A stretch of DNA of 64,000 nucleotides, taken from contig CADAES010000003.1 in assembly GCA_902786975.1 (NCBI GenBank), positions 62,001-126,000 on the forward strand, in the 5' to 3' direction. Made by a program: the position numbers and the translations under genes. The DNA comes from an uncultured Ruminococcus sp. Lineage in GTDB: Bacteria > Bacillota > Clostridia > Oscillospirales > Ruminococcaceae. Below are positions 1 to 64,000 of this stretch, piece by piece. The notes below the pieces were generated by a model that made no database searches, was not told the DNA's origin, and was given only the letters and a program-made list of their open reading frames with translations. Positions within the stretch are counted from its first letter, which is position 1; every line of letters starts with the position of its first letter.

Positions 1-1
1 G

Positions 2-811
2 ACTATCGCCTCCGTACAGCCTTCCTGGCGTGACAGGACCGAGCTTTTCGGATTCTTCAACGAGTTTACCAAGAATTTCAACGAGACCGAAGTTCTCAAA
101 AGAATATATGCATCAAGCTTCAATAACGACGTAAACCTCATACTCCTTGATGAGATGAACATCGCAAGAGTCGAGTATTACTTCGCCGAGATGCTGTCCA
201 TACTTGAAATGCCAAATGCCGATGAGTGGAAGCTCGACCTCGTTCCCAACGTTTGGAGCACCGACCCGGAGAACCTGGACAAGGGTATGATAAAGATACC
301 TCAGAACGTCTGGTATATCGGAACTGCGAATAACGACGACTCGACATTTGCTATCTCCGATAAGGTTTACGACCGTGCTCAGCCTATCAACCTCGATGCA
401 AAGGGTATCGCATTCGATGCACCCGATACACCGCCGATGTGCCTTGGCTATGATCACCTCAACGAGCTGTTTGAGGAAGCGTTCAAGAAGTATCCTATCA
501 GCGAGGAGAATCTCAAGAAGATACAGCACCTCGACCTTTGGGTAATCGAAAAGCTGCGTGTGGCTTTCGGTAACCGTATCATCAAGCAGATGGGTCTGTT
601 CGTTCCTGTTTACGTTGCCTGCGGAGGCGACGAGCTTGACGGCATAGACTATGTAATGGCTACAAAGATATTCAGAAAGTTTGAATCTCTCAACCTTTCC
701 ATGCTTCGTGACGAGCTGAAGGACCTTTGTACATACCTTAAAAAGACCTTCGGAAGCAACAGCATGAAGGAGTCTATCGCATATCTTGAACGTCTGCAAA
801 AGCTGTATTGA
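2..811 (+). CDS. McrB-like AAA+ ATPase, C-terminal part (5' end outside window)
   Basis: The reading frame is open from base 2, so the gene begins upstream and about 269 residues are visible. They show the second half of a dynein/McrB-type (AAA_5) ATPase: 'QPSWRDRTELFGFF' near the start, a Walker B strand 'LILLDEMNIARVEYYF', and a sensor-1 stretch 'GTANNDDSTFAISDKVYDRA' whose Arg may be the finger residue. The Walker A motif must lie outside the window. McrB proteins power McrC-type partners, and the next gene has a DUF2357 domain as McrC-like proteins do, so the two probably work together. The end of the gene is followed at once by a strong terminator. The family call is firm. A role in restriction is not shown. 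Confidence 0.8.
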   Translation, partial: TIASVQPSWRDRTELFGFFNEFTKNFNETEVLKRIYASSFNNDVNLILLDEMNIARVEYYFAEMLSILEMPNADEWKLDLVPNVWSTDPENLDKGMIKIPQNVWYIGTANNDDSTFAISDKVYDRAQPINLDAKGIAFDAPDTPPMCLGYDHLNELFEEAFKKYPISEENLKKIQHLDLWVIEKLRVAFGNRIIKQMGLFVPVYVACGGDELDGIDYVMATKIFRKFESLNLSMLRDELKDLCTYLKKTFGSNSMKESIAYLERLQKLY

Positions 812-828
812 TAATCTATACTGCACTA

Positions 829-873
829 ATGACCTGCCTTGCCATCAGCTAACGGGCAAGTCGGGTCATTTTT
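829..873 (+). terminator. Rho-independent terminator after the McrB-like gene
   Basis: A two-part stem pairs ATGACC (829-834) with GGTCAT (864-869) and CTTGCC (838-843) with GGCAAG (855-860), and is followed by a run of T. It separates the ATPase gene from the DUF2357 gene, so the latter needs read-through or its own promoter. Confidence 0.8.
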
Positions 874-1018
874 AGAGGTAAGAAGTAAGATGTAAGAGGT
901 AAGAAGCGGAGGCGCTGCCTCCTGAATGAATAAAGAAGAAATAATAAAGAATAAAGAATATTATCGGTATCGCCTGCGGCGAGTTATCTTAGAGGTAAGA
1001 AGCAAGAGGTAAGAGATG
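874..1018. repeat. Purine-rich 'AGAGGTAAGA' repeat tracts with two short hairpins
   Basis: Two tracts built from the unit AGAGGTAAGA and variants (about 874-907 and 991-1015) flank an AT-rich stretch. Between them lie two perfect hairpins with 3-nt loops: GGAGGC/GCCTCC at 908-922 and TCGCC/GGCGA at 970-982. The same purine-rich unit recurs at 17248-17284. The layout resembles a dispersed intergenic repeat. No coding capacity is seen and no convincing promoter was found here. Confidence 0.6.
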
Positions 1019-1066
1019 CTTTTTGCCTTGTGTAAATAAAAAATACTATTGAAAGGAGGAGAATGT

Positions 1067-3214
1067 GTGGACGAGTTTTACGACAAGTGGTACAGCAATT
1101 TCACCAAAACCATGGACGGACTTGAAGACGATGAGCTGTTTGATTCTATGCATTCTCTTATCCGTTCAAGTAAGAATACATTTGCTGTCAACAGAAAGAT
1201 CATGGAGAAATCTGTTGACGTTTCGTGGGTCGATGCGATAGAGGAGGGCCTGAAGCACCTCGATACCGTGCTGAGAAACCCGAGAGTTACTATCGAAGAC
1301 GTCGAAGAGGTCGTTCCTATCGCCCTTTCAAGAAAAATAACAGTCGAGTCGGTAAAGCACCTCGCTCAGCATACCGACCTTATTCAGGACTACGACCCCG
1401 TAACAAACACCATTACCCCCTCAAAGGTGCTCAATGTACATAAGGAAGAGAGTATGATGACCTATGAAAATAAGTTCATCAATACCCTCGTTGACAGACT
1501 TTATGTCTTTATAATCCGCCGTTACGAAAAGCTCCAGGAGGTCGCTAAGGACGAAGAGGTATTCTCGCTTTCATACAATACCGATGTCGATGATAAAATG
1601 GGCAAGCAGATGAGCGTGAGCCTGAAGCTTGAAACCACCGACAGCCTCGAGACTGTCAACGAAAGCGGTCTGACCGTCTGGGAGAGAGTAGAGAACCTGA
1701 AAAAAGCCGTCGAAGGCTATAAAGGCTCGTATTTCTGCCAGGCTATGGGAAGCGTCTATATCAGACCCCCTGTAATGCGAACCAATGCGATAATGAAAAA
1801 CGTAGACCTCAAAGCCTGCCTCACACTCTGGCAGTTCATCGAGGGATACGATAAGGTCGGCTATGAGATAAATGTCGTTGATACAGCGCAGAAGCTCGAC
1901 GAGGATTATATGATGGATTTCTATAACCTTGTCGCACTTAATTTCCTGCTGTTCCGTTCGTATACCCATAAGCCCGCCAAGAAGGCAAACGAGCTTAAAA
2001 CCACAAAAGGAAAAACGTTCCTGCCTAAGTTCCTTAAAAGGTTCAATAAGGACGATATGTCCAAGTATGACGTTATGGCACAGCCCCAGAGCCTCGGTGA
2101 AACGGTCTACGACCACCAGGGCGAAGCGGGTGAGCTGAATATCGGTCTGCTCAACGAGCTTGACCAGGTCTTTGCTCTTGAAAAGGAATATATCCGTATT
2201 GAGCAGATAAAGACCGAGGTAGAGCGTATAGAGCGTGAAAAGGCTGAGAAGAAGCGTGCCGAGGCCGAAGAGCGCAGGCTTGAAGCTATCCGCCGTGAGG
2301 CAATCAGAAAAGCCGAGCAGGAAAAAGCCGAGCGTGAGCGCCGTGAAAAAGAGGAAGCCGAGCGTCTTAAAAGAGAGTGGGAAGAAAGACAGCGTGCCGA
2401 AGCCGAGGAGCGTGAAAGACTCGCCAAAGAGGCAGCCGAGCGTGCCGAGCGTGAAAGACAGGAAGCCGAGGAGCGCCGTCAGAGAGAATACGACAATTTC
2501 CGCCGTGCCCAGCTCACCGCCGAAAGACTCGAGCAGGAGCGTATCAAGGCCGAGGAGGAAGCAAAGCGCCTTGCCGAGGAGGAGGCAAACCTTACTCCCG
2601 AGCAGATCGCCGAGAGAGAACGTATCAAGGCAGAGAAGCTTGCTAAGGAAAGACGTGATAAGCAGCGTGCAGAAAGGCTGCGTGCCGAAAGAGAGATCTA
2701 CAGAAACAGAGATTTCCGCACGATATATCTGGAGTATTCCAGAAGTCCTTGGTGCGTGATAAGAAGATTCTTTATCACCCTGTGGTGCGTTATCTTCCGC
2801 AAGCCGTATGTTCCCGATGTCGATCCGAAGTATTACAGAGCCGAGTATCCTAAGAAACGCTGGCTCGAAAGACCTATGGAAACAGCTGCCGAGCGTGACG
2901 AGCGCCTGCAGATGAAGATCTACTACAATAAATACGCCGATGTTTTCCCGTATAACGTAAAGCGGTTCTTCAAGGACCTCAAGTGGAAGATGAAGAAGAA
3001 AAAGCCGCTTACCGCAGAACAGAAGGAAAAGATCAGAAAATCTCTGCCTGTTATGACCCCGGAGGAGGAAAAGGCGGAAAAGGCTCAGATCAAGGCTTTG
3101 TTCAAGGAATATCACGTAAGCGTGTTCGCAAGGATAAAGCGAAAGTTCAAAGAGTGGCGTGAAGATAAAAATTTAAAGAATGAAAGGGTCAATGAAGAAG
3201 ATGATAAAAAGTAA
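1067..3214 (+). CDS. DUF2357 (McrC-like) protein with long charged coiled coil, no nuclease motif seen
   Basis: This is a 715-residue protein. The N-terminal 350 residues resemble DUF2357, the N-terminal module of McrC-like proteins; the clearest stretch is 'TYENKFINTLVDRLYVFIIRRYEKL' in two parts around residues 135-160. A PD-(D/E)XK nuclease motif, usual in McrC, is not visible. Residues of about 375-550 are almost wholly E, R, K and A and should form a long helix or coiled coil. A short hydrophobic patch, 'WCVIRRFFITLWCVIF', lies near residue 565, then a basic tail. The GTG start at 1067 is chosen because AAAGGAGG ends 6 bases upstream; a TTG at 1049 lies before that site. It overlaps the signal peptidase gene by 35 bases. 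It is probably a scaffold or adaptor for the upstream ATPase, perhaps at the membrane (inference). Confidence 0.65.
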   Translation: MDEFYDKWYSNFTKTMDGLEDDELFDSMHSLIRSSKNTFAVNRKIMEKSVDVSWVDAIEEGLKHLDTVLRNPRVTIEDVEEVVPIALSRKITVESVKHLAQHTDLIQDYDPVTNTITPSKVLNVHKEESMMTYENKFINTLVDRLYVFIIRRYEKLQEVAKDEEVFSLSYNTDVDDKMGKQMSVSLKLETTDSLETVNESGLTVWERVENLKKAVEGYKGSYFCQAMGSVYIRPPVMRTNAIMKNVDLKACLTLWQFIEGYDKVGYEINVVDTAQKLDEDYMMDFYNLVALNFLLFRSYTHKPAKKANELKTTKGKTFLPKFLKRFNKDDMSKYDVMAQPQSLGETVYDHQGEAGELNIGLLNELDQVFALEKEYIRIEQIKTEVERIEREKAEKKRAEAEERRLEAIRREAIRKAEQEKAERERREKEEAERLKREWEERQRAEAEERERLAKEAAERAERERQEAEERRQREYDNFRRAQLTAERLEQERIKAEEEAKRLAEEEANLTPEQIAERERIKAEKLAKERRDKQRAERLRAEREIYRNRDFRTIYLEYSRSPWCVIRRFFITLWCVIFRKPYVPDVDPKYYRAEYPKKRWLERPMETAAERDERLQMKIYYNKYADVFPYNVKRFFKDLKWKMKKKKPLTAEQKEKIRKSLPVMTPEEEKAEKAQIKALFKEYHVSVFARIKRKFKEWREDKNLKNERVNEEDDKK

Positions 3215-3926
3215 GCTGAAGCTTGCCGCAAAGATCACTCTTATCGCATTGATCGCAGTTATGTTCGCTATCGTCGTTTATGTGTTCGTGTGCAACATCA
3301 GAGGCAAGGTCGCAAGGATCGGCGGATACAGCGTAATGAAAGTCCTTACGGGAAGTATGGAGCCGTCTATCCACGTTGACGACGTTATCCTTATCAAGCA
3401 GACAGATGTTTCGGAGCTCGAAGTCGGAGATGTCATCACATTCTATTCCGACGACCCGCAGATAAAGGATATGCCCAATTCCCACAGGATAATCAGGATA
3501 AATGATGACGGCACCTTTACCGTAAAGGGCGATGCGAATCCCGTTGAGGATACCTATAAGGTGCGCCCCGACAGAGTTATCGGCAAATATGTCAGAAAAA
3601 TATGGCTTTTCAGATTCATCGGCTCGTTTGCTTCTTCGAGAAAGCTTTTGATGATACTGTTCATACTGCCGACCGTGTGCATTTGCATATATGAGTCCAG
3701 AACACTTATAAAGGTCATCAGAGGTACGGACACAGACGAAAGCGAAAGCAGTGAGGACGAGAACGAAGGCTCCGAAAAGAAGGAGATCGCCGATGAGAAA
3801 AAGCAGAAGCTTATCCGTGAAGCTATCGAGAGGGAAAAGGAAAAGCTCAGACAGCAGGCTAAGCTCAATGAAAGCGAAGTGATGGACAGTGAATCAGGAA
3901 AAGATAATGAAAAGGAAGATGATTAG
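3180..3926 (+). CDS. Signal peptidase I, ER/SipW type, with charged cytoplasmic tail
   Basis: This membrane serine protease would cleave signal peptides outside the membrane. An N-terminal membrane helix (about residues 13-35) precedes the catalytic Ser in 'TGSMEPSI'. The second catalytic residue is His in 'NSHRII' rather than Lys, which marks the ER/archaeal/SipW subfamily (S26B). 'VKGDANPVED' is the later conserved Asp box. A second membrane helix near residues 150-175 leads into about 70 charged residues (ESSEDENEGSEKK and so on). The start is uncertain: ATG at 3180, 3192 or 3201, with AAAGGG at 3183-3188. It overlaps both neighbours, so it is translated with them. SipW-type enzymes often serve a dedicated substrate set. 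Another signal peptidase, of the Ser/Lys type, lies at 49335. Confidence 0.8.
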   Translation: MKGSMKKMIKSKLKLAAKITLIALIAVMFAIVVYVFVCNIRGKVARIGGYSVMKVLTGSMEPSIHVDDVILIKQTDVSELEVGDVITFYSDDPQIKDMPNSHRIIRINDDGTFTVKGDANPVEDTYKVRPDRVIGKYVRKIWLFRFIGSFASSRKLLMILFILPTVCICIYESRTLIKVIRGTDTDESESSEDENEGSEKKEIADEKKQKLIREAIEREKEKLRQQAKLNESEVMDSESGKDNEKEDD

Positions 3927-4347
3927 TGCGATCATCTGGTCAATGATACTTCTGATAGCACTGCTTGTATTTATCGGCCTATATATCGATAAAATAAAGG
4001 AAAACAGGGAACGCCTGCGAACACAGTACCAGAACTGTATTGCTGACGCAGCAGAGGAGATAGATACCTATCTCGACCGGAAGATAGACCTCGATCTTCA
4101 TTACAATATGGTCATATCCAACCTCGGTACTGCAAGGTCGTTCTTGTTCCTTATCGAGGACGAAGAACTGAACGAAAAGCAGAAAGCCGTGAACGAACTG
4201 CACTATTGCTTTGTGAAATATCCCGTGCAGATGAAAACTAAGCTTGAAGCTGTCAGCACTGCTCTGAAGGATGTGTATGACAATCTTGACAAGGGCTATG
4301 ACGAGATGCGTCAGATCGTTGATTCGGTGGAGAAAAAGGGAAATTAG
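3907..4347 (+). CDS. Unknown protein with one N-terminal membrane helix
   Basis: I do not recognise this 146-residue protein. One strong membrane helix (about residues 4-25, 'SAIIWSMILLIALLVFIGLY') is followed by a mostly helical, charged domain with heptad-like spacing, probably outside the cell. The start is taken at ATG 3907, which has AGGAA 6-7 bases upstream. A GTG at 3889 is in frame but has no such site. It overlaps the signal peptidase gene by 20 bases and ends 12 bases before the next gene. Within this block it could anchor or be a partner of the DUF2357 protein, but nothing in the sequence proves it. Confidence 0.6.
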   Translation: MKRKMISAIIWSMILLIALLVFIGLYIDKIKENRERLRTQYQNCIADAAEEIDTYLDRKIDLDLHYNMVISNLGTARSFLFLIEDEELNEKQKAVNELHYCFVKYPVQMKTKLEAVSTALKDVYDNLDKGYDEMRQIVDSVEKKGN

Positions 4348-4359
4348 GAGGGAAAGACG

Positions 4360-4587
4360 ATGAGTGAAAAAAGGAAATATAAAAAAGAGATAATGAAATG
4401 CCGTAAAACTATCGAGGAGATAGAGCGTAAGCGTTCACGTTCGCAGTCGGCGCTGGTGCAGGCTATCCTCTTGCAGGAGCAGCCGCAGGAGGCTGACGTT
4501 GAGTGGTTCAATAAGTATACAGGAGAGATCGACGCCGTCAGAAAGCATATGATAAACACTCAGAAAAAGCTTGACCTTATAAAGTAA
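4360..4587 (+). CDS. Small charged helical protein of unknown function
   Basis: This 75-residue protein is rich in Lys, Arg and Glu ('KRKYKKEIMKCRKTIEEIERKR') with no signal peptide, membrane segment or known motif. It should be helical, perhaps a coiled coil. A very good ribosome site (AGGAGGG at 4347-4353) lies before ATG 4360. It is the last gene of the accessory block and is followed by a terminator. Confidence 0.6.
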   Translation: MSEKRKYKKEIMKCRKTIEEIERKRSRSQSALVQAILLQEQPQEADVEWFNKYTGEIDAVRKHMINTQKKLDLIK

Positions 4588-4591
4588 ACAA

Positions 4592-4637
4592 TAAGACCGC
4601 ATATCCGTTTCAAAGGGATAACTGCGGTCTTTTTTGT
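4592..4637 (+). terminator. Terminator of the DUF2357/signal peptidase block
   Basis: The arms AAGACCGC and GCGGTCTT enclose a smaller ATCC/GGAT pairing and are followed by TTTTTT. It ends plus-strand transcription just before the converging tRNA-Lys. Confidence 0.8.
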
Positions 4638-4653
4638 CAGAGTATGCAAAAAC

Positions 4654-4690
4654 AAATAAAAAACCGTCTGACCCGATAAGGACAGACGGT
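4654..4690 (-). terminator. Terminator of tRNA-Lys (minus strand)
   Basis: On the minus strand ACCGTCTG (4690-4683) pairs with CAGACGGT (4670-4663) and is followed by TTTTTT. It lies 3 bases beyond the tRNA. Confidence 0.8.
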
Positions 4691-4692
4691 AG

Positions 4693-4765
4693 TGAGCTAT
4701 TGGGGATTCGAACCCCAGACCCTTTGATTAAAAGTCAAATGCTCTGCCAACTGAGCTAATAGCTC
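4693..4765 (-). tRNA. tRNA-Lys (anticodon TTT)
   Basis: The minus strand gives a complete cloverleaf of 73 nt: acceptor GAGCTAT/ATAGCTC, a D arm with AGCTCAGTTGGCAGAGC, anticodon loop CTTTTAA with anticodon TTT, and a T arm with GGTTCGAATCC. The discriminator base is A. CCA is not encoded. Promoter and terminator are both clear. Confidence 0.95.
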
Positions 4766-4826
4766 ATCACCCTTGCAGCCGCATTTACAGGGTTTTGACC
4801 AAGCGGACATTTGCAAGTGCTTATAT

Positions 4827-4855
4827 ATTATATCAAATGAAACGGGGTTTGTCAA
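4827..4855 (-). promoter_or_regulatory. Promoter of tRNA-Lys
   Basis: On the minus strand a perfect -35 TTGACA (4855-4850) and a perfect -10 TATAAT (4832-4827) are 17 bases apart. The -10 box lies 61 bases before the tRNA. Confidence 0.85.
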
Positions 4856-4914
4856 GCGTTTTTTCGCATTATTAGTAAATTAGCTGTTAATTATCCCGTT
4901 TTTTTAGCTCACTG

Positions 4915-4943
4915 TTGACGAAACGGGAAAAAAGTAATATAAT
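4915..4943 (+). promoter_or_regulatory. Promoter of the DUF815 ATPase gene, with flanking inverted repeat
   Basis: TTGACG (4915-4920) and TATAAT (4938-4943) are 17 bases apart. An inverted repeat, CCCGTTT (4895-4901) and AAACGGG (4921-4927), brackets the -35 box and could be an operator. Together with the tRNA parts this accounts for most of the 4588-4971 gap. I see no gene in it other than the tRNA. Confidence 0.75.
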
Positions 4944-4980
4944 ATTCTAAACAAATACAGACGTGAAGTGAGTGACCGTG

Positions 4981-6180
4981 ATGAATGACCTCAATAAGCT
5001 GCTTGTTGACGCAAGAACCCTTGTTATCTTTAAAAGCCTGCATCAGCAGCCTGTGTTCAGAAAATTCCTTGAAGCCGTGCAAGCGTGCCTTGGCGACGAT
5101 ACGGATAAAAGCATCGAAAAATACTGTGATTTCGTCTGCGAGCTCTATGCCTATTCAGACGACCTCACAAGCTATATACTAAAGCTCGTGCTTGAAAACG
5201 AGAACCTGTTTATGCTTCGCAGAGGCGAGGGCAAGCACACCGGCAGACTGCTCGAAGAATGTCTCGCAAACGAGCTTGAAATAATACAGGAGCTTTCCGA
5301 GATACCGTCAGCAGAGATAACATCAAAGATAAACTACGACGGCTTCCTGCCTGCGTATAAGATACAAAAGCTCGATTTCTCGCAGATCTACGCCGACAGG
5401 ATACACCAGATAAGCAAATTCGGATACGGTATCTATTCTCAGTTCCACGTTTTTGTTATTGAGAATTCAAAGATAGTTCCTGTTGAATTTCCCGACCCGA
5501 TACGCCTTGAACAGCTGTGCAACTACGAGCTTGAAAGAGAGCAGGTCATAAAGAACACCCTTGCTCTTATCAACGGAAAGCCTGCCAATAATGTGCTTTT
5601 GTACGGCGACTGCGGAACGGGAAAGTCCTCGACAGTAAAGGCGATAGCCAACGAATATGCCCCGCAGGGACTAAGACTTATCGAGCTCAAAAAGAAACAG
5701 CTCCACGAACTGCCGACGATAGTTGAAACTGTCAGCAGGAACCCGCTGAAGTTCATCATCTTTATCGACGACCTCTCTTTTACCGAGGACGACGATGACT
5801 TTGCCGCACTCAAAGCGATACTCGAGGGCAGCGTTTCCTCGTCTGCGGCAAACCTTGTTATCTATGCGACCTCAAACCGCCGCCACCTTGTCAGAGAAAC
5901 ATTCTCTGCACGCCAGGGCGACGAGATACATTTTAAGGACACTATGCAGGAGCTTCTTTCGCTGTCGGACAGGTTCGGTCTGACCGTGACGTTCCAGAAG
6001 CCCGATAAAAAGACCTTCCTCGAGGTCGTTTCAAGCCTCGCAAAGCAGTATGAGCTTGAAATGCCCAAGGACGAGCTTGATATGAAAGCCGAAGCCTTTG
6101 CGCTCGCAAGAGGCGGACGCTCACCGAGAGTTGCCAAGCAATTCATCGAATACCTGAAAGGATGTGGAGATAATGCTTGA
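4981..6180 (+). CDS. DUF815-family AAA+ ATPase
   Basis: This 399-residue cytoplasmic ATPase has a helical N-terminal half and a C-terminal AAA+ domain. Walker A 'GDCGTGKSS' lies near residue 210, Walker B 'FIIFIDDLSF' near residue 262, and a sensor-1-like 'YATSNRRHLVRE' near residue 298. The 'GGRSPRVAKQF' near the C-terminus matches the family lid. The DUF815 family is widespread in Firmicutes and its substrate is unknown. ATG 4981 is chosen; GTG 4972 is in frame upstream, and the ribosome site (GAAGTGAG) is weak. It has its own promoter and overlaps the start of the next gene slightly. Confidence 0.85.
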   Translation: MNDLNKLLVDARTLVIFKSLHQQPVFRKFLEAVQACLGDDTDKSIEKYCDFVCELYAYSDDLTSYILKLVLENENLFMLRRGEGKHTGRLLEECLANELEIIQELSEIPSAEITSKINYDGFLPAYKIQKLDFSQIYADRIHQISKFGYGIYSQFHVFVIENSKIVPVEFPDPIRLEQLCNYELEREQVIKNTLALINGKPANNVLLYGDCGTGKSSTVKAIANEYAPQGLRLIELKKKQLHELPTIVETVSRNPLKFIIFIDDLSFTEDDDDFAALKAILEGSVSSSAANLVIYATSNRRHLVRETFSARQGDEIHFKDTMQELLSLSDRFGLTVTFQKPDKKTFLEVVSSLAKQYELEMPKDELDMKAEAFALARGGRSPRVAKQFIEYLKGCGDNA

Positions 6181-6670
6181 ATTTGTAAAGTGTGAAACAG
6201 ACCATAAACTCAGAAGAACTGCCGAAATGGCATCTGATATCTGGCACGAGTGCTTTGAGGGCGTTATTTCCGATGAGCAGATAGACTATATGGTCGATAA
6301 TTACCAGTCCTTTGCGGCAATAAAAAAACAGGTCGGCACGGAGGGCTATGAGTATTATAACTTTGTTCTCGACGGCACAAGGATAGGGTACTTTGCGTTT
6401 GTTCCGCAGCCCGACGGCTCGCTTTTTCTTTCCAAGCTGTATATGTATAAGGAATACCGAGGCAACGGATATGCTTCGCAGGCTTTCAGATTTGTCAAGG
6501 AGCTTGCAAAAGAGCGTGGCTATAAGAGCATATGGCTCACCGTGAACCGCCATAATTACAGTGCGATAAAGGTCTACGAAGCATTCGGTATGAAGGTCAT
6601 CAGAGAGCAGGTCGTGGATATCGGAAACGGCTTTGTTATGGACGATTTTGTGTACGGAATCGATCTTTGA
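6173..6670 (+). CDS. GNAT-family N-acetyltransferase
   Basis: This 165-residue GNAT enzyme would transfer acetyl from acetyl-CoA to an amine or a protein N-terminus; the substrate is unknown. The acetyl-CoA loop is 'YRGNGYASQAF', followed by the helix and 'NRHNYSAIKVYEAFGM', a typical GNAT C-terminal half. ATG 6173 has GGAG just upstream and overlaps the DUF815 stop, so the two genes are translationally coupled. A terminator follows. Confidence 0.85.
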   Translation: MLEFVKCETDHKLRRTAEMASDIWHECFEGVISDEQIDYMVDNYQSFAAIKKQVGTEGYEYYNFVLDGTRIGYFAFVPQPDGSLFLSKLYMYKEYRGNGYASQAFRFVKELAKERGYKSIWLTVNRHNYSAIKVYEAFGMKVIREQVVDIGNGFVMDDFVYGIDL

Positions 6671-6675
6671 ATAAA

Positions 6676-6704
6676 CGCTCCTCGAAATCGGGGAGTTCTT
6701 TTAC
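6676..6704 (+). terminator. Terminator between converging genes
   Basis: The arms CTCCTCG and CGGGGAG (one G-T pair) with an AAAT loop are followed by TTCTTTT. It serves the acetyltransferase gene and may work in reverse for the metallo-hydrolase operon. Confidence 0.65.
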
Positions 6705-6707
6705 TGC

Positions 6708-7523
6708 TTATTCAAGAATAATCTCGTCTCCGCTGTGTAAAGCCCGAAGCTTGTCACCCATGATCGCCCTCATTCGTTCAAAGGCAGGGATGCCGGTGCA
6801 GTGCCCACTGTAAAATACAGTGTCAAGCTCTTTTAATTCACAGGCTGTCTGCTCGATCACAGTTATTTCCTCGGGAGTGTGCTCGCCGTCCTTTTTCATC
6901 ATATGAAATCCCGTCAGCACATAGTCGGGATGACCGCCGTAAAGCACCTTGTATCTGTCAAGGATATTCAGTATCCCGTTATGAGCACAGCCCGAAATGA
7001 GGAGCTTTTTGCCGTTTTGCGAAATTACAAGGCATTGTTCGTGTGAGAAATCGTCGCACACCTTTTCGCCGTCCCGAAGCATTTTCAGCCTAAGATTGCC
7101 CTGCGGAAAGCATCGCCTTCCGGTTATCCCCGTGAAAAGCGAAAGCTCGTCGTCAAGTTCCATATCGCCCTCGATAAGCTCAATGTTTCCGAGCTTTGTG
7201 ATATTCTCGTCGATGCCGATGTACCTGTCCATATTGTAGTGCGGCTCACAGGCTTTTTTCTGCATTATTATCCTCGCCTTTGAGTTTAGCCTTGAAAAGG
7301 GAAGTATTCCGCCTGAATGGTCGTAGTGCCCGTGGCTGAGAATTACCGTGTCGACCTCCGAAAGCTCTATCCCAAGCCTTTGCGCATTGGTGACAACAGC
7401 GTCGGTCTGGCCTGCGTCTGCAAGAAGTCTGTGCTTTTGCGTTTGGATATAGAAGCTGAGTCCGTGCTCGGCGATACAGCCGCTGTTTCCCAGAGTGTTC
7501 TCAACAAGAGTGACTATCCTCAT
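6708..7523 (-). CDS. Metallo-beta-lactamase-fold hydrolase
   Basis: This 271-residue member of the MBL fold has the zinc motif 'HGHYDHSGG' near residues 65-73, later His residues in 'SGCAHNG' and a C-terminal 'SGHCTG'. It resembles the cytoplasmic group annotated as 7,8-dihydropterin-6-yl-methyl-4-(beta-D-ribofuranosyl)aminobenzene-5'-phosphate synthase-like hydrolases. The real substrate is unknown. It starts 9 bases after the cytidylyltransferase gene and is probably co-transcribed with it. Confidence 0.85.
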   Translation of the reverse strand: MRIVTLVENTLGNSGCIAEHGLSFYIQTQKHRLLADAGQTDAVVTNAQRLGIELSEVDTVILSHGHYDHSGGILPFSRLNSKARIIMQKKACEPHYNMDRYIGIDENITKLGNIELIEGDMELDDELSLFTGITGRRCFPQGNLRLKMLRDGEKVCDDFSHEQCLVISQNGKKLLISGCAHNGILNILDRYKVLYGGHPDYVLTGFHMMKKDGEHTPEEITVIEQTACELKELDTVFYSGHCTGIPAFERMRAIMGDKLRALHSGDEIILE

Positions 7524-7532
7524 CGTTTCCTC

Positions 7533-8237
7533 CTAAACCCTTGTCGCAAGCAGATTTGCTATAATAAGGTCGTTTTCCGTAGTTATCTTTATGTTGATGA
7601 CATCGCCTTGGACGATGTGTATCTTTTCGCCTACCGCTGTGAAAATGCTGCATGTGTCTGTAAGCTTTGCCTTCTGTTCGCTGTCAAGCTCACCGTAATA
7701 CTTGTCAAGCAGCGTTATGTCAAAGCTCTGCGGAGTCTGCGCTCTGTAAAGCTTGCTCCTGTCAAGAGTCGAATCGACCGTGTCGCCGTCCCCGGAGCTT
7801 ACGACAGTGTCAATGCACTGAACATAAGTGCCGCAGGCAGAGTATTTCAAAGCGCCTATGATGTTGTCCTCGATTATCTTTTCGGTGACAAACGGCCTTA
7901 CCGCATCGTGCGTAAGGATTATATCGCCCTTTTTTATTTTGTGAACGGACTTTATCGCCGCAACTATGTTCATAACGGTCTCGTTCCTGTCGGCACCGCC
8001 GTCAATGACGTGAACACGCTGCCTGTCTATATCGTATTCGTCCAGAAGCTTGTCCATAAACTCGTGCCAGTCGGGCTTGATACCGATGTAGATCTCGTTG
8101 ATGTGCCGCTGCTGCGCAAATTTCTGAACGGTGTATATTATCATCGGCTTTCCGAGTATCCGTATGAACTGCTTGGGAACGCCGACGCTTTTCATTCTTG
8201 TACCGCTGCCCCCCGCAACGATTCCTGCAAATATCAT
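7533..8237 (-). CDS. IspD/TarI-family cytidylyltransferase
   Basis: This 234-residue nucleotidyltransferase would join CTP to a sugar-alcohol phosphate. The N-terminal CTP loop is 'AGGSGTRM..VPKQF', followed by 'GGADRNETV', 'THDAVRPF', 'RAQTPQSF' and 'NIKITTENDL'. The GGADRN and NIKITT boxes look closer to TarI (ribitol-5-phosphate, for teichoic acid) than to classical IspD (methylerythritol phosphate, for isoprenoids). No TarJ reductase or other pathway gene is next to it, so the substrate stays open. The ribosome site AGGAG lies upstream of the ATG on the minus strand. Confidence 0.85.
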   Translation of the reverse strand: MIFAGIVAGGSGTRMKSVGVPKQFIRILGKPMIIYTVQKFAQQRHINEIYIGIKPDWHEFMDKLLDEYDIDRQRVHVIDGGADRNETVMNIVAAIKSVHKIKKGDIILTHDAVRPFVTEKIIEDNIIGALKYSACGTYVQCIDTVVSSGDGDTVDSTLDRSKLYRAQTPQSFDITLLDKYYGELDSEQKAKLTDTCSIFTAVGEKIHIVQGDVINIKITTENDLIIANLLATRV

Positions 8238-8273
8238 AGCTTTTCTCCTCTTTATTTCTTAGATCATATAACT

Positions 8274-8306
8274 AAAAAAGCTCCCCGTTTGATGAGGAGC
8301 TTTTTG
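8274..8306 (-). terminator. Terminator of PRPP synthase
   Basis: On the minus strand AAAAAGCTCCTC pairs with GGGGAGCTTTTTT. This is a strong intrinsic terminator directly after the prs stop codon. Confidence 0.85.
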
Positions 8307-8311
8307 CGTTT

Positions 8312-9460
8312 TTACTTTATGCCATACTTTTTGAGCAGCGCCTGTATCTTTGAGTGAGGGTCGATAACGTTGGATATCGAAAGATCGTGGTTGAGCGATG
8401 CGATATAGTAGGCAATATACTTTGCACAGTCCACCTCGTGGAACCATGGGCTTGAAAGAAGCTCCGGTGTCCTGTATGTGAGGTTGGTGCCGAAAACTCC
8501 GTCGATTATACCGTCTGCATAAGCCTTGTCAAAAGAATCAAGACCGTTTGTGAAGATAGGATATGTAGCATAGCAGAATATCCTGTTTGCCTTGCGCTTT
8601 TTAAGCTCGATAGCTATGTCCAGCATGGATTCGCCCGAGGAAATAATATCGTCAGCAACGAAGATATCCTTGCCCGATACATCGTTGCCCATATACTCGT
8701 GTGCAACGATAGGGTTCCTGCCGTTTACAACAGTAGAGTAGTCACGTCTCTTATAGAACATTCCGAGGTCAACGCCGAGGATAGATGCGTAGTACATATT
8801 TCTGTTGATAGCACCCTCGTCCGGGGATACTATCATGTAGTGCTCCTTGTTTGGCTTGAAATCGTCAATGCTCTTGAACATAGCCTTGAGGACCTGATAT
8901 GAAGGTATGATGTTATCAAAGCCCATAAGCGGGATAGCATTCTGTACACGGGGATCGTGAGCGTCAAATGTAAGTATGTTTGAAACGCCCATAGCCTGAA
9001 GCTCCTGAAGCGCAACAGCACAGTCGAGCGATTCACGGTAATTCCTTCTGTGCTGTCTGCCGCCGTAAAGGGTAGGCATGATTACATTTATTCTGTGGGT
9101 CTTGCCGCTGGCAGCCTGGATAAGCCTTTTAAGATCCTGAAAATGATCGTCAGGCGACATACAGTTGAGTTCGCCGAAAAGGTTGTACTTGATGTTGTAG
9201 TTGCCTACATCGCAGAGTATGAAAAGGTCGTTGCCTCTGACAGTCTGCTTGATAAGTCCCTTGCCGTCGCCGGATGAAAAACGGGGGCAGTCAGACTGTA
9301 CAAGGAAAGTGTCCACAGCGTACTCGTTTTCATTTGCCCAGTTTGTAAGATACCAGTTTACCTTTTCACCGAGTTCCTTTGCTCCCTCCATTGCGAGAAG
9401 TCCCAAAGGAGCAACTCTTGAATTGTTGTCAAAAAGGATCTTGTCAGCGTTATTACCCAT
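8312..9460 (-). CDS. prs: Ribose-phosphate pyrophosphokinase (PRPP synthase), long divergent form
   Basis: It makes PRPP from ribose 5-phosphate and ATP for nucleotide, His and Trp synthesis. At 382 residues it is longer than the usual 310-320. Recognisable boxes are 'YGGRQHRR' (ATP side), 'TFDAHDPRVQNAIP' (in place of the usual FDLHS motif), 'VVSPDEGAINR'-like and 'ADDIISSGESMLD', the PRPP loop. The DEGAINR and SSGES boxes differ from the canonical DHGGVxR and xTAGT. It is a stand-alone gene with its own promoter and terminator, divergent from murD. Confidence 0.85.
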   Translation of the reverse strand: MGNNADKILFDNNSRVAPLGLLAMEGAKELGEKVNWYLTNWANENEYAVDTFLVQSDCPRFSSGDGKGLIKQTVRGNDLFILCDVGNYNIKYNLFGELNCMSPDDHFQDLKRLIQAASGKTHRINVIMPTLYGGRQHRRNYRESLDCAVALQELQAMGVSNILTFDAHDPRVQNAIPLMGFDNIIPSYQVLKAMFKSIDDFKPNKEHYMIVSPDEGAINRNMYYASILGVDLGMFYKRRDYSTVVNGRNPIVAHEYMGNDVSGKDIFVADDIISSGESMLDIAIELKKRKANRIFCYATYPIFTNGLDSFDKAYADGIIDGVFGTNLTYRTPELLSSPWFHEVDCAKYIAYYIASLNHDLSISNVIDPHSKIQALLKKYGIK

Positions 9461-9517
9461 TATAGTTTCCTCCGTGTCCAGAATTTAGCATTTCGCCGCA
9501 AAGGCTCCTGCATAATA

Positions 9518-9546
9518 ATTATACTTTATATTTCGACATTTTACAA
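9518..9546 (-). promoter_or_regulatory. prs: Promoter of prs
   Basis: On the minus strand TTGTAA (9546-9541) and TATAAT (9523-9518) are 17 bases apart, about 58 bases before the prs start. Confidence 0.75.
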
Positions 9547-9550
9547 TAGC

Positions 9551-9711
9551 ATTTGAGCGAATTTGAAAATTTCAACCTTTTGAACAAAAAGAAATGTTCC
9601 CGACCATAAAATATTAGACATAAAAGGCAAGGCGGAAAATGTCTACAATAATTATCATACCGCAGGTGCGATTTTTGTTGCATAATTAAGGGGTAAATAT
9701 GGGGTAAATAC
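9551..9711. other. AT-rich spacer between divergent promoters
   Basis: This is the middle of the 374-base gap between prs and murD. It holds a short direct repeat (GGGGTAAATA at 9690-9699 and 9701-9710). I see no open reading frame, RNA gene or known riboswitch. Confidence 0.5.
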
Positions 9712-9740
9712 TTGCAATTTGGCTTGAAATGATGTATACT
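9712..9740 (+). promoter_or_regulatory. Promoter of the murD operon
   Basis: TTGCAA (9712-9717) and TATACT (9735-9740) are 17 bases apart. A second TATAAT overlaps at 9740-9745. The leader to the murD start is about 90 bases. Confidence 0.65.
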
Positions 9741-9834
9741 ATAATAGATTAGGTATGCACAATTAATGATGCAATACCTGCTGATAATGCGTATTTGCGC
9801 TGTTTCAGCTATTTCATCGTAAGGAGGATCTTTT

Positions 9835-11226
9835 ATGACAAGATCACAAAGGTATTTCAGTGAGTTGAAAAACAAAAGAGTAGCTTTTATAGGTGTCGGC
9901 GTCAGCCACCTTGCACTTATAAGGCTTTTCCTTTCAAAGGGCATACAGGTCGTTATCTGCGACCAGAAAACTAAGGACGAGTTCGATGAAGCGATATACG
10001 AGGAGTTCGTAGCAAAGGGCGCTGATTTCTCGCTCGGAAAGGACTATATCAACGAGATATACAACTGCGATGTCGTTTTCAGAACACCGGGCTTTTATTT
10101 CAACCGCCCCGAGCTTGAAAAGGCAAGGAGCATGGGTATAGTCGTGACCAGCGAAATGGAAACTTTCTTTGACCTCTGCCCCTGCAGGATATACGGAGTT
10201 ACCGGTTCCGACGGCAAGACCACAACGACTACGCTCATCAGCGAGTTCCTTAAAGCCGAGGGCAAGCGTGTGCATATCGGAGGAAACATCGGAAAGGCAC
10301 TGCTCCCGATAGTTGAAACTATCTCCGAGGCAGATGTCGCAGTAGTCGAGCTTTCAAGCTTCCAGCTTATCTCGATGAGAGAATCTCCCGACGTTGCAGG
10401 AATTACCAACATCCGCCCCAATCACCTCAACGTCCATAAGGATATGCAGGAGTATATAGATTCAAAGAAAAATCTTATCCTTCACCAGAATTCCTATTCA
10501 AAGACCGTTCTCAGCTACGACGACGAAACGACAAGACAGCTCAGCGGCTTTGTCAGAGGCAATCTCAGATATTTCAGCCGCCGCACAGTCGTAGATAACG
10601 GAAGCTTCCTGCGTGAGGACGGTATGCTTTGCTACAACGACCACGGAAAAGTCACCGAGTATGTCCATATGAAGGATATAAAAATACCCGGAATGCACAA
10701 CGTTGAGGACTACCTTACCGCTATCGCTATGACCTACGGCGATGTCTCCGTCCAGAGCGTTGTAAACGTCGCTAAGACCTTCGGCGGTGTAGAGCACAGG
10801 ATAGAGTTCGTCCGTGAGCTTGACGGCGTCAAGTATTACAACAATTCTATCGCCTCCAGCCCGACAAGAGTGCTTGCCTGCCTCGACGCTTTCGACCAGA
10901 AGCAGATAATGATACAGGGCGGCTCGGATAAGGGCATATCCTTTGAGCCTATGGCAGATGCGCTTTGTGAAAAGGTCAAGGTGCTGATACTTATGGGCGA
11001 AACAGCTCAGAAGATACAGGACGCAGTAAAGGCTTCTCCCAAGTACGACCCCGAGAACATAAGGATAGTCAGGGTCGCAGATATGGCTGAAGCAGTCGAT
11101 ATAGCTCACCACTACGCCGTTGAGGGCGATATAGTATCGCTTTCGCCTGCGTGCGCAAGCTTTGATATGTACAGAATGTTCGAGGACAGAGGCAGACATT
11201 TCAAACAGCTTGTAAATAATCTTTAA
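9835..11226 (+). CDS. murD: UDP-N-acetylmuramoyl-L-alanine--D-glutamate ligase
   Basis: MurD adds D-Glu to UDP-MurNAc-L-Ala in the cytoplasm, using ATP. The 463 residues show the Rossmann start 'RVAFIGVGVSHLALI', the ATP loop 'GVTGSDGKTTTTTL' near residue 124, 'GGNIGKAL', 'ELSSFQL', 'NIRPNHLNVH' and the C-terminal 'IQGGSDKG'. All are typical of the family. The ribosome site AAGGAGG lies 6 bases before ATG. Unusually, it is not in a mur/fts division cluster: downstream are two M42 peptidases and acetyltransferases in the same direction. Confidence 0.95.
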   Translation: MTRSQRYFSELKNKRVAFIGVGVSHLALIRLFLSKGIQVVICDQKTKDEFDEAIYEEFVAKGADFSLGKDYINEIYNCDVVFRTPGFYFNRPELEKARSMGIVVTSEMETFFDLCPCRIYGVTGSDGKTTTTTLISEFLKAEGKRVHIGGNIGKALLPIVETISEADVAVVELSSFQLISMRESPDVAGITNIRPNHLNVHKDMQEYIDSKKNLILHQNSYSKTVLSYDDETTRQLSGFVRGNLRYFSRRTVVDNGSFLREDGMLCYNDHGKVTEYVHMKDIKIPGMHNVEDYLTAIAMTYGDVSVQSVVNVAKTFGGVEHRIEFVRELDGVKYYNNSIASSPTRVLACLDAFDQKQIMIQGGSDKGISFEPMADALCEKVKVLILMGETAQKIQDAVKASPKYDPENIRIVRVADMAEAVDIAHHYAVEGDIVSLSPACASFDMYRMFEDRGRHFKQLVNNL

Positions 11227-11241
11227 GGAACAGGTATCACA

Positions 11242-12258
11242 ATGGAACTATTGAAAGTGCTGACCGGGCTTTGCAAAGCAAGCGGAGTTTCGGGAAGCGA
11301 GAAAAATGCTTGTGAAGCAGCCGCAGGCTTTCTGCGTGAATATGCCGATGTCAGCATCGACAGCTTCGGAAATGTGATCGGAACGGTCGGCAAGCATGAC
11401 GAAAACAAAAAAACGCTGATGCTCGAAGCTCATATCGACGAGATAGGTTGTATCGTGACCTATATCACCGACGATGGCTTTCTGAAGATTTCAAATTGCG
11501 GCGGTACCGACGACCGTGTGCTCACAGCACAGCAGGTAACCGTTCTCGGCAGGCAGAAGCTTTATGGCGTTGTTACATCTATCCCGCCTCATCTGCAAAA
11601 GGACGGCGAGGAGAATAACAGCGACAGCTTTTATGTCGATATCGGCTTGACAAAAGAGGAAGCTGAACAAATCGTCTCGCTCGGCGACAGAGTCCTCGTT
11701 GAGAACGAGCTTGAGATAATGCAGGGTCATACGGTCACCTCGAAGGCTCTCGATGACAGATGCGGAGTCGCAGCGATACTGCTTGCGCTGGATAAGCTGA
11801 AAGATAAGCAGACTGCCTATAATATCTGTGTCCTTTTTGCCTCGCAGGAGGAAACGGGAGAGCGTGGCGCAGCAACAGGCTCCTATAAGCTCGATGCAGA
11901 CCTTGCAGTCGCAGTTGACGTCACCTTCGCACACTCTCACAGCGACAGCAGCGACGGCTTCGGCGTGCTTGGAAAGGGCGCTATGATAGGCGTAGCTCCG
12001 AGCCTTTCAAGGGAGCTTTCCGATGCCTTTATCAAAACCGCACAGCAAAGCGGTATCCCTTATCAGATAGAGGTAATGAACGGCAAAACAGGCACCGATG
12101 CCGACAGGATAAGCATTTCCAAGTCGGGCGTCAGGACAGTCACTTTGTCTGTGCCTCTCAGATATATGCATACCCCCGTAGAGGTCATCGACCTCAGGGA
12201 TATAGATAATACAGCTTCTCTTATAGCTGAATTTGCTCAAGGCAGGTGCAGGATATGA
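11242..12258 (+). CDS. M42-family metallo-aminopeptidase (first of a tandem pair)
   Basis: This 338-residue member of the M42 family (di-metal aminopeptidases, often annotated as endoglucanase M or FrvX) has 'EAHIDEIG' (metal His/Asp), 'ALDDRCGVA' (metal Asp), 'SQEETGERGA' (catalytic Glu pair) and 'VDVTFAHS'. These enzymes trim peptides in the cytoplasm. It shares the fold and motif order with the next gene, so the two are probably an old duplication. It starts 15 bases after murD and overlaps the next start codon (ATGA). Confidence 0.85.
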   Translation: MELLKVLTGLCKASGVSGSEKNACEAAAGFLREYADVSIDSFGNVIGTVGKHDENKKTLMLEAHIDEIGCIVTYITDDGFLKISNCGGTDDRVLTAQQVTVLGRQKLYGVVTSIPPHLQKDGEENNSDSFYVDIGLTKEEAEQIVSLGDRVLVENELEIMQGHTVTSKALDDRCGVAAILLALDKLKDKQTAYNICVLFASQEETGERGAATGSYKLDADLAVAVDVTFAHSHSDSSDGFGVLGKGAMIGVAPSLSRELSDAFIKTAQQSGIPYQIEVMNGKTGTDADRISISKSGVRTVTLSVPLRYMHTPVEVIDLRDIDNTASLIAEFAQGRCRI

Positions 12259-13265
12259 CGGAATTGCTAAAAGACCTCTGCCTGCTCAACGGCATTTCGG
12301 GAGATGAGGGCAGAGTAAGGGAATATATCATCTCACAGATCAAAGACCGTGCTGAGGTAAGCGTTGACCCGCTTGGGAACGTTATCGCTTTTTGCAAAGG
12401 CAAGACCCCGAAAAATAAGGTGATCGTTTCGGCACATATGGACGAGGTCGGCTTGATAGTGACCTATATAAACTCCGACGGTACGCTGAAATTTGACTGT
12501 GTCGGCGGCGTTGACCCTAAGGTCGTTTTCGGAAAGCGTGTAACTGTCGGCGGCGTCACCGGTGTTATCGCACATAAAGCAGTCCATAACATCAGCAAGG
12601 ACGAAAGGAACAGGACTGTTCCCTTTGACGATCTTGTTATAGATATCGGCTGTGAAAGCGGGGAAGAAGCGCAGAAGCTTGTCAGACAGGGCGACAGCGT
12701 GCATTTCGTTTCGGAGTTCCTCAGCTTCGGCGACGGCTTTGTAAAGTGCAAGGCTATCGACGACAGAGCAGGCTGTGCTATGATGATAAAACTCATTCAG
12801 GACAAACCGGAGTACGACACGTATTTCACCTTTGTCGTTCAGGAGGAGATAGGGCTTCGTGGTGCGACTGCTGCAAGCTATACCGTTGCTCCCGACTATG
12901 CATTTGTGCTTGAAGCAACGACTGCTTCGGATATACCGGGTGCGCAGAACGAAAAGAAGGTCTGCGAGCTTGGCAAAGGACCCGTCGTGTCGTATATGGA
13001 CAGACATACGATATACGATAAGCAGATGTATGACCTCGCTTTTGAAACAGCACAGCAAAACGGCATACCCTGTCAGACCAAATCGGTCATCGCAGGCGGG
13101 AACGATGCAGGTGCGATACATCTGTCAAGGGGCGGTGTAAGAACGACCGCCGTGTCGCTTCCGTGCAGATATCTCCATTCGCCCGGCTGCGTTATAAAAC
13201 AGTCGGATATGGATAACGCGTATAAGCTAATAAAACTACTTTTGGACAGGACCTACAATAAATGA
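12255..13265 (+). CDS. M42-family metallo-aminopeptidase (second of a tandem pair)
   Basis: This 336-residue paralogue of the preceding gene has 'SAHMDEVG', 'AIDDRAGCA', 'VQEEIGLRGA' and 'AGGNDAGAIHLSRGGV', the metal and catalytic boxes of family M42. The start at ATG 12255 overlaps the upstream TGA (ATGA), which indicates coupled translation. A GTG at 12246 is also in frame. The two paralogues may form mixed TET-type particles, but this is inference. It overlaps the following acetyltransferase by 4 bases. Confidence 0.85.
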   Translation: MTELLKDLCLLNGISGDEGRVREYIISQIKDRAEVSVDPLGNVIAFCKGKTPKNKVIVSAHMDEVGLIVTYINSDGTLKFDCVGGVDPKVVFGKRVTVGGVTGVIAHKAVHNISKDERNRTVPFDDLVIDIGCESGEEAQKLVRQGDSVHFVSEFLSFGDGFVKCKAIDDRAGCAMMIKLIQDKPEYDTYFTFVVQEEIGLRGATAASYTVAPDYAFVLEATTASDIPGAQNEKKVCELGKGPVVSYMDRHTIYDKQMYDLAFETAQQNGIPCQTKSVIAGGNDAGAIHLSRGGVRTTAVSLPCRYLHSPGCVIKQSDMDNAYKLIKLLLDRTYNK

Positions 13266-14041
13266 TATATCAGCTCACTAAGCTTTCTATGCCAACGCTT
13301 GAAAAGCTTGCGCCGAACAATTATACAAGGCGCATAAAATCGCATTTTCTTGCGTATTCAACCAAATATGAGTTCTGCCGCTTTTTTGCTGTTGACGATT
13401 ACGATGAACACTGCGGCATCATCTGTGTTTTCAATTCCTCTATGATGGTGTCGGCATTTGATGGCGTAACCCTCAGCGGTGATATCCTCTCCGAGATAGC
13501 TTCGTTTATTGTTATGAACAAGCCTCTGTCGGTCGAATTTCCCGTTGAGTATGCTCCGCAGCTCGAAAGAATGTGCCAGATAGAATATGTCGGCGACAGG
13601 CGTACCGAGTTCGCTTTCTGTGAGAGCTGCGGTATCCCGGAGCTTCCCGTGGAGGAGCTGCCGAGGCTTGATGATGTCTTTAACATCCTTGCCGAGTGCT
13701 TTCCTGCGATAAAGAACAATCACGGCCTTTGGCTCACAGACACCTCTCACCGTGTCCGCAGAGGACTTTCGCAGAGCTTTATCTATGATGGCTGCACAAC
13801 AGCGACTGTTCAGTATATAATCGACAAGGTCGCACTTATCGGTCATGTCGGAACGCTCCCCGAGTACCGTGGAAACCACTACGCAAGAAAGCTGCTTTAC
13901 TGGATAGGCGAGAAGCTCACCGCAGATGGCTTTGATGTAAGGCTGTTTGCCCGCCCGCACAGAGTCAGCTATTACGAGGAGATCGGCTTTAAAAAGTGCG
14001 GGCTCGATATAGTTCTTGAAAGAAAAGATACAGATTTTTAG
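13262..14041 (+). CDS. GNAT-family acetyltransferase, two-domain
   Basis: At 259 residues this is longer than a single GNAT domain. The first half has no clear motif. The second half has the acetyl-CoA site 'VGTLPEYRGNHYARKLLYWIGEKL' (residues of about 197-220) and ends with 'SYYEEIGFKKCGL'. The substrate is unknown. The ATG overlaps the stop of the M42 gene, so it is in the same operon. Confidence 0.8.
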   Translation: MIYQLTKLSMPTLEKLAPNNYTRRIKSHFLAYSTKYEFCRFFAVDDYDEHCGIICVFNSSMMVSAFDGVTLSGDILSEIASFIVMNKPLSVEFPVEYAPQLERMCQIEYVGDRRTEFAFCESCGIPELPVEELPRLDDVFNILAECFPAIKNNHGLWLTDTSHRVRRGLSQSFIYDGCTTATVQYIIDKVALIGHVGTLPEYRGNHYARKLLYWIGEKLTADGFDVRLFARPHRVSYYEEIGFKKCGLDIVLERKDTDF

Positions 14042-14058
14042 AACAAGGGGAGATATAA

Positions 14059-14409
14059 ATGATACTGACAGTAGTGAGTACGGTCATTTCATTTTCACTT
14101 ATCCTCGGCGGGATACTTCTGATGATGACCGCCAATAAGCCGATAAACGGTGCTGTCGGTTTTAAAACACAAAAAGCGATGCTCAATGTCAGCAACTGGC
14201 ACTATGCAAACAGAAAATGCGGACTTTTGTGGCTGATCACCGGCGCAGCTGGCTTTGCACTGATGCTGTTCGTTGTTTTCGTGCTGCTGCCTATGATGAG
14301 CGAAAAAGCTGATATACTTATGCAGCTTTTGCCGCTTGCCGCACAGATAACTGCTGCTGTTGCAGCTGCGATCCACGTTGACAGAAAGCTGTCTGATACA
14401 AACGGATAA
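14059..14409 (+). CDS. SdpI-family membrane protein
   Basis: This 116-residue protein has three likely membrane helices. The signature 'GFKTQKAMLNVSNWHYANRKCG' (in two parts around residues 34-56) matches the SdpI/YhfL family, whose founder is the immunity protein against the SdpC toxin in Bacillus. Most family members are of unknown role. No toxin gene is nearby, so an immunity function is only a possibility. The ribosome site is AAGGGGAG. Confidence 0.75.
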   Translation: MILTVVSTVISFSLILGGILLMMTANKPINGAVGFKTQKAMLNVSNWHYANRKCGLLWLITGAAGFALMLFVVFVLLPMMSEKADILMQLLPLAAQITAAVAAAIHVDRKLSDTNG

Positions 14410-14422
14410 GGAGTTGAGCGCT

Positions 14423-14995
14423 ATGCAGCATACCGAAGCATCAGCATTTGAAACACAAAGGCTCATCTGCCGCCCATTTCAGCAGGGCGACGAAACGGAT
14501 ATGTTCGATTACTGGGCAGCTGACCCGGATATACAGATCGAATACGGCGAGCCTGTGTATCAGACCCCGGAGCAGACAAAAGCACTGCTCGGAAAGTATA
14601 TTAAAGACTACGACCTGTCCGGTTATTACAGATGGGCGATAATTGAAAAACAAAGCGGTCACAATATCGGTCAGATAGCATTCTGCAAAGTGTTTGACGA
14701 TGTTAAGACTGCCGAGATAGAGTATTGCATATCAAAGCGCTGCTGGGGAAAGGGCTATGCAGGCGAAGCGCTTGCGGGTCTTATCTCATACGCTTTCGAT
14801 AATACAGACTTCGATAGGCTCGAAGCTTATCACAGAGCAGAGAATACCAAGTCGGGCAGGGTGCTCGTTAAGTCCAGAATGCACATGACCGATACCGTTG
14901 AACGATTTAAAAGAGCGGGCGAACAGCCGACAGGCGAGGTCTGCTACTGCATCGAAAGAGAAGAATACCAAAGATCAAAGGAAGATAATCAATGA
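14423..14995 (+). CDS. GNAT-family acetyltransferase (RimJ/RimL-like)
   Basis: This 190-residue enzyme opens with 'FETQRLICRPFQQGDETDMFDYW', typical of the RimJ/RimL/ribosomal-protein type, and has the acetyl-CoA site 'KRCWGKGYAGEAL' near residue 113. The start ATG 14423 has AAGGAG 9 bases upstream; an in-frame ATG at 14360 lies inside the previous gene. Its stop overlaps the next start (ATGA). The target amine is unknown. Confidence 0.8.
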   Translation: MQHTEASAFETQRLICRPFQQGDETDMFDYWAADPDIQIEYGEPVYQTPEQTKALLGKYIKDYDLSGYYRWAIIEKQSGHNIGQIAFCKVFDDVKTAEIEYCISKRCWGKGYAGEALAGLISYAFDNTDFDRLEAYHRAENTKSGRVLVKSRMHMTDTVERFKRAGEQPTGEVCYCIEREEYQRSKEDNQ

Positions 14996-16263
14996 CAGAA
15001 AACTTGTTTGGGATAGATGAACGTATACTTGCGCTTGCAAAGCAAGCGGAGAGCGAATGTGCGGCGATGTTTGCGCAGACCGACGAGATAGCGCAGTATA
15101 ACGGCGAAAAGGTGCTCAAATCCTTTATCGACAACCGTGTGAGTGAGAGCTGCCTGAAAGGCACGACAGGCTATGGCTACGGCGACTGCGGAAGGGATAC
15201 TCTCGATAAGGTCTATGCGCAGGCTTTCGGCGGCGAGGACGCAATCGTGCGCCACACTTTCGTTAACGGCACACACGCCCTTTCCACCGCACTTTTCGGA
15301 GTGCTGCGTATGGGCGACACGCTTCTTTCCTGCGTCGGCAGACCTTACGATACGCTTGAAGGTGTTATCGGTCTGACTGGCGAAAAAGGCTCGGGCTCGC
15401 TTGCCGATTTCGGCGTAAAGTACGAACAGGCCGACCTGCTCAACGACCGTGACCCCGATTACGAAACTATCGCTCAAAAAGCAAAGACCGCAAAGGTCGC
15501 ATATATCCAGCGCTCGAGAGGCTATTCGCTCCGCCCGTCGCTCAGCGTTGACATCATCGCAAAGATAGCGCAGGCTGCAAAAGCCGCAAACCCCGATATA
15601 ATCGTAATGGTCGATAACTGCTACGGTGAGTTCGTCGAAAAGCAGGAGCCGCTTTCCGTCGGCGCAGACCTGATCATCGGCTCACTTATAAAGAATCCCG
15701 GCGGCGGTATTGCAAGCACGGGAGGCTATATCTGCGGCAGAGCAGACCTCGTTGAAAAATGTGCCGACAGACTGACCTGTGTGGGAATGGGCAAGGAGGT
15801 CGGCTGTACGCTCTCGCAGAACAGAGAGATGTTCCTCGGATTTTTCCTCGCTCCGCAGACTGTGGCTGCCGCCGTCAAGACCTCGGTATTTGCCTGCAGA
15901 CTGTTTGAAAAGCTCGGCTTTAAAACGCTTCCGCAAAGCAGCGAAACAAGGACGGATATAATCGCATCGGTGCTGCTTGAAAATGAAGACAACCTCACAG
16001 CATTCTGCAAGGGCATACAGAAAGGCTCGCCTGTTGACAGCTTTGTGACTCCCGAGGCCTGGGATATGCCCGGGTACGAAAGCAAGGTAATAATGGCTGC
16101 GGGAGCTTTCACAATGGGCGCATCTATCGAGCTTTCGGCAGACGCCCCGATAAGAGAGCCGTTCGCAGCGTGGCTCCAGGGCGGCATCACTTACCCCAGC
16201 GGCAGAATGGGCATACTTGTCGCCGCAAACGAGATGTGTAAAAAAGGACTGTTAAAGATCTAA
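14992..16263 (+). CDS. PLP-dependent lyase, methionine gamma-lyase/YnbB family
   Basis: This 423-residue fold-type I PLP enzyme belongs to the family once called 'aluminium resistance protein' (YnbB). Visible boxes are 'FVNGTHALSTAL' (cofactor phosphate), 'MVDNCYGEFVE' (Asp to the pyridine ring) and 'IGSLIKNPGGG', where the Lys forms the Schiff base. Family members cleave C-S bonds of Met or Cys derivatives. The substrate here is not known. It closes the murD operon; hprK follows after 26 bases. Confidence 0.85.
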   Translation: MTENLFGIDERILALAKQAESECAAMFAQTDEIAQYNGEKVLKSFIDNRVSESCLKGTTGYGYGDCGRDTLDKVYAQAFGGEDAIVRHTFVNGTHALSTALFGVLRMGDTLLSCVGRPYDTLEGVIGLTGEKGSGSLADFGVKYEQADLLNDRDPDYETIAQKAKTAKVAYIQRSRGYSLRPSLSVDIIAKIAQAAKAANPDIIVMVDNCYGEFVEKQEPLSVGADLIIGSLIKNPGGGIASTGGYICGRADLVEKCADRLTCVGMGKEVGCTLSQNREMFLGFFLAPQTVAAAVKTSVFACRLFEKLGFKTLPQSSETRTDIIASVLLENEDNLTAFCKGIQKGSPVDSFVTPEAWDMPGYESKVIMAAGAFTMGASIELSADAPIREPFAAWLQGGITYPSGRMGILVAANEMCKKGLLKI

Positions 16264-16289
16264 CTTTAAATACGAAAGGAAAGAAAACT

Positions 16290-17249
16290 ATGGCAGAGAT
16301 ATTCAGCGTAAAGGTAAAGGATATTGTCGACCAGCTCAACTGTGAAATGGTCTATTCACCCGATTGCATCGACGAGATAACCGTTACCGAGAACGACTGC
16401 AACAGACCCGGACTCCAGCTTATGGGCTTTTACGAGTATTTCAACGCAGAGCGTGTCCAGATATGCGGAAATATGGAGTTCGCTTACCTCGCATCGCTCG
16501 ACGAAACAACAAGATATCAGCGTATCGACGCTTTGTTCGCAACGAAGATACCGCTTTTCATCGTAGCAAGAGGCCACGAGCTTTACCCCGAAATGCTCGA
16601 GATAGCTAAGAAATACGAAGTCCCTATCGCAAGGACGAACGACAGCACAACAGCCTTCATCGCTTCGCTTATCGGATATCTGAGCGTCGAGCTTGCACCC
16701 CGAATCACCCGTCACGGCGTGCTTATCGAGGTTTACGGCGAGGGACTGCTCATCGTCGGCGAAAGCGGCGTAGGTAAGAGCGAAACTGCTGTTGAGCTTG
16801 TAAAGCGTGGACACCGTCTCGTTGCGGACGATGCCGTTGAGATAAGAAAGACCTCAAACAAGGTCCTCGTCGGCTCTTCACCCGATAATATCCGCCATTT
16901 CCTTGAGCTTCGAGGCATAGGTATCATCAATACAAGAAGACTGTTCGGTATGGGTGCTATCAAGGTCAGCGAGAAAATAGACCTTATCGTTGAGCTTGAA
17001 CCGTGGGACAGCTCCAAGATATACGACAGAATGGGCGTTGACAACGAGTATACCGCTATCCTCGGCGTAAAAGTCCCCAGTCTCACAATACCTATCAAGC
17101 CGGGTCGTAACCTCGCTGTTATCCTCGAGGTCGCAGCTATGAACAACCGTCAGAAGAAGATGGGCTACAACGCCGCTGCCGAGCTTCTTGAAAACCTCGG
17201 TCTGCAAATGGACAAAAAGGATAAGGTAAAAAGCTGGGATAACTTTTAG
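16290..17249 (+). CDS. hprK: HPr kinase/phosphorylase
   Basis: HprK phosphorylates Ser46 of HPr according to fructose-bisphosphate and phosphate levels and so controls carbon catabolite repression in low-GC Gram-positive bacteria. The 319 residues show 'GHELYPEM', the Walker A loop 'GESGVGKSE' at about residues 154-162, the 'ADDAVEIRK' box and the signature 'ELRGIGIINTRRLFGMGAI'. The ribosome site GAAAGGAAAG precedes ATG. HPr itself is not in the window. Confidence 0.95.
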   Translation: MAEIFSVKVKDIVDQLNCEMVYSPDCIDEITVTENDCNRPGLQLMGFYEYFNAERVQICGNMEFAYLASLDETTRYQRIDALFATKIPLFIVARGHELYPEMLEIAKKYEVPIARTNDSTTAFIASLIGYLSVELAPRITRHGVLIEVYGEGLLIVGESGVGKSETAVELVKRGHRLVADDAVEIRKTSNKVLVGSSPDNIRHFLELRGIGIINTRRLFGMGAIKVSEKIDLIVELEPWDSSKIYDRMGVDNEYTAILGVKVPSLTIPIKPGRNLAVILEVAAMNNRQKKMGYNAAAELLENLGLQMDKKDKVKSWDNF

Positions 17250-17284
17250 AGGTAAGAATTAAGAGGTAAGAGGTAAGAGATTAG
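17248..17284. repeat. Copy of the 'AGAGGTAAGA' purine-rich repeat
   Basis: Three to four units of AGAGGTAAGA type fill the start of the gap after hprK. It is the same unit as at 874-907 and 991-1015, again placed directly behind a stop codon. No hairpins accompany this copy. Confidence 0.6.
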
Positions 17285-17321
17285 AAACAGAGTTTGATTT
17301 CAGAGGGAAGTAAGGAATAAA

Positions 17322-18044
17322 ATGAATATCATCGGCGATATGCACACGCATACACTTGCATCTACACACGCATATTCGACAATTACCGAGAACTGCAAAA
17401 GCGCTGCCGAAAAAGGCATAAGAATAATCGCAATGACTGACCATTGGGGCGAAATGCCCGACTCGCCGCACATCTGGCACTTTGACAATCTCAGAGTCCT
17501 GCCCAGACATATTTGCGGTGTAACGGTATTAAGAGGCGTCGAAACAAATATACTCAATAATGAGGGCGAGCTCGATATGCCCCGCAAAACGCTTGAAAAC
17601 CTCGAATGGGTAGTCGCTTCGATGCACAGACAGGTCTATGAGCCTTCGACTGTTCAGAACCATACAATGGCTTATCTTAAAGCCGCAGAAGACCCTATCG
17701 TTGACGTTATCGGTCACTGCACGACGGCATTGTTCCCGATAGATTTTGAAAAGTGCATAAAAAAGTTCAAGGAGTGCGGGAAGCTTGTGGAGATAAACGA
17801 AAGCTCCATTCTTTACAAGAAAGGCTCTTACGAGAATTCCTACGAGGTGCTTAAGCTTTGCAAGAAATACGAGGTGCCTGTCGTGTTTGATTCCGACGCA
17901 CACTACTGCGAGCTTATCGGTGTGGTCGATACCGCAAAGAAAATAGCGTCGGAGGTCGGTTTCCCCGAGCGCCTCGTCATCAATTCCGACTTTGACAGAC
18001 TTGCAGAATTTATCCGCCGCAAACATCCCGAGATTGAATTTTAA
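17322..18044 (+). CDS. PHP-domain phosphoesterase (YcdX-like)
   Basis: This 240-residue stand-alone PHP domain has metal ligands in 'DMHTHTLAS', 'MTDHWGE', 'GVETNI', 'VASMHRQ', 'VIGHC' and 'DSDAHY', all in the expected order for a trinuclear phosphatase site. Related proteins are annotated as phosphatases or histidinol phosphatase-like. The substrate is unknown. It lies between hprK and murB. Confidence 0.85.
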   Translation: MNIIGDMHTHTLASTHAYSTITENCKSAAEKGIRIIAMTDHWGEMPDSPHIWHFDNLRVLPRHICGVTVLRGVETNILNNEGELDMPRKTLENLEWVVASMHRQVYEPSTVQNHTMAYLKAAEDPIVDVIGHCTTALFPIDFEKCIKKFKECGKLVEINESSILYKKGSYENSYEVLKLCKKYEVPVVFDSDAHYCELIGVVDTAKKIASEVGFPERLVINSDFDRLAEFIRRKHPEIEF

Positions 18045-18067
18045 AAGACTTAATGAAAGGAGAGTCC

Positions 18068-19006
18068 GTGACCTTCGGACGTCAACTTATGAGCATAGAA
18101 AGATTTTTGGATACCGCAGGACAGTGCGGCTGCGAGATACTTATGAACGAGCCTCTTTCGGGGCATACTACATTTAAACTCGGCGGACCCTGCAAGGCTT
18201 TTATAAATGTTGATTCCACCGAAAGCCTGAGCCTGCTGTTAAAGACCGCAAAGGCTGAAAACGTCCGCACTTTTGTTCTGGGCAAAGGCTCTAACGTCCT
18301 GTTTGACGACCGTGGCTTCAACGGCGCTGTGCTGCATATAGGCAGCAAAATGTCCGGTATCAGGCTTGAAAACGATACGACAGTCACCGCACAGGCAGGC
18401 TGCAGTCTGATGAAGCTTTGCCGCTTTGCAGCCGAGCATTCACTCAGCGGACTTGAATTTGCCTACGGTATACCGGGAACTGTCGGCGGTGCGGTGTATA
18501 TGGACGCAGGAGCGTACGGCGGCGAGATAAAGGACGTTATCACAAGCTGCGTTGCCGTAGACCCCGACGGCGAGCTGCAAATGCTCACGGCACAACAGCT
18601 GAATATGTCATACCGTTACAGTAGTGTCCAGAAAACAGGCGCTGTTGTCTGTGAAGCGACCTTCGAGCTCCAAAAGGGCAGGAGAGACCATATCGAGGAT
18701 AAAATGTCCGAGCTTATGGGCAAGCGCCGTGACAAACAGCCGCTTGAATACCCCAACGCAGGCTCGACCTTCAAGCGCCCCGAGGGATTCTTTGCGGGCA
18801 AGCTTATTCAGGACAGCGGGCTGCGGGGCTTTACCGTAGGCGGCGCAAAGGTTTCCGAAAAGCATTGCGGCTTTGTGATAAATGCCGATAACGCCACTTC
18901 TGCCGATGTTGTGGCTCTTATAGAACAGGTCAAAAAAATAGTTCTTGAAAAGACGGGACAGCTCCTTGAATGTGAAGTCAGGATAGTCCCATACGAGGAG
19001 GTCTGA
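18068..19006 (+). CDS. murB: UDP-N-acetylmuramate dehydrogenase
   Basis: MurB reduces UDP-GlcNAc-enolpyruvate to UDP-MurNAc with FAD and NADPH. The roughly 312 residues carry 'HTTFKLGGPC', 'VLGKGSNVLF' (FAD), 'LEFAYGIPGTVGGAVYMDAGAYGG', 'YRYSSVQ', 'NAGSTFKRP' and 'SEKHCGFVIN', which together fit the short (type II) MurB of Gram-positives. GTG 18068 is preferred because AAAGGAG ends 5 bases upstream. An ATG at 18053 lies in front of that site and has none of its own. rapZ follows after 3 bases. Confidence 0.93.
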   Translation: MTFGRQLMSIERFLDTAGQCGCEILMNEPLSGHTTFKLGGPCKAFINVDSTESLSLLLKTAKAENVRTFVLGKGSNVLFDDRGFNGAVLHIGSKMSGIRLENDTTVTAQAGCSLMKLCRFAAEHSLSGLEFAYGIPGTVGGAVYMDAGAYGGEIKDVITSCVAVDPDGELQMLTAQQLNMSYRYSSVQKTGAVVCEATFELQKGRRDHIEDKMSELMGKRRDKQPLEYPNAGSTFKRPEGFFAGKLIQDSGLRGFTVGGAKVSEKHCGFVINADNATSADVVALIEQVKKIVLEKTGQLLECEVRIVPYEEV

Positions 19007-19009
19007 ATC

Positions 19010-19867
19010 ATGCAGTTCGTTATAATTACAGGAATGTCCGGCTCGGGCAAATCAAGCTGTGTCGATGTCCTTGAAGACCTCGGTTACTACTGTATAGATA
19101 ATATGCCTCCGGAGCTTATCGGCAAATTCGTCGATATCTGCAATCAGTCCGAAAGCAAGATAGATAAGGTCGCATTCGTTATCGATATAAGAAGCGGAGA
19201 GCTGTTCCTTAAGCTCAAGGATACGCTTGAGAATCTGCGTCACGAGGATGTCGGACTGAAGCTTATCTTTCTTGACTGTTCCGATGATGTTATCATCAGC
19301 CGATATAAAGAAACCAGAAGAAAGCACCCTCTTGATGAGGTCTCCTTCGGAAATATAAGAAAAGCCGTCGAGACCGAAAGAGAAACGCTTGTGCCTATCA
19401 AGGCAATGGCTGATTACTACATCGACACGACCAATACCCGTGTAAATGATTTCCGTGAGAGAATGAGGGAGATCTTCTCGGAGAACACCGATTATATGCG
19501 CATAGATGTCCGCTCGTTCGGCTTCAAATTCGGGTATATGCCCGAGGGCGACCTTGTTTTTGACGTAAGGTGTCTGCCCAATCCGTTTTACGTACCCGAA
19601 CTGAAAAACCTCACAGGGCTTAACCCCGAGGTGTACACCTATGTAATGAAATTCGACCAGTCAAAAAGACTGCTGGACAAGCTTTGCAACCTTGTTGACT
19701 TTCTTATACCGCTTTACGAGAAAGAGGGCAAGGCACAGCTCGTTATCGCCTTTGGCTGTACGGGCGGAAAGCATAGGAGCGTGGCGTTCGCAGAGGCTAT
19801 GGCACATCACCTGCGGGGAAAAAATCATAAGATAAGGATACAGCACCGTGACATTGAAAAACGATAG
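19010..19867 (+). CDS. rapZ: RapZ/YvcJ-family nucleotide-binding protein
   Basis: This 285-residue protein has the Walker A loop 'GMSGSGKSS' at residues 8-16, the 'DLGYYCIDNMP' box, 'FLDCSDDVIISRYKETRRKHPL' and the C-terminal 'FGCTGGKHRSVAFAE', all hallmarks of RapZ (YvcJ). In E. coli RapZ steers RNase E decay of the small RNA GlmZ and so controls GlmS. In Firmicutes YvcJ binds nucleotides and is tied to competence and cell-wall control. Its place between murB and whiA is classic, but yvcK, usually found between rapZ and whiA, is missing here. Confidence 0.93.
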   Translation: MQFVIITGMSGSGKSSCVDVLEDLGYYCIDNMPPELIGKFVDICNQSESKIDKVAFVIDIRSGELFLKLKDTLENLRHEDVGLKLIFLDCSDDVIISRYKETRRKHPLDEVSFGNIRKAVETERETLVPIKAMADYYIDTTNTRVNDFRERMREIFSENTDYMRIDVRSFGFKFGYMPEGDLVFDVRCLPNPFYVPELKNLTGLNPEVYTYVMKFDQSKRLLDKLCNLVDFLIPLYEKEGKAQLVIAFGCTGGKHRSVAFAEAMAHHLRGKNHKIRIQHRDIEKR

Positions 19868-20810
19868 TATGACCGAAGAAAAGGAGCTTTCCTTTTCGCT
19901 TCGTGCAAAGCAGGAGATAATACAGAGGATAAACTCAAAGGACAAAGCAGATGCCTGTCTTATGGGTATCCTTTTGTGCGCAAACGAGCTGAGCGACAGC
20001 GCTATAACCGTACTGACCGAGAATAAGCTCCTTTGCGACTTCATTGTCCTCAACGTCAGCCGTATACTCGGCTGTGACAATGCAGTCACCGTCACCGAGA
20101 TACAGCGCTCAAATACCGTCGTTCTGTACGACCTGCGTATCCCCTCCGAACAGGACAGACTGTATCTGCTTGATTATTTTCAGCTCGACCAGAGCAGGGG
20201 AATGACCTATGACGACCTTCCCAAAGCCAAGTATTATCCCTATGTCGTGGGAGGCATATTCCTTGCCTGCGGCAGCGTGAACAACCCCGAAAAGAAATAC
20301 CATATGGAATTCGTTATGCCAACGCTGGAGCTTTGCAATGCGCTGGGGCTCCTGCTTATCGACAACTACGGGATAATCCCCAAGCACGTTGAAAGAAAGC
20401 ATTACCAGATAGTTTATATAAAAGACTCCGAAAACATCATCGACATTCTTACTATGATGGGCGCACAGATGTCCTCGCTGGAGATAATGAATGTCAAGAT
20501 GATGAAGGAAGTCAAAAACAAGATAAACCGTTCGATGAACTGTGATAACGCCAATATCGACAAGGCGCTCAACGCCGCCGAAAGACAGATAAGTGATATC
20601 GAGCTCATTGACAGTACTATGGGACTTGACTCGCTCCCCGACAGCCTTCGGGAGATAGCAAGGGTCAGGTACGAAAACATTGATTTTACGCTGAAGGAAC
20701 TCGGTGCGGCTCTTGAAACGCCTATCTCCCGTTCCGGTGCGAACCACCGTATGCAGAAGATAGCAGAGATAGCCGAGAATATCAGAAAGGAAAAGGCAAA
20801 AAGAACTTGA
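19848..20810 (+). CDS. whiA: WhiA-family DNA-binding protein
   Basis: WhiA joins a LAGLIDADG homing-endonuclease-like domain to a C-terminal helix-turn-helix. Here 'FSLRAKQEIIQRI' opens the protein, 'YVVGGIFLACGSVNNP' is the LAGLIDADG-like region, and 'LGAALETPISRSGANHRMQKI' is the helix-turn-helix. In Bacillus it affects division and chromosome segregation; in Actinobacteria it controls sporulation genes. The GTG start 19848 overlaps the end of rapZ by 20 bases, with AAGGA upstream; an ATG at 19869 would give a slightly short N-terminus. Confidence 0.92.
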   Translation: MTLKNDSMTEEKELSFSLRAKQEIIQRINSKDKADACLMGILLCANELSDSAITVLTENKLLCDFIVLNVSRILGCDNAVTVTEIQRSNTVVLYDLRIPSEQDRLYLLDYFQLDQSRGMTYDDLPKAKYYPYVVGGIFLACGSVNNPEKKYHMEFVMPTLELCNALGLLLIDNYGIIPKHVERKHYQIVYIKDSENIIDILTMMGAQMSSLEIMNVKMMKEVKNKINRSMNCDNANIDKALNAAERQISDIELIDSTMGLDSLPDSLREIARVRYENIDFTLKELGAALETPISRSGANHRMQKIAEIAENIRKEKAKRT

Positions 20811-23800
20811 CGGATTTTGTACATCTTCATCTCCACAGCGAATATTCGCTCCTCGACGGTGCCTGCCGCATAAAAGAGCTTGTAAAGCGTGTCAAAGAGC
20901 TCGGACAGACGAGCTGTGCGGTCACCGACCACGGCAATATGTTCGCTGCGGTAGAGTTTTATAAAGCCTGCAAAGCCGGTGGTATAAAAGCAATTATTGG
21001 CTGCGAGGTCTACGTCGCCCCGAGAACAAGGCACGACAAAGCCGGAAAGATAGACCAGTCTCCTTATCATCTCCTGCTTTTGTGCAGGGACCGTGAGGGC
21101 TACCGTAATCTTATAAAGCTTGTTTCGCTTTCATATACCGAGGGCTTTTACAGCAAACCGAGAGTCGATAAGGAGCTGCTCAGAAAATACAGCGGCGGTC
21201 TTATCTGCCTCAGCGCCTGTCTTGCGGGTGAGATACCCAGAAAGCTCACAAACGGCGACTATGAGGGCGCTAAGCATACAGCGCTTGAATATAACAGCAT
21301 CTTCGGACAGGGCAATTTCTATCTTGAATTGCAGGATCACGGCATCGACGAGCAAAAAAGGATAATACCGCTTCTCGCAAGGCTTTCCGACGAGACGGGA
21401 ATACCTCTTGCCGCTACAAACGACTGCCACTATCTCACTAAGGACGATGCAATGACGCAGAGAGTGCTCGTCTGTATCTCCACTGCAACAACACTTGATG
21501 ACCCCAACAAGCTCGAATTTCCGACAGAGGAGTTCTACGTAAAAAGCGGCGACGAAATGGCAGCGCTGTTTTCAAATCATCCCGAGGCGATAGAAAATAC
21601 CGTCAGGATAGCAGACCGTTGTAATGTCGAGTTTGAGTTCGGCAGCACCAAGCTCCCGTACTTTCATATCGACGGTGTTGATGATAACGAAAAGTTCCTG
21701 CGTGATATGTGCCGCAAAGGGCTTGAAAAGCGTTATCCCAAGCCGACAGACGAAGCCCGTGAACGCCTTGACTATGAGCTTGACGTTATTACCAAAATGG
21801 GCTACACCGACTATTATCTGATAGTCTGGGACTTTGTAAATTACGCAAAAACGCACGGCATACCCGTAGGCTGCGGCAGAGGCTCGGGCGCAGGCAGCCT
21901 TTGTGCCTACTGTATAGGCATCACGGGTATCGACCCACTTAAATATGACCTTCTCTTTGAGAGATTTCTTAACCCCGAGCGTGTCTCTATGCCCGACTTT
22001 GACATTGATTTCTGTATGGAAGGCAGACAGCGTGTGATCGACTATGTCATCAGCAAATACGGCTCGGACCACGTAGCACAGATAGCTACATTCGGTACTC
22101 TTGCCGCAAAGCAGGCGGTCAGGGACGTTGCAAGAGTAATGGGACTGTCCTACCAGACAGGCGATACCGTTTCCAAAGCCGTCCCGAGGAACCTGACGCT
22201 CTCCGAAGCTGTGAAAAGCGTCCCCGAGCTGAGCAGAATGTATCACGGCGACGCAAAGATACACGAGCTGATAGATACAGCCATCAAGGTCGAGGGAATG
22301 CCGAGAAATGTATCCACGCACGCCGCAGGTGTCGTTATCACAAAAGAGCCGGTAGACTGCTATGTCCCCGTTTATGAAAGGGACGGACAGGTCTCCACCC
22401 AGTATACGATGACCGTGCTTGAACAGCTGGGACTGCTGAAAATAGATTTTCTTGGTCTGCGCAATCTTACGGTCATAGACCACTGTGTTCGTCAGGTCAG
22501 AAAGTATGTCCCCGATTTTGATATAAACAAAATCCCGCTTGACGATAAAGCAGTCTACGATATGCTTTCACAGGGCAGGACAGAGGGCGTGTTCCAGTTT
22601 GAAAGCGCAGGAATGACAGCAACTATAACAAAGCTCCGTCCTGCGGGGATAGAGGACCTTATCGCGGTTATCTCCCTCTACCGACCGGGACCTATGGATT
22701 CTATCCCGACCTATATCCGAAACCGCCACGACCCGGGACTTGTGACATATAAACACCCTCTGCTGAAGGATATCCTCGAGGTAACCTACGGCTGTATAGT
22801 CTATCAGGAACAAGTCATGCAGATATTCCGAAAGCTTGCAGGCTATTCATACGGCAGAGCCGATATTGTCCGCAGAGCTATGGCTAAGAAAAAAGCCGAT
22901 GTCCTTCAGGCGGAAAGAAAAGCTTTCGTTCACGGCGAGCCGGGACAGTGCGTCGGCGCAGTTGCAAACGGCGTCCCCGAAAAGATTGCAAACGAGATAT
23001 TTGACGAAATGACATCGTTTGCAAGCTATGCTTTCAATAAATCTCACGCCGCCGCTTATGCGACTATCTCGTATCAGACGGCTTATCTCAAATGTCATTA
23101 CTATAAAGAGTATATGGCTTCGCTTATGACGAATGCTCTGCTTGACAGTACGGATAAGCTTTACAGCTATATAACCGATGTGACATCTAACGGAGTAAAA
23201 GTACTTCCTGTCGATATCAACAAAAGCGAACGTGGCTTTACCGCCGATAAGGAGGGCATAAGATTTGCTCTGCTCGCTGTAAAAAGCCTCGGTGAAGCTT
23301 CGATAGCCAATATTATCAAGGAACGTGAGAACGGCGGCGAGTTCAGGTCGCTGTGGGATTTCTGCTCCCGTGTAAGCGGCAGAGATGTAAGCGTGCGCAC
23401 AGTAGAGGCACTTATAAAAAGCGGAGCGTTTGACTGCTTCGGCAACAACCGCCGTGAAATGATAGATGCCTGCGCCGACGTTATCGCCTGCACTGCAAAA
23501 GCAAGAGACGATAACCTTGAGGGGCAGCTCGACTTTTTCGGGATATCCTCCGAAAGCAGCTCACAAAGCCTTGAAAAACCGATACCGAAGCGTGACGAGT
23601 TTACAAGAGCACAGCTCATAGAGTTTGAACACGAAGCGCTCGGTATGTATATCTCGGGTCACCCCGCAGATGACTATCTTGCAGTCGCCGCTGCCGATAA
23701 GTGTACGACTGCGCAAAAGCTCACCGAGCATCACGAGGCTTGCGCAGGCAGGGACGAGGGCGAGCCGGCAAAGCTTGTCGGGATGATAACCTCACGCAAG

Positions 23801-24292
23801 GAACTTAAAACAAAAAAAGGCGATATGATGTGCTTTTTGCAGATAGAGGACTCGACCTCGGGCATCGAGCTTGTCGTGTTCCCCGAGGTGTACCGCAGCT
23901 ATTCGGATATCCTTTCAAAAGGAAATGTCATCTTTGCAAGCGGAAAGGTCTCGGGCAGAGAGGACGAAAAGCCAAAGCTCATCGCCGACAGGATATTAAG
24001 AGCAGATGCATATTCAAATGCCTGCCTGAAAAAAGATATCTGTGTGCGTCTGAACTCAGGCGATAAAGCGCTGCTTGAAAATATAAGGTCGCTTGCGGTC
24101 AAAAACGCAGGTACACCGCAGGACAATGCGCTTTTTATATATCTGTCCGATGTCAAAAAGAAAATACGTCTTAAAGACGCCCAAAGCATCAGACTTACAA
24201 GGGCGCTGCTTGAAAAGCTTGCAAAGCTTGCAGGTTCAGACAATATAGCATTTATGCAAAGCCCGCATCAGAACTCGGGTGCCGGACAGTAA
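20807..24292 (+). CDS. dnaE: DNA polymerase III alpha subunit
   Basis: This 1161-residue replicative polymerase of the DnaE type has an N-terminal PHP domain ('HLHLHSEYSLLDGA', 'VTDHGNM'), the palm with 'GRGSGAGSL' near residue 357 and the catalytic 'PDFDIDFC' near residue 395, 'YQEQVMQI' and the finger domain, a helix-hairpin-helix region, and a C-terminal OB fold ('KLVGMITSRKELKTKKGDMMCFLQIED'). The start is TTG 20807, overlapping the whiA stop, with AAGGAAAAGG upstream. In Firmicutes DnaE usually works beside PolC, which is not in this window. Confidence 0.95.
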   Translation: MTDFVHLHLHSEYSLLDGACRIKELVKRVKELGQTSCAVTDHGNMFAAVEFYKACKAGGIKAIIGCEVYVAPRTRHDKAGKIDQSPYHLLLLCRDREGYRNLIKLVSLSYTEGFYSKPRVDKELLRKYSGGLICLSACLAGEIPRKLTNGDYEGAKHTALEYNSIFGQGNFYLELQDHGIDEQKRIIPLLARLSDETGIPLAATNDCHYLTKDDAMTQRVLVCISTATTLDDPNKLEFPTEEFYVKSGDEMAALFSNHPEAIENTVRIADRCNVEFEFGSTKLPYFHIDGVDDNEKFLRDMCRKGLEKRYPKPTDEARERLDYELDVITKMGYTDYYLIVWDFVNYAKTHGIPVGCGRGSGAGSLCAYCIGITGIDPLKYDLLFERFLNPERVSMPDFDIDFCMEGRQRVIDYVISKYGSDHVAQIATFGTLAAKQAVRDVARVMGLSYQTGDTVSKAVPRNLTLSEAVKSVPELSRMYHGDAKIHELIDTAIKVEGMPRNVSTHAAGVVITKEPVDCYVPVYERDGQVSTQYTMTVLEQLGLLKIDFLGLRNLTVIDHCVRQVRKYVPDFDINKIPLDDKAVYDMLSQGRTEGVFQFESAGMTATITKLRPAGIEDLIAVISLYRPGPMDSIPTYIRNRHDPGLVTYKHPLLKDILEVTYGCIVYQEQVMQIFRKLAGYSYGRADIVRRAMAKKKADVLQAERKAFVHGEPGQCVGAVANGVPEKIANEIFDEMTSFASYAFNKSHAAAYATISYQTAYLKCHYYKEYMASLMTNALLDSTDKLYSYITDVTSNGVKVLPVDINKSERGFTADKEGIRFALLAVKSLGEASIANIIKERENGGEFRSLWDFCSRVSGRDVSVRTVEALIKSGAFDCFGNNRREMIDACADVIACTAKARDDNLEGQLDFFGISSESSSQSLEKPIPKRDEFTRAQLIEFEHEALGMYISGHPADDYLAVAAADKCTTAQKLTEHHEACAGRDEGEPAKLVGMITSRKELKTKKGDMMCFLQIEDSTSGIELVVFPEVYRSYSDILSKGNVIFASGKVSGREDEKPKLIADRILRADAYSNACLKKDICVRLNSGDKALLENIRSLAVKNAGTPQDNALFIYLSDVKKKIRLKDAQSIRLTRALLEKLAKLAGSDNIAFMQSPHQNSGAGQ

Positions 24293-24319
24293 TCAGCTTT
24301 AAACGATCGGAGGAACGGT

Positions 24320-25600
24320 ATGCCTATCTCATATCAGAGAAAGACAGTCGGTGAAGGCATCGCCCTTACCGAAATAACGGATAAAAAATTCAAATCAAAT
24401 TATATCTGCATTTCCTTTGTGTCTCCGGTAGATGCGGTCAATGCACCGCTGAACACCCTTGTGACGGAGATACTCGCCTGTGCGAATGCAAAGCTCCCTA
24501 CGCTCGTAGATGTTTCAAAGCATCTGGGATACCTTTACGGAGCTTCTCTCGCCACACGTTCGAGAAGAGTCGGAGATATGCAGGAAAACGGCTTGTCTGT
24601 CGAGTATATATGTGACGACTTTACGATAAATAAAGAGGTGATCTCCGACAAAGCCGTCGATGTCCTGCTCGACTGCCTTTTCGATCCGCTGCTCGAAAAC
24701 GGACTGTTCTGTGAAAAGTACGTTTCGATGCGAAAGAAAGAGCTTGAGGACAATATCCTCGCAGAGCTCAACGACAAATTCGGCTATTCAAACCGCAAAG
24801 CAAGAGAGACCGTCTACGAGGGCGAACCCGCAGCTGTCTCAATGCTCGGCACAGTCGAAAATGCCCGCAGCATAACTTCGCAGCAGCTTATGCAAAGATA
24901 CAGTGAGCTTAAATCGAGCGCCAATATCGAGGTCGTAATGTGCGGAAGAAACTTTGACAGCGTAAGAGCAAAGATAGTTGATAAGCTTCTCACACTTGAC
25001 CGTGTCAGCATACCGCCTGTCACATACAGGTCGCTGTCCCCGCTGAAACAGACCACCGCTTATAAGCACGAAACGCAGGACGTGAACCAGTGCAAGATGA
25101 TAATGGCTTTCAAATCGCCCTATGAAGATATCTATGTCGCAAAGGTGTTTGCAGCGATCCTCGGCGGGACGCCTACCTCAAAGCTGTTTTCAAACGTGCG
25201 TGAAAAGATGTCGCTTTGCTATTACTGTTCTTCGGTCTACGCCGATATCAAAGGAACTATGATCGTTTCAAGCGGCGTTGCCAAGGAGAATATAAAAAAG
25301 GCGGAACAAGCCGTGCTTGAACAGATAAAAGCCGTTAAGCGGGGCGAGTTTACCGAGCAGGAGCTCGAAAATGCCAAGATATATCTCTGCACAGGCTTCA
25401 AGTCAAACAACGATTCTATCTACCGCATGGCGGAGTATTATATAGTTCAGAACTACCGAGGCACAGCATATCCGCCTGAAAAAGCCTGCGATATCTTTAT
25501 GGGTATCACAAGACAGCAGGTCATCGACTGTGCAAATACCTTCGGGTACGATACCTTCTATGTGCTCGAGCCGGAAACGGAGGTGGACAGCGATGAATAA
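24320..25600 (+). CDS. M16-family protein YfmF (inactive partner)
   Basis: This 426-residue member of the M16 (pitrilysin) fold lacks the zinc motif HxxEH: at the expected place it reads 'APLNTLVTEIL' and 'HLGYLYGA'. It retains the C-terminal 'PTSKLFSNVREKMSLCYYCSS' box. It pairs with the next gene, which does have the motif, as in YfmF/YfmH of Bacillus, where the pair is linked to 5-aminopentanol modification of EF-P. The two probably form a heterodimer. It overlaps yfmH by 8 bases. Confidence 0.82.
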   Translation: MPISYQRKTVGEGIALTEITDKKFKSNYICISFVSPVDAVNAPLNTLVTEILACANAKLPTLVDVSKHLGYLYGASLATRSRRVGDMQENGLSVEYICDDFTINKEVISDKAVDVLLDCLFDPLLENGLFCEKYVSMRKKELEDNILAELNDKFGYSNRKARETVYEGEPAAVSMLGTVENARSITSQQLMQRYSELKSSANIEVVMCGRNFDSVRAKIVDKLLTLDRVSIPPVTYRSLSPLKQTTAYKHETQDVNQCKMIMAFKSPYEDIYVAKVFAAILGGTPTSKLFSNVREKMSLCYYCSSVYADIKGTMIVSSGVAKENIKKAEQAVLEQIKAVKRGEFTEQELENAKIYLCTGFKSNNDSIYRMAEYYIVQNYRGTAYPPEKACDIFMGITRQQVIDCANTFGYDTFYVLEPETEVDSDE

Positions 25601-26882
25601 GCAGATCATCCGCAGCGACGAGCTGGACGAGCAGTATACTCTCGTGCATCACAGCTCGGGACTTGATATCCTTATGTGGAAGAAAGAGGACTTTTCCACT
25701 GTCGAAGCCTATTTCGGCACAAGGTACGGCTCTATCAACAACTGCTTCAAAACAGACGATACCGACGGCTTTATAAGCGTTCCCGACGGCATAGCCCATT
25801 ATATCGAGCATAAGCTCTTTGAATCGGACGACAACAGCAGCGTCTTTGAGCTTTACGCCGAAACGGGAGCAGCTGCCAATGCCTTTACCTCGACCGATAT
25901 AACAGCGTATTATTTCAGCTGTACCGACAACTATGAAAAGTCGCTGGAGATACTTCTCGACTTTGTGCGCTCACCCTATTTCACAAAGGAAAATGTCGAG
26001 AAGGAGCAGGGCATCATCGCACAGGAGATAAAAATGGGCGACGACTCTCCGACGAGAAAGTGTTTTAAGAACCTGCTCAAAGCGCTCTATGTAAAGCACC
26101 CGATAAGTATCGACGTTGCGGGAACGGTCGAGTCTATCGCAAAGATAACTCCCGAGATAATGTATAAATGCTACGACGCATTCTACGACCTTCACAATAT
26201 GGTACTCGCTATCGCAGGCAATATCGACGAGCAGAAGGTGCTCGAAATCTGTGATAAAACTCTGAAAGCAAGCCCCGATAAGCACCTTGAGAGCTTCTTC
26301 CCGCAGGAACCCCGGGAGGTAGCCAAAAAGACTATCGTTGAAACAGGTACCGTAGGTATACCCGTGTTCAGTATCGGCTTCAAGGCAGACGCCTGCGAGG
26401 GCAGGGAATACCTCAAAAGGTCGGTAATTGCAGGAATGCTTCTTGAACAGCTGATAGGGCAGACCTCACCGCTTTATAACCGAATGCTCGAGGACGGACT
26501 TATAAATTCAACGCTCGGGACTTATATGTATACAGGCTCGGTCAAGTATTTCTGCTGTATGATAGAAGGCGAATCTGCCGACCCGCAAAAGGTCTGCGAG
26601 CTTGTTTACGAAGAGATAGGCAGACTTATAAAAGAGGGTATCGACGCCGAGCGCTTTGAGATAGACAAGCGTGTCAGATACGGCGAAAAGGTCAGCAGTA
26701 TCAACGACGTTAAAGCCTGTGCCGAGGCAATGCTCTACTACCGCCTCGACAGCAAGAAACTGACACTGTTTGATGATCTCGATATTATAGCCTCTCTTAC
26801 CGTGCAGGAGTGTAACTCAATGATAAGCGAGCTTTTTGATATTCAGCGAAGCAGTCTGAGTATCGTGACAAATAAGCAGTAA
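25593..26882 (+). CDS. M16-family zinc peptidase YfmH
   Basis: This 429-residue M16 peptidase has the inverted zinc motif 'HYIEH' near residue 69 and downstream Glu residues in 'EQGIIAQEI'. A Tyr/Arg substrate box lies in 'GQTSPLYNRMLEDGL'. The start is ATG 25593 with GGAGG 6 bases before it. An upstream in-frame ATG lies inside yfmF. As the active half of a YfmF/YfmH pair it is probably cytoplasmic. lgt follows, an arrangement common in Clostridia. Confidence 0.85.
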   Translation: MNKQIIRSDELDEQYTLVHHSSGLDILMWKKEDFSTVEAYFGTRYGSINNCFKTDDTDGFISVPDGIAHYIEHKLFESDDNSSVFELYAETGAAANAFTSTDITAYYFSCTDNYEKSLEILLDFVRSPYFTKENVEKEQGIIAQEIKMGDDSPTRKCFKNLLKALYVKHPISIDVAGTVESIAKITPEIMYKCYDAFYDLHNMVLAIAGNIDEQKVLEICDKTLKASPDKHLESFFPQEPREVAKKTIVETGTVGIPVFSIGFKADACEGREYLKRSVIAGMLLEQLIGQTSPLYNRMLEDGLINSTLGTYMYTGSVKYFCCMIEGESADPQKVCELVYEEIGRLIKEGIDAERFEIDKRVRYGEKVSSINDVKACAEAMLYYRLDSKKLTLFDDLDIIASLTVQECNSMISELFDIQRSSLSIVTNKQ

Positions 26883-26904
26883 AGACAGAAAGGAAGAATG
26901 TAAA

Positions 26905-28692
26905 ATGATACAGCATATTCAGGTGCTGGCAGAACAGGCGGGAAAGACCTGGCAGGAGCTGAACGATGAACCCGGCAAGGTGTTTTTCCCGAATTTCGGT
27001 GACGGAGATAACATCTTAAAATCGGGCGTGGATATCGACAGAGTGATGTTCACTATCCCCGGGACCAATTTCAAGATATACTGGTATGGATTCCTCATCG
27101 CACTCGGAATTATCCTTGCGATGATATACGGATTCAGAAAAATGAAAAAAGCAGGTATCGACCCCGACAGAGCTACCGATGCGGTGATCGGCGGATTTTT
27201 CGGTGCGATAATCGGAGCAAGACTCTATTATATCCTGTTCAGCAGCAGCCTTTCATTAAAGGATTTCTTTGACTTCCGAAACGGCGGACTTGCTATCTAC
27301 GGCGGAATTATCGGTGCGATAGCCGTCGGCGGCGTAATAACCCGAATGAAAAAGCTGAGGCTGACAACTATGCTGGACGTGGTAGCACCCTGCTTCTTTA
27401 TCGGACAGGCAATAGGACGCTGGGGCAATTTCTTCAACCAGGAAGCGTTCGGAACAAATACCGATAAGCCCTGGGGAATGATGAGCTTTACAACCGCTGA
27501 TTATGTGAACGATCACATAACCGACGGAAGCGTTGACCCGCTTCTGCCGATACACCCTTGCTTTTTGTATGAGTCGCTTTGGTGCCTCGCAGGTTTTATT
27601 ATCCTGCACCTTTATTTCAAGCACAGAAAGTTTGACGGAGAGGTGATCCTTGGATATGCTGCATGGTACGGGCTCGGAAGATTCTTTATCGAGGGACTCA
27701 GAACAGACTCGCTGTATATCGGCAGCGTCAGAGTTTCACAGCTGCTCGCTGGAGTTTGCTTTGTCGGAAGCGTCGCAGCTATAATAGTTGTAAGAGTTAT
27801 CATAGCCAAGAACAAGGACTACGTTTTCTTCAAGGATACCGAGCTGTCCAGAGAACAGATACTTCAGTACGAAAATGCAAAGCGCTTTGAAAAGGAAAGA
27901 AGAGAGCTCAAGGCTAAGATAGCCGAGGCAAAAACAAACGGCGAGGATGCCGCAGAGCTTGAAAAAGAATATGAAGAACAGTTCGGCGAGACAGGCAAAA
28001 AGAAAAGAGCACAGGCTCTTATCGACGCAGAACAGGCTGATATAAAGGCAGCTGCCGAGAGAAAGGCTAAAAGAGCCGGGTCTCAGCCCAAGGATACCGA
28101 TGAAAGCGAAAAGCCGTCATCTGAAAAGTCTGACGACAGTAAGGACGATAAGACCGAAAAGCCGCTTGAAGAGGTCAAGGGTATCGCTTCACAGAAAAGT
28201 GTCGAAAGCATATCCGAAGTCAAGAGTGAGATCGCTGAAAAGACCGAAGAGTATAAGTCAGAGCCTGTCGAGGTCATCATAGATACCGCTGAGGAACAAA
28301 AGTCGTCTGACGATGAAGCTGAAGCGAGTGCTCCCGAAAAGGAAAATGACGACAGCCCCGCACAGACCGAGAGCCCTTCCGAGCAGCTTAAGCCCGAGGG
28401 CGACGAGCTTGCCGGCAATACCGAACAAAAGGTCGAAGATGTCATAGAGCGAAATGCCGCGGAAATAAAAACGGAAGCTTCCAAGACTAAGCCTGATAAC
28501 AAGCCAAAGCAGAACAATAACCGAAACAGGAACAACAGGAATAAAAACAGGAACAGAAACAACAATAACAGAAATAACAATAACAACCGCCCCAATAATA
28601 ACAAAAAGCAGGGCGGCAATAATAACCGCAATAAGAACGGTCAGAAGAATAACAGCAATAACAATAATAAGCCAAACGGCGACAATAAATAA
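26905..28692 (+). CDS. lgt: Prolipoprotein diacylglyceryl transferase with a long disordered C-terminal tail
   Basis: Lgt moves diacylglycerol from phosphatidylglycerol to the lipobox Cys of prolipoproteins. The first 305 residues are a full enzyme with seven membrane helices, 'YWYGFLIALGI', 'GARLYYI', 'YGGIIGA' and the signature 'GRWGNFFNQEAFG'. Then come about 290 extra residues: a Lys/Glu-rich helix (residues of about 305-395), an acidic Ser/Glu/Lys-rich part, and a last 65 residues built almost only from Asn, Arg and Lys with little else. Typical Lgt ends near 270-300. The tail should be cytoplasmic and unfolded. It is in frame with no sign of frameshift, so it looks like a true fusion or expansion. 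Confidence 0.9.
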   Translation: MIQHIQVLAEQAGKTWQELNDEPGKVFFPNFGDGDNILKSGVDIDRVMFTIPGTNFKIYWYGFLIALGIILAMIYGFRKMKKAGIDPDRATDAVIGGFFGAIIGARLYYILFSSSLSLKDFFDFRNGGLAIYGGIIGAIAVGGVITRMKKLRLTTMLDVVAPCFFIGQAIGRWGNFFNQEAFGTNTDKPWGMMSFTTADYVNDHITDGSVDPLLPIHPCFLYESLWCLAGFIILHLYFKHRKFDGEVILGYAAWYGLGRFFIEGLRTDSLYIGSVRVSQLLAGVCFVGSVAAIIVVRVIIAKNKDYVFFKDTELSREQILQYENAKRFEKERRELKAKIAEAKTNGEDAAELEKEYEEQFGETGKKKRAQALIDAEQADIKAAAERKAKRAGSQPKDTDESEKPSSEKSDDSKDDKTEKPLEEVKGIASQKSVESISEVKSEIAEKTEEYKSEPVEVIIDTAEEQKSSDDEAEASAPEKENDDSPAQTESPSEQLKPEGDELAGNTEQKVEDVIERNAAEIKTEASKTKPDNKPKQNNNRNRNNRNKNRNRNNNNRNNNNNRPNNNKKQGGNNNRNKNGQKNNSNNNNKPNGDNK

Positions 28693-28705
28693 GAGGTGAC
28701 TGAAA

Positions 28706-29560
28706 ATGGCTAATATCATTGACGGAAAGGCAGTTTCCGCACAGGTAAAGGAAAACATTAGGCTTGAAACCGAAAAACTCAGAGAGCAGGGGATAGAGAT
28801 AGGTCTCGCAGTCGTTATCGTAGGAAACGACCCCGCTTCACAGGTGTATGTCAGAAATAAGGAAAAGGCCTGCGAAACGGTAGGCTTCAATTCCTATAAG
28901 TACGCTCTCCCCGAGGAGACTACCGAGGAGGAGCTTCTTGCGCTCGTCGATAAGCTCAACAACGACGATAAGGTTGACGGCATACTTGTTCAGCTCCCGC
29001 TCCCGAAGCACCTTGACGACAAGATAATCATCAACAATATCCGCCCGGATAAGGACGTCGATGCATTCCACCCGATAAATGTAGGCAAGATAATGATAGG
29101 CGACTACAGCTTCCTTCCGTGTACGCCCGCAGGCGTTATGGAGCTTATCAAGTCAACAGGCACGGAGATTGCAGGCAAGGAATGTGTCGTTATCGGAAGG
29201 AGCAATATCGTCGGCAAGCCGCAGGCAATGCTTCTTCTGCATCAAAGCGGTACGGTGACTATCTGCCACTCTAAGACCAAGGACCTTAAAGAAGTTGCAA
29301 GCAGAGCAGATATCCTCGTAGCCGCCGTAGGCAGAGCAAAAATGATTACCGCCGATTATGTTAAGCCGGGCGCTGTCGTTATAGATGTCGGAATGAACAG
29401 GGACGAGAACGGTAAGCTCTGCGGCGACGTCGACTTTGAAAGCGTAAAGGATAAAGCAGGCTACATAACACCCGTTCCGGGCGGCGTAGGACCAATGACG
29501 ATAGCTATGCTTATGCAGAATACACTCACAGCGGGCAAGGAGCATCACGGGGTCAAATGA
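28706..29560 (+). CDS. folD: Methylene-THF dehydrogenase / methenyl-THF cyclohydrolase
   Basis: FolD interconverts 5,10-methylene-THF, methenyl-THF and 10-formyl-THF. The 284 residues have the active-site '[13 protein letters not shown]' (Tyr and Lys), '[12 protein letters not shown]', '[11 protein letters not shown]' and the NADP box '[12 protein letters not shown]', ending with '[15 protein letters not shown]'. It starts 13 bases after lgt. It could supply 10-formyl-THF for the sugar formyltransferase at 47335. Confidence 0.95.
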
Positions 29561-29586
29561 TAATTGTAAAATCTTTGTGAACTCTA

Positions 29587-29615
29587 TTTACAAATATCCA
29601 CTTATAATGTATAAT
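29587..29615 (+). promoter_or_regulatory. rpsO: Promoter of rpsO
   Basis: TTTACA (29587-29592) and TATAAT (29610-29615) are 17 bases apart. A second TATAAT lies at 29603-29608. Transcription would start near 29622 and leave a leader of about 110 bases. Confidence 0.75.
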
Positions 29616-29621
29616 AATTAA

Positions 29622-29726
29622 TGCTGTGTTGACAGCGTAAACCCTGCCGCAGAATATGGGTCAAGCCCTAATGGGAAAGCTACCTGCCATATCCTTCGAC
29701 AGCGGAAATAATAATTGAAAGAGGTA
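29622..29726 (+). promoter_or_regulatory. Structured 5' leader of rpsO, probable S15 autoregulatory site
   Basis: The leader can fold into a small hairpin GCTGT/ACAGC (623-636 of the 29-kb block), then a stem CCGC/GCGG (29647-29650 with 29702-29705) holding ATATGG/CCATAT (29654-29659 with 29687-29692) and an inner AGC/GCT hairpin. rpsO mRNAs are commonly controlled by S15 binding to such leaders. The exact fold and mode are not proven. Confidence 0.45.
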
Positions 29727-29732
29727 CAAAAA

Positions 29733-29999
29733 ATGCTGAGAAAAGACGAAAAGACAGCCGTTATCGAGGCTAACAAGACTCATGACAACGACACAGGTTC
29801 TCCTGAGGTACAGATCGCTATCCTCACCAGAAGGATATCCGACCTGACCGAGCATCTGAAAACACACAAGAAGGACAACCACTCCAGAAGCGGTCTGTTC
29901 AAGATGATCGGTAAGAGAAGAAATCTTCTCAACTATCTCAAGAAGAAGGACATCAACAGATACAGAGCAACTATCGAGAAGCTTGGTATCCGTAAGTAA
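29733..29999 (+). CDS. rpsO: 30S ribosomal protein S15
   Basis: This 88-residue S15 binds 16S rRNA helices 20-22 in early 30S assembly. '[35 protein letters not shown]' (in parts) and '[13 protein letters not shown]' are diagnostic. ATG 29733 gives the normal length, with AGAGG upstream; an in-frame TTG at 29715 would add six residues. It is followed by a terminator, then pnp, the usual neighbour. Confidence 0.97.
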
Positions 30000-30017
30000 T
30001 TTTTGTGATCATCCATT

Positions 30018-30049
30018 AAGGCAGAGGCAATTTATTGTCACTGCCTTTT
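30018..30049 (+). terminator. Terminator between rpsO and pnp
   Basis: AAGGCAG (30018-30024) pairs with CTGCCTT (30041-30047), followed by a short T run. It may be leaky, since pnp has no clear promoter of its own. Confidence 0.6.
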
Positions 30050-30076
30050 GGTGTATCATATAGAAAACAAAAAAAG

Positions 30077-30155
30077 TTTGGTGCAGTCGTATTAGCATTA
30101 AACAGAGTCCACGTACAGACCGTGGTTTGTGTTTATTGCTAATGTCTTCACCAAA
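30077..30155 (+). promoter_or_regulatory. Long hairpin in the pnp leader, candidate processing site
   Basis: A 79-base imperfect hairpin stacks four paired segments: TTTGGTG/CACCAAA, ATTAGCA/TGCTAAT, TAAACA/TGTTTA and CCACG/CGTGG, 25 base pairs in all. It ends 17 bases before the pnp ribosome site. E. coli pnp carries a comparable leader stem that RNase III cuts and PNPase then degrades to limit its own synthesis. The same control is inferred here, not shown. Confidence 0.6.
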
Positions 30156-30184
30156 TGAAAAATCTTGATTTGGAGGAAGAAAAA

Positions 30185-32302
30185 ATGTTTGAGAATTTCA
30201 GGACTTTTGAAACTACCTATGCAGGAAGACCTGTCAAGGTAGAAACAGGAAAGACATGCGGACTTGCAAACGGCTCCTGCTGGGTAAGATACGGCGAGAC
30301 TGTCGTTATGGCTAACGTTACAGCGTCTGCAAAGCCGAGAGAGGGCGTTGACTTTTTCCCCCTTTCCGTAGATTTTGAGGAGAAGATGTATTCCGTAGGC
30401 AAGATCCCCGGCTCTTTCACAAAGAGAGAGGGCAAGGCTTCCGATAAGGCTATCCTTGCTTCAAGATGCGTTGACAGACCTATCAGACCTCTGTTCCCAA
30501 AGGATATGAGAAACGACGTAACAGTTGTTATCACAGTCCTTTCCGTTGACCCCGACAACTCACCCGAGATCGCAGGAATGATCGCTGCATCTATAGCTAT
30601 CTCGATCTCCGATATCCCTTGGAACGGACCTGTTGCATCTATCAACGTAGGCTATGTTGACGGACAGCTCGTTCTCAATCCTACTCTTGAGCAGAGAGCA
30701 CATAACGACCTCAACCTCACCGTTGCAGGCTCTGCCGAGAAGGTCGTAATGATCGAGGCAGGCGCTAACGAGATACCCGACGATCTTATGCTCGAAGCTA
30801 TCAAGTTCGGTCATGCCGAAATAAAGAATATGGTCGCATTCATTTCCGATATCCAGAAGCAGATCGGAAAGCCCAAGTTCGAGTTCGAGTCTATGGAGCT
30901 TGACCACGATATGATGGATAAGATCGCTGAGAAGTTCGGCGATAAGCTCAAGTATGCACTTGATACAGACGATAAGACAGTAAGAGACGCAAGACTCGTT
31001 CCTATCCAGGACGAGATACTCGAAACATTCTCCGAGGAGTATGAGAACCTTCCCGATATAATCGGAGAGGTAATGTACAAGGCACAGAAAACTATCGTAA
31101 GAGAGTGGCTGTATAACGGCAAGCGTGTTGACGGCAGAGGCATCGACGAGATAAGACCTCTCGCTGCCGAGGTAGGCGTTCTTCCGAGAGTTCACGGCTC
31201 CGGTATCTTCACCAGAGGTCAGACTCAGGTTATGACTATCGCAACACTCGGTCCTGTATCCGACGCTCAGAAGCTTGACGGACTCGATGAGGAAACAACC
31301 AAGAGATATATGCACCAGTATAACTTCCCGTCTTATTCTGTAGGCGAGACAAAGCCTTCAAGAGGACCCGGAAGACGTGAGATAGGCCATGGCGCACTCG
31401 CTGAGAGAGCACTCGTTCCTGTTATCCCGTCTGTTGAGGATTTCCCGTATGCTATCCGCTGCGTTTCCGAAGTCCTTTCTTCCAACGGTTCAACATCACA
31501 GGGCTCTATCTGTGGCTCTACACTTGCACTTATGGATGCAGGCGTTCCTATCAAGGCTCCCGTTGCAGGTATCTCCTGCGGACTTATCACCAAGGAGGAC
31601 GGCAGCTGGATGACAATGGTTGATATCCAGGGCCTTGAGGACTTCTACGGCGATATGGACTTCAAGGTAGGCGGTACAAAGAAAGGTATCACAGCTATCC
31701 AGGTGGATATCAAGGTAGACGGACTTACCTACGATATTATCGCAAGCGCATTTGAGAAAACACATAAAGCAAGAAACTATATCCTTGACGAGGTAATGCT
31801 CAAGGCTATCCCTGAGGTCAGACCTACCGTCAGCAAGTGGGCACCGAAGATGCTTACTACAAAGGTACCTGTTGACAAGATCCGTGAGGTCATCGGCTCA
31901 GGCGGAAAGGTCATCCAGAAGATCTCTGCTGACTGTGAGGTCAAGATCGACATCACCGAGGAAGGAAACGTATTTGTTTCCGGTCTTGATCTTGACAAGG
32001 CAAAGCAGGCTATCGCAATAATTGATACTATCGCTAATGACCCCGAGGTAGGCGCTATCTATAAGGGCAAGGTCGTTAAGCTGATGCAGTTCGGTGCTTT
32101 TGTTGAGATAGCTCCGGGCAAGGACGGACTTGTACACATCTCCAAACTCGACAAGCAGAGAGTTGAAAAGGTAGAGGACGTTGTATCCGTTGGCGACGAG
32201 ATCGTAGTAAAGGTTATGGAGATCGACAGCCAGGGCAGGATCAACCTTTCAAGAAAAGACGCTCTCGCAGACATCGAAGCAAAGAAGAACGCAGAGCAGT
32301 AA
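30185..32302 (+). CDS. pnp: Polyribonucleotide nucleotidyltransferase (PNPase)
   Basis: PNPase degrades RNA 3' to 5' with phosphate. The 705 residues contain two RNase PH domains (the second with 'GRGIDEIRPLAAEVGVLPRVHGSG' in parts, 'SRGPGRREIGHG' and 'KEDGSWMTMVDIQGLEDFYGDMDFKV' in parts), a KH domain ('IREVIGSGGKVIQKI', near residue 565) and an S1 domain ('GKVVKLMQFGAFVEIAPGKDGLVHIS', near residue 620). The start is ATG 30185 with GGAGG 8 bases upstream; ATG 30155 is in frame but sits at the foot of the leader hairpin. Confidence 0.96.
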   Translation: MFENFRTFETTYAGRPVKVETGKTCGLANGSCWVRYGETVVMANVTASAKPREGVDFFPLSVDFEEKMYSVGKIPGSFTKREGKASDKAILASRCVDRPIRPLFPKDMRNDVTVVITVLSVDPDNSPEIAGMIAASIAISISDIPWNGPVASINVGYVDGQLVLNPTLEQRAHNDLNLTVAGSAEKVVMIEAGANEIPDDLMLEAIKFGHAEIKNMVAFISDIQKQIGKPKFEFESMELDHDMMDKIAEKFGDKLKYALDTDDKTVRDARLVPIQDEILETFSEEYENLPDIIGEVMYKAQKTIVREWLYNGKRVDGRGIDEIRPLAAEVGVLPRVHGSGIFTRGQTQVMTIATLGPVSDAQKLDGLDEETTKRYMHQYNFPSYSVGETKPSRGPGRREIGHGALAERALVPVIPSVEDFPYAIRCVSEVLSSNGSTSQGSICGSTLALMDAGVPIKAPVAGISCGLITKEDGSWMTMVDIQGLEDFYGDMDFKVGGTKKGITAIQVDIKVDGLTYDIIASAFEKTHKARNYILDEVMLKAIPEVRPTVSKWAPKMLTTKVPVDKIREVIGSGGKVIQKISADCEVKIDITEEGNVFVSGLDLDKAKQAIAIIDTIANDPEVGAIYKGKVVKLMQFGAFVEIAPGKDGLVHISKLDKQRVEKVEDVVSVGDEIVVKVMEIDSQGRINLSRKDALADIEAKKNAEQ

Positions 32303-32319
32303 TCATCAGAATATCACAG

Positions 32320-32349
32320 GCGGACGGTCAAAGCCGTCCGCTTGTTTAT
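32320..32349 (+). terminator. Terminator of pnp
   Basis: GCGGACGG (32320-32327) and CCGTCCGC (32334-32341) form a perfect 8-bp stem with a 6-base loop, followed by a T-rich stretch. Confidence 0.8.
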
Positions 32350-32378
32350 TGACACCGCAAGTTCGCTGAGCATATAAT
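32349..32378 (+). promoter_or_regulatory. Promoter directly before the cloverleaf leader
   Basis: A perfect -35 TTGACA (32349-32354) and a perfect -10 TATAAT (32373-32378) are 18 bases apart. The start of transcription should fall at about 32385, two bases before the cloverleaf. Confidence 0.75.
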
Positions 32379-32386
32379 AGTGTACA

Positions 32387-32463
32387 GCCGCCAACATTTT
32401 ATCCGCAAGCGGATAAAATTCACGGGTCTTCGACCCGCAGGGAGCGAAGCTCCCGTTGGCGGC
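32387..32463 (+). promoter_or_regulatory. Perfect four-way-junction (cloverleaf) RNA leader
   Basis: The outer stem GCCGCCAAC (32387-32395) pairs without mismatch with GTTGGCGGC (32455-32463). Inside it are three perfect hairpins in a row: 11-bp arms at 32396-32419, CGGGTC/GACCCG at 32423-32437 and GGGAGC/GCTCCC at 32440-32454. Only five junction bases (TCA and CA) are unpaired. It sits between the predicted transcription start and the ribosome site of the next gene. It could be a structured 5' leader with a regulatory or stabilising role, or a dispersed repeat that happens to lie there. It is not a tRNA. Confidence 0.65.
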
Positions 32464-32487
32464 GCAAAGCTCAGCGGGGGTGGTAAG

Positions 32488-32847
32488 ATGTTATTGAGCA
32501 TAATAGTAACAGTGACAATAGCCGCAGCAGTCATAGGTTCGTTCTGCCTGCGTGCGGTCAGACTCGATAAATGTAGGAATAAGCGAAGCTATGTCCTCGT
32601 GCCGTGCTTTGAAGAAACAGATGACCTGCAGCGCTATGTCAAATCGCTCTATTGGGACGAGGTGTTTAAAAGCAGCAGCCCGGTAAGAGATATCATCCTG
32701 CTGTGCGGCGAAAATGAAAAAGCCGCAGATGCCGCAAAAAGCATCTCGAATATTCTCGATAACGTCTATGCAGTAAACGCCGGTGATCTCGTACAGTTTC
32801 TGAAGCAAAGGGAGGTGTCCGAAAATGGAGAAAAAAGAATACGATAA
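32488..32847 (+). CDS. Small membrane-anchored protein of unknown function
   Basis: I do not recognise this 119-residue protein. It opens with one membrane helix ('LLSIIVTVTIAAAVIGSFCL'). The rest is soluble, with 'YVLVPCFEETDDLQRYVKSLYWDEVF' in parts and 'DIILLCGENEKAADAAKSI', which suggests a small alpha/beta domain. ATG 32488 has GGGGGTGG upstream. It overlaps recD2 by 23 bases and is co-transcribed with it from the promoter at 32349. Confidence 0.65.
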   Translation: MLLSIIVTVTIAAAVIGSFCLRAVRLDKCRNKRSYVLVPCFEETDDLQRYVKSLYWDEVFKSSSPVRDIILLCGENEKAADAAKSISNILDNVYAVNAGDLVQFLKQREVSENGEKRIR

Positions 32848-35065
32848 GCTCTCCGGAGAGGTCGACAGTATCATATTCAAAAGCAGCGAAACAGGCTTTT
32901 GCGTGCTTATGCTCAATTCAGGCAGCGACCTTGTAACAGTCGTCGGCGAGCTCGGCGATGTCGAGGAGGGCGAGGAGCTTGACCTCACAGGCGAGTTTAC
33001 TACTCACGCCAAGTACGGAGAGCAGTTCAAGGTCGTTATGTTTGACCGAACTCTGCCCCAGACTACCGAAGCGATCCAGAAATACCTCTCAAGCGGCGCT
33101 ATTGCAGGTATCGGCCCCGTCATCGCAAGACGCCTCGTAAAGGAGTTCGGCGATGCTACCCTCGATGTTATCGAGAACGAACCTGAAAAGCTCACCGTTA
33201 TCGAGGGTATCACCAAGAAAAAAGCTAAGAAAATATCAAACGACTTTCGTTCAACGTTTGCCGTGCGTTCGCTGATGAGCTACCTCAGCAGTATGTCCGT
33301 CCCTGTTTCCTACGGCGTTAAAGCCTGGCAAAGATGGGGCGACCCCGTGCTTGGTATGATAAAAGCCAATCCCTACCTGCTTTGCTCGTTCGGCGTAGAC
33401 CTTCCGTTCACAAAAGCTGATGAGATCGCTGCAAAGCTTGAATTTCCGCCCGAGAATAAAAACAGGATAAAAGCGGGTATCGAGTATGTCCTCGGCCAGA
33501 ACGCCGATTCGGGTCATACCTGCCTGCCTCTGGATAAGCTCAGAAAGCTATGTACCGATTTTCTTAAAATATCCGATGAACAATTCAAAATGGTCCTCGA
33601 CGAGCAGCTCGAGGATCAGATGCTCTATTGCTATTATAAAAACCAGCGCCCGTTCATTATGCTGAAGGATTATTATAAAGCCGAGGACTATATCGCAAGA
33701 CGGCTTTGTATAATGCGCCAGCTTACATACGATAACCGTATCGACTTTTCTGCTCTTATCGATCTGGAAGAGGAGACCAACGGCATAACCTACGAAACTA
33801 TCCAAAGACAAGCTATAAATCTTGCCTTGTCCAAAGGCTTTCTCGTGCTGACCGGCGGCCCCGGAACAGGAAAGACCACTACCCTCAACGCCATAATCTC
33901 GCTGTACCAGCAGCAGTGCCTCAACGTTATGATATGTGCCCCCACAGGCAGAGCAGCAAAGCGTATCTCCGACCTTACGGGCTATGAAGCCAAAACTATA
34001 CACAGACTTCTCGAGGTGCAGTATTCTGTCGGTGACATACCGCATTTCAAGCATTGTGAAGAAGACCCTCTCGACTGTGATGCCCTGATAATCGACGAGA
34101 TGTCTATGGTCGATTCTCTTTTGTTTGAAGCGCTCCTGCGTGCTATAAAGATAAACTGCAAGCTCGTCCTCGTCGGCGACAGCGACCAGCTCCCGTCTGT
34201 CGGCGCAGGAAATGTGCTGAAGGATATTATCGACAGCGGTGCGATGTCCGTCGTAACGCTCAAGGAGATATTCCGCCAGTCGAGAGAATCCGAGATAGTA
34301 ATGAACGCCCACAAGATTGTCAGCGGTCAGCCTATCGACTATACCGTAAAGGATAAGGACTTTTTCTTCTTCCAGCGCCTTGAATTTCAGGGCTTGCAGG
34401 AACTCGTTGTCTCGCTTTGCAAGGACAGGCTTCCCAAAGCCTATAAGCTTTCCCCGATAAGCGATATACAGGTCATCTCCCCGACAAGACAAGGACCTGC
34501 GGGAACAGTCGAGCTGAATAAACTGCTCCAAAAAAAGCTCAATCCGAAAATGTCGGGAAAAAGCGAGATAAAGACTCCGGTATATACCTACCGTGCTGGC
34601 GATAAGGTAATGCAGACTAAAAATGATTATCAAATACAGTGGAGCAAACAGCTTGAAGACGATTCGACCGAAAAGGGAACAGGTATCTTCAACGGCGATA
34701 TCGGTATCATTCAAAGCGTAAACAGTATTCTTAAAACGGCTGTTATAAGCTTCGACGGAAGAATCGCCGTGTATAATCTCCCGATGCTGGACAACCTTGA
34801 GCTTGCCTATGCGGTCACTGTGCATAAAAGCCAGGGTTCGGAATTTGAATATGTAATCCTCACCGTGTTCGGCGGCTACGATAAGCTCTATTACCGTAAC
34901 CTCCTGTATACCGCCGTTACAAGAGCCAAGAAAATGCTTATAATCGTCGGTTCAAACAAGCGTGTTGACTTTATGATATCCAACGACAGGCGTACCCTGC
35001 GCTATACAGCCTTAAAGAACATGCTTCTTGAATACGTCAGGGAGGACGACAATGAAGCTGAGTAG
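32825..35065 (+). CDS. recD2: RecD2-type DNA helicase
   Basis: This 746-residue superfamily 1B 5'-3' helicase of the stand-alone RecD2 type has an N-terminal OB-like part, tandem helix-hairpin-helix units ('IAGIGPVIARRLVKEFG', 'IEGITKKKAKKI'), Walker A 'GGPGTGKTTT' near residue 342, 'PTGRAAKRI', Walker B 'LIIDEMSMVD' near residue 421, 'GDSDQLPSVGAGNVL', and the C-terminal 'AYAVTVHKSQGSEF' and 'LYTAVTRAKK'. RecD2 works in DNA repair without RecBC. It overlaps its neighbours on both sides. Confidence 0.93.
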   Translation: MEKKEYDKLSGEVDSIIFKSSETGFCVLMLNSGSDLVTVVGELGDVEEGEELDLTGEFTTHAKYGEQFKVVMFDRTLPQTTEAIQKYLSSGAIAGIGPVIARRLVKEFGDATLDVIENEPEKLTVIEGITKKKAKKISNDFRSTFAVRSLMSYLSSMSVPVSYGVKAWQRWGDPVLGMIKANPYLLCSFGVDLPFTKADEIAAKLEFPPENKNRIKAGIEYVLGQNADSGHTCLPLDKLRKLCTDFLKISDEQFKMVLDEQLEDQMLYCYYKNQRPFIMLKDYYKAEDYIARRLCIMRQLTYDNRIDFSALIDLEEETNGITYETIQRQAINLALSKGFLVLTGGPGTGKTTTLNAIISLYQQQCLNVMICAPTGRAAKRISDLTGYEAKTIHRLLEVQYSVGDIPHFKHCEEDPLDCDALIIDEMSMVDSLLFEALLRAIKINCKLVLVGDSDQLPSVGAGNVLKDIIDSGAMSVVTLKEIFRQSRESEIVMNAHKIVSGQPIDYTVKDKDFFFFQRLEFQGLQELVVSLCKDRLPKAYKLSPISDIQVISPTRQGPAGTVELNKLLQKKLNPKMSGKSEIKTPVYTYRAGDKVMQTKNDYQIQWSKQLEDDSTEKGTGIFNGDIGIIQSVNSILKTAVISFDGRIAVYNLPMLDNLELAYAVTVHKSQGSEFEYVILTVFGGYDKLYYRNLLYTAVTRAKKMLIIVGSNKRVDFMISNDRRTLRYTALKNMLLEYVREDDNEAE

Positions 35066-35777
35066 AAAAATCAAAGGGTATATTTCCGACTGGTTCCTGC
35101 CCAACCGCTGTCCCGTCTGTGATAAGCTTATCACCTGGGATAAGTTCGTGTGTGCAGACTGCGAAAAAGAGCTTTGCGAAATATCCGATACCCTTTGTCC
35201 TGTCTGTGCAAAGAAGCCTTGTGCCGACCATAGCAAGCTTCGCTTTGACTGCGCTGTTGCACTTTATCCGTTCAGAAATAAAGCCAAGGAAGCTGTCTAT
35301 GCACTTAAATATCACGACGGCGTGAATATCGGCGAGCTTTGCGCACAGGGACTTGCAAACGTCCTCAGAAAGCGTGGCCTCGTACAGCAGATAGATATCA
35401 TTACCTGTGTCCCTATGAGCAGGGACAGACTGAAAAAGCGAAAAAGGAACCACTCGGCAGTTATCGCAAAAGCTCTTGCCGATGAGCTTGATAAACCGTT
35501 TGACGCAAAACTGCTTGTCCATCTGCCCGGCGATGTTCTCCAGCACCGCCTCAAAGCCGGCGAACGTGCGGAAAACGCTTCTAAGGTTTTCAAGGCTGGG
35601 GCACAGCACAGAGATATAAAGGGCTTGACCGTCCTTATCTGCGACGATGTCTATACCACAGGTGCGACCCTGAACAGCTGTTCAGCCTTGCTTCGGACTA
35701 TGGGCGCCGAAAGGATAATTGCCGCCTGCGCAGCAACAACGCTGCGTGATGAAGTCGAAAATAAAGACGAAGCCTGA
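35052..35777 (+). CDS. ComF-family phosphoribosyltransferase-like protein
   Basis: This 241-residue protein has an N-terminal zinc ribbon ('CPVCDK', 'CADCEK', 'CPVCAKKPC'), 'ALKYHDGVNIGELCA', 'PMSRDRLKKRKRNHSA' and the phosphoribosyltransferase loop 'ICDDVYTTGATLN'. ComF helps single-stranded DNA handling in natural transformation, together with ComFA helicase and PriA. In non-competent species it may serve repair. ATG 35052 has GGGAGG upstream and lies inside the end of recD2, so the two are coupled. Confidence 0.88.
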   Translation: MKLSRKIKGYISDWFLPNRCPVCDKLITWDKFVCADCEKELCEISDTLCPVCAKKPCADHSKLRFDCAVALYPFRNKAKEAVYALKYHDGVNIGELCAQGLANVLRKRGLVQQIDIITCVPMSRDRLKKRKRNHSAVIAKALADELDKPFDAKLLVHLPGDVLQHRLKAGERAENASKVFKAGAQHRDIKGLTVLICDDVYTTGATLNSCSALLRTMGAERIIAACAATTLRDEVENKDEA

Positions 35778-35818
35778 CACCGACTGTATTAATAGACCTT
35801 AAAATCTTTGCAAAAGAC

Positions 35819-35847
35819 TTGAAAAAAGAAAACAGTTGTGCTATAAT
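35819..35847 (+). promoter_or_regulatory. Promoter of yloU/fakA operon
   Basis: TTGAAA (35819-35824) and TATAAT (35842-35847) are 17 bases apart, with a leader of about 45 bases to the ATG. Confidence 0.8.
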
Positions 35848-35899
35848 AAAGTGATAAGTAATGCATATTTGCAAATTGTGCGGTAAAAGGAGTGGTATC

Positions 35900-36247
35900 A
35901 TGATAAAATACAAAAATCATCTTGGGACCATCGGTATCTCAACAGCCTATCTCAGACAGCTGATTTCCAATACTGCAGAAAGCTGCTTCGGTGTTGCAGG
36001 ACTTAATGTCTACGGTGCCAAGCAGGGTGTTATCGCAATGCTCAAAAAGGAGAATACCACCAAGGGCGTTATTATCCGTCAGGACGGCGAACAGCTGGTG
36101 GTAGACCTGCATATTACCGTAAATTATGGTATTAATGTTGGCGCTATCGTCGAAAGCATAATACATAAGGTCACTTATGTCCTGCAGGAGCAGGCAGGAG
36201 TGAGCGTAAAGTCTGTAAATGTATTTATCGACGAAATGATCAACTGA
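35900..36247 (+). CDS. Asp23/Gls24-family protein (YloU-like)
   Basis: This 115-residue Asp23/Gls24 domain ('GTIGISTAYLRQLISNTAESCFGVAGL' in parts, 'VDLHITVNYGINVGAIVESI') is the type found upstream of fakA (yloV). Family members sit at the membrane or respond to envelope stress; YloU itself is of unknown role. ATG 35900 has AAAGGAG 6 bases upstream. Confidence 0.88.
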   Translation: MIKYKNHLGTIGISTAYLRQLISNTAESCFGVAGLNVYGAKQGVIAMLKKENTTKGVIIRQDGEQLVVDLHITVNYGINVGAIVESIIHKVTYVLQEQAGVSVKSVNVFIDEMIN

Positions 36248-36266
36248 TGACTGGAGGAATAATTCT

Positions 36267-37898
36267 GTGATCGAAGGAAGTCTTCTGCGTGACGCATTTA
36301 TAAGTGCGGCACACTGTATTGCAAATAATAAAAAATCTGTTGATGAGTTGAACGTTTTTCCTGTGCCTGACGGCGATACGGGAACAAATATGTCCATGAC
36401 CATCGGCAATGCTCTCCCCGAGCTTGAAAAAATGAAGGATACCGTTGATTGCTCTGTTGTTGCAAAAACAATGGCATCTGCGCTTTTAAGAGGCGCAAGA
36501 GGTAACTCGGGCGTTATCCTCTCGCTTATTTTCCGAGGCTTCTCAAAGGGTCTCTCGGGCAAAAAGACTATGAGCGCCGAGGATCTTGTTGTCAGCCTTG
36601 AAAACGGCGTCCAGGGCGCATATAAATCCGTTATGAAGCCGACTGAGGGTACTATCCTTACGGTCGTGAGGGAATCTGCAGAGAAGGCAAGACAGGTCCT
36701 TCGTTCGACCAACGACCCCTGTGTTGTCATGGACGAAGTGTGTGCACAGGCTGCACGTTCTCTTGAGGAAACACCAAAGCTTCTGCCCGCACTTGCAAAA
36801 GCCGGTGTCGTAGATGCAGGCGGAAAGGGTCTGCTCATAATCTTTGAAGCTGTCAGAGATGTGCTCAAGGGCGGCGAGATCGTACCTGCCGCAAGCAGTG
36901 AGAAAAAGAAAATCACAGTCGAAACATTCTCCAGTGCTGTCGGCGAGTTCGACCAGGAGATAACCTTTACATACTGTACCGAAATGCTCATCACCAAGAA
37001 GCCCGACTGTGCCGACCCATCAAAGCTCAGAGCCTATCTTGAAACGATCGGTGACTGCGTAGTTGTTGTCGATGACGATGAGATAATCAAAGTCCATGTC
37101 CATACCAACGACCCCGGCAAGGCTATCCAGAAGGGCCTTGAATTCGGATATATCAACCTGCCTAAGATCGAGAATATGAAGCTCCAGCACGAGGCAAAAC
37201 AGCAGGAGGTCAAGCAGAAATTCGTTCCTGCCAAGCCCGAGAAGCCCTATGGCTTTGTCGCTGTCGCTGCAGGTAACGGCATCGAGGCTATGTTCAGGGA
37301 TATAGGAGTTGACTGTATCGTAAAGGGCGGTCAGACGATGAACCCGTCTACCGAGGATATCCTCGCCGCTATCGAATCCTGTCCCGCCGAGACCGTGTTT
37401 GTGCTTCCGAACAATAAGAATATAATTATGGCTGCCGAGCAGGCTGTTAAGCTTGCCGACAGAAAGGTATGCGTGCTCCAGACAAGAACGATCCCGCAGG
37501 GTATGTCTGCAATGCTCGCATTTGATCCCGATGCCGATTTCAATGCAAACCGCAAGGAAATGACTAATGCACTTGAAAGAGTATCCACAGGCTCTGTCAC
37601 ATTTGCCGCAAGAGACAGCGACTTTGACGGACATTCTATCAAAAAGGGCGAGATACTCTGTATGGAGAACGGAAAGCTCTCCTTTGTTGAGAGAGACCTT
37701 TCAAAGGCTGCCTATAAGCTTACCAAAAAGCTTGTCAAGGGCGATTCCTCGTTTATTACTATCCTCTACGGCGCAGATGTCACCGACGCTGCTGCCGAGG
37801 CTCTTTACAAGCAGGTCAGCGCTAAATTCTCAAACCTCGATGTAAACCTTATCAACGGCGGTCAGCCCGTCTACTACTATTACATCTCGGTAGAATGA
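36267..37898 (+). CDS. fakA: DAK2-domain fatty acid kinase catalytic subunit (FakA/YloV)
   Basis: FakA phosphorylates fatty acids held by FakB proteins, feeding exogenous fatty acids into phospholipids. The 543 residues show the DAK2 (DhaL) nucleotide site 'NVFPVPDGDTGTNMSMT' and 'RGARGNSGVILS', then 'DAGGKGLLIIFEA', a middle domain and the C-terminal DegV-like region ending with 'VYYYYISVE'. The start is GTG 36267 with TGGAGGAAT 7 bases upstream. No fakB is in the window. Confidence 0.9.
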   Translation: MIEGSLLRDAFISAAHCIANNKKSVDELNVFPVPDGDTGTNMSMTIGNALPELEKMKDTVDCSVVAKTMASALLRGARGNSGVILSLIFRGFSKGLSGKKTMSAEDLVVSLENGVQGAYKSVMKPTEGTILTVVRESAEKARQVLRSTNDPCVVMDEVCAQAARSLEETPKLLPALAKAGVVDAGGKGLLIIFEAVRDVLKGGEIVPAASSEKKKITVETFSSAVGEFDQEITFTYCTEMLITKKPDCADPSKLRAYLETIGDCVVVVDDDEIIKVHVHTNDPGKAIQKGLEFGYINLPKIENMKLQHEAKQQEVKQKFVPAKPEKPYGFVAVAAGNGIEAMFRDIGVDCIVKGGQTMNPSTEDILAAIESCPAETVFVLPNNKNIIMAAEQAVKLADRKVCVLQTRTIPQGMSAMLAFDPDADFNANRKEMTNALERVSTGSVTFAARDSDFDGHSIKKGEILCMENGKLSFVERDLSKAAYKLTKKLVKGDSSFITILYGADVTDAAAEALYKQVSAKFSNLDVNLINGGQPVYYYYISVE

Positions 37899-37915
37899 CA
37901 AAAAACATACTAAAT

Positions 37916-37947
37916 AAGAGCTGTACTTTTGCGGTACAGCTCTTTGT
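37916..37947. terminator. Bidirectional terminator between fakA and metA
   Basis: AAGAGCTGTAC (37916-37926) and GTACAGCTCTT (37934-37944) form an 11-bp perfect stem. T-rich sequence follows on the plus strand, and A/T-rich sequence lies on the minus-strand exit side, so it can serve both converging genes. Confidence 0.8.
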
Positions 37948-37948
37948 G

Positions 37949-38875
37949 TTATGTCTTGTATTTTTCAAGCTCTGAAAGGTCATACGGCGTTTTCTGATAA
38001 ACGCAGTAATTCAGCCAGTTCGCATAAGCCAGATTTGCCGAGCACGCCCAGTCGAAATTCGGCGTCTTTGTAACATCGTCGTTAGGGAAGTAGTGCTGAG
38101 GCATATCTATCTTCAGCTTCCTGTCAAGGTCACGGAAATATTCCCTCGCAAGAGTGTCTCTGTCATACTCCCAGTGCCCGAAAATGTAGTAGTTCCTCTC
38201 TGACTTGTCCGCAAGCATGTGCAGCCCCGCCTCACGGGATTCGGTCAGTATCACCAGGTCGTCCACCTTTTCAACGTCTTCACGCCTTACCTCCGTGTGA
38301 CGTGAGTGCGGACAGTGGAACGTGTCACCGAACCCTTTGAGTATCGGGTGCTTGCGCTTTAGGTTCCTGTGCCTGAAATCGCCGAACATCTTTTTGTCAA
38401 GCTGATATTTCTGTATCCCGTAGTGATAGTAAAGCCCCGCCTGTGCTCCCCAGCAAATGTGTATAGTCGAAAAAACATTCGTCTTTGACCATTCAAATAC
38501 CTCGCACAGCTCGTCCCAGTAGTCCACCTGTTCAAAGTCCATAAGCTCAACCGGCGCACCCGTGACGATAAGTCCGTCGTACCTGTTATCTCTGACCTCG
38601 TCAAATCCCTTGTAAAAAGCAAGCATATGCTCCTGTGAGGTGTTCTTTGAAACGTGGTTCATCTGAATAAGGTCAATGTCAACATGAAGCGGGGTGTTGC
38701 TCAAAAGGCGCAGCAGCTGCGTTTCCGTAGATATCTTGTCGGGCATCAGGTTTACGATGGCTATTCTCAGCGCACGGATATCCTGATGCAAAGCCCTCTC
38801 GTTTCCGATAACAAATATATTCTCGTCCTCAAGCGTCTGGAACGCAGGAAGATCGTTAGGTATCTTGATAGGCAT
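37949..38875 (-). CDS. metA: Homoserine O-acetyltransferase (MetA family)
   Basis: MetA activates homoserine for methionine synthesis. The 308 residues start 'MPIKIPNDLPAFQTLEDENIFV' and carry the catalytic Cys in 'ICWGAQAGLYYHYG', the His in 'HSRHTEV' and the Glu in 'FGHWEYDR'. The acyl-donor loop reads 'VTGAPVELMDFE'. The Glu there, instead of the Gly of E. coli MetA, is reported to select acetyl-CoA over succinyl-CoA, so I name it an acetyltransferase. ATG 38875 has GGGAG upstream; GTG 38887 is in frame. No other met gene is next to it. Confidence 0.92.
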   Translation of the reverse strand: MPIKIPNDLPAFQTLEDENIFVIGNERALHQDIRALRIAIVNLMPDKISTETQLLRLLSNTPLHVDIDLIQMNHVSKNTSQEHMLAFYKGFDEVRDNRYDGLIVTGAPVELMDFEQVDYWDELCEVFEWSKTNVFSTIHICWGAQAGLYYHYGIQKYQLDKKMFGDFRHRNLKRKHPILKGFGDTFHCPHSRHTEVRREDVEKVDDLVILTESREAGLHMLADKSERNYYIFGHWEYDRDTLAREYFRDLDRKLKIDMPQHYFPNDDVTKTPNFDWACSANLAYANWLNYCVYQKTPYDLSELEKYKT

Positions 38876-38910
38876 AAGCTCTCCCACCTTTGCTTTGGTT
38901 CTGAATTATT

Positions 38911-38939
38911 ATTATAGCATTTTTTTCATCCGATTGCAA
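38911..38939 (-). promoter_or_regulatory. Promoter of metA
   Basis: On the minus strand TTGCAA (38939-38934) and TATAAT (38916-38911) are 17 bases apart. The leader is short (about 30 bases), with no room for a SAM riboswitch or T-box. Confidence 0.75.
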
Positions 38940-39019
38940 GCCCTGACCCGCTTTTTCTTGATTTTAGCACTGCTTTTGCCGCGTAATTATAAAAATTCTG
39001 CAAAATTCAAAAAAAGATA

Positions 39020-39048
39020 TTGCCATTTGCGAAAAAATAGTTTATAAT
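39020..39048 (+). promoter_or_regulatory. Promoter of glyA
   Basis: TTGCCA (39020-39025) and TATAAT (39043-39048) are 17 bases apart, 47 bases before the ATG. Confidence 0.75.
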
Positions 39049-39094
39049 AGAAAAGGTTTTATTATTGATTTTAACGAAAAAGGAGTTTGTAAAA

Positions 39095-40342
39095 ATGAAA
39101 ATCATGGACACTATAGGATTTGTCGAGAGCTTTGACCCTGAGGTAGGCAAGGCAATGGCTGCTGAGCTTGCAAGACAGAAGAGAAATCTCGAGCTTATCG
39201 CAAGCGAAAACATCGTTTCGCCCGCAGTAATGGCTGCTATGGGCAGCGCACTTACTAACAAGTATGCTGAGGGCTACCCTTCAAAGAGATACTACGGCGG
39301 CTGCGAGTGCGTTGATGTTGTCGAGAATATCGCTATCGAAAGAGCCTGCAAGCTGTTTGACTGCAAGTTTGCAAATGTTCAGCCTCACTCGGGCGCTCAG
39401 GCTAATATGGCTGTTTATTTCGCACTGTGCGATGTCGGCGATACCATTATGGGTATGAGCCTTGATGCCGGCGGACACCTTACACACGGCTCACCTGTAA
39501 ATATGAGCGGCAAGAACTATAATTTCGTTCCCTACGGTCTTACCGACGACGGCTTTATCGACTATGACAACCTCGAAAAGCTTGCAAGGGAAAATAAGCC
39601 TAAGCTCATCGTAGCCGGCGCTTCCGCTTATCCGAGAGTGATCGATTTTGAAAGAATATCCAACGTTGCCAAGGAAGTCGGCGCATATTTCATGGTCGAT
39701 ATGGCACATATCGCCGGACTCGTTGCTTCGGGTATGCACCCGTCTCCGATACCTTATGCTGACGTTGTTACCACAACTACTCATAAGACCCTCAGAGGCC
39801 CAAGAGGCGGTATGATACTTACAAACAGCGAGGAGCTTGCTAAGAAGTTCAACAAGTCTATCTTCCCGGGAACACAGGGCGGTCCGCTTATGCACGTTAT
39901 CGCAGGCAAGGCTGTCTGCCTCGGCGAAGCTCTCAAGCCCGAGTTCAAAGCTTACGGCAAGCAGATAGTTGCTAATGCAAACGCTCTTGCACAGGGACTC
40001 CTTAAAAGAGGCTTCAACCTCGTTTCCGGCGGTACAGATAACCACCTTATGCTCGTAGACCTCCAGCCGTTCAACGTAACAGGCAAGGAGCTTGAAAAGA
40101 AGCTTGACGAGGTATATATCACAGTCAATAAGAATGCTATCCCCAACGACCCTCAGAGCCCGTTCGTAACAAGCGGTGTCCGTATCGGTACTCCTGCCGT
40201 TACTACAAGAGGCCTTGTTGAGGAGGATATGGAGAAGATAGCTGAGTATATCTATCTCACCGCTTCCGATTTTGATAACAGCGCTGATAAGATCAGAGCA
40301 GGTGTCGGCGAGATATGCAAAAAGTATCCTCTGTACGAATAA
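39095..40342 (+). CDS. glyA: Serine hydroxymethyltransferase
   Basis: GlyA converts Ser and THF to Gly and methylene-THF. The 415 residues have '[13 protein letters not shown]', '[17 protein letters not shown]', '[13 protein letters not shown]', '[10 protein letters not shown]' and the PLP-lysine box '[16 protein letters not shown]'. ATG 39095 has AAGGAG 9 bases upstream; the upstream in-frame start has none. It is a single-gene unit with its own promoter and terminator and feeds the same one-carbon pool as FolD. Confidence 0.96.
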
Positions 40343-40363
40343 ATTAAACCAGATTAATTATTT

Positions 40364-40400
40364 GGACGCCCGGAGCATTTCGGGCGTCCTTTTTATTTTA
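40364..40400 (+). terminator. Terminator of glyA
   Basis: GGACGCCCG (40364-40372) and CGGGCGTCC (40381-40389) form a perfect 9-bp stem followed by TTTTTATTTT. Confidence 0.9.
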
Positions 40401-40423
40401 TTGCGAAAATAAGAGAAATACTG

Positions 40424-40452
40424 TTGACAAAACGATTAAATCGTGTTATTAT
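40424..40452 (+). promoter_or_regulatory. Promoter of the AraC-type regulator with an embedded palindrome
   Basis: TTGACA (40424-40429) and TATTAT (40447-40452) are 17 bases apart. The spacer contains the perfect palindrome ACGATT-A-AATCGT (40432-40444). This is a plausible operator, perhaps for autoregulation. Confidence 0.7.
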
Positions 40453-40497
40453 CATATTACTGCACAGAAAATATTAAACTTTCCATGAGGTGAAATA

Positions 40498-41328
40498 ATG
40501 ACGACCTACTGTTATCCCGTCCATAACGACGGGGGGACGCTGCCTATATATGTCAGCGGTATCGGCGTAAGAGAGATAATAACGCCTGTCAGAAGGAATT
40601 GCGGCTATCCGTTCTTTCAGATTGTTTTCTGCCTAAACGGCAGCGGAAAGCTCGTTACTCCCGAAAAGAAAATGAATATCCATAAGGGCAGCATCGTCTT
40701 TATCCCAGCAAGATTTATCCACGATTTCGTGCCTGCCGATAATGCGTGGCAGCTTTTCACGCTCGACCTCGAGGGCAGCGGACTGCAGCAGCTCCTTGAA
40801 GCTCTGAAATTCTCAAAGCTGAGATGCGAAAAGCTCTCTGACCCTGAGCTGCTCGTTCAGAAGTTGTCGTACATCATGCAGACCGTTCGTGACGACCCCG
40901 GGAAATGTACCTCTGATTGCTCGGCAAAGGCTTATGACCTGCTGATGTATCTGCATTACCTGCTTGATATGACCTCTGAAAATGCCGACAGCCAGAAGCT
41001 TGCCCAGATATCACCCGTAATCAGGTATATTGATATGAATTACAGAAGCGAAATGACTCTTGAACAGCTTTCGGGTCTGATACAGATATCACCTCAGTAT
41101 CTTTGCAGACTTTTCAAGGATTGCTATAAAATGCGCCCCTTTGAATATCTCGCAAGAAAGCGTATACAGCAGGCAAAGCTGATGCTCGTCGAGGACGGCT
41201 ATTCCGTCAACGAGGTCGCCCAGCTTGTCGGATATAATGACTGCAGCTATTTCTGCAGCGTCTTCAAAAAATATGAGAGCATCTCACCGGCGGAGTTCAG
41301 AACGCTCAACTGCGGCGAGGAAAAGTGA
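40498..41328 (+). CDS. AraC-family transcriptional regulator
   Basis: This 276-residue protein has an N-terminal cupin-like sensing domain ('GSGKLVTPEKKMNIHKGSIVFIPARFIHDF' in parts, near residues 50-80) and a C-terminal AraC DNA-binding domain with two helix-turn-helix units ('MTLEQLSGLIQISPQYLCRLFKDCYKMRP' in parts; 'YSVNEVAQLVGYNDCSYFCSVFKKYESISPAEFR' in parts). Such proteins usually answer to sugars. The target is not evident: its neighbours are glyA and tRNA-Leu. GAGGTG lies before ATG. Confidence 0.88.
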   Translation: MTTYCYPVHNDGGTLPIYVSGIGVREIITPVRRNCGYPFFQIVFCLNGSGKLVTPEKKMNIHKGSIVFIPARFIHDFVPADNAWQLFTLDLEGSGLQQLLEALKFSKLRCEKLSDPELLVQKLSYIMQTVRDDPGKCTSDCSAKAYDLLMYLHYLLDMTSENADSQKLAQISPVIRYIDMNYRSEMTLEQLSGLIQISPQYLCRLFKDCYKMRPFEYLARKRIQQAKLMLVEDGYSVNEVAQLVGYNDCSYFCSVFKKYESISPAEFRTLNCGEEK

Positions 41329-41340
41329 ATGCAGCTTTGC

Positions 41341-41369
41341 TTGACATTCTGCCGTAACTGTTGTATAAT
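41341..41369 (+). promoter_or_regulatory. Promoter of tRNA-Leu
   Basis: A perfect TTGACA (41341-41346) and a perfect TATAAT (41364-41369) are 17 bases apart, 14 bases before the tRNA. Confidence 0.85.
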
Positions 41370-41383
41370 AAATAAGTCGGTCA

Positions 41384-41467
41384 GCCGCTGTGGTGGAACA
41401 GGCAGACACAAGGGACTTAAAATCCCTCGGGGTAAAACCCGTACCGGTTCAAGTCCGGTCAGCGGCA
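41384..41467 (+). tRNA. tRNA-Leu (anticodon TAA)
   Basis: This is a complete class II tRNA of 84 nt: acceptor GCCGCTG/CAGCGGC, anticodon arm GGGACTTAAAATCCC with TAA, a long variable arm (CGGGGTAAAACCCG) and T arm GGTTCAAGTCC. The discriminator is A, and CCA is not encoded. Confidence 0.95.
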
Positions 41468-41468
41468 T

Positions 41469-41500
41469 AAAGCGCATCGAGTTTGTCGGTGCGCTTTTTT
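41469..41500 (+). terminator. Terminator of tRNA-Leu
   Basis: AAGCGCA and TGCGCTT arms are followed by six T. It lies directly after the tRNA. Confidence 0.8.
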
Positions 41501-41604
41501 GTGCCCAAAACGCACTTTTGAACATTCGACAGCCGACTTGAAAAAAATGTTTTTTTCATCGCCGCCGTATGTTGTGCAATAAGTCAAAAATCGCTATAAA
41601 AAGG

Positions 41605-41633
41605 TTGACAATACAGGCTTTTTGTAGTATCAT
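41605..41633 (+). promoter_or_regulatory. Promoter of the glycan gene block
   Basis: TTGACA (41605-41610) and TATCAT (41628-41633) are 17 bases apart. Transcription would start near 41641 and cover a leader of about 105 bases. Confidence 0.65.
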
Positions 41634-41640
41634 TATATTG

Positions 41641-41746
41641 TGATGTACTATGTAATCTCGGCGGCCGTGTGCCCTCGGGCAGCATTGAATGTACATACGC
41701 TGATATGACAATAATTGTTTTAGGAATAAATACTTAAGATTGGACT
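41641..41746 (+). promoter_or_regulatory. Leader of the glycan block with inverted repeats
   Basis: ATGTAC (41643-41648) can pair with GTACAT (41691-41696) around a smaller TGCCC/GGGCA pair (41670-41681). No known riboswitch pattern was recognised. The rest of the 41501-41746 gap holds no gene. Confidence 0.35.
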
Positions 41747-42961
41747 ATGATAATGATGAATGTACCGTTTTCACCGCCCGATATCCGTGACTGTGATATC
41801 GAGGAGGTTGCCAGAGCTTTAAGGTCGGGCTGGATAACAACAGGACCCCGTACAAAGCAATTTGAAGAGAATATTGCGCAGTATGTCGGATCTTCCAGAG
41901 CCTGCTGCTTCAATTCCCAGACAGCCTGTGCCGAAATGGCGCTGAGAATGATGGAGATCGGCGAGGGCGATGAAGTTATCACGACCTCATATACCTATAC
42001 CGCTACTGCATCTGTTATCTGCCACGTCGGCGCAAAGCCCGTTCTTATAGATACGCAGAAGGACAGCCTTGAAATGGACTATGACGCTCTTGAAAAAGCT
42101 GTCAGCGAAAAGACCAAGGCAGTTATTCCCGTGGATATCGCCGGCATACCCTGCAACTATGACAGGATATTCGATATAGTCGAAAGCAAAAAGCATCTTT
42201 TCAAGCCCTCGGGCGAGATACAGAACGCTATCGGCAGAGTGATAGTTCTGGCCGATACAGCCCATGCGCTCGGCGCAAGCCGCAAAAATGTTATGTGCGG
42301 ACTTATAGGCGACTTCAGCGCTTTCAGCTTCCACGCCGTAAAGAACCTCACTACCGCTGAGGGCGGCGCTCTAACCTGGAGGCATATCGACGGTATCGAC
42401 GATGAGGAGATATATAAAAAGCTCCAGCTTTTCAGCCTCCATGGTCAGAATAAGGACGCCCTTGCTAAGTCTAAGCTCGGCTCGTGGGAGTATGATGTCA
42501 TCGGCACCTGGTATAAGTGCAATATGACCGATATCGCCGCAGCATTGGGTCTCAAACAGCTTGAAAGATATCCTGAGCTGCTCGAAAGACGCAAGCAGAT
42601 AATAACTTACTATAACAACAGGTTCATCCCCGAAGGCATAATGACTCTGGATCACTATAACGACGTCCATTCCTCGTCGGGTCACCTGTATATGACAAGA
42701 GTTCCCGGCATAAATGCCGAGCAGAGGAATGAGCTTATCCGCAGGATGAACGATATCGGCGTTGCCACAAACGTCCATTATAAGCCTCTGCCGATGCATA
42801 CAGCCTATAAGAATCTCGGATTTGATATCAATGACTATCCGAACGCTTATGCTTATTTTGAAAATGAGATAACGCTTCCGCTGCATACCTGCCTCACCGA
42901 CGAACAGGTCGAGTATGTCGCAGACAGCTTTATCAAGACCGTTAAGGAGTTTGCTCGTTGA
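41747..42961 (+). CDS. DegT/DnrJ/EryC1/StrS-family sugar aminotransferase
   Basis: This 404-residue PLP enzyme would move an amino group from Glu to a nucleotide-bound keto sugar. It has 'PFSPPDIRDCDIEEVARALRSGWITTGP' in parts, 'FNSQTACAEMAL', 'LADTAHALGA' and the PLP-lysine box 'FSFHAVKNLTTAEGGAL'. No 4,6-dehydratase that would make its keto-sugar substrate is in the block, so it may use a product made elsewhere. The ribosome site is weak. It is the first gene after the promoter at 41605, and its stop overlaps the next start (TTGA). Confidence 0.88.
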   Translation: MIMMNVPFSPPDIRDCDIEEVARALRSGWITTGPRTKQFEENIAQYVGSSRACCFNSQTACAEMALRMMEIGEGDEVITTSYTYTATASVICHVGAKPVLIDTQKDSLEMDYDALEKAVSEKTKAVIPVDIAGIPCNYDRIFDIVESKKHLFKPSGEIQNAIGRVIVLADTAHALGASRKNVMCGLIGDFSAFSFHAVKNLTTAEGGALTWRHIDGIDDEEIYKKLQLFSLHGQNKDALAKSKLGSWEYDVIGTWYKCNMTDIAAALGLKQLERYPELLERRKQIITYYNNRFIPEGIMTLDHYNDVHSSSGHLYMTRVPGINAEQRNELIRRMNDIGVATNVHYKPLPMHTAYKNLGFDINDYPNAYAYFENEITLPLHTCLTDEQVEYVADSFIKTVKEFAR

Positions 42962-43689
42962 AAAAATGGGAAAAGCTGCCGCAGGAAATGAAAGTCCCGC
43001 AGGTTAAGGAGTATTACGATATACTTGAGAAAAAGCGGCTGAGCCTTGCCGTCAAAAGAATTTTTGACGTTACGGTCTCTGCCGTGATGCTCGTTGTGCT
43101 CGCACCTGCGTTTGCTGTTATTGCCGCAGCAGTAAAGAAGGATTCCAAGGGACCTGTCTTTTTCAGACAGGAGCGTGTAACGAGATACGGCAGACACTTT
43201 CGTATATTCAAATTCAGAACAATGGTCGATAACGCCGATAAAATGGGAACACAGGTCACCGTCGGCGGAGACGGCAGGATAACACGTGTCGGTCATATCA
43301 TCAGAAAGTACAGGCTCGATGAGCTGAGCCAGCTTATTGACGTATTCAGAGGCACTATGACCTTTGTGGGCACACGCCCCGAGGTGCCAAAGTACGTTGA
43401 GCATTACACCCCCGAAATGAGAGCGACACTGCTGCTGCCTGCCGGAGTTACCTCCGAAGCAAGCATAATCTTCAAGGACGAGGACAAGCTCCTTGAAAGC
43501 AGCAGCGATATCGACGGCACCTATGTCCGTGAGATACTCCCCAAAAAGATGAAATATAACCTTAAAGCTATCAGGGAGTTCAGCTTGATGAACGATATGA
43601 AGATAATGCTCGCAACTGTCGGCGCAGTGCTCGGCATAGGCTCGGGCAGTAACAAGTGCACAAAGAAACGCAAAGCAGCCCGACAGTAG
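42958..43689 (+). CDS. Phosphoglycosyl transferase (PglC/WcaJ-type sugar transferase)
   Basis: It loads the first sugar phosphate onto undecaprenyl phosphate at the inner face of the membrane. The 243 residues have the N-terminal re-entrant helix ('KRIFDVTVSAVMLVVLAPAFAVIA'), 'GPVFFRQERV', 'FKFRTMVDNAD' and 'KYRLDELSQLIDVFRGTMTFVGTRPE', the catalytic Asp-Glu region of the monotopic family. The start is TTG 42958 with AAGGAG 8 bases upstream. It places the block at the start of a lipid-linked glycan path. Confidence 0.9.
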   Translation: MKKWEKLPQEMKVPQVKEYYDILEKKRLSLAVKRIFDVTVSAVMLVVLAPAFAVIAAAVKKDSKGPVFFRQERVTRYGRHFRIFKFRTMVDNADKMGTQVTVGGDGRITRVGHIIRKYRLDELSQLIDVFRGTMTFVGTRPEVPKYVEHYTPEMRATLLLPAGVTSEASIIFKDEDKLLESSSDIDGTYVREILPKKMKYNLKAIREFSLMNDMKIMLATVGAVLGIGSGSNKCTKKRKAARQ

Positions 43690-43716
43690 AACGTTTAACA
43701 GAAAGAAGTGCCTGAA

Positions 43717-44850
43717 ATGAAGATCCTTGTCTGTGCAAGAGGGTACAATTCATATTCCGAGTATAAAATAGGCGATTTTGAGCTCGATCAGGCAAAAGCC
43801 CTTAAAAACGCAGGGTGCGACGTCAGGATAGTATCCCTTGACCTGCGCTCACCCAGAAGGCGCAGACCTCACGGCGCAAAGAAATTTGCACTCTGCGGTA
43901 TGCGCTGCGTAACAGTCAACTACTATTGCAGCATATTGCCCGGAAGTCTTGAGGACAAAATGGGACGGTATGCTGCAAAAAAAGCGTTTTCAATAGTCTG
44001 TAAGGACGGCTGGAAGCCCGATATCGTCCACGCTCACTTTACCGAGATAGCAAGTGCGGTGTGCGACGAAGCGTTGATGATAGGCGCAAAGCTCGTTATT
44101 ACCGAACATTCTTCCGCTATGAACTGTACCTCACCAAAGGAGACATCTCTTCGGCAGGCGCTTTATTCATATCCCAGAGCCGATAAGCTTATCAGCGTCA
44201 GCAGCTCGCTTGCCCGCAATATCAAAAAAGCAACAGGCATAAGCTCCGACGTTATCGGCAATATAGTTGACCTAAGCATTTTTGAAGAGCTTTCCGAGGG
44301 CAGCAGCGACGGCAGGTTCAGATTCGTCTCCTGCGGAAACCTGCGTGAGATAAAGGGCTTTGATATCCTGCTCAAAGCGTTCTCAAAGCTTGATAAAAAT
44401 GCGCTTCTGACCGTGTTCGGTGACGGTGAGCTTGAAGCCCCGCTGAAAGCCCTCTGCAATAAGCTCGGTATATCCGACAGGGTCGTTTTCAAAGGCAGAC
44501 AGCCCCGAACAGCCCTTGCTTGTGAATATGCCCGAAGCGATGCGTTCGTCCTCGCCTCACGCTCCGAAACATTCGGTGTCGCATTTATCGAAGCTATGTC
44601 TGTGGGACTTCCCGTAGTTGCAACAAAGTGCGGCGGACCCGAAAGCTTTGTGTGTGACCTCAACGGCCGCCTCGCCGAGGTGAACAGCGTTGAATCGCTC
44701 GCACAGCAGATGACCTACATCATGCAAAACAAAAACAGCTTTGACGGTAAAAAGATAAAAGAATTCGTCGTCAGCAGATATTCGCCGTCAAATGTCGCAG
44801 ATCAGCTGATAAATACCTATACAGCCCTTTTGAAAGATATCGGCAGCTGA
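43717..44850 (+). CDS. Glycosyltransferase family 4 enzyme
   Basis: This 377-residue GT-B fold enzyme would add a sugar to the lipid-linked acceptor. The N-terminal acceptor domain includes 'DIVHAHFTEIASAV' and 'ITEHSSAMN'. The C-terminal donor domain has 'FVSCGNLREIKGFDILLKAF' and the GT4 motif 'SRSETFGVAFIEAMSVGLPVVATKCGGPESFV' (in parts; Glu pair near residue 293). Donor and acceptor cannot be told. ATG 43717 is preferred over GTG 43708. Confidence 0.88.
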   Translation: MKILVCARGYNSYSEYKIGDFELDQAKALKNAGCDVRIVSLDLRSPRRRRPHGAKKFALCGMRCVTVNYYCSILPGSLEDKMGRYAAKKAFSIVCKDGWKPDIVHAHFTEIASAVCDEALMIGAKLVITEHSSAMNCTSPKETSLRQALYSYPRADKLISVSSSLARNIKKATGISSDVIGNIVDLSIFEELSEGSSDGRFRFVSCGNLREIKGFDILLKAFSKLDKNALLTVFGDGELEAPLKALCNKLGISDRVVFKGRQPRTALACEYARSDAFVLASRSETFGVAFIEAMSVGLPVVATKCGGPESFVCDLNGRLAEVNSVESLAQQMTYIMQNKNSFDGKKIKEFVVSRYSPSNVADQLINTYTALLKDIGS

Positions 44851-44895
44851 GTCTGAACGGTACGATCTAACATAAATAACGAAAAGGTGAAAGCA

Positions 44896-46209
44896 TTGAA
44901 ACAGGAATTGCTGAAAAAAATTGAAGAAAGAAAGATAATCGCAGGTGTTGTCGGTCTTGGATATGTCGGTCTGCCTCTTGCAGTCGAAAAAGCCAAGGCA
45001 GGCTTCAAAACTATCGGGTTTGATGTCCAGAGCTCAAAGGTCGATATGGTGAATCAGGGTCATAACTATATCGGTGATGTGGTCGATTCCGACCTCGCCG
45101 AGCTTGTTAAGAACAAGCGCCTCGAAGCCACGACCGATTTCAGCTTCATTAAGGACGTTGACTTTGTCGCTATTTGCGTTCCGACACCACTTGATAAGCA
45201 TCAGGAACCCGATATAAGCTATGTCCGTGATTCCTCGATCGCAGTTTCAAAATACCTGAAAAAAGGCACTATGGTCGTCCTCGAATCAACCACATATCCC
45301 GGTACGACCCGTGAGCTTATAAAGCCTATCCTCGAAGAAGGCTCCGGCCTGAAATGCGGCGAGGACTTTTATCTCGGCTTCAGCCCCGAAAGAGTAGACC
45401 CGGGCAATCTTATCTATAAGACAAAGAATACCCCGAAGGTCGTCGGAGCTATCGGTGAAGATGCCGCAGAGGTAATTTCGGCGATGTACCGTGCAGTGCT
45501 CGACGGCGAGGTGTTTACCGTGACCGACCCTGCCGTTGCAGAAATGGAAAAGATACTTGAAAACACCTACCGTAATATCAATATCGGACTTGTGAACGAG
45601 CTTTGCCGCCTCTGCAACGAAATGGGCATCTCCGTCTGGGACGTTATAGATGCCGCAAAGACCAAGCCCTACGGCTTCCAGGCATTTTATCCCGGTCCCG
45701 GTCTCGGCGGTCACTGTATACCGCTTGACCCGTACTATCTTACCTGGAAAGCCCGTGAATACGGCTTCCATACCACTCTCATTGAAAACAGTATGGTCAT
45801 AAACGACAGCCAGCCCGCTTATTGCGTCGAAAGAGCAATGCATATCTTAAACAGGCATAAGAAAGCTATCAACGGTGCGAATGTCCTTGTGCTCGGCGTA
45901 GCGTATAAGCAGGATATCGACGACTACCGTGAAAGCCCCGCTATAAGAGTCATCAAGGAGCTTAAAAAGGTCGGCGCACAGGTCACATATTACGACCCCT
46001 GGGTGCCCGAGTTCAATGCCTACGGCGAAAGCGGAAAAAGCATACCCGAGCTTACTCCCGAGGCTGTCAGCAGCGCAGACCTTGTAATGATAACCTGCGC
46101 CCATACGAACGTTGATTACGCTATGGTGCAGAAGAACGCAAAGGCTGTGTTCGATACCAAGAACGTTATGAAGAATATCTCTGAGAGAGATAATATCGAA
46201 GTACTCTGA
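44896..46209 (+). CDS. UDP-N-acetyl-sugar 6-dehydrogenase (WbpA/WecC type)
   Basis: This 437-residue enzyme would oxidise C6 of a UDP-sugar twice with NAD to the uronate. It shows the Rossmann start 'AGVVGLGYVGLPLAVEKAKAG' in parts, 'CVPTPLDKHQEPDISYV', 'LESTTYPGTT', 'GFSPERVDPGN' and the catalytic Cys in 'GPGLGGHCIPLDPYYL'. The pattern is that of the UDP-GlcNAc 6-dehydrogenase WbpA rather than UDP-glucose dehydrogenase. The start is TTG 44896, with AAAAGGTG upstream. WbpB-like and WbpE-like enzymes follow, which supports the substrate. Confidence 0.88.
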   Translation: MKQELLKKIEERKIIAGVVGLGYVGLPLAVEKAKAGFKTIGFDVQSSKVDMVNQGHNYIGDVVDSDLAELVKNKRLEATTDFSFIKDVDFVAICVPTPLDKHQEPDISYVRDSSIAVSKYLKKGTMVVLESTTYPGTTRELIKPILEEGSGLKCGEDFYLGFSPERVDPGNLIYKTKNTPKVVGAIGEDAAEVISAMYRAVLDGEVFTVTDPAVAEMEKILENTYRNINIGLVNELCRLCNEMGISVWDVIDAAKTKPYGFQAFYPGPGLGGHCIPLDPYYLTWKAREYGFHTTLIENSMVINDSQPAYCVERAMHILNRHKKAINGANVLVLGVAYKQDIDDYRESPAIRVIKELKKVGAQVTYYDPWVPEFNAYGESGKSIPELTPEAVSSADLVMITCAHTNVDYAMVQKNAKAVFDTKNVMKNISERDNIEVL

Positions 46210-46230
46210 TAAACGGGAGCAGACAGTTAA

Positions 46231-47310
46231 ATGAAGTATGCACTTATTGGCTGCGGGAGAATATCGACAAACCATATCACCGCAGCTGTAAACAACAGCT
46301 CAAAGCTTGAACTCTGCGCTGTTTGTGATATTGTCCCCGAGAGAATGGAGCAGCTGCTTTCCAAACATTCTCTTGAAAAAGACAGCAGCATTAAAAGATA
46401 TACCGACTATAAGAAAATGCTTGACGAGATAAGTCCCGAGCTTGTCAGCATCGCCACAGAAAGCGGTTCTCACGCAGAGATTGCTTTGTACTGCATAGAC
46501 AAAGGTATAAATGTGATAATCGAAAAGCCTATGGCTATGAGTATGAAGGACGCAGACGAGATAATCAGACGCAGCGAAAAAATGGGCGTCAAAGTCTGCG
46601 CCTGCCACCAGAACAGATTTAACGTAGCCGTACAGAAAACGAGAAAAGCGCTTGAAGCAGGCCGATTCGGTAAGCTTTCTCACGGCTCTGTACACGTCCG
46701 TTGGAACAGGAACCGTGAGTACTACGACCAGGCTAAGTGGAGAGGGACGTGGGCTGAGGACGGCGGCTGCCTTATGAATCAGTGTATCCACGGCATCGAC
46801 CTGCTTCGCTGGATGCTCGGTGATAATGTGGACGAGGTCTATGGCACGACCCGAAGACAGTTTCACGATTACCTCGAAGCGGAGGATATCGGAATGGCTG
46901 TCGTAAAGTTCTCAAACGGCGCTGTTGCGACTGTCGAGGGCACTACGAACGTCTATCCCAGAAATCTTGAAGAATCACTTTACATATTCGGCGAAAAGGG
47001 CACAGTAAAGCTCGGCGGTACCTCGACCAATAATATCGATGTCTGGGATTTTTCCGACGAGAACGATTCCGATATCGTTAATAAAGGGCTTAAAGAAGCC
47101 ACCAGCAATGTCTACGGCAACGGACATACCAGTTTGTTTGCCGACGTTATCGACGCCGTTGAAAATGACAGACCGCCATACGTCGATGCCTATGCCGGCA
47201 GAAATGCGCTGGAAATGATACTTGCTATCTATAAAAGTGCAAAAACAGGGCTTCCCGTGAAACTCCCGCTTGAAGATTTCGCCTGTACCGATATGGTCGG
47301 CGAGTTCTGA
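46231..47310 (+). CDS. Gfo/Idh/MocA oxidoreductase, WbpB/WlbA-like
   Basis: This 359-residue NAD-dependent enzyme resembles those that oxidise C3 of UDP-GlcNAc-uronate to the 3-keto form. It has 'YALIGCGRISTNHI' (NAD), 'VIIEKPMAMSMKDAD', the catalytic box 'AEDGGCLMNQCIHGIDLLRWMLG' in parts and 'GEKGTVKLGG'. It lies between a WbpA-like and a WbpE-like gene, the same set of steps as in Pseudomonas O-antigen synthesis. The function is inferred from sequence and context. Confidence 0.85.
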   Translation: MKYALIGCGRISTNHITAAVNNSSKLELCAVCDIVPERMEQLLSKHSLEKDSSIKRYTDYKKMLDEISPELVSIATESGSHAEIALYCIDKGINVIIEKPMAMSMKDADEIIRRSEKMGVKVCACHQNRFNVAVQKTRKALEAGRFGKLSHGSVHVRWNRNREYYDQAKWRGTWAEDGGCLMNQCIHGIDLLRWMLGDNVDEVYGTTRRQFHDYLEAEDIGMAVVKFSNGAVATVEGTTNVYPRNLEESLYIFGEKGTVKLGGTSTNNIDVWDFSDENDSDIVNKGLKEATSNVYGNGHTSLFADVIDAVENDRPPYVDAYAGRNALEMILAIYKSAKTGLPVKLPLEDFACTDMVGEF

Positions 47311-47334
47311 ACCAAGCTAAAGAAAGGCTAAGCT

Positions 47335-48042
47335 ATGAGAAAACTATGCGTTCTGACATATAACTGCCGACATCGTAAGACCTACGATACGCTTTGCCTG
47401 CTCAAAGCCTCGGGCTATAGTTACGTCACCGTTTACGCCCAACCGATGACCTATACCAAAAAGCGCTTCCCGCTTGTGCAGCACCGTCCCGGACTTAACG
47501 TGAATATCCCCGAAACAAAAGAGCTTTGTGAAAACTTCGGCTATAAGTATATCGAGGGTCAGTTCAGCGATACCGTGAACGAGCAGGAGAAGCAGCTTTT
47601 TCTTTTGTGCGGTGCGGGTCTGCTGGATGAGGAGTTTATCAGCAGATACAGGATAATCAATTCCCACCCCGGCTATATCCCGCTGGCAAGAGGACTGGAT
47701 TCGTTCAAATGGGCGCTTTACTATCATCTCCCTATCGGTGTGACAACGCATTTTCTGGGGGAGTATGTGGATGCGGGCGAGGTCATCGAGCGACGTGAAA
47801 TACCCATTAACGATACCGATACATTCCACAGCCTTGCACTGAGGGTCTACGAAAACGAGATAGATATGCTCGTGCACGCCGTTGGGCTTGCCGAATGTGA
47901 GCATCAGTTCATCGTCCCGCAGAATACAGAGATATTCAAGCGTATGCCCGAGCAGACCGAGAGAGAGCTTATAGAGCGCTTCCATATCGGGCTCAAAGAA
48001 TACTATGACCAAAAAGGAGATAAAGACCGTGCAGTTCCGTGA
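47335..48042 (+). CDS. Formyltransferase-family protein, probable sugar N-formyltransferase
   Basis: This 235-residue protein has the catalytic core of methionyl-tRNA/sugar formyltransferases: the Asn and His of 'IINSHPGYIPLARGLDSFKWAL' in parts (near residues 107-125) and the Asp of 'GEYVDAGEVI' (near residue 148). It lacks the C-terminal tRNA-binding domain of Fmt. It stands where a WbpD-type N-acetyltransferase would be expected between WbpB-like and WbpE-like genes. I infer that it adds a formyl group from 10-formyl-THF to the new 3-amino group. It overlaps the next gene by 14 bases. Confidence 0.75.
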   Translation: MRKLCVLTYNCRHRKTYDTLCLLKASGYSYVTVYAQPMTYTKKRFPLVQHRPGLNVNIPETKELCENFGYKYIEGQFSDTVNEQEKQLFLLCGAGLLDEEFISRYRIINSHPGYIPLARGLDSFKWALYYHLPIGVTTHFLGEYVDAGEVIERREIPINDTDTFHSLALRVYENEIDMLVHAVGLAECEHQFIVPQNTEIFKRMPEQTERELIERFHIGLKEYYDQKGDKDRAVP

Positions 48043-49171
48043 CCTGAAGGCTCAGTACAATGCTCTGAAGCCTGATATAGACAATGCAATACAGTCGGTG
48101 CTCAACAGCAGCTGCTTCATTTCGGGCAAGCCTGTCACCGAGCTTGAAACAGCTCTCGCCGAATATGTCGGAGCAAAGCACTGTATAACCTGTGCCAACG
48201 GTACAGATGCGCTGTCGCTTGCGGTCATGGCTTGGGGCATCGGAAATGGCGATGCGGTATTCGTCCCCGACTTTACATACTTTGCAAGCGGTGAGATAGT
48301 CGCCTTTGCAGGTGCCACGCCAGTATTCGTCGATGTCTGCAAGGATACCTACAATATCGACGCAGCCAAGCTTGAACAGGCTGTGCTGACAGTTATAAAC
48401 GAGGGCGGGCTCACCCCTAAAGCCGTAGTCGCAGTTGACCTTTTCGGTCTGCCCGCAGACTATGAAAAGATAAGAACCGTCTGTGATAAATACGGCTTGC
48501 TTCTGCTCGAAGACGGCGCACAGGGCTTCGGAGGGCGTATCGGCGGCAAAAAAGCGTGCAGCTTCGGCGATATCGCCACAACAAGCTTTTTTCCCGCAAA
48601 GCCTCTTGGCTGCTACGGCGACGGAGGCGCAGTCTTTACGGATAACGACGAATGGGCTGAGCTGATAAGAAGCTATGCCGTGCACGGAAAGGGAAGCAGT
48701 AAATACGATAATATCCGTGTCGGCGTAAACAGCAGGCTCGATACGCTTCAGGCGTCTGTCCTCTCTGTCAAGCTGAAAGCCTTTAAAGAGTACGAGTTTG
48801 AAAAGGTGAACGACGCAGTCTTTAAATACAACGAGCTTTTCACTAAAAACGGTGCAAAGCAAAAAGGCTTGATACTTCCTGAGATAAAGGACGGCTTTTA
48901 CAGCAGCTGGGCACAGTATACCGTGCAGCTGCCCGATAATGCCGACCGTGATGCTGTGCAGGCATCTTTGAAAACGCTCGGTATCCCCACGATGATATAC
49001 TATATCAAGCCGATGCACTGTCAGGGCGCTTTTGAGGGCACACGCAGCAGCACAGCGGATTGTCCCGTGACCGAAAGCATTTGCCGTAAAGTGCTCAGCT
49101 TGCCGCTTGACCCGTATAAGACCGACGCTGAACTCAGCTTGGCAGCTGACAGCATTTGTGCTCTTTTATGA
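48029..49171 (+). CDS. DegT-family aminotransferase, WbpE-like
   Basis: This 380-residue PLP enzyme has 'FRDLKAQYNALKPDID', 'CANGTDALSLAV', 'LLEDGAQGFGG' and the PLP-lysine box 'TTSFFPAKPLGCYGDGGA', followed by 'GVNSRLDTLQASVL' and 'WAQYTVQL'. These closely match WbpE, which aminates UDP-3-keto-GlcNAc-uronate. GTG 48029 is chosen because AAAAAGGAG lies before it; ATG 48005 is in frame upstream. It ends the glycan block at a terminator. Confidence 0.88.
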   Translation: MQFRDLKAQYNALKPDIDNAIQSVLNSSCFISGKPVTELETALAEYVGAKHCITCANGTDALSLAVMAWGIGNGDAVFVPDFTYFASGEIVAFAGATPVFVDVCKDTYNIDAAKLEQAVLTVINEGGLTPKAVVAVDLFGLPADYEKIRTVCDKYGLLLLEDGAQGFGGRIGGKKACSFGDIATTSFFPAKPLGCYGDGGAVFTDNDEWAELIRSYAVHGKGSSKYDNIRVGVNSRLDTLQASVLSVKLKAFKEYEFEKVNDAVFKYNELFTKNGAKQKGLILPEIKDGFYSSWAQYTVQLPDNADRDAVQASLKTLGIPTMIYYIKPMHCQGAFEGTRSSTADCPVTESICRKVLSLPLDPYKTDAELSLAADSICALL

Positions 49172-49179
49172 TATTATTG

Positions 49180-49213
49180 GCGTCTGCCTGTCCTTTTGGC
49201 GGACGCTTTTGTG
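49180..49213 (+). terminator. Terminator of the glycan block
   Basis: GCGTCTGCC (49180-49188) and GGCGGACGC (49198-49206), with one G-T pair, are followed by TTTTG. Confidence 0.75.
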
Positions 49214-49262
49214 TTATGTGTTAATAAATGTTGTCCACAGCGTAATTTTTTGCGAAAAGCAC

Positions 49263-49291
49263 TTGTAATCCGCTGCTTTTTTTGTTATAAT
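49263..49291 (+). promoter_or_regulatory. Promoter of the lepB operon
   Basis: TTGTAA (49263-49268) and TATAAT (49286-49291) are 17 bases apart, 44 bases before lepB. Confidence 0.75.
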
Positions 49292-49334
49292 ACTTAGATG
49301 TAGAATTTCTATATGATTAAGAGGTCGTATCGTT

Positions 49335-49964
49335 ATGGATAATAATAATCTCAATGTCGATCCCAAGGATATTGAGCTTGCCAGCAAGGCAGCACCTAAG
49401 GATCTTAAGGAAGAAGAACCTGTCAATATCGCAAACGAGATACTTGACTGGATAGAGTCGTTCGTGTTTGCGGTATTTGTCATAATACTGATATTCATTT
49501 TCCTGTTCAGGATCGTCACTGTTGACGGTCATTCCATGGATTCTACGCTCAGCGATAAGGACAGGGTTATAATATCGCATCTGAATTATGACCCGAAGAA
49601 TGACGATATCGTCGTTGTGAACAGCTCTGTTCTCAATAAAACTCTTATCAAGCGTGTCATCGGCATATCCGGAGATACCGTGAAGATCGACTATAACATA
49701 AATACCGTCTATGTGAACGGAAAGGCAATAAGCAACGAGCATATAGATAATACGATGCTCGATAAGGGAATGTTTGATCCGAGCTTCAAGATCTCCGACG
49801 GAGTTTACGAGTATAAAGTCCCCGAAAACAGTATCTTTATCATGGGCGATAACAGGAACAATTCCACCGATAGCAGAACGATAGGTTTTATCAGCAAAGA
49901 CGATGTTATGGGTCACGTTATCTTCAGACTCTATCCGTTCAAGGAGTTCGGAAGTATAAAATGA
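49335..49964 (+). CDS. lepB: Signal peptidase I (bacterial Ser/Lys type)
   Basis: This 209-residue main signal peptidase has a cytoplasmic N-terminus, one membrane helix (residues of about 42-62), the catalytic Ser in 'VDGHSMDSTL', the catalytic Lys in 'TLIKRVIG' and box E 'FIMGDNRNNSTDSR'. It removes signal peptides of secreted proteins outside the membrane. rbgA follows, the common order in Firmicutes. Compare the ER-type enzyme at 3180. Confidence 0.93.
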   Translation: MDNNNLNVDPKDIELASKAAPKDLKEEEPVNIANEILDWIESFVFAVFVIILIFIFLFRIVTVDGHSMDSTLSDKDRVIISHLNYDPKNDDIVVVNSSVLNKTLIKRVIGISGDTVKIDYNINTVYVNGKAISNEHIDNTMLDKGMFDPSFKISDGVYEYKVPENSIFIMGDNRNNSTDSRTIGFISKDDVMGHVIFRLYPFKEFGSIK

Positions 49965-50000
49965 TCCGGAGATGATCCGGAATAAAGGTTGGGTGAGAGT

Positions 50001-50891
50001 ATGAGCGAAGCAGCACATGTCCAGTGGTTTCCCGGACATATGGCGAAAACAAGGCGTATAATGGCTTCAAATATGAAGCTCGTTGACGCTGTCGTTGAAA
50101 TAACCGATGCTCGTATCCCTTATTCCAGCAGAAATCCCGAGATAAAAAGGATAGTCGGCAAAAAGCCGAGACTTGTCCTTTTGAATAAGGCTGACTCGGC
50201 TGACCCCGCCATGACCGACCGCTGGATAGACTATTACCGCAAAAACGGCGTAAGAGCGATAGCTACCGACTGCCGAAGCGGTAAAAACGTCAATAAGTTC
50301 TATTCCGAGCTTAAAGAGCTCCTAAGCGACGACCTGCAAAAGTGGGAAGCCAAGGGAATGACGGGAAGACCGATAAGGATAATGATAGTCGGTATACCCA
50401 ATGTCGGCAAATCCTCGTTTATCAACCGCCTTGCGGGTTCAAGGCTCGCAAAGGTCGAGGACAGACCGGGCGTTACTAAGGGCAAACAATGGGTTAGCCT
50501 CGACGAGGGATTTGAGCTTCTTGATATGCCGGGCGTCCTGTGGCCTAAGTTTGAGGATAAGCTTGTCGGCGAAAGGCTCGCATTTACAGGCGCAGTAAAG
50601 GACCAGATAATGGATACCGAGTTTCTTGCCTGCCGCCTGCTTGAATACTTAAAAGACAACTATAACGATATGCTTGAAGCAAGATACGGTATTACAACCG
50701 ATGATATCCCGCCGAGTGACGACAGCACAGCAGGCTGTGTCGTCGGATATGAGATACTTGAAAGGATAGGCAGAAAAAGAGGCTTTCTTGTTTCGGGCGG
50801 AGAGATAAATACCGAGAGAGCCGCAAATACAGTGCTCGACGAGTACCGAAGCGGCAAGATAGGCAGAATGACTCTTGAAGCGCCATTTTAA
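50001..50891 (+). CDS. rbgA: Ribosome biogenesis GTPase RbgA (YlqF)
   Basis: This circularly permuted GTPase is needed for late 50S assembly. The 296 residues begin with 'VQWFPGHMAKTRR'. The G motifs come in permuted order: G4 'LLNKADSADP' near residue 62, G1 'GIPNVGKSSFINRL' near residue 130, G3 'DMPGVLWPKF', then a helical C-terminal domain. The ATG 50001 start has GGTGAG upstream. Confidence 0.94.
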   Translation: MSEAAHVQWFPGHMAKTRRIMASNMKLVDAVVEITDARIPYSSRNPEIKRIVGKKPRLVLLNKADSADPAMTDRWIDYYRKNGVRAIATDCRSGKNVNKFYSELKELLSDDLQKWEAKGMTGRPIRIMIVGIPNVGKSSFINRLAGSRLAKVEDRPGVTKGKQWVSLDEGFELLDMPGVLWPKFEDKLVGERLAFTGAVKDQIMDTEFLACRLLEYLKDNYNDMLEARYGITTDDIPPSDDSTAGCVVGYEILERIGRKRGFLVSGGEINTERAANTVLDEYRSGKIGRMTLEAPF

Positions 50892-50914
50892 CAGATATAA
50901 TTTGGGGAGACAAA

Positions 50915-51355
50915 ATGGATATTTGGGAAAAGCTTTATGAAAAAGCAAAAGCTCAGTATGCTCCTCAGGAGGTCTCGCCCTTCGTCTATGCGCACCATGT
51001 AGTCTGTGCAATAGAGAGCGATAACGGAGAGATTTTCACGGGCTTTTGCATCGAAAGCTGCAGCGGAGTTATGGATCTTTGTGCCGAAAGAGTTGCTGCA
51101 CTTAATATGTATATCAGCAGCGGTCAGACAGTCATAAAAAGACTTATCGCTTTTCGTGATCAGCCGCCAAGAGGGGATATCACCGGAAGCGGTATGCCGT
51201 GCGGCGCCTGCAGAGAGTTTCTTATGCAGCTGTCCGAGAAGAACCGTGATATGCAGATAATGACTGATTATGAAACAAGAAAGACAGTCACACTTGGCGA
51301 GCTTGTGCCCGGCTGGTGGGGCGAGAGCAGATACAAAACGGGAAAAGACTCCTGA
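50915..51355 (+). CDS. Cytidine deaminase-family protein
   Basis: This 146-residue zinc deaminase has the His/Cys-Ala-Glu box as 'DLCAERVAALNMY' and the second zinc box 'PCGACREFL'. It is closest in layout to the small cytidine/blasticidin-S deaminase group. The natural substrate may be cytidine, deoxycytidine or another base. It lies between rbgA and rnhB, 23 bases after rbgA. Confidence 0.82.
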   Translation: MDIWEKLYEKAKAQYAPQEVSPFVYAHHVVCAIESDNGEIFTGFCIESCSGVMDLCAERVAALNMYISSGQTVIKRLIAFRDQPPRGDITGSGMPCGACREFLMQLSEKNRDMQIMTDYETRKTVTLGELVPGWWGESRYKTGKDS

Positions 51356-51372
51356 AACGGGGGATCAAAGCT

Positions 51373-51999
51373 ATGACATTGGCACAGTTTGATAAACAAT
51401 ACAGCGATAAATACGATATAGTCTGCGGCTGTGACGAAGCCGGCAGAGGACCGCTTGCAGGCGACGTTTTTGCCGCTGCGGTAGTGTTTGATAAGGATAC
51501 TGTTATCGAAGGCATAAATGACAGCAAAAAGCTCACGGAGAAAAAGCGTGAGAAGCTGTTTGATGAAATAAAGCAAAAGGCGCTTTACTGGTCGATAAAG
51601 ACCGCGAGCGTCGAGGAGATAGAGAGCATAAATATTCTCAACTGCGCAATGCTTGCGATGAAAAGAGCAGTCGAGGATCTGCCTGTAAAGCCTGATATCT
51701 GCCTGATCGACGGCAACAAGATACCCAAGCTCGATACAAAGGCAGAGGCTATCGTCGGCGGCGACGCAAGCTCTCAGAGCATCGCAGCAGCATCTATACT
51801 CGCCAAGGTCGCAAGGGACAGATATATGCTGGAGCTTGCAAAGCAGTACCCGCAGTATCAGTTTGAAAAGCATAAAGGCTATGGTACGAAGCTTCATTAT
51901 GAAATGATAGACAAGTACGGCGCAAGTCCCGTACACAGACCGAGCTTCTTAAAAAAATATTATGCAAAATTATCAGAAAAACAGCAGAAAAACGGGTGA
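51373..51999 (+). CDS. rnhB: Ribonuclease HII
   Basis: RNase HII cuts RNA in RNA/DNA hybrids and removes single ribonucleotides from DNA. The 208 residues show 'VCGCDEAGRGPLAGDV' (catalytic Asp and Glu), 'GINDSKKL', 'DICLIDGN' and 'GGDASSQSIAAASILAKV'. ATG 51373 has GGGGGAT upstream. yraN follows with a 38-base overlap, as in many bacteria. Confidence 0.94.
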   Translation: MTLAQFDKQYSDKYDIVCGCDEAGRGPLAGDVFAAAVVFDKDTVIEGINDSKKLTEKKREKLFDEIKQKALYWSIKTASVEEIESINILNCAMLAMKRAVEDLPVKPDICLIDGNKIPKLDTKAEAIVGGDASSQSIAAASILAKVARDRYMLELAKQYPQYQFEKHKGYGTKLHYEMIDKYGASPVHRPSFLKKYYAKLSEKQQKNG

Positions 52000-52345
52000 T
52001 GTCGGTGAACAGGCAGCTGCGGACTTTCTTGAGCGCAGCGGCTATACTGTTCTTGACAGGAACTATACCGTCCGTGGCGGGGAGATAGATATTATCGCCA
52101 AAAAAGACGATACTGTGGCGTTCGTCGAGGTAAAGACCCGTAAGCCTTCTCCTCTGAGCGAGGGGGAACAGGCTATAACACCCGCAAAGAAACAAAGATT
52201 GATAGCCACAGCCGAAAGGTATTATAACGAGGTATTGAAGTGCCGTGGGAACTGCCGCTTTGATGTGTGCGTCGTCACGGTCTCCGATAGACAGGTCAAG
52301 CATCTGAAATATTACGTCAATGCATTTGACAGCAGCAAACAGTAA
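51962..52345 (+). CDS. YraN/UPF0102-family endonuclease-like protein
   Basis: This 127-residue protein has the PD-(D/E)XK-like core 'GEIDIIAKKDDTVAFVEVKTRK' in parts (Glu-Asp and ExK) after 'GEQAAADFLERSGYTVLDRNY'. It is linked to RNase HII in many genomes and is thought to act in DNA handling, but its substrate is not settled. It overlaps rnhB. Confidence 0.88.
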   Translation: MQNYQKNSRKTGDVGEQAAADFLERSGYTVLDRNYTVRGGEIDIIAKKDDTVAFVEVKTRKPSPLSEGEQAITPAKKQRLIATAERYYNEVLKCRGNCRFDVCVVTVSDRQVKHLKYYVNAFDSSKQ

Positions 52346-52356
52346 GGAAAGGGCGT

Positions 52357-53853
52357 ATGAACATGTATTACAAAAGCACAAGAAACAGCTCGGTGAACGT
52401 AACATCTGCACAGGCGATAGCACAGGGCATCTCTGTTGACGGAGGACTCTTTGTCCCCAGCGAGATACCTGCAATATCTATGGCGGATATCAAAAAGCTC
52501 GGTGAAATGAGCTACCGTGAGAGAGCAAAATTCGTTTTCTCAAAGTTCCTCACCGACTATACCGAAGCAGAGATAGCATACTGCGTCGAGGGTGCCTATA
52601 ACACCAAAAACTTTGACAGCGATAATATCGCTGAACTTGCACACCTCTTTGACGGTACATATATGCTGGAATTGTGGCACGGTCCTACCTGCGCTTTTAA
52701 GGATATGGCTCTGCAGATACTTCCGTACCTGCTCACAACAGCGACCAAAAAGATAAACCTTGACAAGAAGGTCGTTATACTCGTTGCTACATCGGGCGAT
52801 ACAGGCAAAGCCGCACTTGAAGGTTTCAAGGACGTCGAGGGCACATCTATCCTCGTGTTCTATCCCGATAACGGCGTTTCCGCTATGCAGAAAAAGCAGA
52901 TGACAACACAGGAGGGAAGCAACGTCGGCGTTTGCGCTATAAAGGGCAATTTCGACGATGCACAAAACGGCGTCAAGGCTATCTTCACAAACGACGAGAT
53001 AAAGAATAAGCTTGCCGACAACGGCTTTATGTTCTCGTCTGCAAACTCCATAAACTGGGGCAGACTTTCCCCGCAGATAGTTTACTATGTTTCCGCATAT
53101 GCACAGCTGCTTGCCGACGGCGAGATATCAGAGGGCGAAAAGATAAACATTGTCGTTCCTACAGGCAACTTCGGAAATATCCTTGCAGCATACTATGCAA
53201 AGCATATGGGCGTGCCGATCAATAAGCTCATCTGCGCTTCCAATGCAAACAATGTGCTCACCGATTTCCTCACAACAGGTATCTATGACAGGAACAGAGC
53301 TTTCCACGCAACTATCTCACCTTCAATGGATATCCTTATCTCCTCAAATCTCGAAAGACTTTTGTATCACCTCTGCGGCGAGAACGACGCACAGATAAGA
53401 GAGTGGTTCGGCGCACTGGCTTCCTGCGGTAAGTATGAGGTCAGCGAGGACGTTAAAAAAGCACTCTTTGATGAGTTCTATGCAGGCTGCTGCAACGACG
53501 AGCAGACCAAGGCAACTATCAAGGAGTACTACGATAAATTCTCCTATACCTGCGATACACATACGGCTGTCGCAGTAAAGGTCTATGAGGACTATGTAAA
53601 GGCAACGGGCGACAGCACCAAGACCGTTATCGCCTCGACCGCAAGCCCGTATAAGTTCTCCGGCAGCGTTCTTTCGGCTATCGGAAAGAATACAGATAAG
53701 GACGAGTTTGACCTCGTCGATGAGCTTGCAGCCTGCTCTAAGCTCCCTGTTCCGCAGTCGCTCGCAGCGCTCAGAACGAAAGCTGTCCGCTTTGATAAGG
53801 TCATAGACAAGAACGATATGAAGGGCTTTGTCTTTGAAACACTTGGCATCTGA
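52357..53853 (+). CDS. thrC: Threonine synthase
   Basis: ThrC turns O-phosphohomoserine into threonine with PLP. The 498 residues start 'MYYKSTRNSSVNVTSAQAIAQGIS' in parts, with the PLP Lys in 'GPTCAFKDMALQ', 'VATSGDTGKAALEGF' and 'VVPTGNFGNILAAYYAKHMG'. The length fits the class with an extended N-terminal part. It starts 11 bases after yraN and may be co-transcribed. No T-box or other leader precedes it. Confidence 0.94.
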   Translation: MNMYYKSTRNSSVNVTSAQAIAQGISVDGGLFVPSEIPAISMADIKKLGEMSYRERAKFVFSKFLTDYTEAEIAYCVEGAYNTKNFDSDNIAELAHLFDGTYMLELWHGPTCAFKDMALQILPYLLTTATKKINLDKKVVILVATSGDTGKAALEGFKDVEGTSILVFYPDNGVSAMQKKQMTTQEGSNVGVCAIKGNFDDAQNGVKAIFTNDEIKNKLADNGFMFSSANSINWGRLSPQIVYYVSAYAQLLADGEISEGEKINIVVPTGNFGNILAAYYAKHMGVPINKLICASNANNVLTDFLTTGIYDRNRAFHATISPSMDILISSNLERLLYHLCGENDAQIREWFGALASCGKYEVSEDVKKALFDEFYAGCCNDEQTKATIKEYYDKFSYTCDTHTAVAVKVYEDYVKATGDSTKTVIASTASPYKFSGSVLSAIGKNTDKDEFDLVDELAACSKLPVPQSLAALRTKAVRFDKVIDKNDMKGFVFETLGI

Positions 53854-53862
53854 TGAACTATG

Positions 53863-53887
53863 TACCGCCTGATAGTATTCAGGCGGT
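53863..53887. terminator. Hairpin between converging thrC and the DUF1540 gene
   Basis: ACCGCCTGA and TCAGGCGGT (53864-53886) form a 9-bp stem with a 5-6 base loop. The T run after it is poor (CGGTTTGTT), so it is a weak, probably two-way terminator. Confidence 0.55.
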
Positions 53888-53905
53888 CGGTTTGTTGAGC
53901 TGTTT

Positions 53906-54070
53906 TCAGCTTTTTGCCTTAAAGGTCCTGCACTGTGTTTCGTCACAGCAGCCCGGGTCCTTGCAGGTGCAGCAAACATCAATGCAGTTTGCTGTACATT
54001 CGTGAGGATCTCTGTTGTAGACACAGCTGCTGACATCGCAGTTTATCCCGTGTTTCTTTTCCATTTCCAT
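53906..54070 (-). CDS. Small Cys-rich DUF1540 protein
   Basis: This is a 54-residue gene. It contains eleven Cys in the DUF1540 pattern: 'INCDVSSCVYN', 'HECTANCIDVC', then 'CTCKDPGCCDETQCRTFK'. The Cys spacing suggests metal binding. Family members are common in Clostridia and of unknown role. The ribosome site AAGGAG lies 9 bases before ATG on the minus strand, and the promoter is strong. Confidence 0.85.
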   Translation of the reverse strand: MEMEKKHGINCDVSSCVYNRDPHECTANCIDVCCTCKDPGCCDETQCRTFKAKS

Positions 54071-54084
54071 TCAAGCTCACTCCT

Positions 54085-54136
54085 TTTTGCAGTTGTCCTG
54101 CAAAAGTATTATATGCCGCAAACGGCAGATTATCAA
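54085..54136 (-). promoter_or_regulatory. Promoter of the DUF1540 gene with two inverted repeats
   Basis: On the minus strand TTGATA (54136-54131) and TATAAT (54113-54108) are 17 bases apart. One inverted repeat, TGCCG/CGGCA (54114-54127), fills the spacer. A second, perfect 8-bp one, TTTTGCAG/CTGCAAAA (54085-54105), covers the start of transcription up to the ribosome site. Both are fitting places for a repressor or an RNA hairpin. Confidence 0.65.
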
Positions 54137-54164
54137 AAACAGTCCGGCTGTGAGGTGTTGACAG

Positions 54165-54875
54165 ATGAAAACTTTTGCGATATCCGACCTTCATCTTCCT
54201 CTCGGTGCGGATAAGCCTATGGATATATTCGGCGGCTGGAACGATTATGTGAACAGACTGCATGACAACTGGCAGAAAAAAGTCAGCCCCGAGGATACAG
54301 TCCTTATCCCCGGCGATATATCGTGGGCGCTGAAGCTTGAGGATACCTATAAGGATTTTGAGTTTATCCATAAGCTCAACGGCACAAAGGTCTTTTTAAA
54401 GGGTAATCACGACCTGTGGTGGTCTACCCGCAGCAAAGTAGAGAAATTCTGGTCGGATAACGGCTTTGACGATATGCACCTTATCCAGAACGACCACTAC
54501 AAGCTCGGGAATAAAGGCATCTGCGGTACAAGAGGCTGGATAAATGACGACAGTGAGCCTGCCGACGCAAAGGTCATCGCAAGGGAAGCGCTCAGGCTCG
54601 ATATGTCCGTTAAGTCCGCAGTCGATGCAGGGCTCGAACCTGTCGTTTTTCTGCATTACCCACCTGTTTACGGCAATAGCTGCAACTACGATATGCTCGA
54701 TGTGCTGCATAGGTATAACGTGAAGTATTGCTTTTACGGACACCTCCACGGCAAGACCCACGCCTTTGCCATAAACGGTACACGTGACGGCATCACCTAT
54801 CAGCTTGTGTCCGCTGATTTTTTGCAATTTGACCCAATGGACATAACTAAAATTGTGCAAAACGACAATTCGTAA
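54165..54875 (+). CDS. Calcineurin-like metallophosphoesterase
   Basis: This 236-residue phosphoesterase has the five metal boxes in order: 'ISDLHLPLG', 'LIPGDISWA', 'LKGNHDLWW', 'FLHYPP' and 'FYGHLHGKTH'. The substrate is unknown. It starts 29 bases downstream of the -35 box of the divergent DUF1540 promoter, with GAGGTG as ribosome site. No clear promoter of its own is seen. Confidence 0.88.
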   Translation: MKTFAISDLHLPLGADKPMDIFGGWNDYVNRLHDNWQKKVSPEDTVLIPGDISWALKLEDTYKDFEFIHKLNGTKVFLKGNHDLWWSTRSKVEKFWSDNGFDDMHLIQNDHYKLGNKGICGTRGWINDDSEPADAKVIAREALRLDMSVKSAVDAGLEPVVFLHYPPVYGNSCNYDMLDVLHRYNVKYCFYGHLHGKTHAFAINGTRDGITYQLVSADFLQFDPMDITKIVQNDNS

Positions 54876-54883
54876 AAAAATGC

Positions 54884-54912
54884 TGGAAATAATAACGGGA
54901 ATGTGCTATAAT
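54884..54912 (+). promoter_or_regulatory. Promoter of tig
   Basis: TATAAT (54907-54912) has TGGAAA (54884-54889) 17 bases upstream, a partial -35 match. The leader is about 30 bases. Confidence 0.6.
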
Positions 54913-54949
54913 AAATAAGATACATTTATAATAAATGGAGGAATTTAAA

Positions 54950-56239
54950 ATGAGTCTGAAATCTACAAACAAGGTCGAAACAAATAAGTACGAGCTGGAG
55001 ATCGAGGTTAGCGCCGAAAGCTTTGAGGAAGCTATACAGAAAGCATATCTGAGAGAAAAGGGCAAGATCCAGATCGCAGGCTTCCGCAAGGGCAAAGCAC
55101 CGAGAAAGCTTATCGAAAGAGAATACGGCGAGGAAGTATTTTTTGAAACAGCCGTTAATATCCTTTATCCTGCCGAGGTCGATGCTGCTGTTGCAGAGTC
55201 CGGACTTGAAATAGTTACAAGACCTGAGGTAGAGGTAACAGATGTTTCCAAGGCTGAGGGCGTAAAGATCAAGGCTACTGTTATCACAAAGCCCGAGGTA
55301 GAAGTTAAGGACTATAAGGGTATAGAAGTTGAGAAAGTTGTCAAGACTGTTACTGATGAGGACGTTGACAAGCAGACCGAGGCTCTCAGAGAGAAGAATG
55401 CAAGAGTTATCACAGTTGATGACAGAGCTGCCGAGATGGGCGACGATGTAGTTATCGACTTTGAAGGCTTCAAGGATGACGTTGCTTTTGAAGGCGGCAA
55501 GGCTGAGGATTTCAACCTTAACCTCGGAAGCGGTCAGTTTATCCCCGGCTTTGAGGAGCAGGTAGCCGGTCACAACATCGGCGAGGAGTTCGATATCAAC
55601 GTTTCCTTCCCCGAGGACTACCACGTTGAGGACCTCAAGGGCGCTCCCGTAGTATTCAAGATCAAGCTCAAGGGCATCACCAAGAAGGAAGTTCCGGAGC
55701 TTGACGATGAAATGGTCAAGGATTCTACCGAGTTTGAGACCGTTGACGAGTATAAGGCTGACGTAAGAAAGAAGCTTGAGGAGCACGCTCAGGAGCACGC
55801 AGACCACGACGTTGAGGATAAGATCCTCGATAAGGTCGTAGAGAATATGACTGCCGAGATCCCGCAGGTAATGTTCGATAACAGAGTCAACGAGATGATG
55901 ATGGAGCTCGAGCAGAGACTTGCACCTCAGGGCATCACTCTGGATATGTACTGCCAGTTCACAGGTCAGGATATTGACACTGTAAAGAAGGCTTATAAGG
56001 ATCAGGCTGAAAAGCAGGTCAAGCTCAGACTTGCTCTTGAAAAGATCGCAGAGCTCGAAAATATCGAGGTGACTGATGAAGAGGCAGCTGCCGAGATCCA
56101 GAAGATAGCCGATCAGTACAAGATGACAGTTGAAAAGGTAAAGACATATATCCGTGAGGAAGATGTCAAGAAGGATATCGCAGTCGGCAAGGCAGTTGAT
56201 ATCGTTAAGGAAAGCGCTGTTGTCAAGGACGCAGAATAA
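54950..56239 (+). CDS. tig: Trigger factor
   Basis: This ribosome-bound chaperone and prolyl isomerase has 429 residues: an N-terminal ribosome-binding domain with the signature 'GFRKGKAPRKLIE' near residue 47, an FKBP domain ('VIDFEGFKDDVAFEGGKAEDFNLNLGSGQFIPGFEEQVAG' in parts, residues of about 160-205) and a helical C-terminal domain. ATG 54950 has GGAGGAA 7 bases upstream. clpP and clpX follow, the common Gram-positive order. Confidence 0.95.
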   Translation: MSLKSTNKVETNKYELEIEVSAESFEEAIQKAYLREKGKIQIAGFRKGKAPRKLIEREYGEEVFFETAVNILYPAEVDAAVAESGLEIVTRPEVEVTDVSKAEGVKIKATVITKPEVEVKDYKGIEVEKVVKTVTDEDVDKQTEALREKNARVITVDDRAAEMGDDVVIDFEGFKDDVAFEGGKAEDFNLNLGSGQFIPGFEEQVAGHNIGEEFDINVSFPEDYHVEDLKGAPVVFKIKLKGITKKEVPELDDEMVKDSTEFETVDEYKADVRKKLEEHAQEHADHDVEDKILDKVVENMTAEIPQVMFDNRVNEMMMELEQRLAPQGITLDMYCQFTGQDIDTVKKAYKDQAEKQVKLRLALEKIAELENIEVTDEEAAAEIQKIADQYKMTVEKVKTYIREEDVKKDIAVGKAVDIVKESAVVKDAE

Positions 56240-56250
56240 TATGACTTTTA

Positions 56251-56273
56251 TCCCCCGTTTCACCGACGGGGGA
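56251..56273 (+). other. Hairpin between tig and clpP
   Basis: TCCCCCGT and ACGGGGGA form a perfect 8-bp stem with a 7-base loop. No T run follows, so it is more likely a processing or stability element than a terminator. Confidence 0.45.
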
Positions 56274-56345
56274 ACATATATTGATGGGTATGACCCGATA
56301 TACATAGCGGCGCATTGAAAGCGTCACAGCAAGGAGGCAATTTGT

Positions 56346-56936
56346 ATGGCATTGATACCTTATGTAGTTGAACAGACCAGCCGTGGAGAAAGAAGCTACG
56401 ATATCTATTCAAGGCTTCTGAACGATAGGATTATTATGCTTTGCGATGCTATCGACGACCAGGTCGCAAGCGTTGTAATCGCTCAGCTCTTGTACCTTGA
56501 GGGACAGGATCCCGAAAAGGATATCGACCTTTATATCAACAGCCCCGGAGGTGTTATCACCGCAGGTATGGCAATATACGATACAATGCAGTATATAAAG
56601 TGCGATGTATCGACTATCTGTATCGGTATGGCTGCTTCAATGGGTTCGTTCCTGCTTTCAAGCGGCGCAAAGGGCAAGAGATTTGCTCTCCCCAACAGCG
56701 AGATAATGATACACCAGCCGCTTATCTCCGGCGGCGGACTTTCCGGTCAGTGTACCGATATCAAGATACATTCGGATCATATGGTCGCTACAAGAGAAAA
56801 GCTCAACAGGATACTTGCAGAGAATACAGGCAAAACAGTTGAGCAGCTGCACATAGATACCGAGCGTGATAACTATATGACCGCACAGGAAGCTCTTGAG
56901 TACGGCCTTATCGATAAGGTCATCACAAAAAGATAA
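56346..56936 (+). CDS. clpP: ATP-dependent Clp protease proteolytic subunit
   Basis: ClpP forms the 14-mer serine protease used by ClpX. The 196 residues start '[23 protein letters not shown]' in parts, with the catalytic Ser in '[12 protein letters not shown]', the His in 'SEIMIHQP' and the Asp in '[20 protein letters not shown]' in parts. AAGGAGG lies before ATG. clpX is 48 bases downstream. Confidence 0.96.
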
Positions 56937-56984
56937 ATAACTGTCTTTGTTTTGTAGATTACGGAAAGGTACGGGAAAATAGAA

Positions 56985-58259
56985 ATGGCAAATAACGATC
57001 CAAAAAAGTGCTGCTTTTGCGGAAAGCCTGAAAATAGAGTAACAAGTATGTTTTCCGCCGGCAACACGCATATATGCGATGAATGTGTGCTTTATTGTTA
57101 CGACCTTCTTGCCGAACAGAACGGTCTGCCTTCAACTAAGAGCAGGCTCGGCAAAAAGAACGTCAGCAGCGATAGGCTCAGCTTTGTTGACCTTAAAAAG
57201 CCTTCAGAGATAAAGGCAGTGCTCGACCAGTATGTTATCGGTCAGGACGATGCCAAGATAGCTCTTTCTGTTGCTGTGTACAATCACTATAAGAGGATAC
57301 TTTCTCTTGCCGATGACGATGACGTCGAGATACAAAAGAGCAATGTGCTGCTTCTCGGACCGACTGGTACGGGCAAGACACTGCTCGCTCAGACGCTCGC
57401 ACGACTGCTCAATGTCCCCTTTGCCATCGCCGATGCGACAACTCTTACAGAAGCCGGCTACGTTGGCGACGACGTTGAAAATGTCCTTACAAGGCTCATA
57501 CAGGCAGCAGATTATAACGTAGAGGCTGCCCAGCAGGGAATAATCTATATCGACGAGATAGATAAGATAGCAAGAAAGTCTGAGAACACCTCTATAACCC
57601 GTGATGTCAGCGGAGAGGGCGTTCAGCAGGCACTGCTTAAGATCGTCGAGGGCACCGTTTCAAACGTCCCACCGCAGGGCGGAAGAAAGCACCCGCACCA
57701 GGAGTTTATCCAGATAGATACTAAGAATATCCTGTTTATCTGCGGCGGCGCTTTTGACGGACTTGAAAAGATAATCCAGAAAAGGACGGATTCTTCTTCG
57801 CTCGGCTTTGGAAGCTCCATAAAGAAAAAAGAGGACGAGAACGATATAATGAAAAAAGTCGTTCCTCACGACCTCGTAAAGTACGGCATCGTGCCCGAGC
57901 TTGTGGGCAGACTTCCCGTTATCACAGTTCTTGAAGAGCTTGACGAGGACGCACTGTGCAGGATACTGACCGAGCCTAAGAACTCGCTCATCAAGCAGTA
58001 CACAAAGCTTTTCAAGCTCGATAATATCAATTTTGAGATAACCGACGAAGCCATGAAGGAAATAGCTAAGAAAACTATTGCCCAGAAGACAGGCGCAAGA
58101 GGACTCAGAGCCATTGTCGAGAAAATACTTACAAAGCTTATGTTCGAGGCACCGAGCGACGATACTATCGCTTCGATAAGAATAACCGCCGGGTGTGTTA
58201 CCGACGACGCTCAGCCCGATATCACAAGGATTAAACCCGAGCTGAAAGCTGCTGAATGA
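56985..58259 (+). CDS. clpX: Clp protease ATP-binding subunit ClpX
   Basis: This AAA+ unfoldase delivers proteins to ClpP. The 424 residues have the N-terminal zinc domain ('CCFCGK', 'ICDECVLYC'), Walker A '[12 protein letters not shown]' near residue 124, '[11 protein letters not shown]', Walker B '[11 protein letters not shown]' near residue 187, '[12 protein letters not shown]', the ClpP-binding loop 'LGFGS' and the lid '[12 protein letters not shown]'. It ends at a strong terminator. Confidence 0.97.
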
Positions 58260-58270
58260 TAATAAACAAT

Positions 58271-58316
58271 AAGGACTGTTTTCCGCACTCTGCGGAGAAG
58301 CAGTCCTTTATTTTTT
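58271..58316. terminator. Terminator between converging clpX and flippase genes
   Basis: AAGGACTG (58271-58278) pairs with CAGTCCTT (58301-58308) around an inner TCCGC/GCGGA hairpin, followed by TATTTTTT. The flippase stop codon overlaps its 3' edge. Confidence 0.85.
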
Positions 58317-59756
58317 GTGTAATACCTTTGCCGCAGCAGCCTTGAGATAGTTCAAACCCCACTTGACATTGTCAAGGTAAAGCACCGTCAGCAGCGCAAG
58401 ACAGCATATATATCCGACAACTGTAATGATGCCGAACTTGAAAAACGTGTTGTACAGGCAGTAAAGCGTAACTGCCGCAGTCAGAGTATAAAACCGACCG
58501 AGCTTGAAATCAACGTAGAAATACCTGTTTGAAAGCACAGTCCTCAGCGTGAAGAATACGATGTAGGATAGCCCCGTCGAGATAGCAGCACCTTTGCAGC
58601 CCAGCCACGGAACAAGTATTATGTTACCGATTATGTTTGTAATGCACGCCCCCGCCGAAACAACGACCTGCATCTTGCTTTTTTTCATAAATACAAGTCC
58701 GCTGACCGTCGTTTCCGATATCGTGTACATTATCGGGTTGAAGCACAGGAAGGGGAGTATGTAAGCAGCTTCTCGGTATTTCGGACCGAGAATGTAAATG
58801 AAAATATCCTTGCAAAGAATGAGCGTTATGCCGATGAAGAACATAACTATCGTTATCAGCTGATTTCCCCGCTGATAGAACGTCTTGTCCTGCTTGTCCT
58901 TTGAGTAATGCTCCACGGACATCGGCTGCCACAGCGTGTTGAACGTGGTCTGGATAATCGCAAATACGTTTATGAGCGTAAGAGCCGATGTGTAAACACC
59001 GACCTCTGAATCTGTCCTGAAAATGTCAAGCGAGATCTTGTCTATCGCCGAAAACAACGTTGCCAGCCCCATCGAAAGAATGTACGGATATCCGTAGACC
59101 ATAAGCTCTTTCAGTGTAGCAGAGCATTCGTTCGCCTCGCTCCGCCTGAGCTTCCATAAGCGCTTGTTTGCAGCAATACTCGTGAACAGGCATACAAACA
59201 TCGAAAGCGTCGCCGCAGTCACAAGAGAAAGAACGTTATTATTTTTGAAAAGAAAGATAAGAGGGAAAACTGCGACAAGATAAACGAGCTTGTGTAATAT
59301 GTTCAGCAGTGAGTACAGCTTGCTTTTGTATTCAAGTCTGACAAGCAGCAGACTGAATCGGTACATCAGCTGAAACAGCGTAAAAACGCAAAGTATACCC
59401 ATTATCAGCGGGTCAAACTTGAATTTTACTATCCCGGTAAGCGAAAGCGTCATTATTACAGCGCCAACGCCTATGCACAGCAAAACAGGCACAGTCACGC
59501 ATTTTGAGAGCAGCGCCCTCTTGTGCCGGTCGCCATCATTATCGTAGTAAAACCTGACCAAAGCCTGATCCAGCCCTATGCAAAGAACCATTACCGCAAT
59601 ACTTGCGTACATCGTGAAGATGCCGTACCTGCCGTTGTCCTCGGGGTCAACGAGCCTTGTGATTATCGGCTCGCTTATAAGCCCGAGTATCATATTGATA
59701 ACAGTTCCGCCGCCAATAATGGTAAAATGCTTCAGAAAGCTTTTGTTGTTATCCAT
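58308..59756 (-). CDS. Lipid-linked oligosaccharide flippase (Wzx/MATE-type)
   Basis: This 482-residue membrane protein with 12-14 helices belongs to the polysaccharide biosynthesis (MVF/Wzx) family. It begins 'FLKHFTIIGGGTVINMILGLISEPIITRLVDPEDNGRYGIF' in parts, the usual opening. It would carry undecaprenyl-linked glycans to the outer face. It lies 9 kb from the glycan block, which has no flippase of its own, so it may serve that product. ATG 59756 has AGAAGGAAG upstream; an upstream in-frame start has none. Confidence 0.88.
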   Translation of the reverse strand: MDNNKSFLKHFTIIGGGTVINMILGLISEPIITRLVDPEDNGRYGIFTMYASIAVMVLCIGLDQALVRFYYDNDGDRHKRALLSKCVTVPVLLCIGVGAVIMTLSLTGIVKFKFDPLIMGILCVFTLFQLMYRFSLLLVRLEYKSKLYSLLNILHKLVYLVAVFPLIFLFKNNNVLSLVTAATLSMFVCLFTSIAANKRLWKLRRSEANECSATLKELMVYGYPYILSMGLATLFSAIDKISLDIFRTDSEVGVYTSALTLINVFAIIQTTFNTLWQPMSVEHYSKDKQDKTFYQRGNQLITIVMFFIGITLILCKDIFIYILGPKYREAAYILPFLCFNPIMYTISETTVSGLVFMKKSKMQVVVSAGACITNIIGNIILVPWLGCKGAAISTGLSYIVFFTLRTVLSNRYFYVDFKLGRFYTLTAAVTLYCLYNTFFKFGIITVVGYICCLALLTVLYLDNVKWGLNYLKAAAAKVLHKK

Positions 59757-59794
59757 TATGTTTCTTCCTTCTAATGAAAGTAAATGCTCTTTTA

Positions 59795-59823
59795 ATATTA
59801 CTACAAAACACACTCAAAGTCAA
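59795..59823 (-). promoter_or_regulatory. Promoter of the flippase gene
   Basis: On the minus strand TTGACT (59823-59818) and TAATAT (59800-59795) are 17 bases apart. Confidence 0.55.
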
Positions 59824-59854
59824 CGTTCATACGCACGTTTCGTATAATTTCACA

Positions 59855-59886
59855 ACAAAAAACAGCGCTGTGTGAAGCAGCGCCGC
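59855..59886 (-). terminator. Terminator of pepF
   Basis: On the minus strand GCGCTG and CAGCGC arms with a CTTCACA loop are followed by TGTTTTTTG. Confidence 0.75.
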
Positions 59887-59895
59887 TTTTTAAGC

Positions 59896-61692
59896 TCAGA
59901 ACAGCTCTTTCATTTGTTTTATAAGGTCGCCGAAGACCGAAAGTGCCTCGTTGACCGGCTTTGCCGTTGCCATGTCCACACCTGCGCCTCTTAGCAGAGA
60001 TATCGGGTCCTTTGAGCAGCCGCCGCTAAGGAAGCCGATGTAATCCTTTACAGCAGGCTCACCCTCGCTGAGTATCCTTGACGAAAGTGCGATAGCAGCA
60101 GCGATTCCCGTAGCATACTGGTAAACGTAATAGTTGTAGTAAAAATGCGGTATCCTTGCCCATTCAAGGCTTATCTGTTCGTCCAGAACTATCCCGTCGC
60201 CGAAATATAGCTTGTTGAGGTCACGGTAAATGCCGTTGAGCTCGTCAGCCGTAAGGCTGTTCCCGCCTGCGACTATCTCGTTTATCTTCAGCTCAAACTC
60301 CGCAAACATCGTCTGCCTGTAAAGCGTCGTCCTGAACATTTCAAGGAAATAGTTGATAAGATAAGCTTTTTCCTTTTTGCTCTGCGCATTTTTGAGCAGA
60401 TATCTCATCAGCAGAGCCTCGTTGCAGGTCGAAGCGACCTCTGCAACAAAGATAGAGTAATCGCTGTAGCAAACAGGCTGTGTCTTGCTTGAAAGATATG
60501 AATGAACAGCGTGTCCCATTTCGTGTACGAGCGTGAACATACAGTTCAGCGTGTCCTTGTGGTTAAGCAGAACAAACGGATGTACCCTCGCACCTGCCGA
60601 GTAAGCGCCGCTTGTCTTGCCCTTGTTCTCGTAAACGTCTATCCAGCGGTTCTCAAAGCCCTCCTTTATGATCGCAAGGTAATCCTCGCCCATAGGTGCA
60701 AGTGCCTTTAAAACAGTCTGCTTTGCCTCCTGGAAAGTGACCTTCATATCAAATTCGCTGACTATCGGCGTGTAAAGGTCGTAAAAATGCAGCTCGCTGA
60801 CACCGAGAAGCTCCTTGCGCAGTGCGACATAATCGTACATATAATGCATATTGTCGTGAACGGCGGAAATAAGGTTATGGTAAACCTGAACCGGTATCTC
60901 GTTGTCCGAAAGGGAATACTCCAGACTTGAGGTGTATTTCCTTGCCTTTGCATAGAAATTCACAGCCTTTATCTGTGCGTCAAGCGTGGCCGCACAGGTG
61001 TTCTTGAAGCTGTCGTAGGTCGAATACATCGACTCAAACGCATTTTTTCTGAGCGTCCTGTCACCGCTTTGAACAAGCGGGATATAGGTCGAATGTGTTA
61101 CCTGGTGCTTTACGCCGTCCTTGTCGGCAGCGTCGGGAAATTTCAGGTCTGCATCGGAGAACATCGAGAAGATGTTTTCGGGCGAATTACCCATTTCCGT
61201 TGTCAGCGCTATCAGTTTTTCCTCGGCAGGCGAAAGGATATGCTCCTTTTTGCTGCGAATAAGCTTCAGCTTTCTTCTGTAAAGCTCCAGCTCGGGCTTT
61301 TGTGCAAACATTTCTTCAAGCTTCTGTTCGTCAATGCTTATCAGCTCCGGAGTTTCAAAACTGCCCGCAGAATCGATCAGCATAAACACGTTCATAGCCT
61401 GTCCCGTCATATTCTGATATTTTGACTCGGTAGTGTCCTCGTCGCTCTTTCTTTGAGCATAGTTGATGATGTTTTCCGAAAGCACGGTTATCTCGTCGCA
61501 CATCTGCAGATATTCGTAAAGCACATCAGCGCTCTCACCGAGCCTGCCTTGGTAGGCCGGTATCTTTACTGTAAAGCCTTTAAGCTTTTCAAGGTCTTTT
61601 GTCCAAAGCTCGTCGTCCGCATAAATGTCGTTTATCGCCCATTTGAACTCCTGCGGTATATCGGCTCTGTCCGGTACAATGTTTTCGCTCAT
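59896..61692 (-). CDS. pepF: Oligoendopeptidase F (M3 family)
   Basis: This 598-residue cytoplasmic zinc peptidase cleaves short peptides. The zinc motif is 'TLVHEMGHAVHSYLS' near residue 390, with the third ligand Glu in 'FVAEVASTCNEALL'. The N-terminal helical domain is typical of PepF/M3B. ATG 61692 has AGGAG 9 bases upstream on the minus strand; GTG 61701 is also in frame. Confidence 0.94.
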   Translation of the reverse strand: MSENIVPDRADIPQEFKWAINDIYADDELWTKDLEKLKGFTVKIPAYQGRLGESADVLYEYLQMCDEITVLSENIINYAQRKSDEDTTESKYQNMTGQAMNVFMLIDSAGSFETPELISIDEQKLEEMFAQKPELELYRRKLKLIRSKKEHILSPAEEKLIALTTEMGNSPENIFSMFSDADLKFPDAADKDGVKHQVTHSTYIPLVQSGDRTLRKNAFESMYSTYDSFKNTCAATLDAQIKAVNFYAKARKYTSSLEYSLSDNEIPVQVYHNLISAVHDNMHYMYDYVALRKELLGVSELHFYDLYTPIVSEFDMKVTFQEAKQTVLKALAPMGEDYLAIIKEGFENRWIDVYENKGKTSGAYSAGARVHPFVLLNHKDTLNCMFTLVHEMGHAVHSYLSSKTQPVCYSDYSIFVAEVASTCNEALLMRYLLKNAQSKKEKAYLINYFLEMFRTTLYRQTMFAEFELKINEIVAGGNSLTADELNGIYRDLNKLYFGDGIVLDEQISLEWARIPHFYYNYYVYQYATGIAAAIALSSRILSEGEPAVKDYIGFLSGGCSKDPISLLRGAGVDMATAKPVNEALSVFGDLIKQMKELF

Positions 61693-61739
61693 TTTATTCA
61701 CTCCTGTCTGAATGGACTGATAGGGAAGTCCACAAAATG

Positions 61740-61768
61740 ATTATAACATAAATGCCTTGTCAAATCAA
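61740..61768 (-). promoter_or_regulatory. Promoter of pepF
   Basis: On the minus strand TTGATT (61768-61763) and TATAAT (61745-61740) are 17 bases apart. A TTGACA starts 5 bases downstream of the TTGATT but is too near the -10 box to pair with it. Confidence 0.7.
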
Positions 61769-61770
61769 GT

Positions 61771-61802
61771 AAAAAACTGCGGAGATATCACTCTCCGCAG
61801 TT
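61771..61802 (-). terminator. Terminator of the M23 peptidase gene
   Basis: On the minus strand AACTGCGGAGA and TCTCCGCAGTT form an 11-bp perfect stem with a short loop, followed by TTTT. Confidence 0.85.
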
Positions 61803-61813
61803 GATAAACTATG

Positions 61814-63295
61814 TTACAGGAAAAGTCTTGGATTTACCGGAATATTATTGATACGTACTTCAAAGTGAAGATGAGAACCTGTTGACCAGCCTGTAGAACC
61901 GACAGTTCCAAGCGGCTGACCGGTCGAAACGCTCTGACCGACCGTAACATTTATATTGGTAGCATGACCGTAAAGTGTCCAAAGACCGTTTCCGTGGTCA
62001 ATTATGCAGTATCTGCCGTAACCGCCGCCGCAGCCGCAAGATCCATCTTTGCCGTAGTTGTGCGGGCACAAGTTCTCGGTTCTGATAACAACTCCGGGAG
62101 CAGCTGCGCAGATCGCAGCGCCCTGTATCCCATACGAACAAATATCAAGTCCGTTGTGCATCGTTCCCCATCTCGGACCGAATTCAGAGGTCGTACCGTA
62201 GTATCCCGGTACAGGCCATGCAAGTTTTCCAGAGCCGGATTGTTGTTGCTTTTGTTGTTGCTGTTGCTGCTGTTGTTGTTGCTGTTGCTGCTGTTGCTGC
62301 TGTTGCTGCTGTTGCTGCTGTTGCTGCTGTTGCTGCTGCTGTTGCTGTTGCTGCTGCTGTTGCTGTTGCTGCTGCTGACGTCTCTGTTCTTCCTCCTGAC
62401 GCTTTCTCGCTTCTTCTTCAAGACGCTGGCGTTCCTCTTCCTCTTTCTGCTGGATAGCCTGACGCTTCTTGAACAGCTCGGCGAGCTGGTTTTCAAAATT
62501 GCCCTGCTGCGAAAGGATAGTTTTCTTGTTAGACTCAAATGCAGCTTTTTGCTTTTCAAGGTTCTTAACGTTTTCCTTGCTCTTGTTCATCAGTTCCTGA
62601 AGCTTTGTCTTCTGCGAATCGTGCTTGCTCTTCTGATCCTCAAGAGTCCTCTTGTTTTCCTCAAGCGAGGCCTTTTTCTTTTCAAGCTCCTTCTTGTCAG
62701 CCTCATACTGAGCCTTCAGCGAGATAAGATTGTCAATCATCTTGTTATCGTGGTCGGCAACTCTCTTTACAAGCTCCATTTTCATAAGCATATCGTAAAA
62801 ATCGCTCGACCCTGCAACAAGGCTTGCATAGGAGCTGTCGCCGATTATGTACAGTGCACGAAGACGCCTTTTGAAGTCCTCCGTGCCCGTGTCTATTTCC
62901 TGCTTTTTGGTCTGTATCGAAATCTCACTTTCCTCTATCTCCGTCTGAAGCTTGGATATCTGCTCGTTGAGATCCTTAATAGAGCTTTCGAGCGTGAGGA
63001 TAGTTTTCTGCACCGTTTCTATCTGCTTTGAGATAGCCTTCTGGTTTTCCTCTTCCTTTTTGATATTGCCCTCAGTAGCCTTTATCTGCGCATCGAGCGC
63101 CAACTGCGCCTGCATAAGCTCGCTTATCTGCTGCTGAGCCTGGGAGATATTATTCTCATTTTCCTGAGCCTCGCTGCTTATAGCCGAAGCATTCTGAGAA
63201 TTGACACCGTATTGAGTGCCCGACATCATGCTGAGGCATATCACGGCACAGATGCTGCAAGCAGCAAATCTTTTAATCAGTGAGATCCTTTTCAC
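61814..63295 (-). CDS. M23/LytM peptidase with coiled coil and polyglutamine linker (EnvC-like)
   Basis: This 493-residue secreted murein hydrolase or amidase activator has a signal peptide at residues 1-38 ('FAACSICAVICLSMMSG'), a long coiled coil at about 40-300 like EnvC/PcsB, then 42 Gln in a row (residues 307-348), and a C-terminal M23 domain with zinc ligands in 'MHNGLDI' and 'SHLHFEV'. A short Cys-rich insert ('CPHNYGKDGSCGCGGG') sits inside that domain. The gene lies next to ftsX; in many bacteria FtsEX drives such a coiled-coil partner to open the peptidoglycan at division. The start is GTG 63295 with GGAGGG upstream. Confidence 0.9.
   Translation of the reverse strand: MKRISLIKRFAACSICAVICLSMMSGTQYGVNSQNASAISSEAQENENNISQAQQQISELMQAQLALDAQIKATEGNIKKEEENQKAISKQIETVQKTILTLESSIKDLNEQISKLQTEIEESEISIQTKKQEIDTGTEDFKRRLRALYIIGDSSYASLVAGSSDFYDMLMKMELVKRVADHDNKMIDNLISLKAQYEADKKELEKKKASLEENKRTLEDQKSKHDSQKTKLQELMNKSKENVKNLEKQKAAFESNKKTILSQQGNFENQLAELFKKRQAIQQKEEEERQRLEEEARKRQEEEQRRQQQQQQQQQQQQQQQQQQQQQQQQQQQQQQQQQQQQQQQQQQKQQQSGSGKLAWPVPGYYGTTSEFGPRWGTMHNGLDICSYGIQGAAICAAAPGVVIRTENLCPHNYGKDGSCGCGGGYGRYCIIDHGNGLWTLYGHATNINVTVGQSVSTGQPLGTVGSTGWSTGSHLHFEVRINNIPVNPRLFL
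62252..62377 (-). repeat. CAA/CAG microsatellite coding for 42 glutamines
   Basis: There are forty-two consecutive codons, all CAA or CAG in mixed order, within the M23 peptidase gene. A Lys codon and three more Gln codons follow. The hexamer CAGCAA dominates, so the tract can change length by slippage in steps of 3 or 6 without loss of frame. Confidence 0.95.
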
Positions 63296-63299
63296 AGTG

Positions 63300-63348
63300 A
63301 CCCTCCAAACATCTGAACATAAAAAGGGGCAGATCAGGCATAAGCCCA
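63300..63348 (-). terminator. Possible attenuating hairpin between ftsX and the M23 gene
   Basis: On the minus strand GGCAG and CTGCC arms with an inner GGGC/GCCT pairing are followed by CCTTTTT. It is imperfect and may only reduce read-through into the peptidase gene. Confidence 0.4.
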
Positions 63349-63365
63349 GACTGCCGCCTGATTAT

Positions 63366-64000
63366 TTATACTTTGAGGTGTTTTCCGGTGCTGATAGAAG
63401 TACCGATAGCACCGATAAATGCACCGGCTACAAGATAGGAGATCGTAACGGTCCAGAACATCGAATCGAATGAATAGATGTTGTTGAAGCCGAAGAAGCC
63501 GAACAGCTGGTGGTCGTCTCTGAGTATCTTGTAAACGCCCTCGTAAGAGAACTTTGTGATAAGCAAAGCACAGACAGATGCAATAAGACCGACTACCATA
63601 CCCTCGATAAAGAAAGGTATCCTTATGAAGCTGTTTGTCGCACCGACATACTTCATAATATTAATCTCTTTGCGTCTTGTGAACACGCTTGCTCTTGTTG
63701 TGTTTGAAATGATGATCAGCGAAACAAGTATCAGAGCGATAACGATAGCGATAGCGACGATCACGAATATCCTTCTGAAATTGATGAGGATATCAGCAAA
63801 TTCCTTTGGTGACTGTACAGATTCAACGCCCTCGAAGGTCTCTATCTGTGAAGTCGTATCGTTGAGCTTCTCGATATCCTTGACTTTAAGTCTGAAAACA
63901 TCAGGAAGGGGATTATCATCAGCGTACTTGAAGTAATCCTTCTGAGCGTCGGTCATCTTATCCATCATATCTTTCCAAGCCTGATCCCTGCTGTAAAGAT
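63366..64000 (-). CDS. ftsX: Cell division protein FtsX, C-terminal part (5' end outside window)
   Basis: FtsX with FtsE forms an ABC-type complex that signals to peptidoglycan hydrolases at the septum. The visible 210 residues, open to the window edge, contain the end of the extracellular domain ('FEGVESVQSPKEF') and three of the four membrane helices ('FVIVAIAIVIALILVSLIIISN', 'GMVVGLIASVCALLI', 'VTISYLVAGAFIGAIGT'), with the family box 'RKEINIMKYVGATNSFIRIPFFIEG' in parts between the first two. The coiled-coil M23 gene directly downstream is its likely partner. Confidence 0.9.
   Translation of the reverse strand, partial: LYSRDQAWKDMMDKMTDAQKDYFKYADDNPLPDVFRLKVKDIEKLNDTTSQIETFEGVESVQSPKEFADILINFRRIFVIVAIAIVIALILVSLIIISNTTRASVFTRRKEINIMKYVGATNSFIRIPFFIEGMVVGLIASVCALLITKFSYEGVYKILRDDHQLFGFFGFNNIYSFDSMFWTVTISYLVAGAFIGAIGTSISTGKHLKV

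Follow-up and report, generated by a model that had tools for sequence, protein, structure and literature searches.

A perfect RNA cloverleaf at the predicted 5' end of a transcript raises the question of what such a structure contributes to the expression of the genes behind it. The element was found in an uncultured Ruminococcus sp., ahead of an operon for a small membrane protein, RecD2 and a ComF-like protein; the window referred to below is the whole stretch of 64,000 nucleotides that was analysed. The features of the locus are the following:

30155-32302, plus strand: upstream open reading frame, which we take to be pnp from its protein
32320-32350, plus strand: pnp hairpin resembling a terminator, its T tract weak (arms 32320-32327/32334-32341; TTGTTTATT), as judged from the sequence
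32349-32354, plus strand: -35 element TTGACA, of the sigma-K-type form TnACA and also perfect for sigma-A
32354-32371, plus strand: left arm of the predicted lock (segments 32354-32358 and 32362-32371)
32370-32379, plus strand: -10 element GCATATAATA, of the form GCATANNATR and containing TATAAT
32384-32386, plus strand: predicted transcription start of the short RNA, deduced from the position of the -10 element
32387-32463, plus strand: cloverleaf with 31 pairs in a four-way junction, each stem verified at base level
32469-32484, plus strand: right arm of the predicted lock (segments 32469-32478 and 32480-32484)
32476-32483, plus strand: Shine-Dalgarno region GGGGGTGG
32488-32847, plus strand: gene for a small membrane protein of 119 aa without a known family
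32825-35065, plus strand: recD2 (TIGR01448, 800.7 bits)
35028-35777, plus strand: comF-like gene (TIGR00201, E 2.8e-24, under the model's curated cut-off; Pfam Pribosyltran and DZR_2)

The cloverleaf of the original prediction is real. It consists of an outer stem of 9 bp (32387-32395/32455-32463) and three hairpins (32396-32405/32410-32419, 32423-32428/32432-32437 and 32440-32445/32449-32454), all of them perfect Watson-Crick helices; the 72 paired bases claimed at the time were an overcount, since the 31 pairs engage 62 of the 77 bases. The minimum free energy of the RNA from 32349 to 32487 is -68.5 kcal/mol versus -40.9 +/- 3.6 kcal/mol for 200 dinucleotide shuffles (z -7.7, none of the 200 as low), and the cloverleaf has the lowest folding energy among the 3,194 segments of 120 nt in a scan of the plus strand. 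None of 9,132 sampled 77-nt segments, taken at a step of 7 that never landed exactly on the element, reached at least 62 paired bases. The RNA is predicted to start one to three bases ahead of the structure. A tRNA search was negative and no Rfam family matched at its gathering score, so that both identities were rejected, the former as had been foreseen. What the original prediction had missed is a further stem that encloses the cloverleaf and takes in the Shine-Dalgarno region: ten pairs, two of them wobble, join 32362-32371 to 32469-32478, and five more, including one wobble, continue from 32354-32358 to 32480-32484.

The conservation of this enclosing stem was examined in two sets of leaders. 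The 29 genomes of the genus set yielded 27 leaders from 26 genomes (G025 gives two), with G013 (no recD2 match at the cut-off), G010 (contig ends first) and G014 (no such leader) left out; the leaders of G027 and G005 were added by hand, the Shine-Dalgarno region of G009 was set by hand, and column counts refer to 25 rows. At the level of the family, 33 genomes with a match to the small protein provided 30 loci, five inside the genus and 25 outside it, and 22 of the latter, from nine genera, were used, L096, L099 and L101 being left out for want of a usable leader.

In leaders of the genus and of the nine other genera alike, the -35/-10 stretch pairs with the Shine-Dalgarno region of its own gene. 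Own arms pair better than foreign ones in the genus (n=27, z -5.1), in the other genera (n=22, z -6.1) and in all 49 leaders together (z -8.5), each time with 0 of 20,000 permutations as good, and the signal persists (z -3.5, p 0.00045) when each close cluster of the genus is reduced to a single leader (n=19). The letters of the arms vary, as seen by eye in ACGCC/GGCGT of G028, CACCT/AGGTG of G004, GGCTC/GAGCC of G027 and CCGTAC/GTACGG of L095. What is widely kept in the leader is the promoter, together with the hairpin that engages the Shine-Dalgarno region.

The predicted cost of opening the Shine-Dalgarno region depends on where the RNA begins. For the genus, the medians are 7.3 kcal/mol in the long versus 2.7 kcal/mol in the short RNA (4.8 after shuffling of the left arm), and for the other genera 7.4 versus 3.1 kcal/mol (3.8 after shuffling); the short RNA was cut 14 nt past CATA, or 12 nt where the Shine-Dalgarno region lies too near, and L094 has no short value. 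The difference exceeds 2 kcal/mol in 20 of 27 genus leaders and 18 of 22 others, leaving eleven of the 49 without such a gain (G002, G003, G012, G019, G024, G026, G027, L076, L077, L097 and L094). The window itself shows 8.3 versus 1.7 kcal/mol, and shuffled arms give 6.0 +/- 1.3 kcal/mol with 1 of 40 reaching the native value. By the same arm-shuffle test, 16 of 27 genus leaders and 12 of 22 others stand out at no more than 4 of 40. The leaders of dpaA, which have a like promoter, served as control (n=19) and lack the effect: the arm-pairing z is +1.3 (p 0.91), the medians are 1.5 in the long and 2.0 kcal/mol in the short RNA, and a single leader of the 19 exceeds 2 kcal/mol.

A translational lock that distinguishes two transcripts is, in our view, the probable explanation of these data and the best one for the predicted function of the locus. 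In RNA started upstream, the promoter sequence pairs with the Shine-Dalgarno region, and this pairing, which co-varies between species, would block translation of the small gene. The gene also appears to have a promoter of its own, of the type used by the mother-cell sporulation factor sigma-K as judged from motif and spacing. By the placement of this promoter, RNA from the predicted start begins past the left arm, so that it should form no lock and would be translated. Because recD2 has its own Shine-Dalgarno region further down, the same operon could yield RecD2 and ComF without the small protein. The start of recD2 lies 23 bases ahead of the end of the small gene (32825-32847); this overlap makes translational coupling possible, in which case the output of RecD2 would be tied to the lock.

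The long RNA may have different sources. The gene pnp precedes the small gene in the window and, by eye, in seven other genus leaders, and in the window we assume read-through past its terminator-like hairpin with the weak T tract; this hairpin (32320-32350) is absent from the output of the terminator scan. In some other genera, a nearby vegetative promoter would provide the long RNA. An upstream sigma-A promoter was accepted by the scan in 16 of the 49 leaders, that of the window not among them, as against some 3 predicted by shuffling; 13 of the 16 belong to the 22 leaders of other genera and three to the 27 of the genus, and their -35 elements lie 54-86 nt before CATA.

The cloverleaf is the newest part of this older device and was added late. 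Blastn and a covariance model found one copy in its own genome (G000), and the model, run on the 29 genus genomes with E up to 1, detected a second one only in G009, at the same place; the leaders of the nine other genera, judged by eye, have none. A riboswitch would call for a widely conserved ligand-binding core, and with just 2 of 29 genus genomes containing it, the cloverleaf does not form the core of the regulation. Of the two readings originally offered, a selected RNA structure or a mobile repeat, the former has stood up as far as the structure itself is concerned, and a role as regulatory core has not. A dispersed palindromic repeat (REP, MITE) was rejected by the copy-number check that had been proposed, with one copy at home and one in G009.

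The proposed search for compensatory changes was likewise positive in the sole homologue. Between the cloverleaves of G000 and G009, four pairs are changed on both sides in the MAFFT alignment, and five if hairpin 3 is registered by hand, with two pairs broken; sliding the partners leaves 0 or 1 pair of this kind, and 34 of 500 column shuffles equal the four. These changes support selection on the fold, on the small basis of two sequences. They occur in adjacent pairs and could also be explained by template switching, which can create and maintain hairpins (accessible part of PMC8794818). It is accordingly a plausible alternative, short of probable, that the perfection of the cloverleaf is due to template switching between its arms, the element being a tolerated insert without function. 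Its presence in merely two genus genomes fits, as does the indifference of the lock: the opening energy of the Shine-Dalgarno region in the window is 8.3 kcal/mol in the native leader, 8.2 with the cloverleaf shuffled and 8.3 with it deleted, and a role as a cap required for the lock found no support. Against template switching, the outer stem and all three hairpins are paired in both species, and the inserts of two other lineages also fold on themselves, which suggests a constraint.

These inserts are found wherever the leader is long. The distance from CATA to the Shine-Dalgarno region is at least 40 nt in six of the 49 leaders, and all six inserts (25-88 nt) are self-folding with z of -3.7 to -7.5, namely, the cloverleaf in G000 and G009, a hairpin in G008 and G012, and hairpins in L076 and L077. 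Shuffling lowers the opening energy from 5.9 to 4.2 kcal/mol in G009 (9 of 60 reach the native value) and from 7.9 to 6.2 kcal/mol in G008 (10 of 60), and deletion brings no drop in either; in G012, L076 and L077, shuffled inserts lock equally well or better. Either the leaders tolerate only inserts that fold on themselves, or the short RNA profits from a structure at its 5' terminus. In G000 and G009 the self-folding cloverleaf would fill the stretch from the start site to the Shine-Dalgarno region, leave the lock unchanged and give the short RNA a highly stable structure at its 5' end. Shielding of this end from decay is the likeliest role of its own that we can name, which we put forward tentatively; that the cloverleaf is a neutral, tolerated insert is an appreciable possibility. 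The most far-reaching version, an operon switched two ways by promoter choice and kept throughout the family, with the cloverleaf as a functional 5' cap read by a protein or a ribonuclease, we regard as unlikely. If it were true, growing cells would make RecD2 and ComF from locked RNA, the late mother cell would make the small membrane protein as well from unlocked RNA, and the two-way logic would have been kept across the family despite the turnover of the arm sequences. The locus also illustrates that an RNA structure, however striking, can be conserved less than any other part of its device.

The consensus promoter claimed for the locus is present: as a sigma-A promoter, TTGACA-N18-TATAAT matches at 12 of 12 positions with an 18-bp spacer. 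It is better read as a sporulation promoter of the sigma-K type that fits sigma-A as well. The 27 genus leaders share a promoter of fixed spacing ahead of the small gene, TnACA-N16-GCATANNATR. CATA and AT are invariant because the search pattern required them; the remaining letters were free. Among the 25 rows, -18 is C in 23, -21 is T in 20 and -17 is A in 18, and CATA is preceded by G in 23; the two middle bases of the -10 element are free, and no position from -16 to -2 exceeds 0.6 bits. As counted by eye, the leaders of the other nine genera have C at -18 in 19 of 22 cases and the strict -10 element CATANNAT in 14 of 22, with eight departing from it. This layout is close to the sigma-K consensus of B. 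subtilis, KCACM / GCATANNNTA, and unlike the -35 element of sigma-E, TYATATTT, as these are given in the accessible part of PMC3416734. Both sigma-K elements stand at the right distance, with TGACA in the window matching KCACM at four of five positions. The gene dpaA depends on sigma-K in C. difficile and B. subtilis, according to the available portion of PMC3789822. In the genus, G000 included, dpaA has by eye the same motif at the same spacing, and 19 of 26 loci passed the filter of the script, which itself demanded C at -18 and G before CATA; several start codons or promoters of this set are doubtful, and one falls on Ns. The sigma-E gene spoIVA, present in 28 of the 29 genus genomes, showed the sigma-K-type motif in none of 26 upstream regions, a neutral result.

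The sigK model TIGR02846 matches in all 29 genus genomes, without rising above its cut-off in any of them. In 11 of 14 control genomes it responds to other sigma factors as well, so that sigma-K itself is no more than likely. The sigK-like match of G022, G027, G005 and G011 falls into two pieces of half length, with about 37 kb between them in G022, which is what a skin-like element within sigK would produce. The motif alone defines no regulon, since ACA-N15-GCATANNATR is not enriched in its own genome (four matches, that of the window included, versus four for the reversed control), and a sigma-K regulon could not be drawn up by this route. By eye, two of the three other matches fall within a gene or antisense to one, and the third (G000:C12:10281-10308, minus strand; L104) precedes a gene resembling ZIP-type metal transporters. 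The window contains another structured short leader on the minus strand (54070-54116), in which GCATATAATA is followed by an 8-bp hairpin (TTTTGCAG/CTGCAAAA), a Shine-Dalgarno region and a Cys-rich gene of 54 aa (DUF1540, E 3.3e-8); no AC occurs there at the place of a sigma-K-type -35 element.

By its layout, the small-gene promoter would thus belong to the sigma-K type, and we infer dependence on this factor. It is rather unlikely that an ordinary sigma-A promoter drives a housekeeping mRNA with the cloverleaf as its 5' structure and the enclosing stem as an incidental feature. The perfect consensus match, by virtue of which the window promoter may fire in growth, the absence of enrichment in the genome and the general standing of recD2 and comF as growth-phase genes are in line with sigma-A. 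They are opposed by the 25 rows, in which free middle -10 bases and the G before CATA in 23 are unlike sigma-A, by the similarity of the dpaA promoters, and by the co-variation of the arms with the Shine-Dalgarno region over 49 leaders.

A mobile palindromic element, inserted between promoter and Shine-Dalgarno region in the ancestor of G000 and G009, would account for the sharp presence and absence of the cloverleaf among close relatives and for its perfect modular hairpins. We consider it improbable, because at E up to 1 neither its own genome nor the 28 other genus genomes hold a second copy save the one at the same place in G009, and no flanking duplication was seen. Viral contigs gave no exact match to a 30-base pattern taken from both cloverleaves, and blastn of 32340-32500 against plasmids and phages found nothing. 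That the inverted repeat works in DNA as the operator of a dimeric regulator over the promoter is highly improbable: the repeat does bracket the -10 element in most leaders, but from species to species the arms change in sequence and spacing and still pair, where a repressor site would keep its letters, and the right arm is bound up with the Shine-Dalgarno region.

The predicted lock directs attention to a small membrane protein of no known family, whose production these bacteria seemingly avoid in growth. It matched no Pfam or NCBIfam family at E 0.001, with weak Pfam and PDB sequence matches only. The gene in the window and its aligned relatives encode a protein with a single likely membrane helix at the N-terminus and a short soluble portion; by eye, the strand pattern of the protein may resemble half of a Rossmann-like fold. 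Matches occur in 33 of 297 family genomes and 14 of 126 genera, the weakest three being doubtful. The genome G025 has two recD2 matches (L043, L060), and both are accompanied by a small membrane-protein gene and a promoter leader of their own.

Several parts of this arrangement have counterparts in known systems. The leaders of ermC, aprE and ompA carry 5'-terminal stem-loops that protect the mRNA. The short RNA resembles them in having a stable structure within a few nucleotides of its 5' end, and differs in that this is a four-way junction instead of a single hairpin. The promoter shares the KCACM / GCATANNNTA layout with sigma-K-type promoters of endospore formers, as far as these are covered by the accessible parts of PMC3416734 and PMC3789822, and its motif recurs at dpaA within the genus; unlike them, the window copy is also a perfect sigma-A promoter, and its -35 TGACA agrees with KCACM at four of five positions. 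The logic of the lock is that of a read-through hairpin proposed for sigG of B. subtilis, also a sporulation gene, in the available text of PMC5942855; gene, sigma type and sequence are different here, and our case is based on co-variation across species. A further close parallel is provided by the T4 late genes I-TevI, segB, soc and e, in which, according to the portion of PMC2988022 at hand, a hairpin hides the ribosome binding site in RNA started upstream, and RNA from the late promoter is too short to form it, thereby restricting translation to the late programme. Both systems combine a structure that hides the binding site with a promoter whose RNA cannot form it. In contrast to what that portion describes for T4, the present lock would serve an operon on the chromosome, spread over ten genera of a single bacterial family; its promoter is of the sporulation type, its arms co-vary, and its loop contains a cloverleaf in two species. 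No report of a lock in the recD2-comF operon or in this family was found among open-licence papers. The lock logic is thus already known from T4 and proposed for sigG; new are its spread, its occurrence in the recD2-comF operon and the lineage-specific cloverleaf. The 49 leaders from ten genera with their co-varying arms represent a natural data set on how development-specific genes are insulated from read-through.
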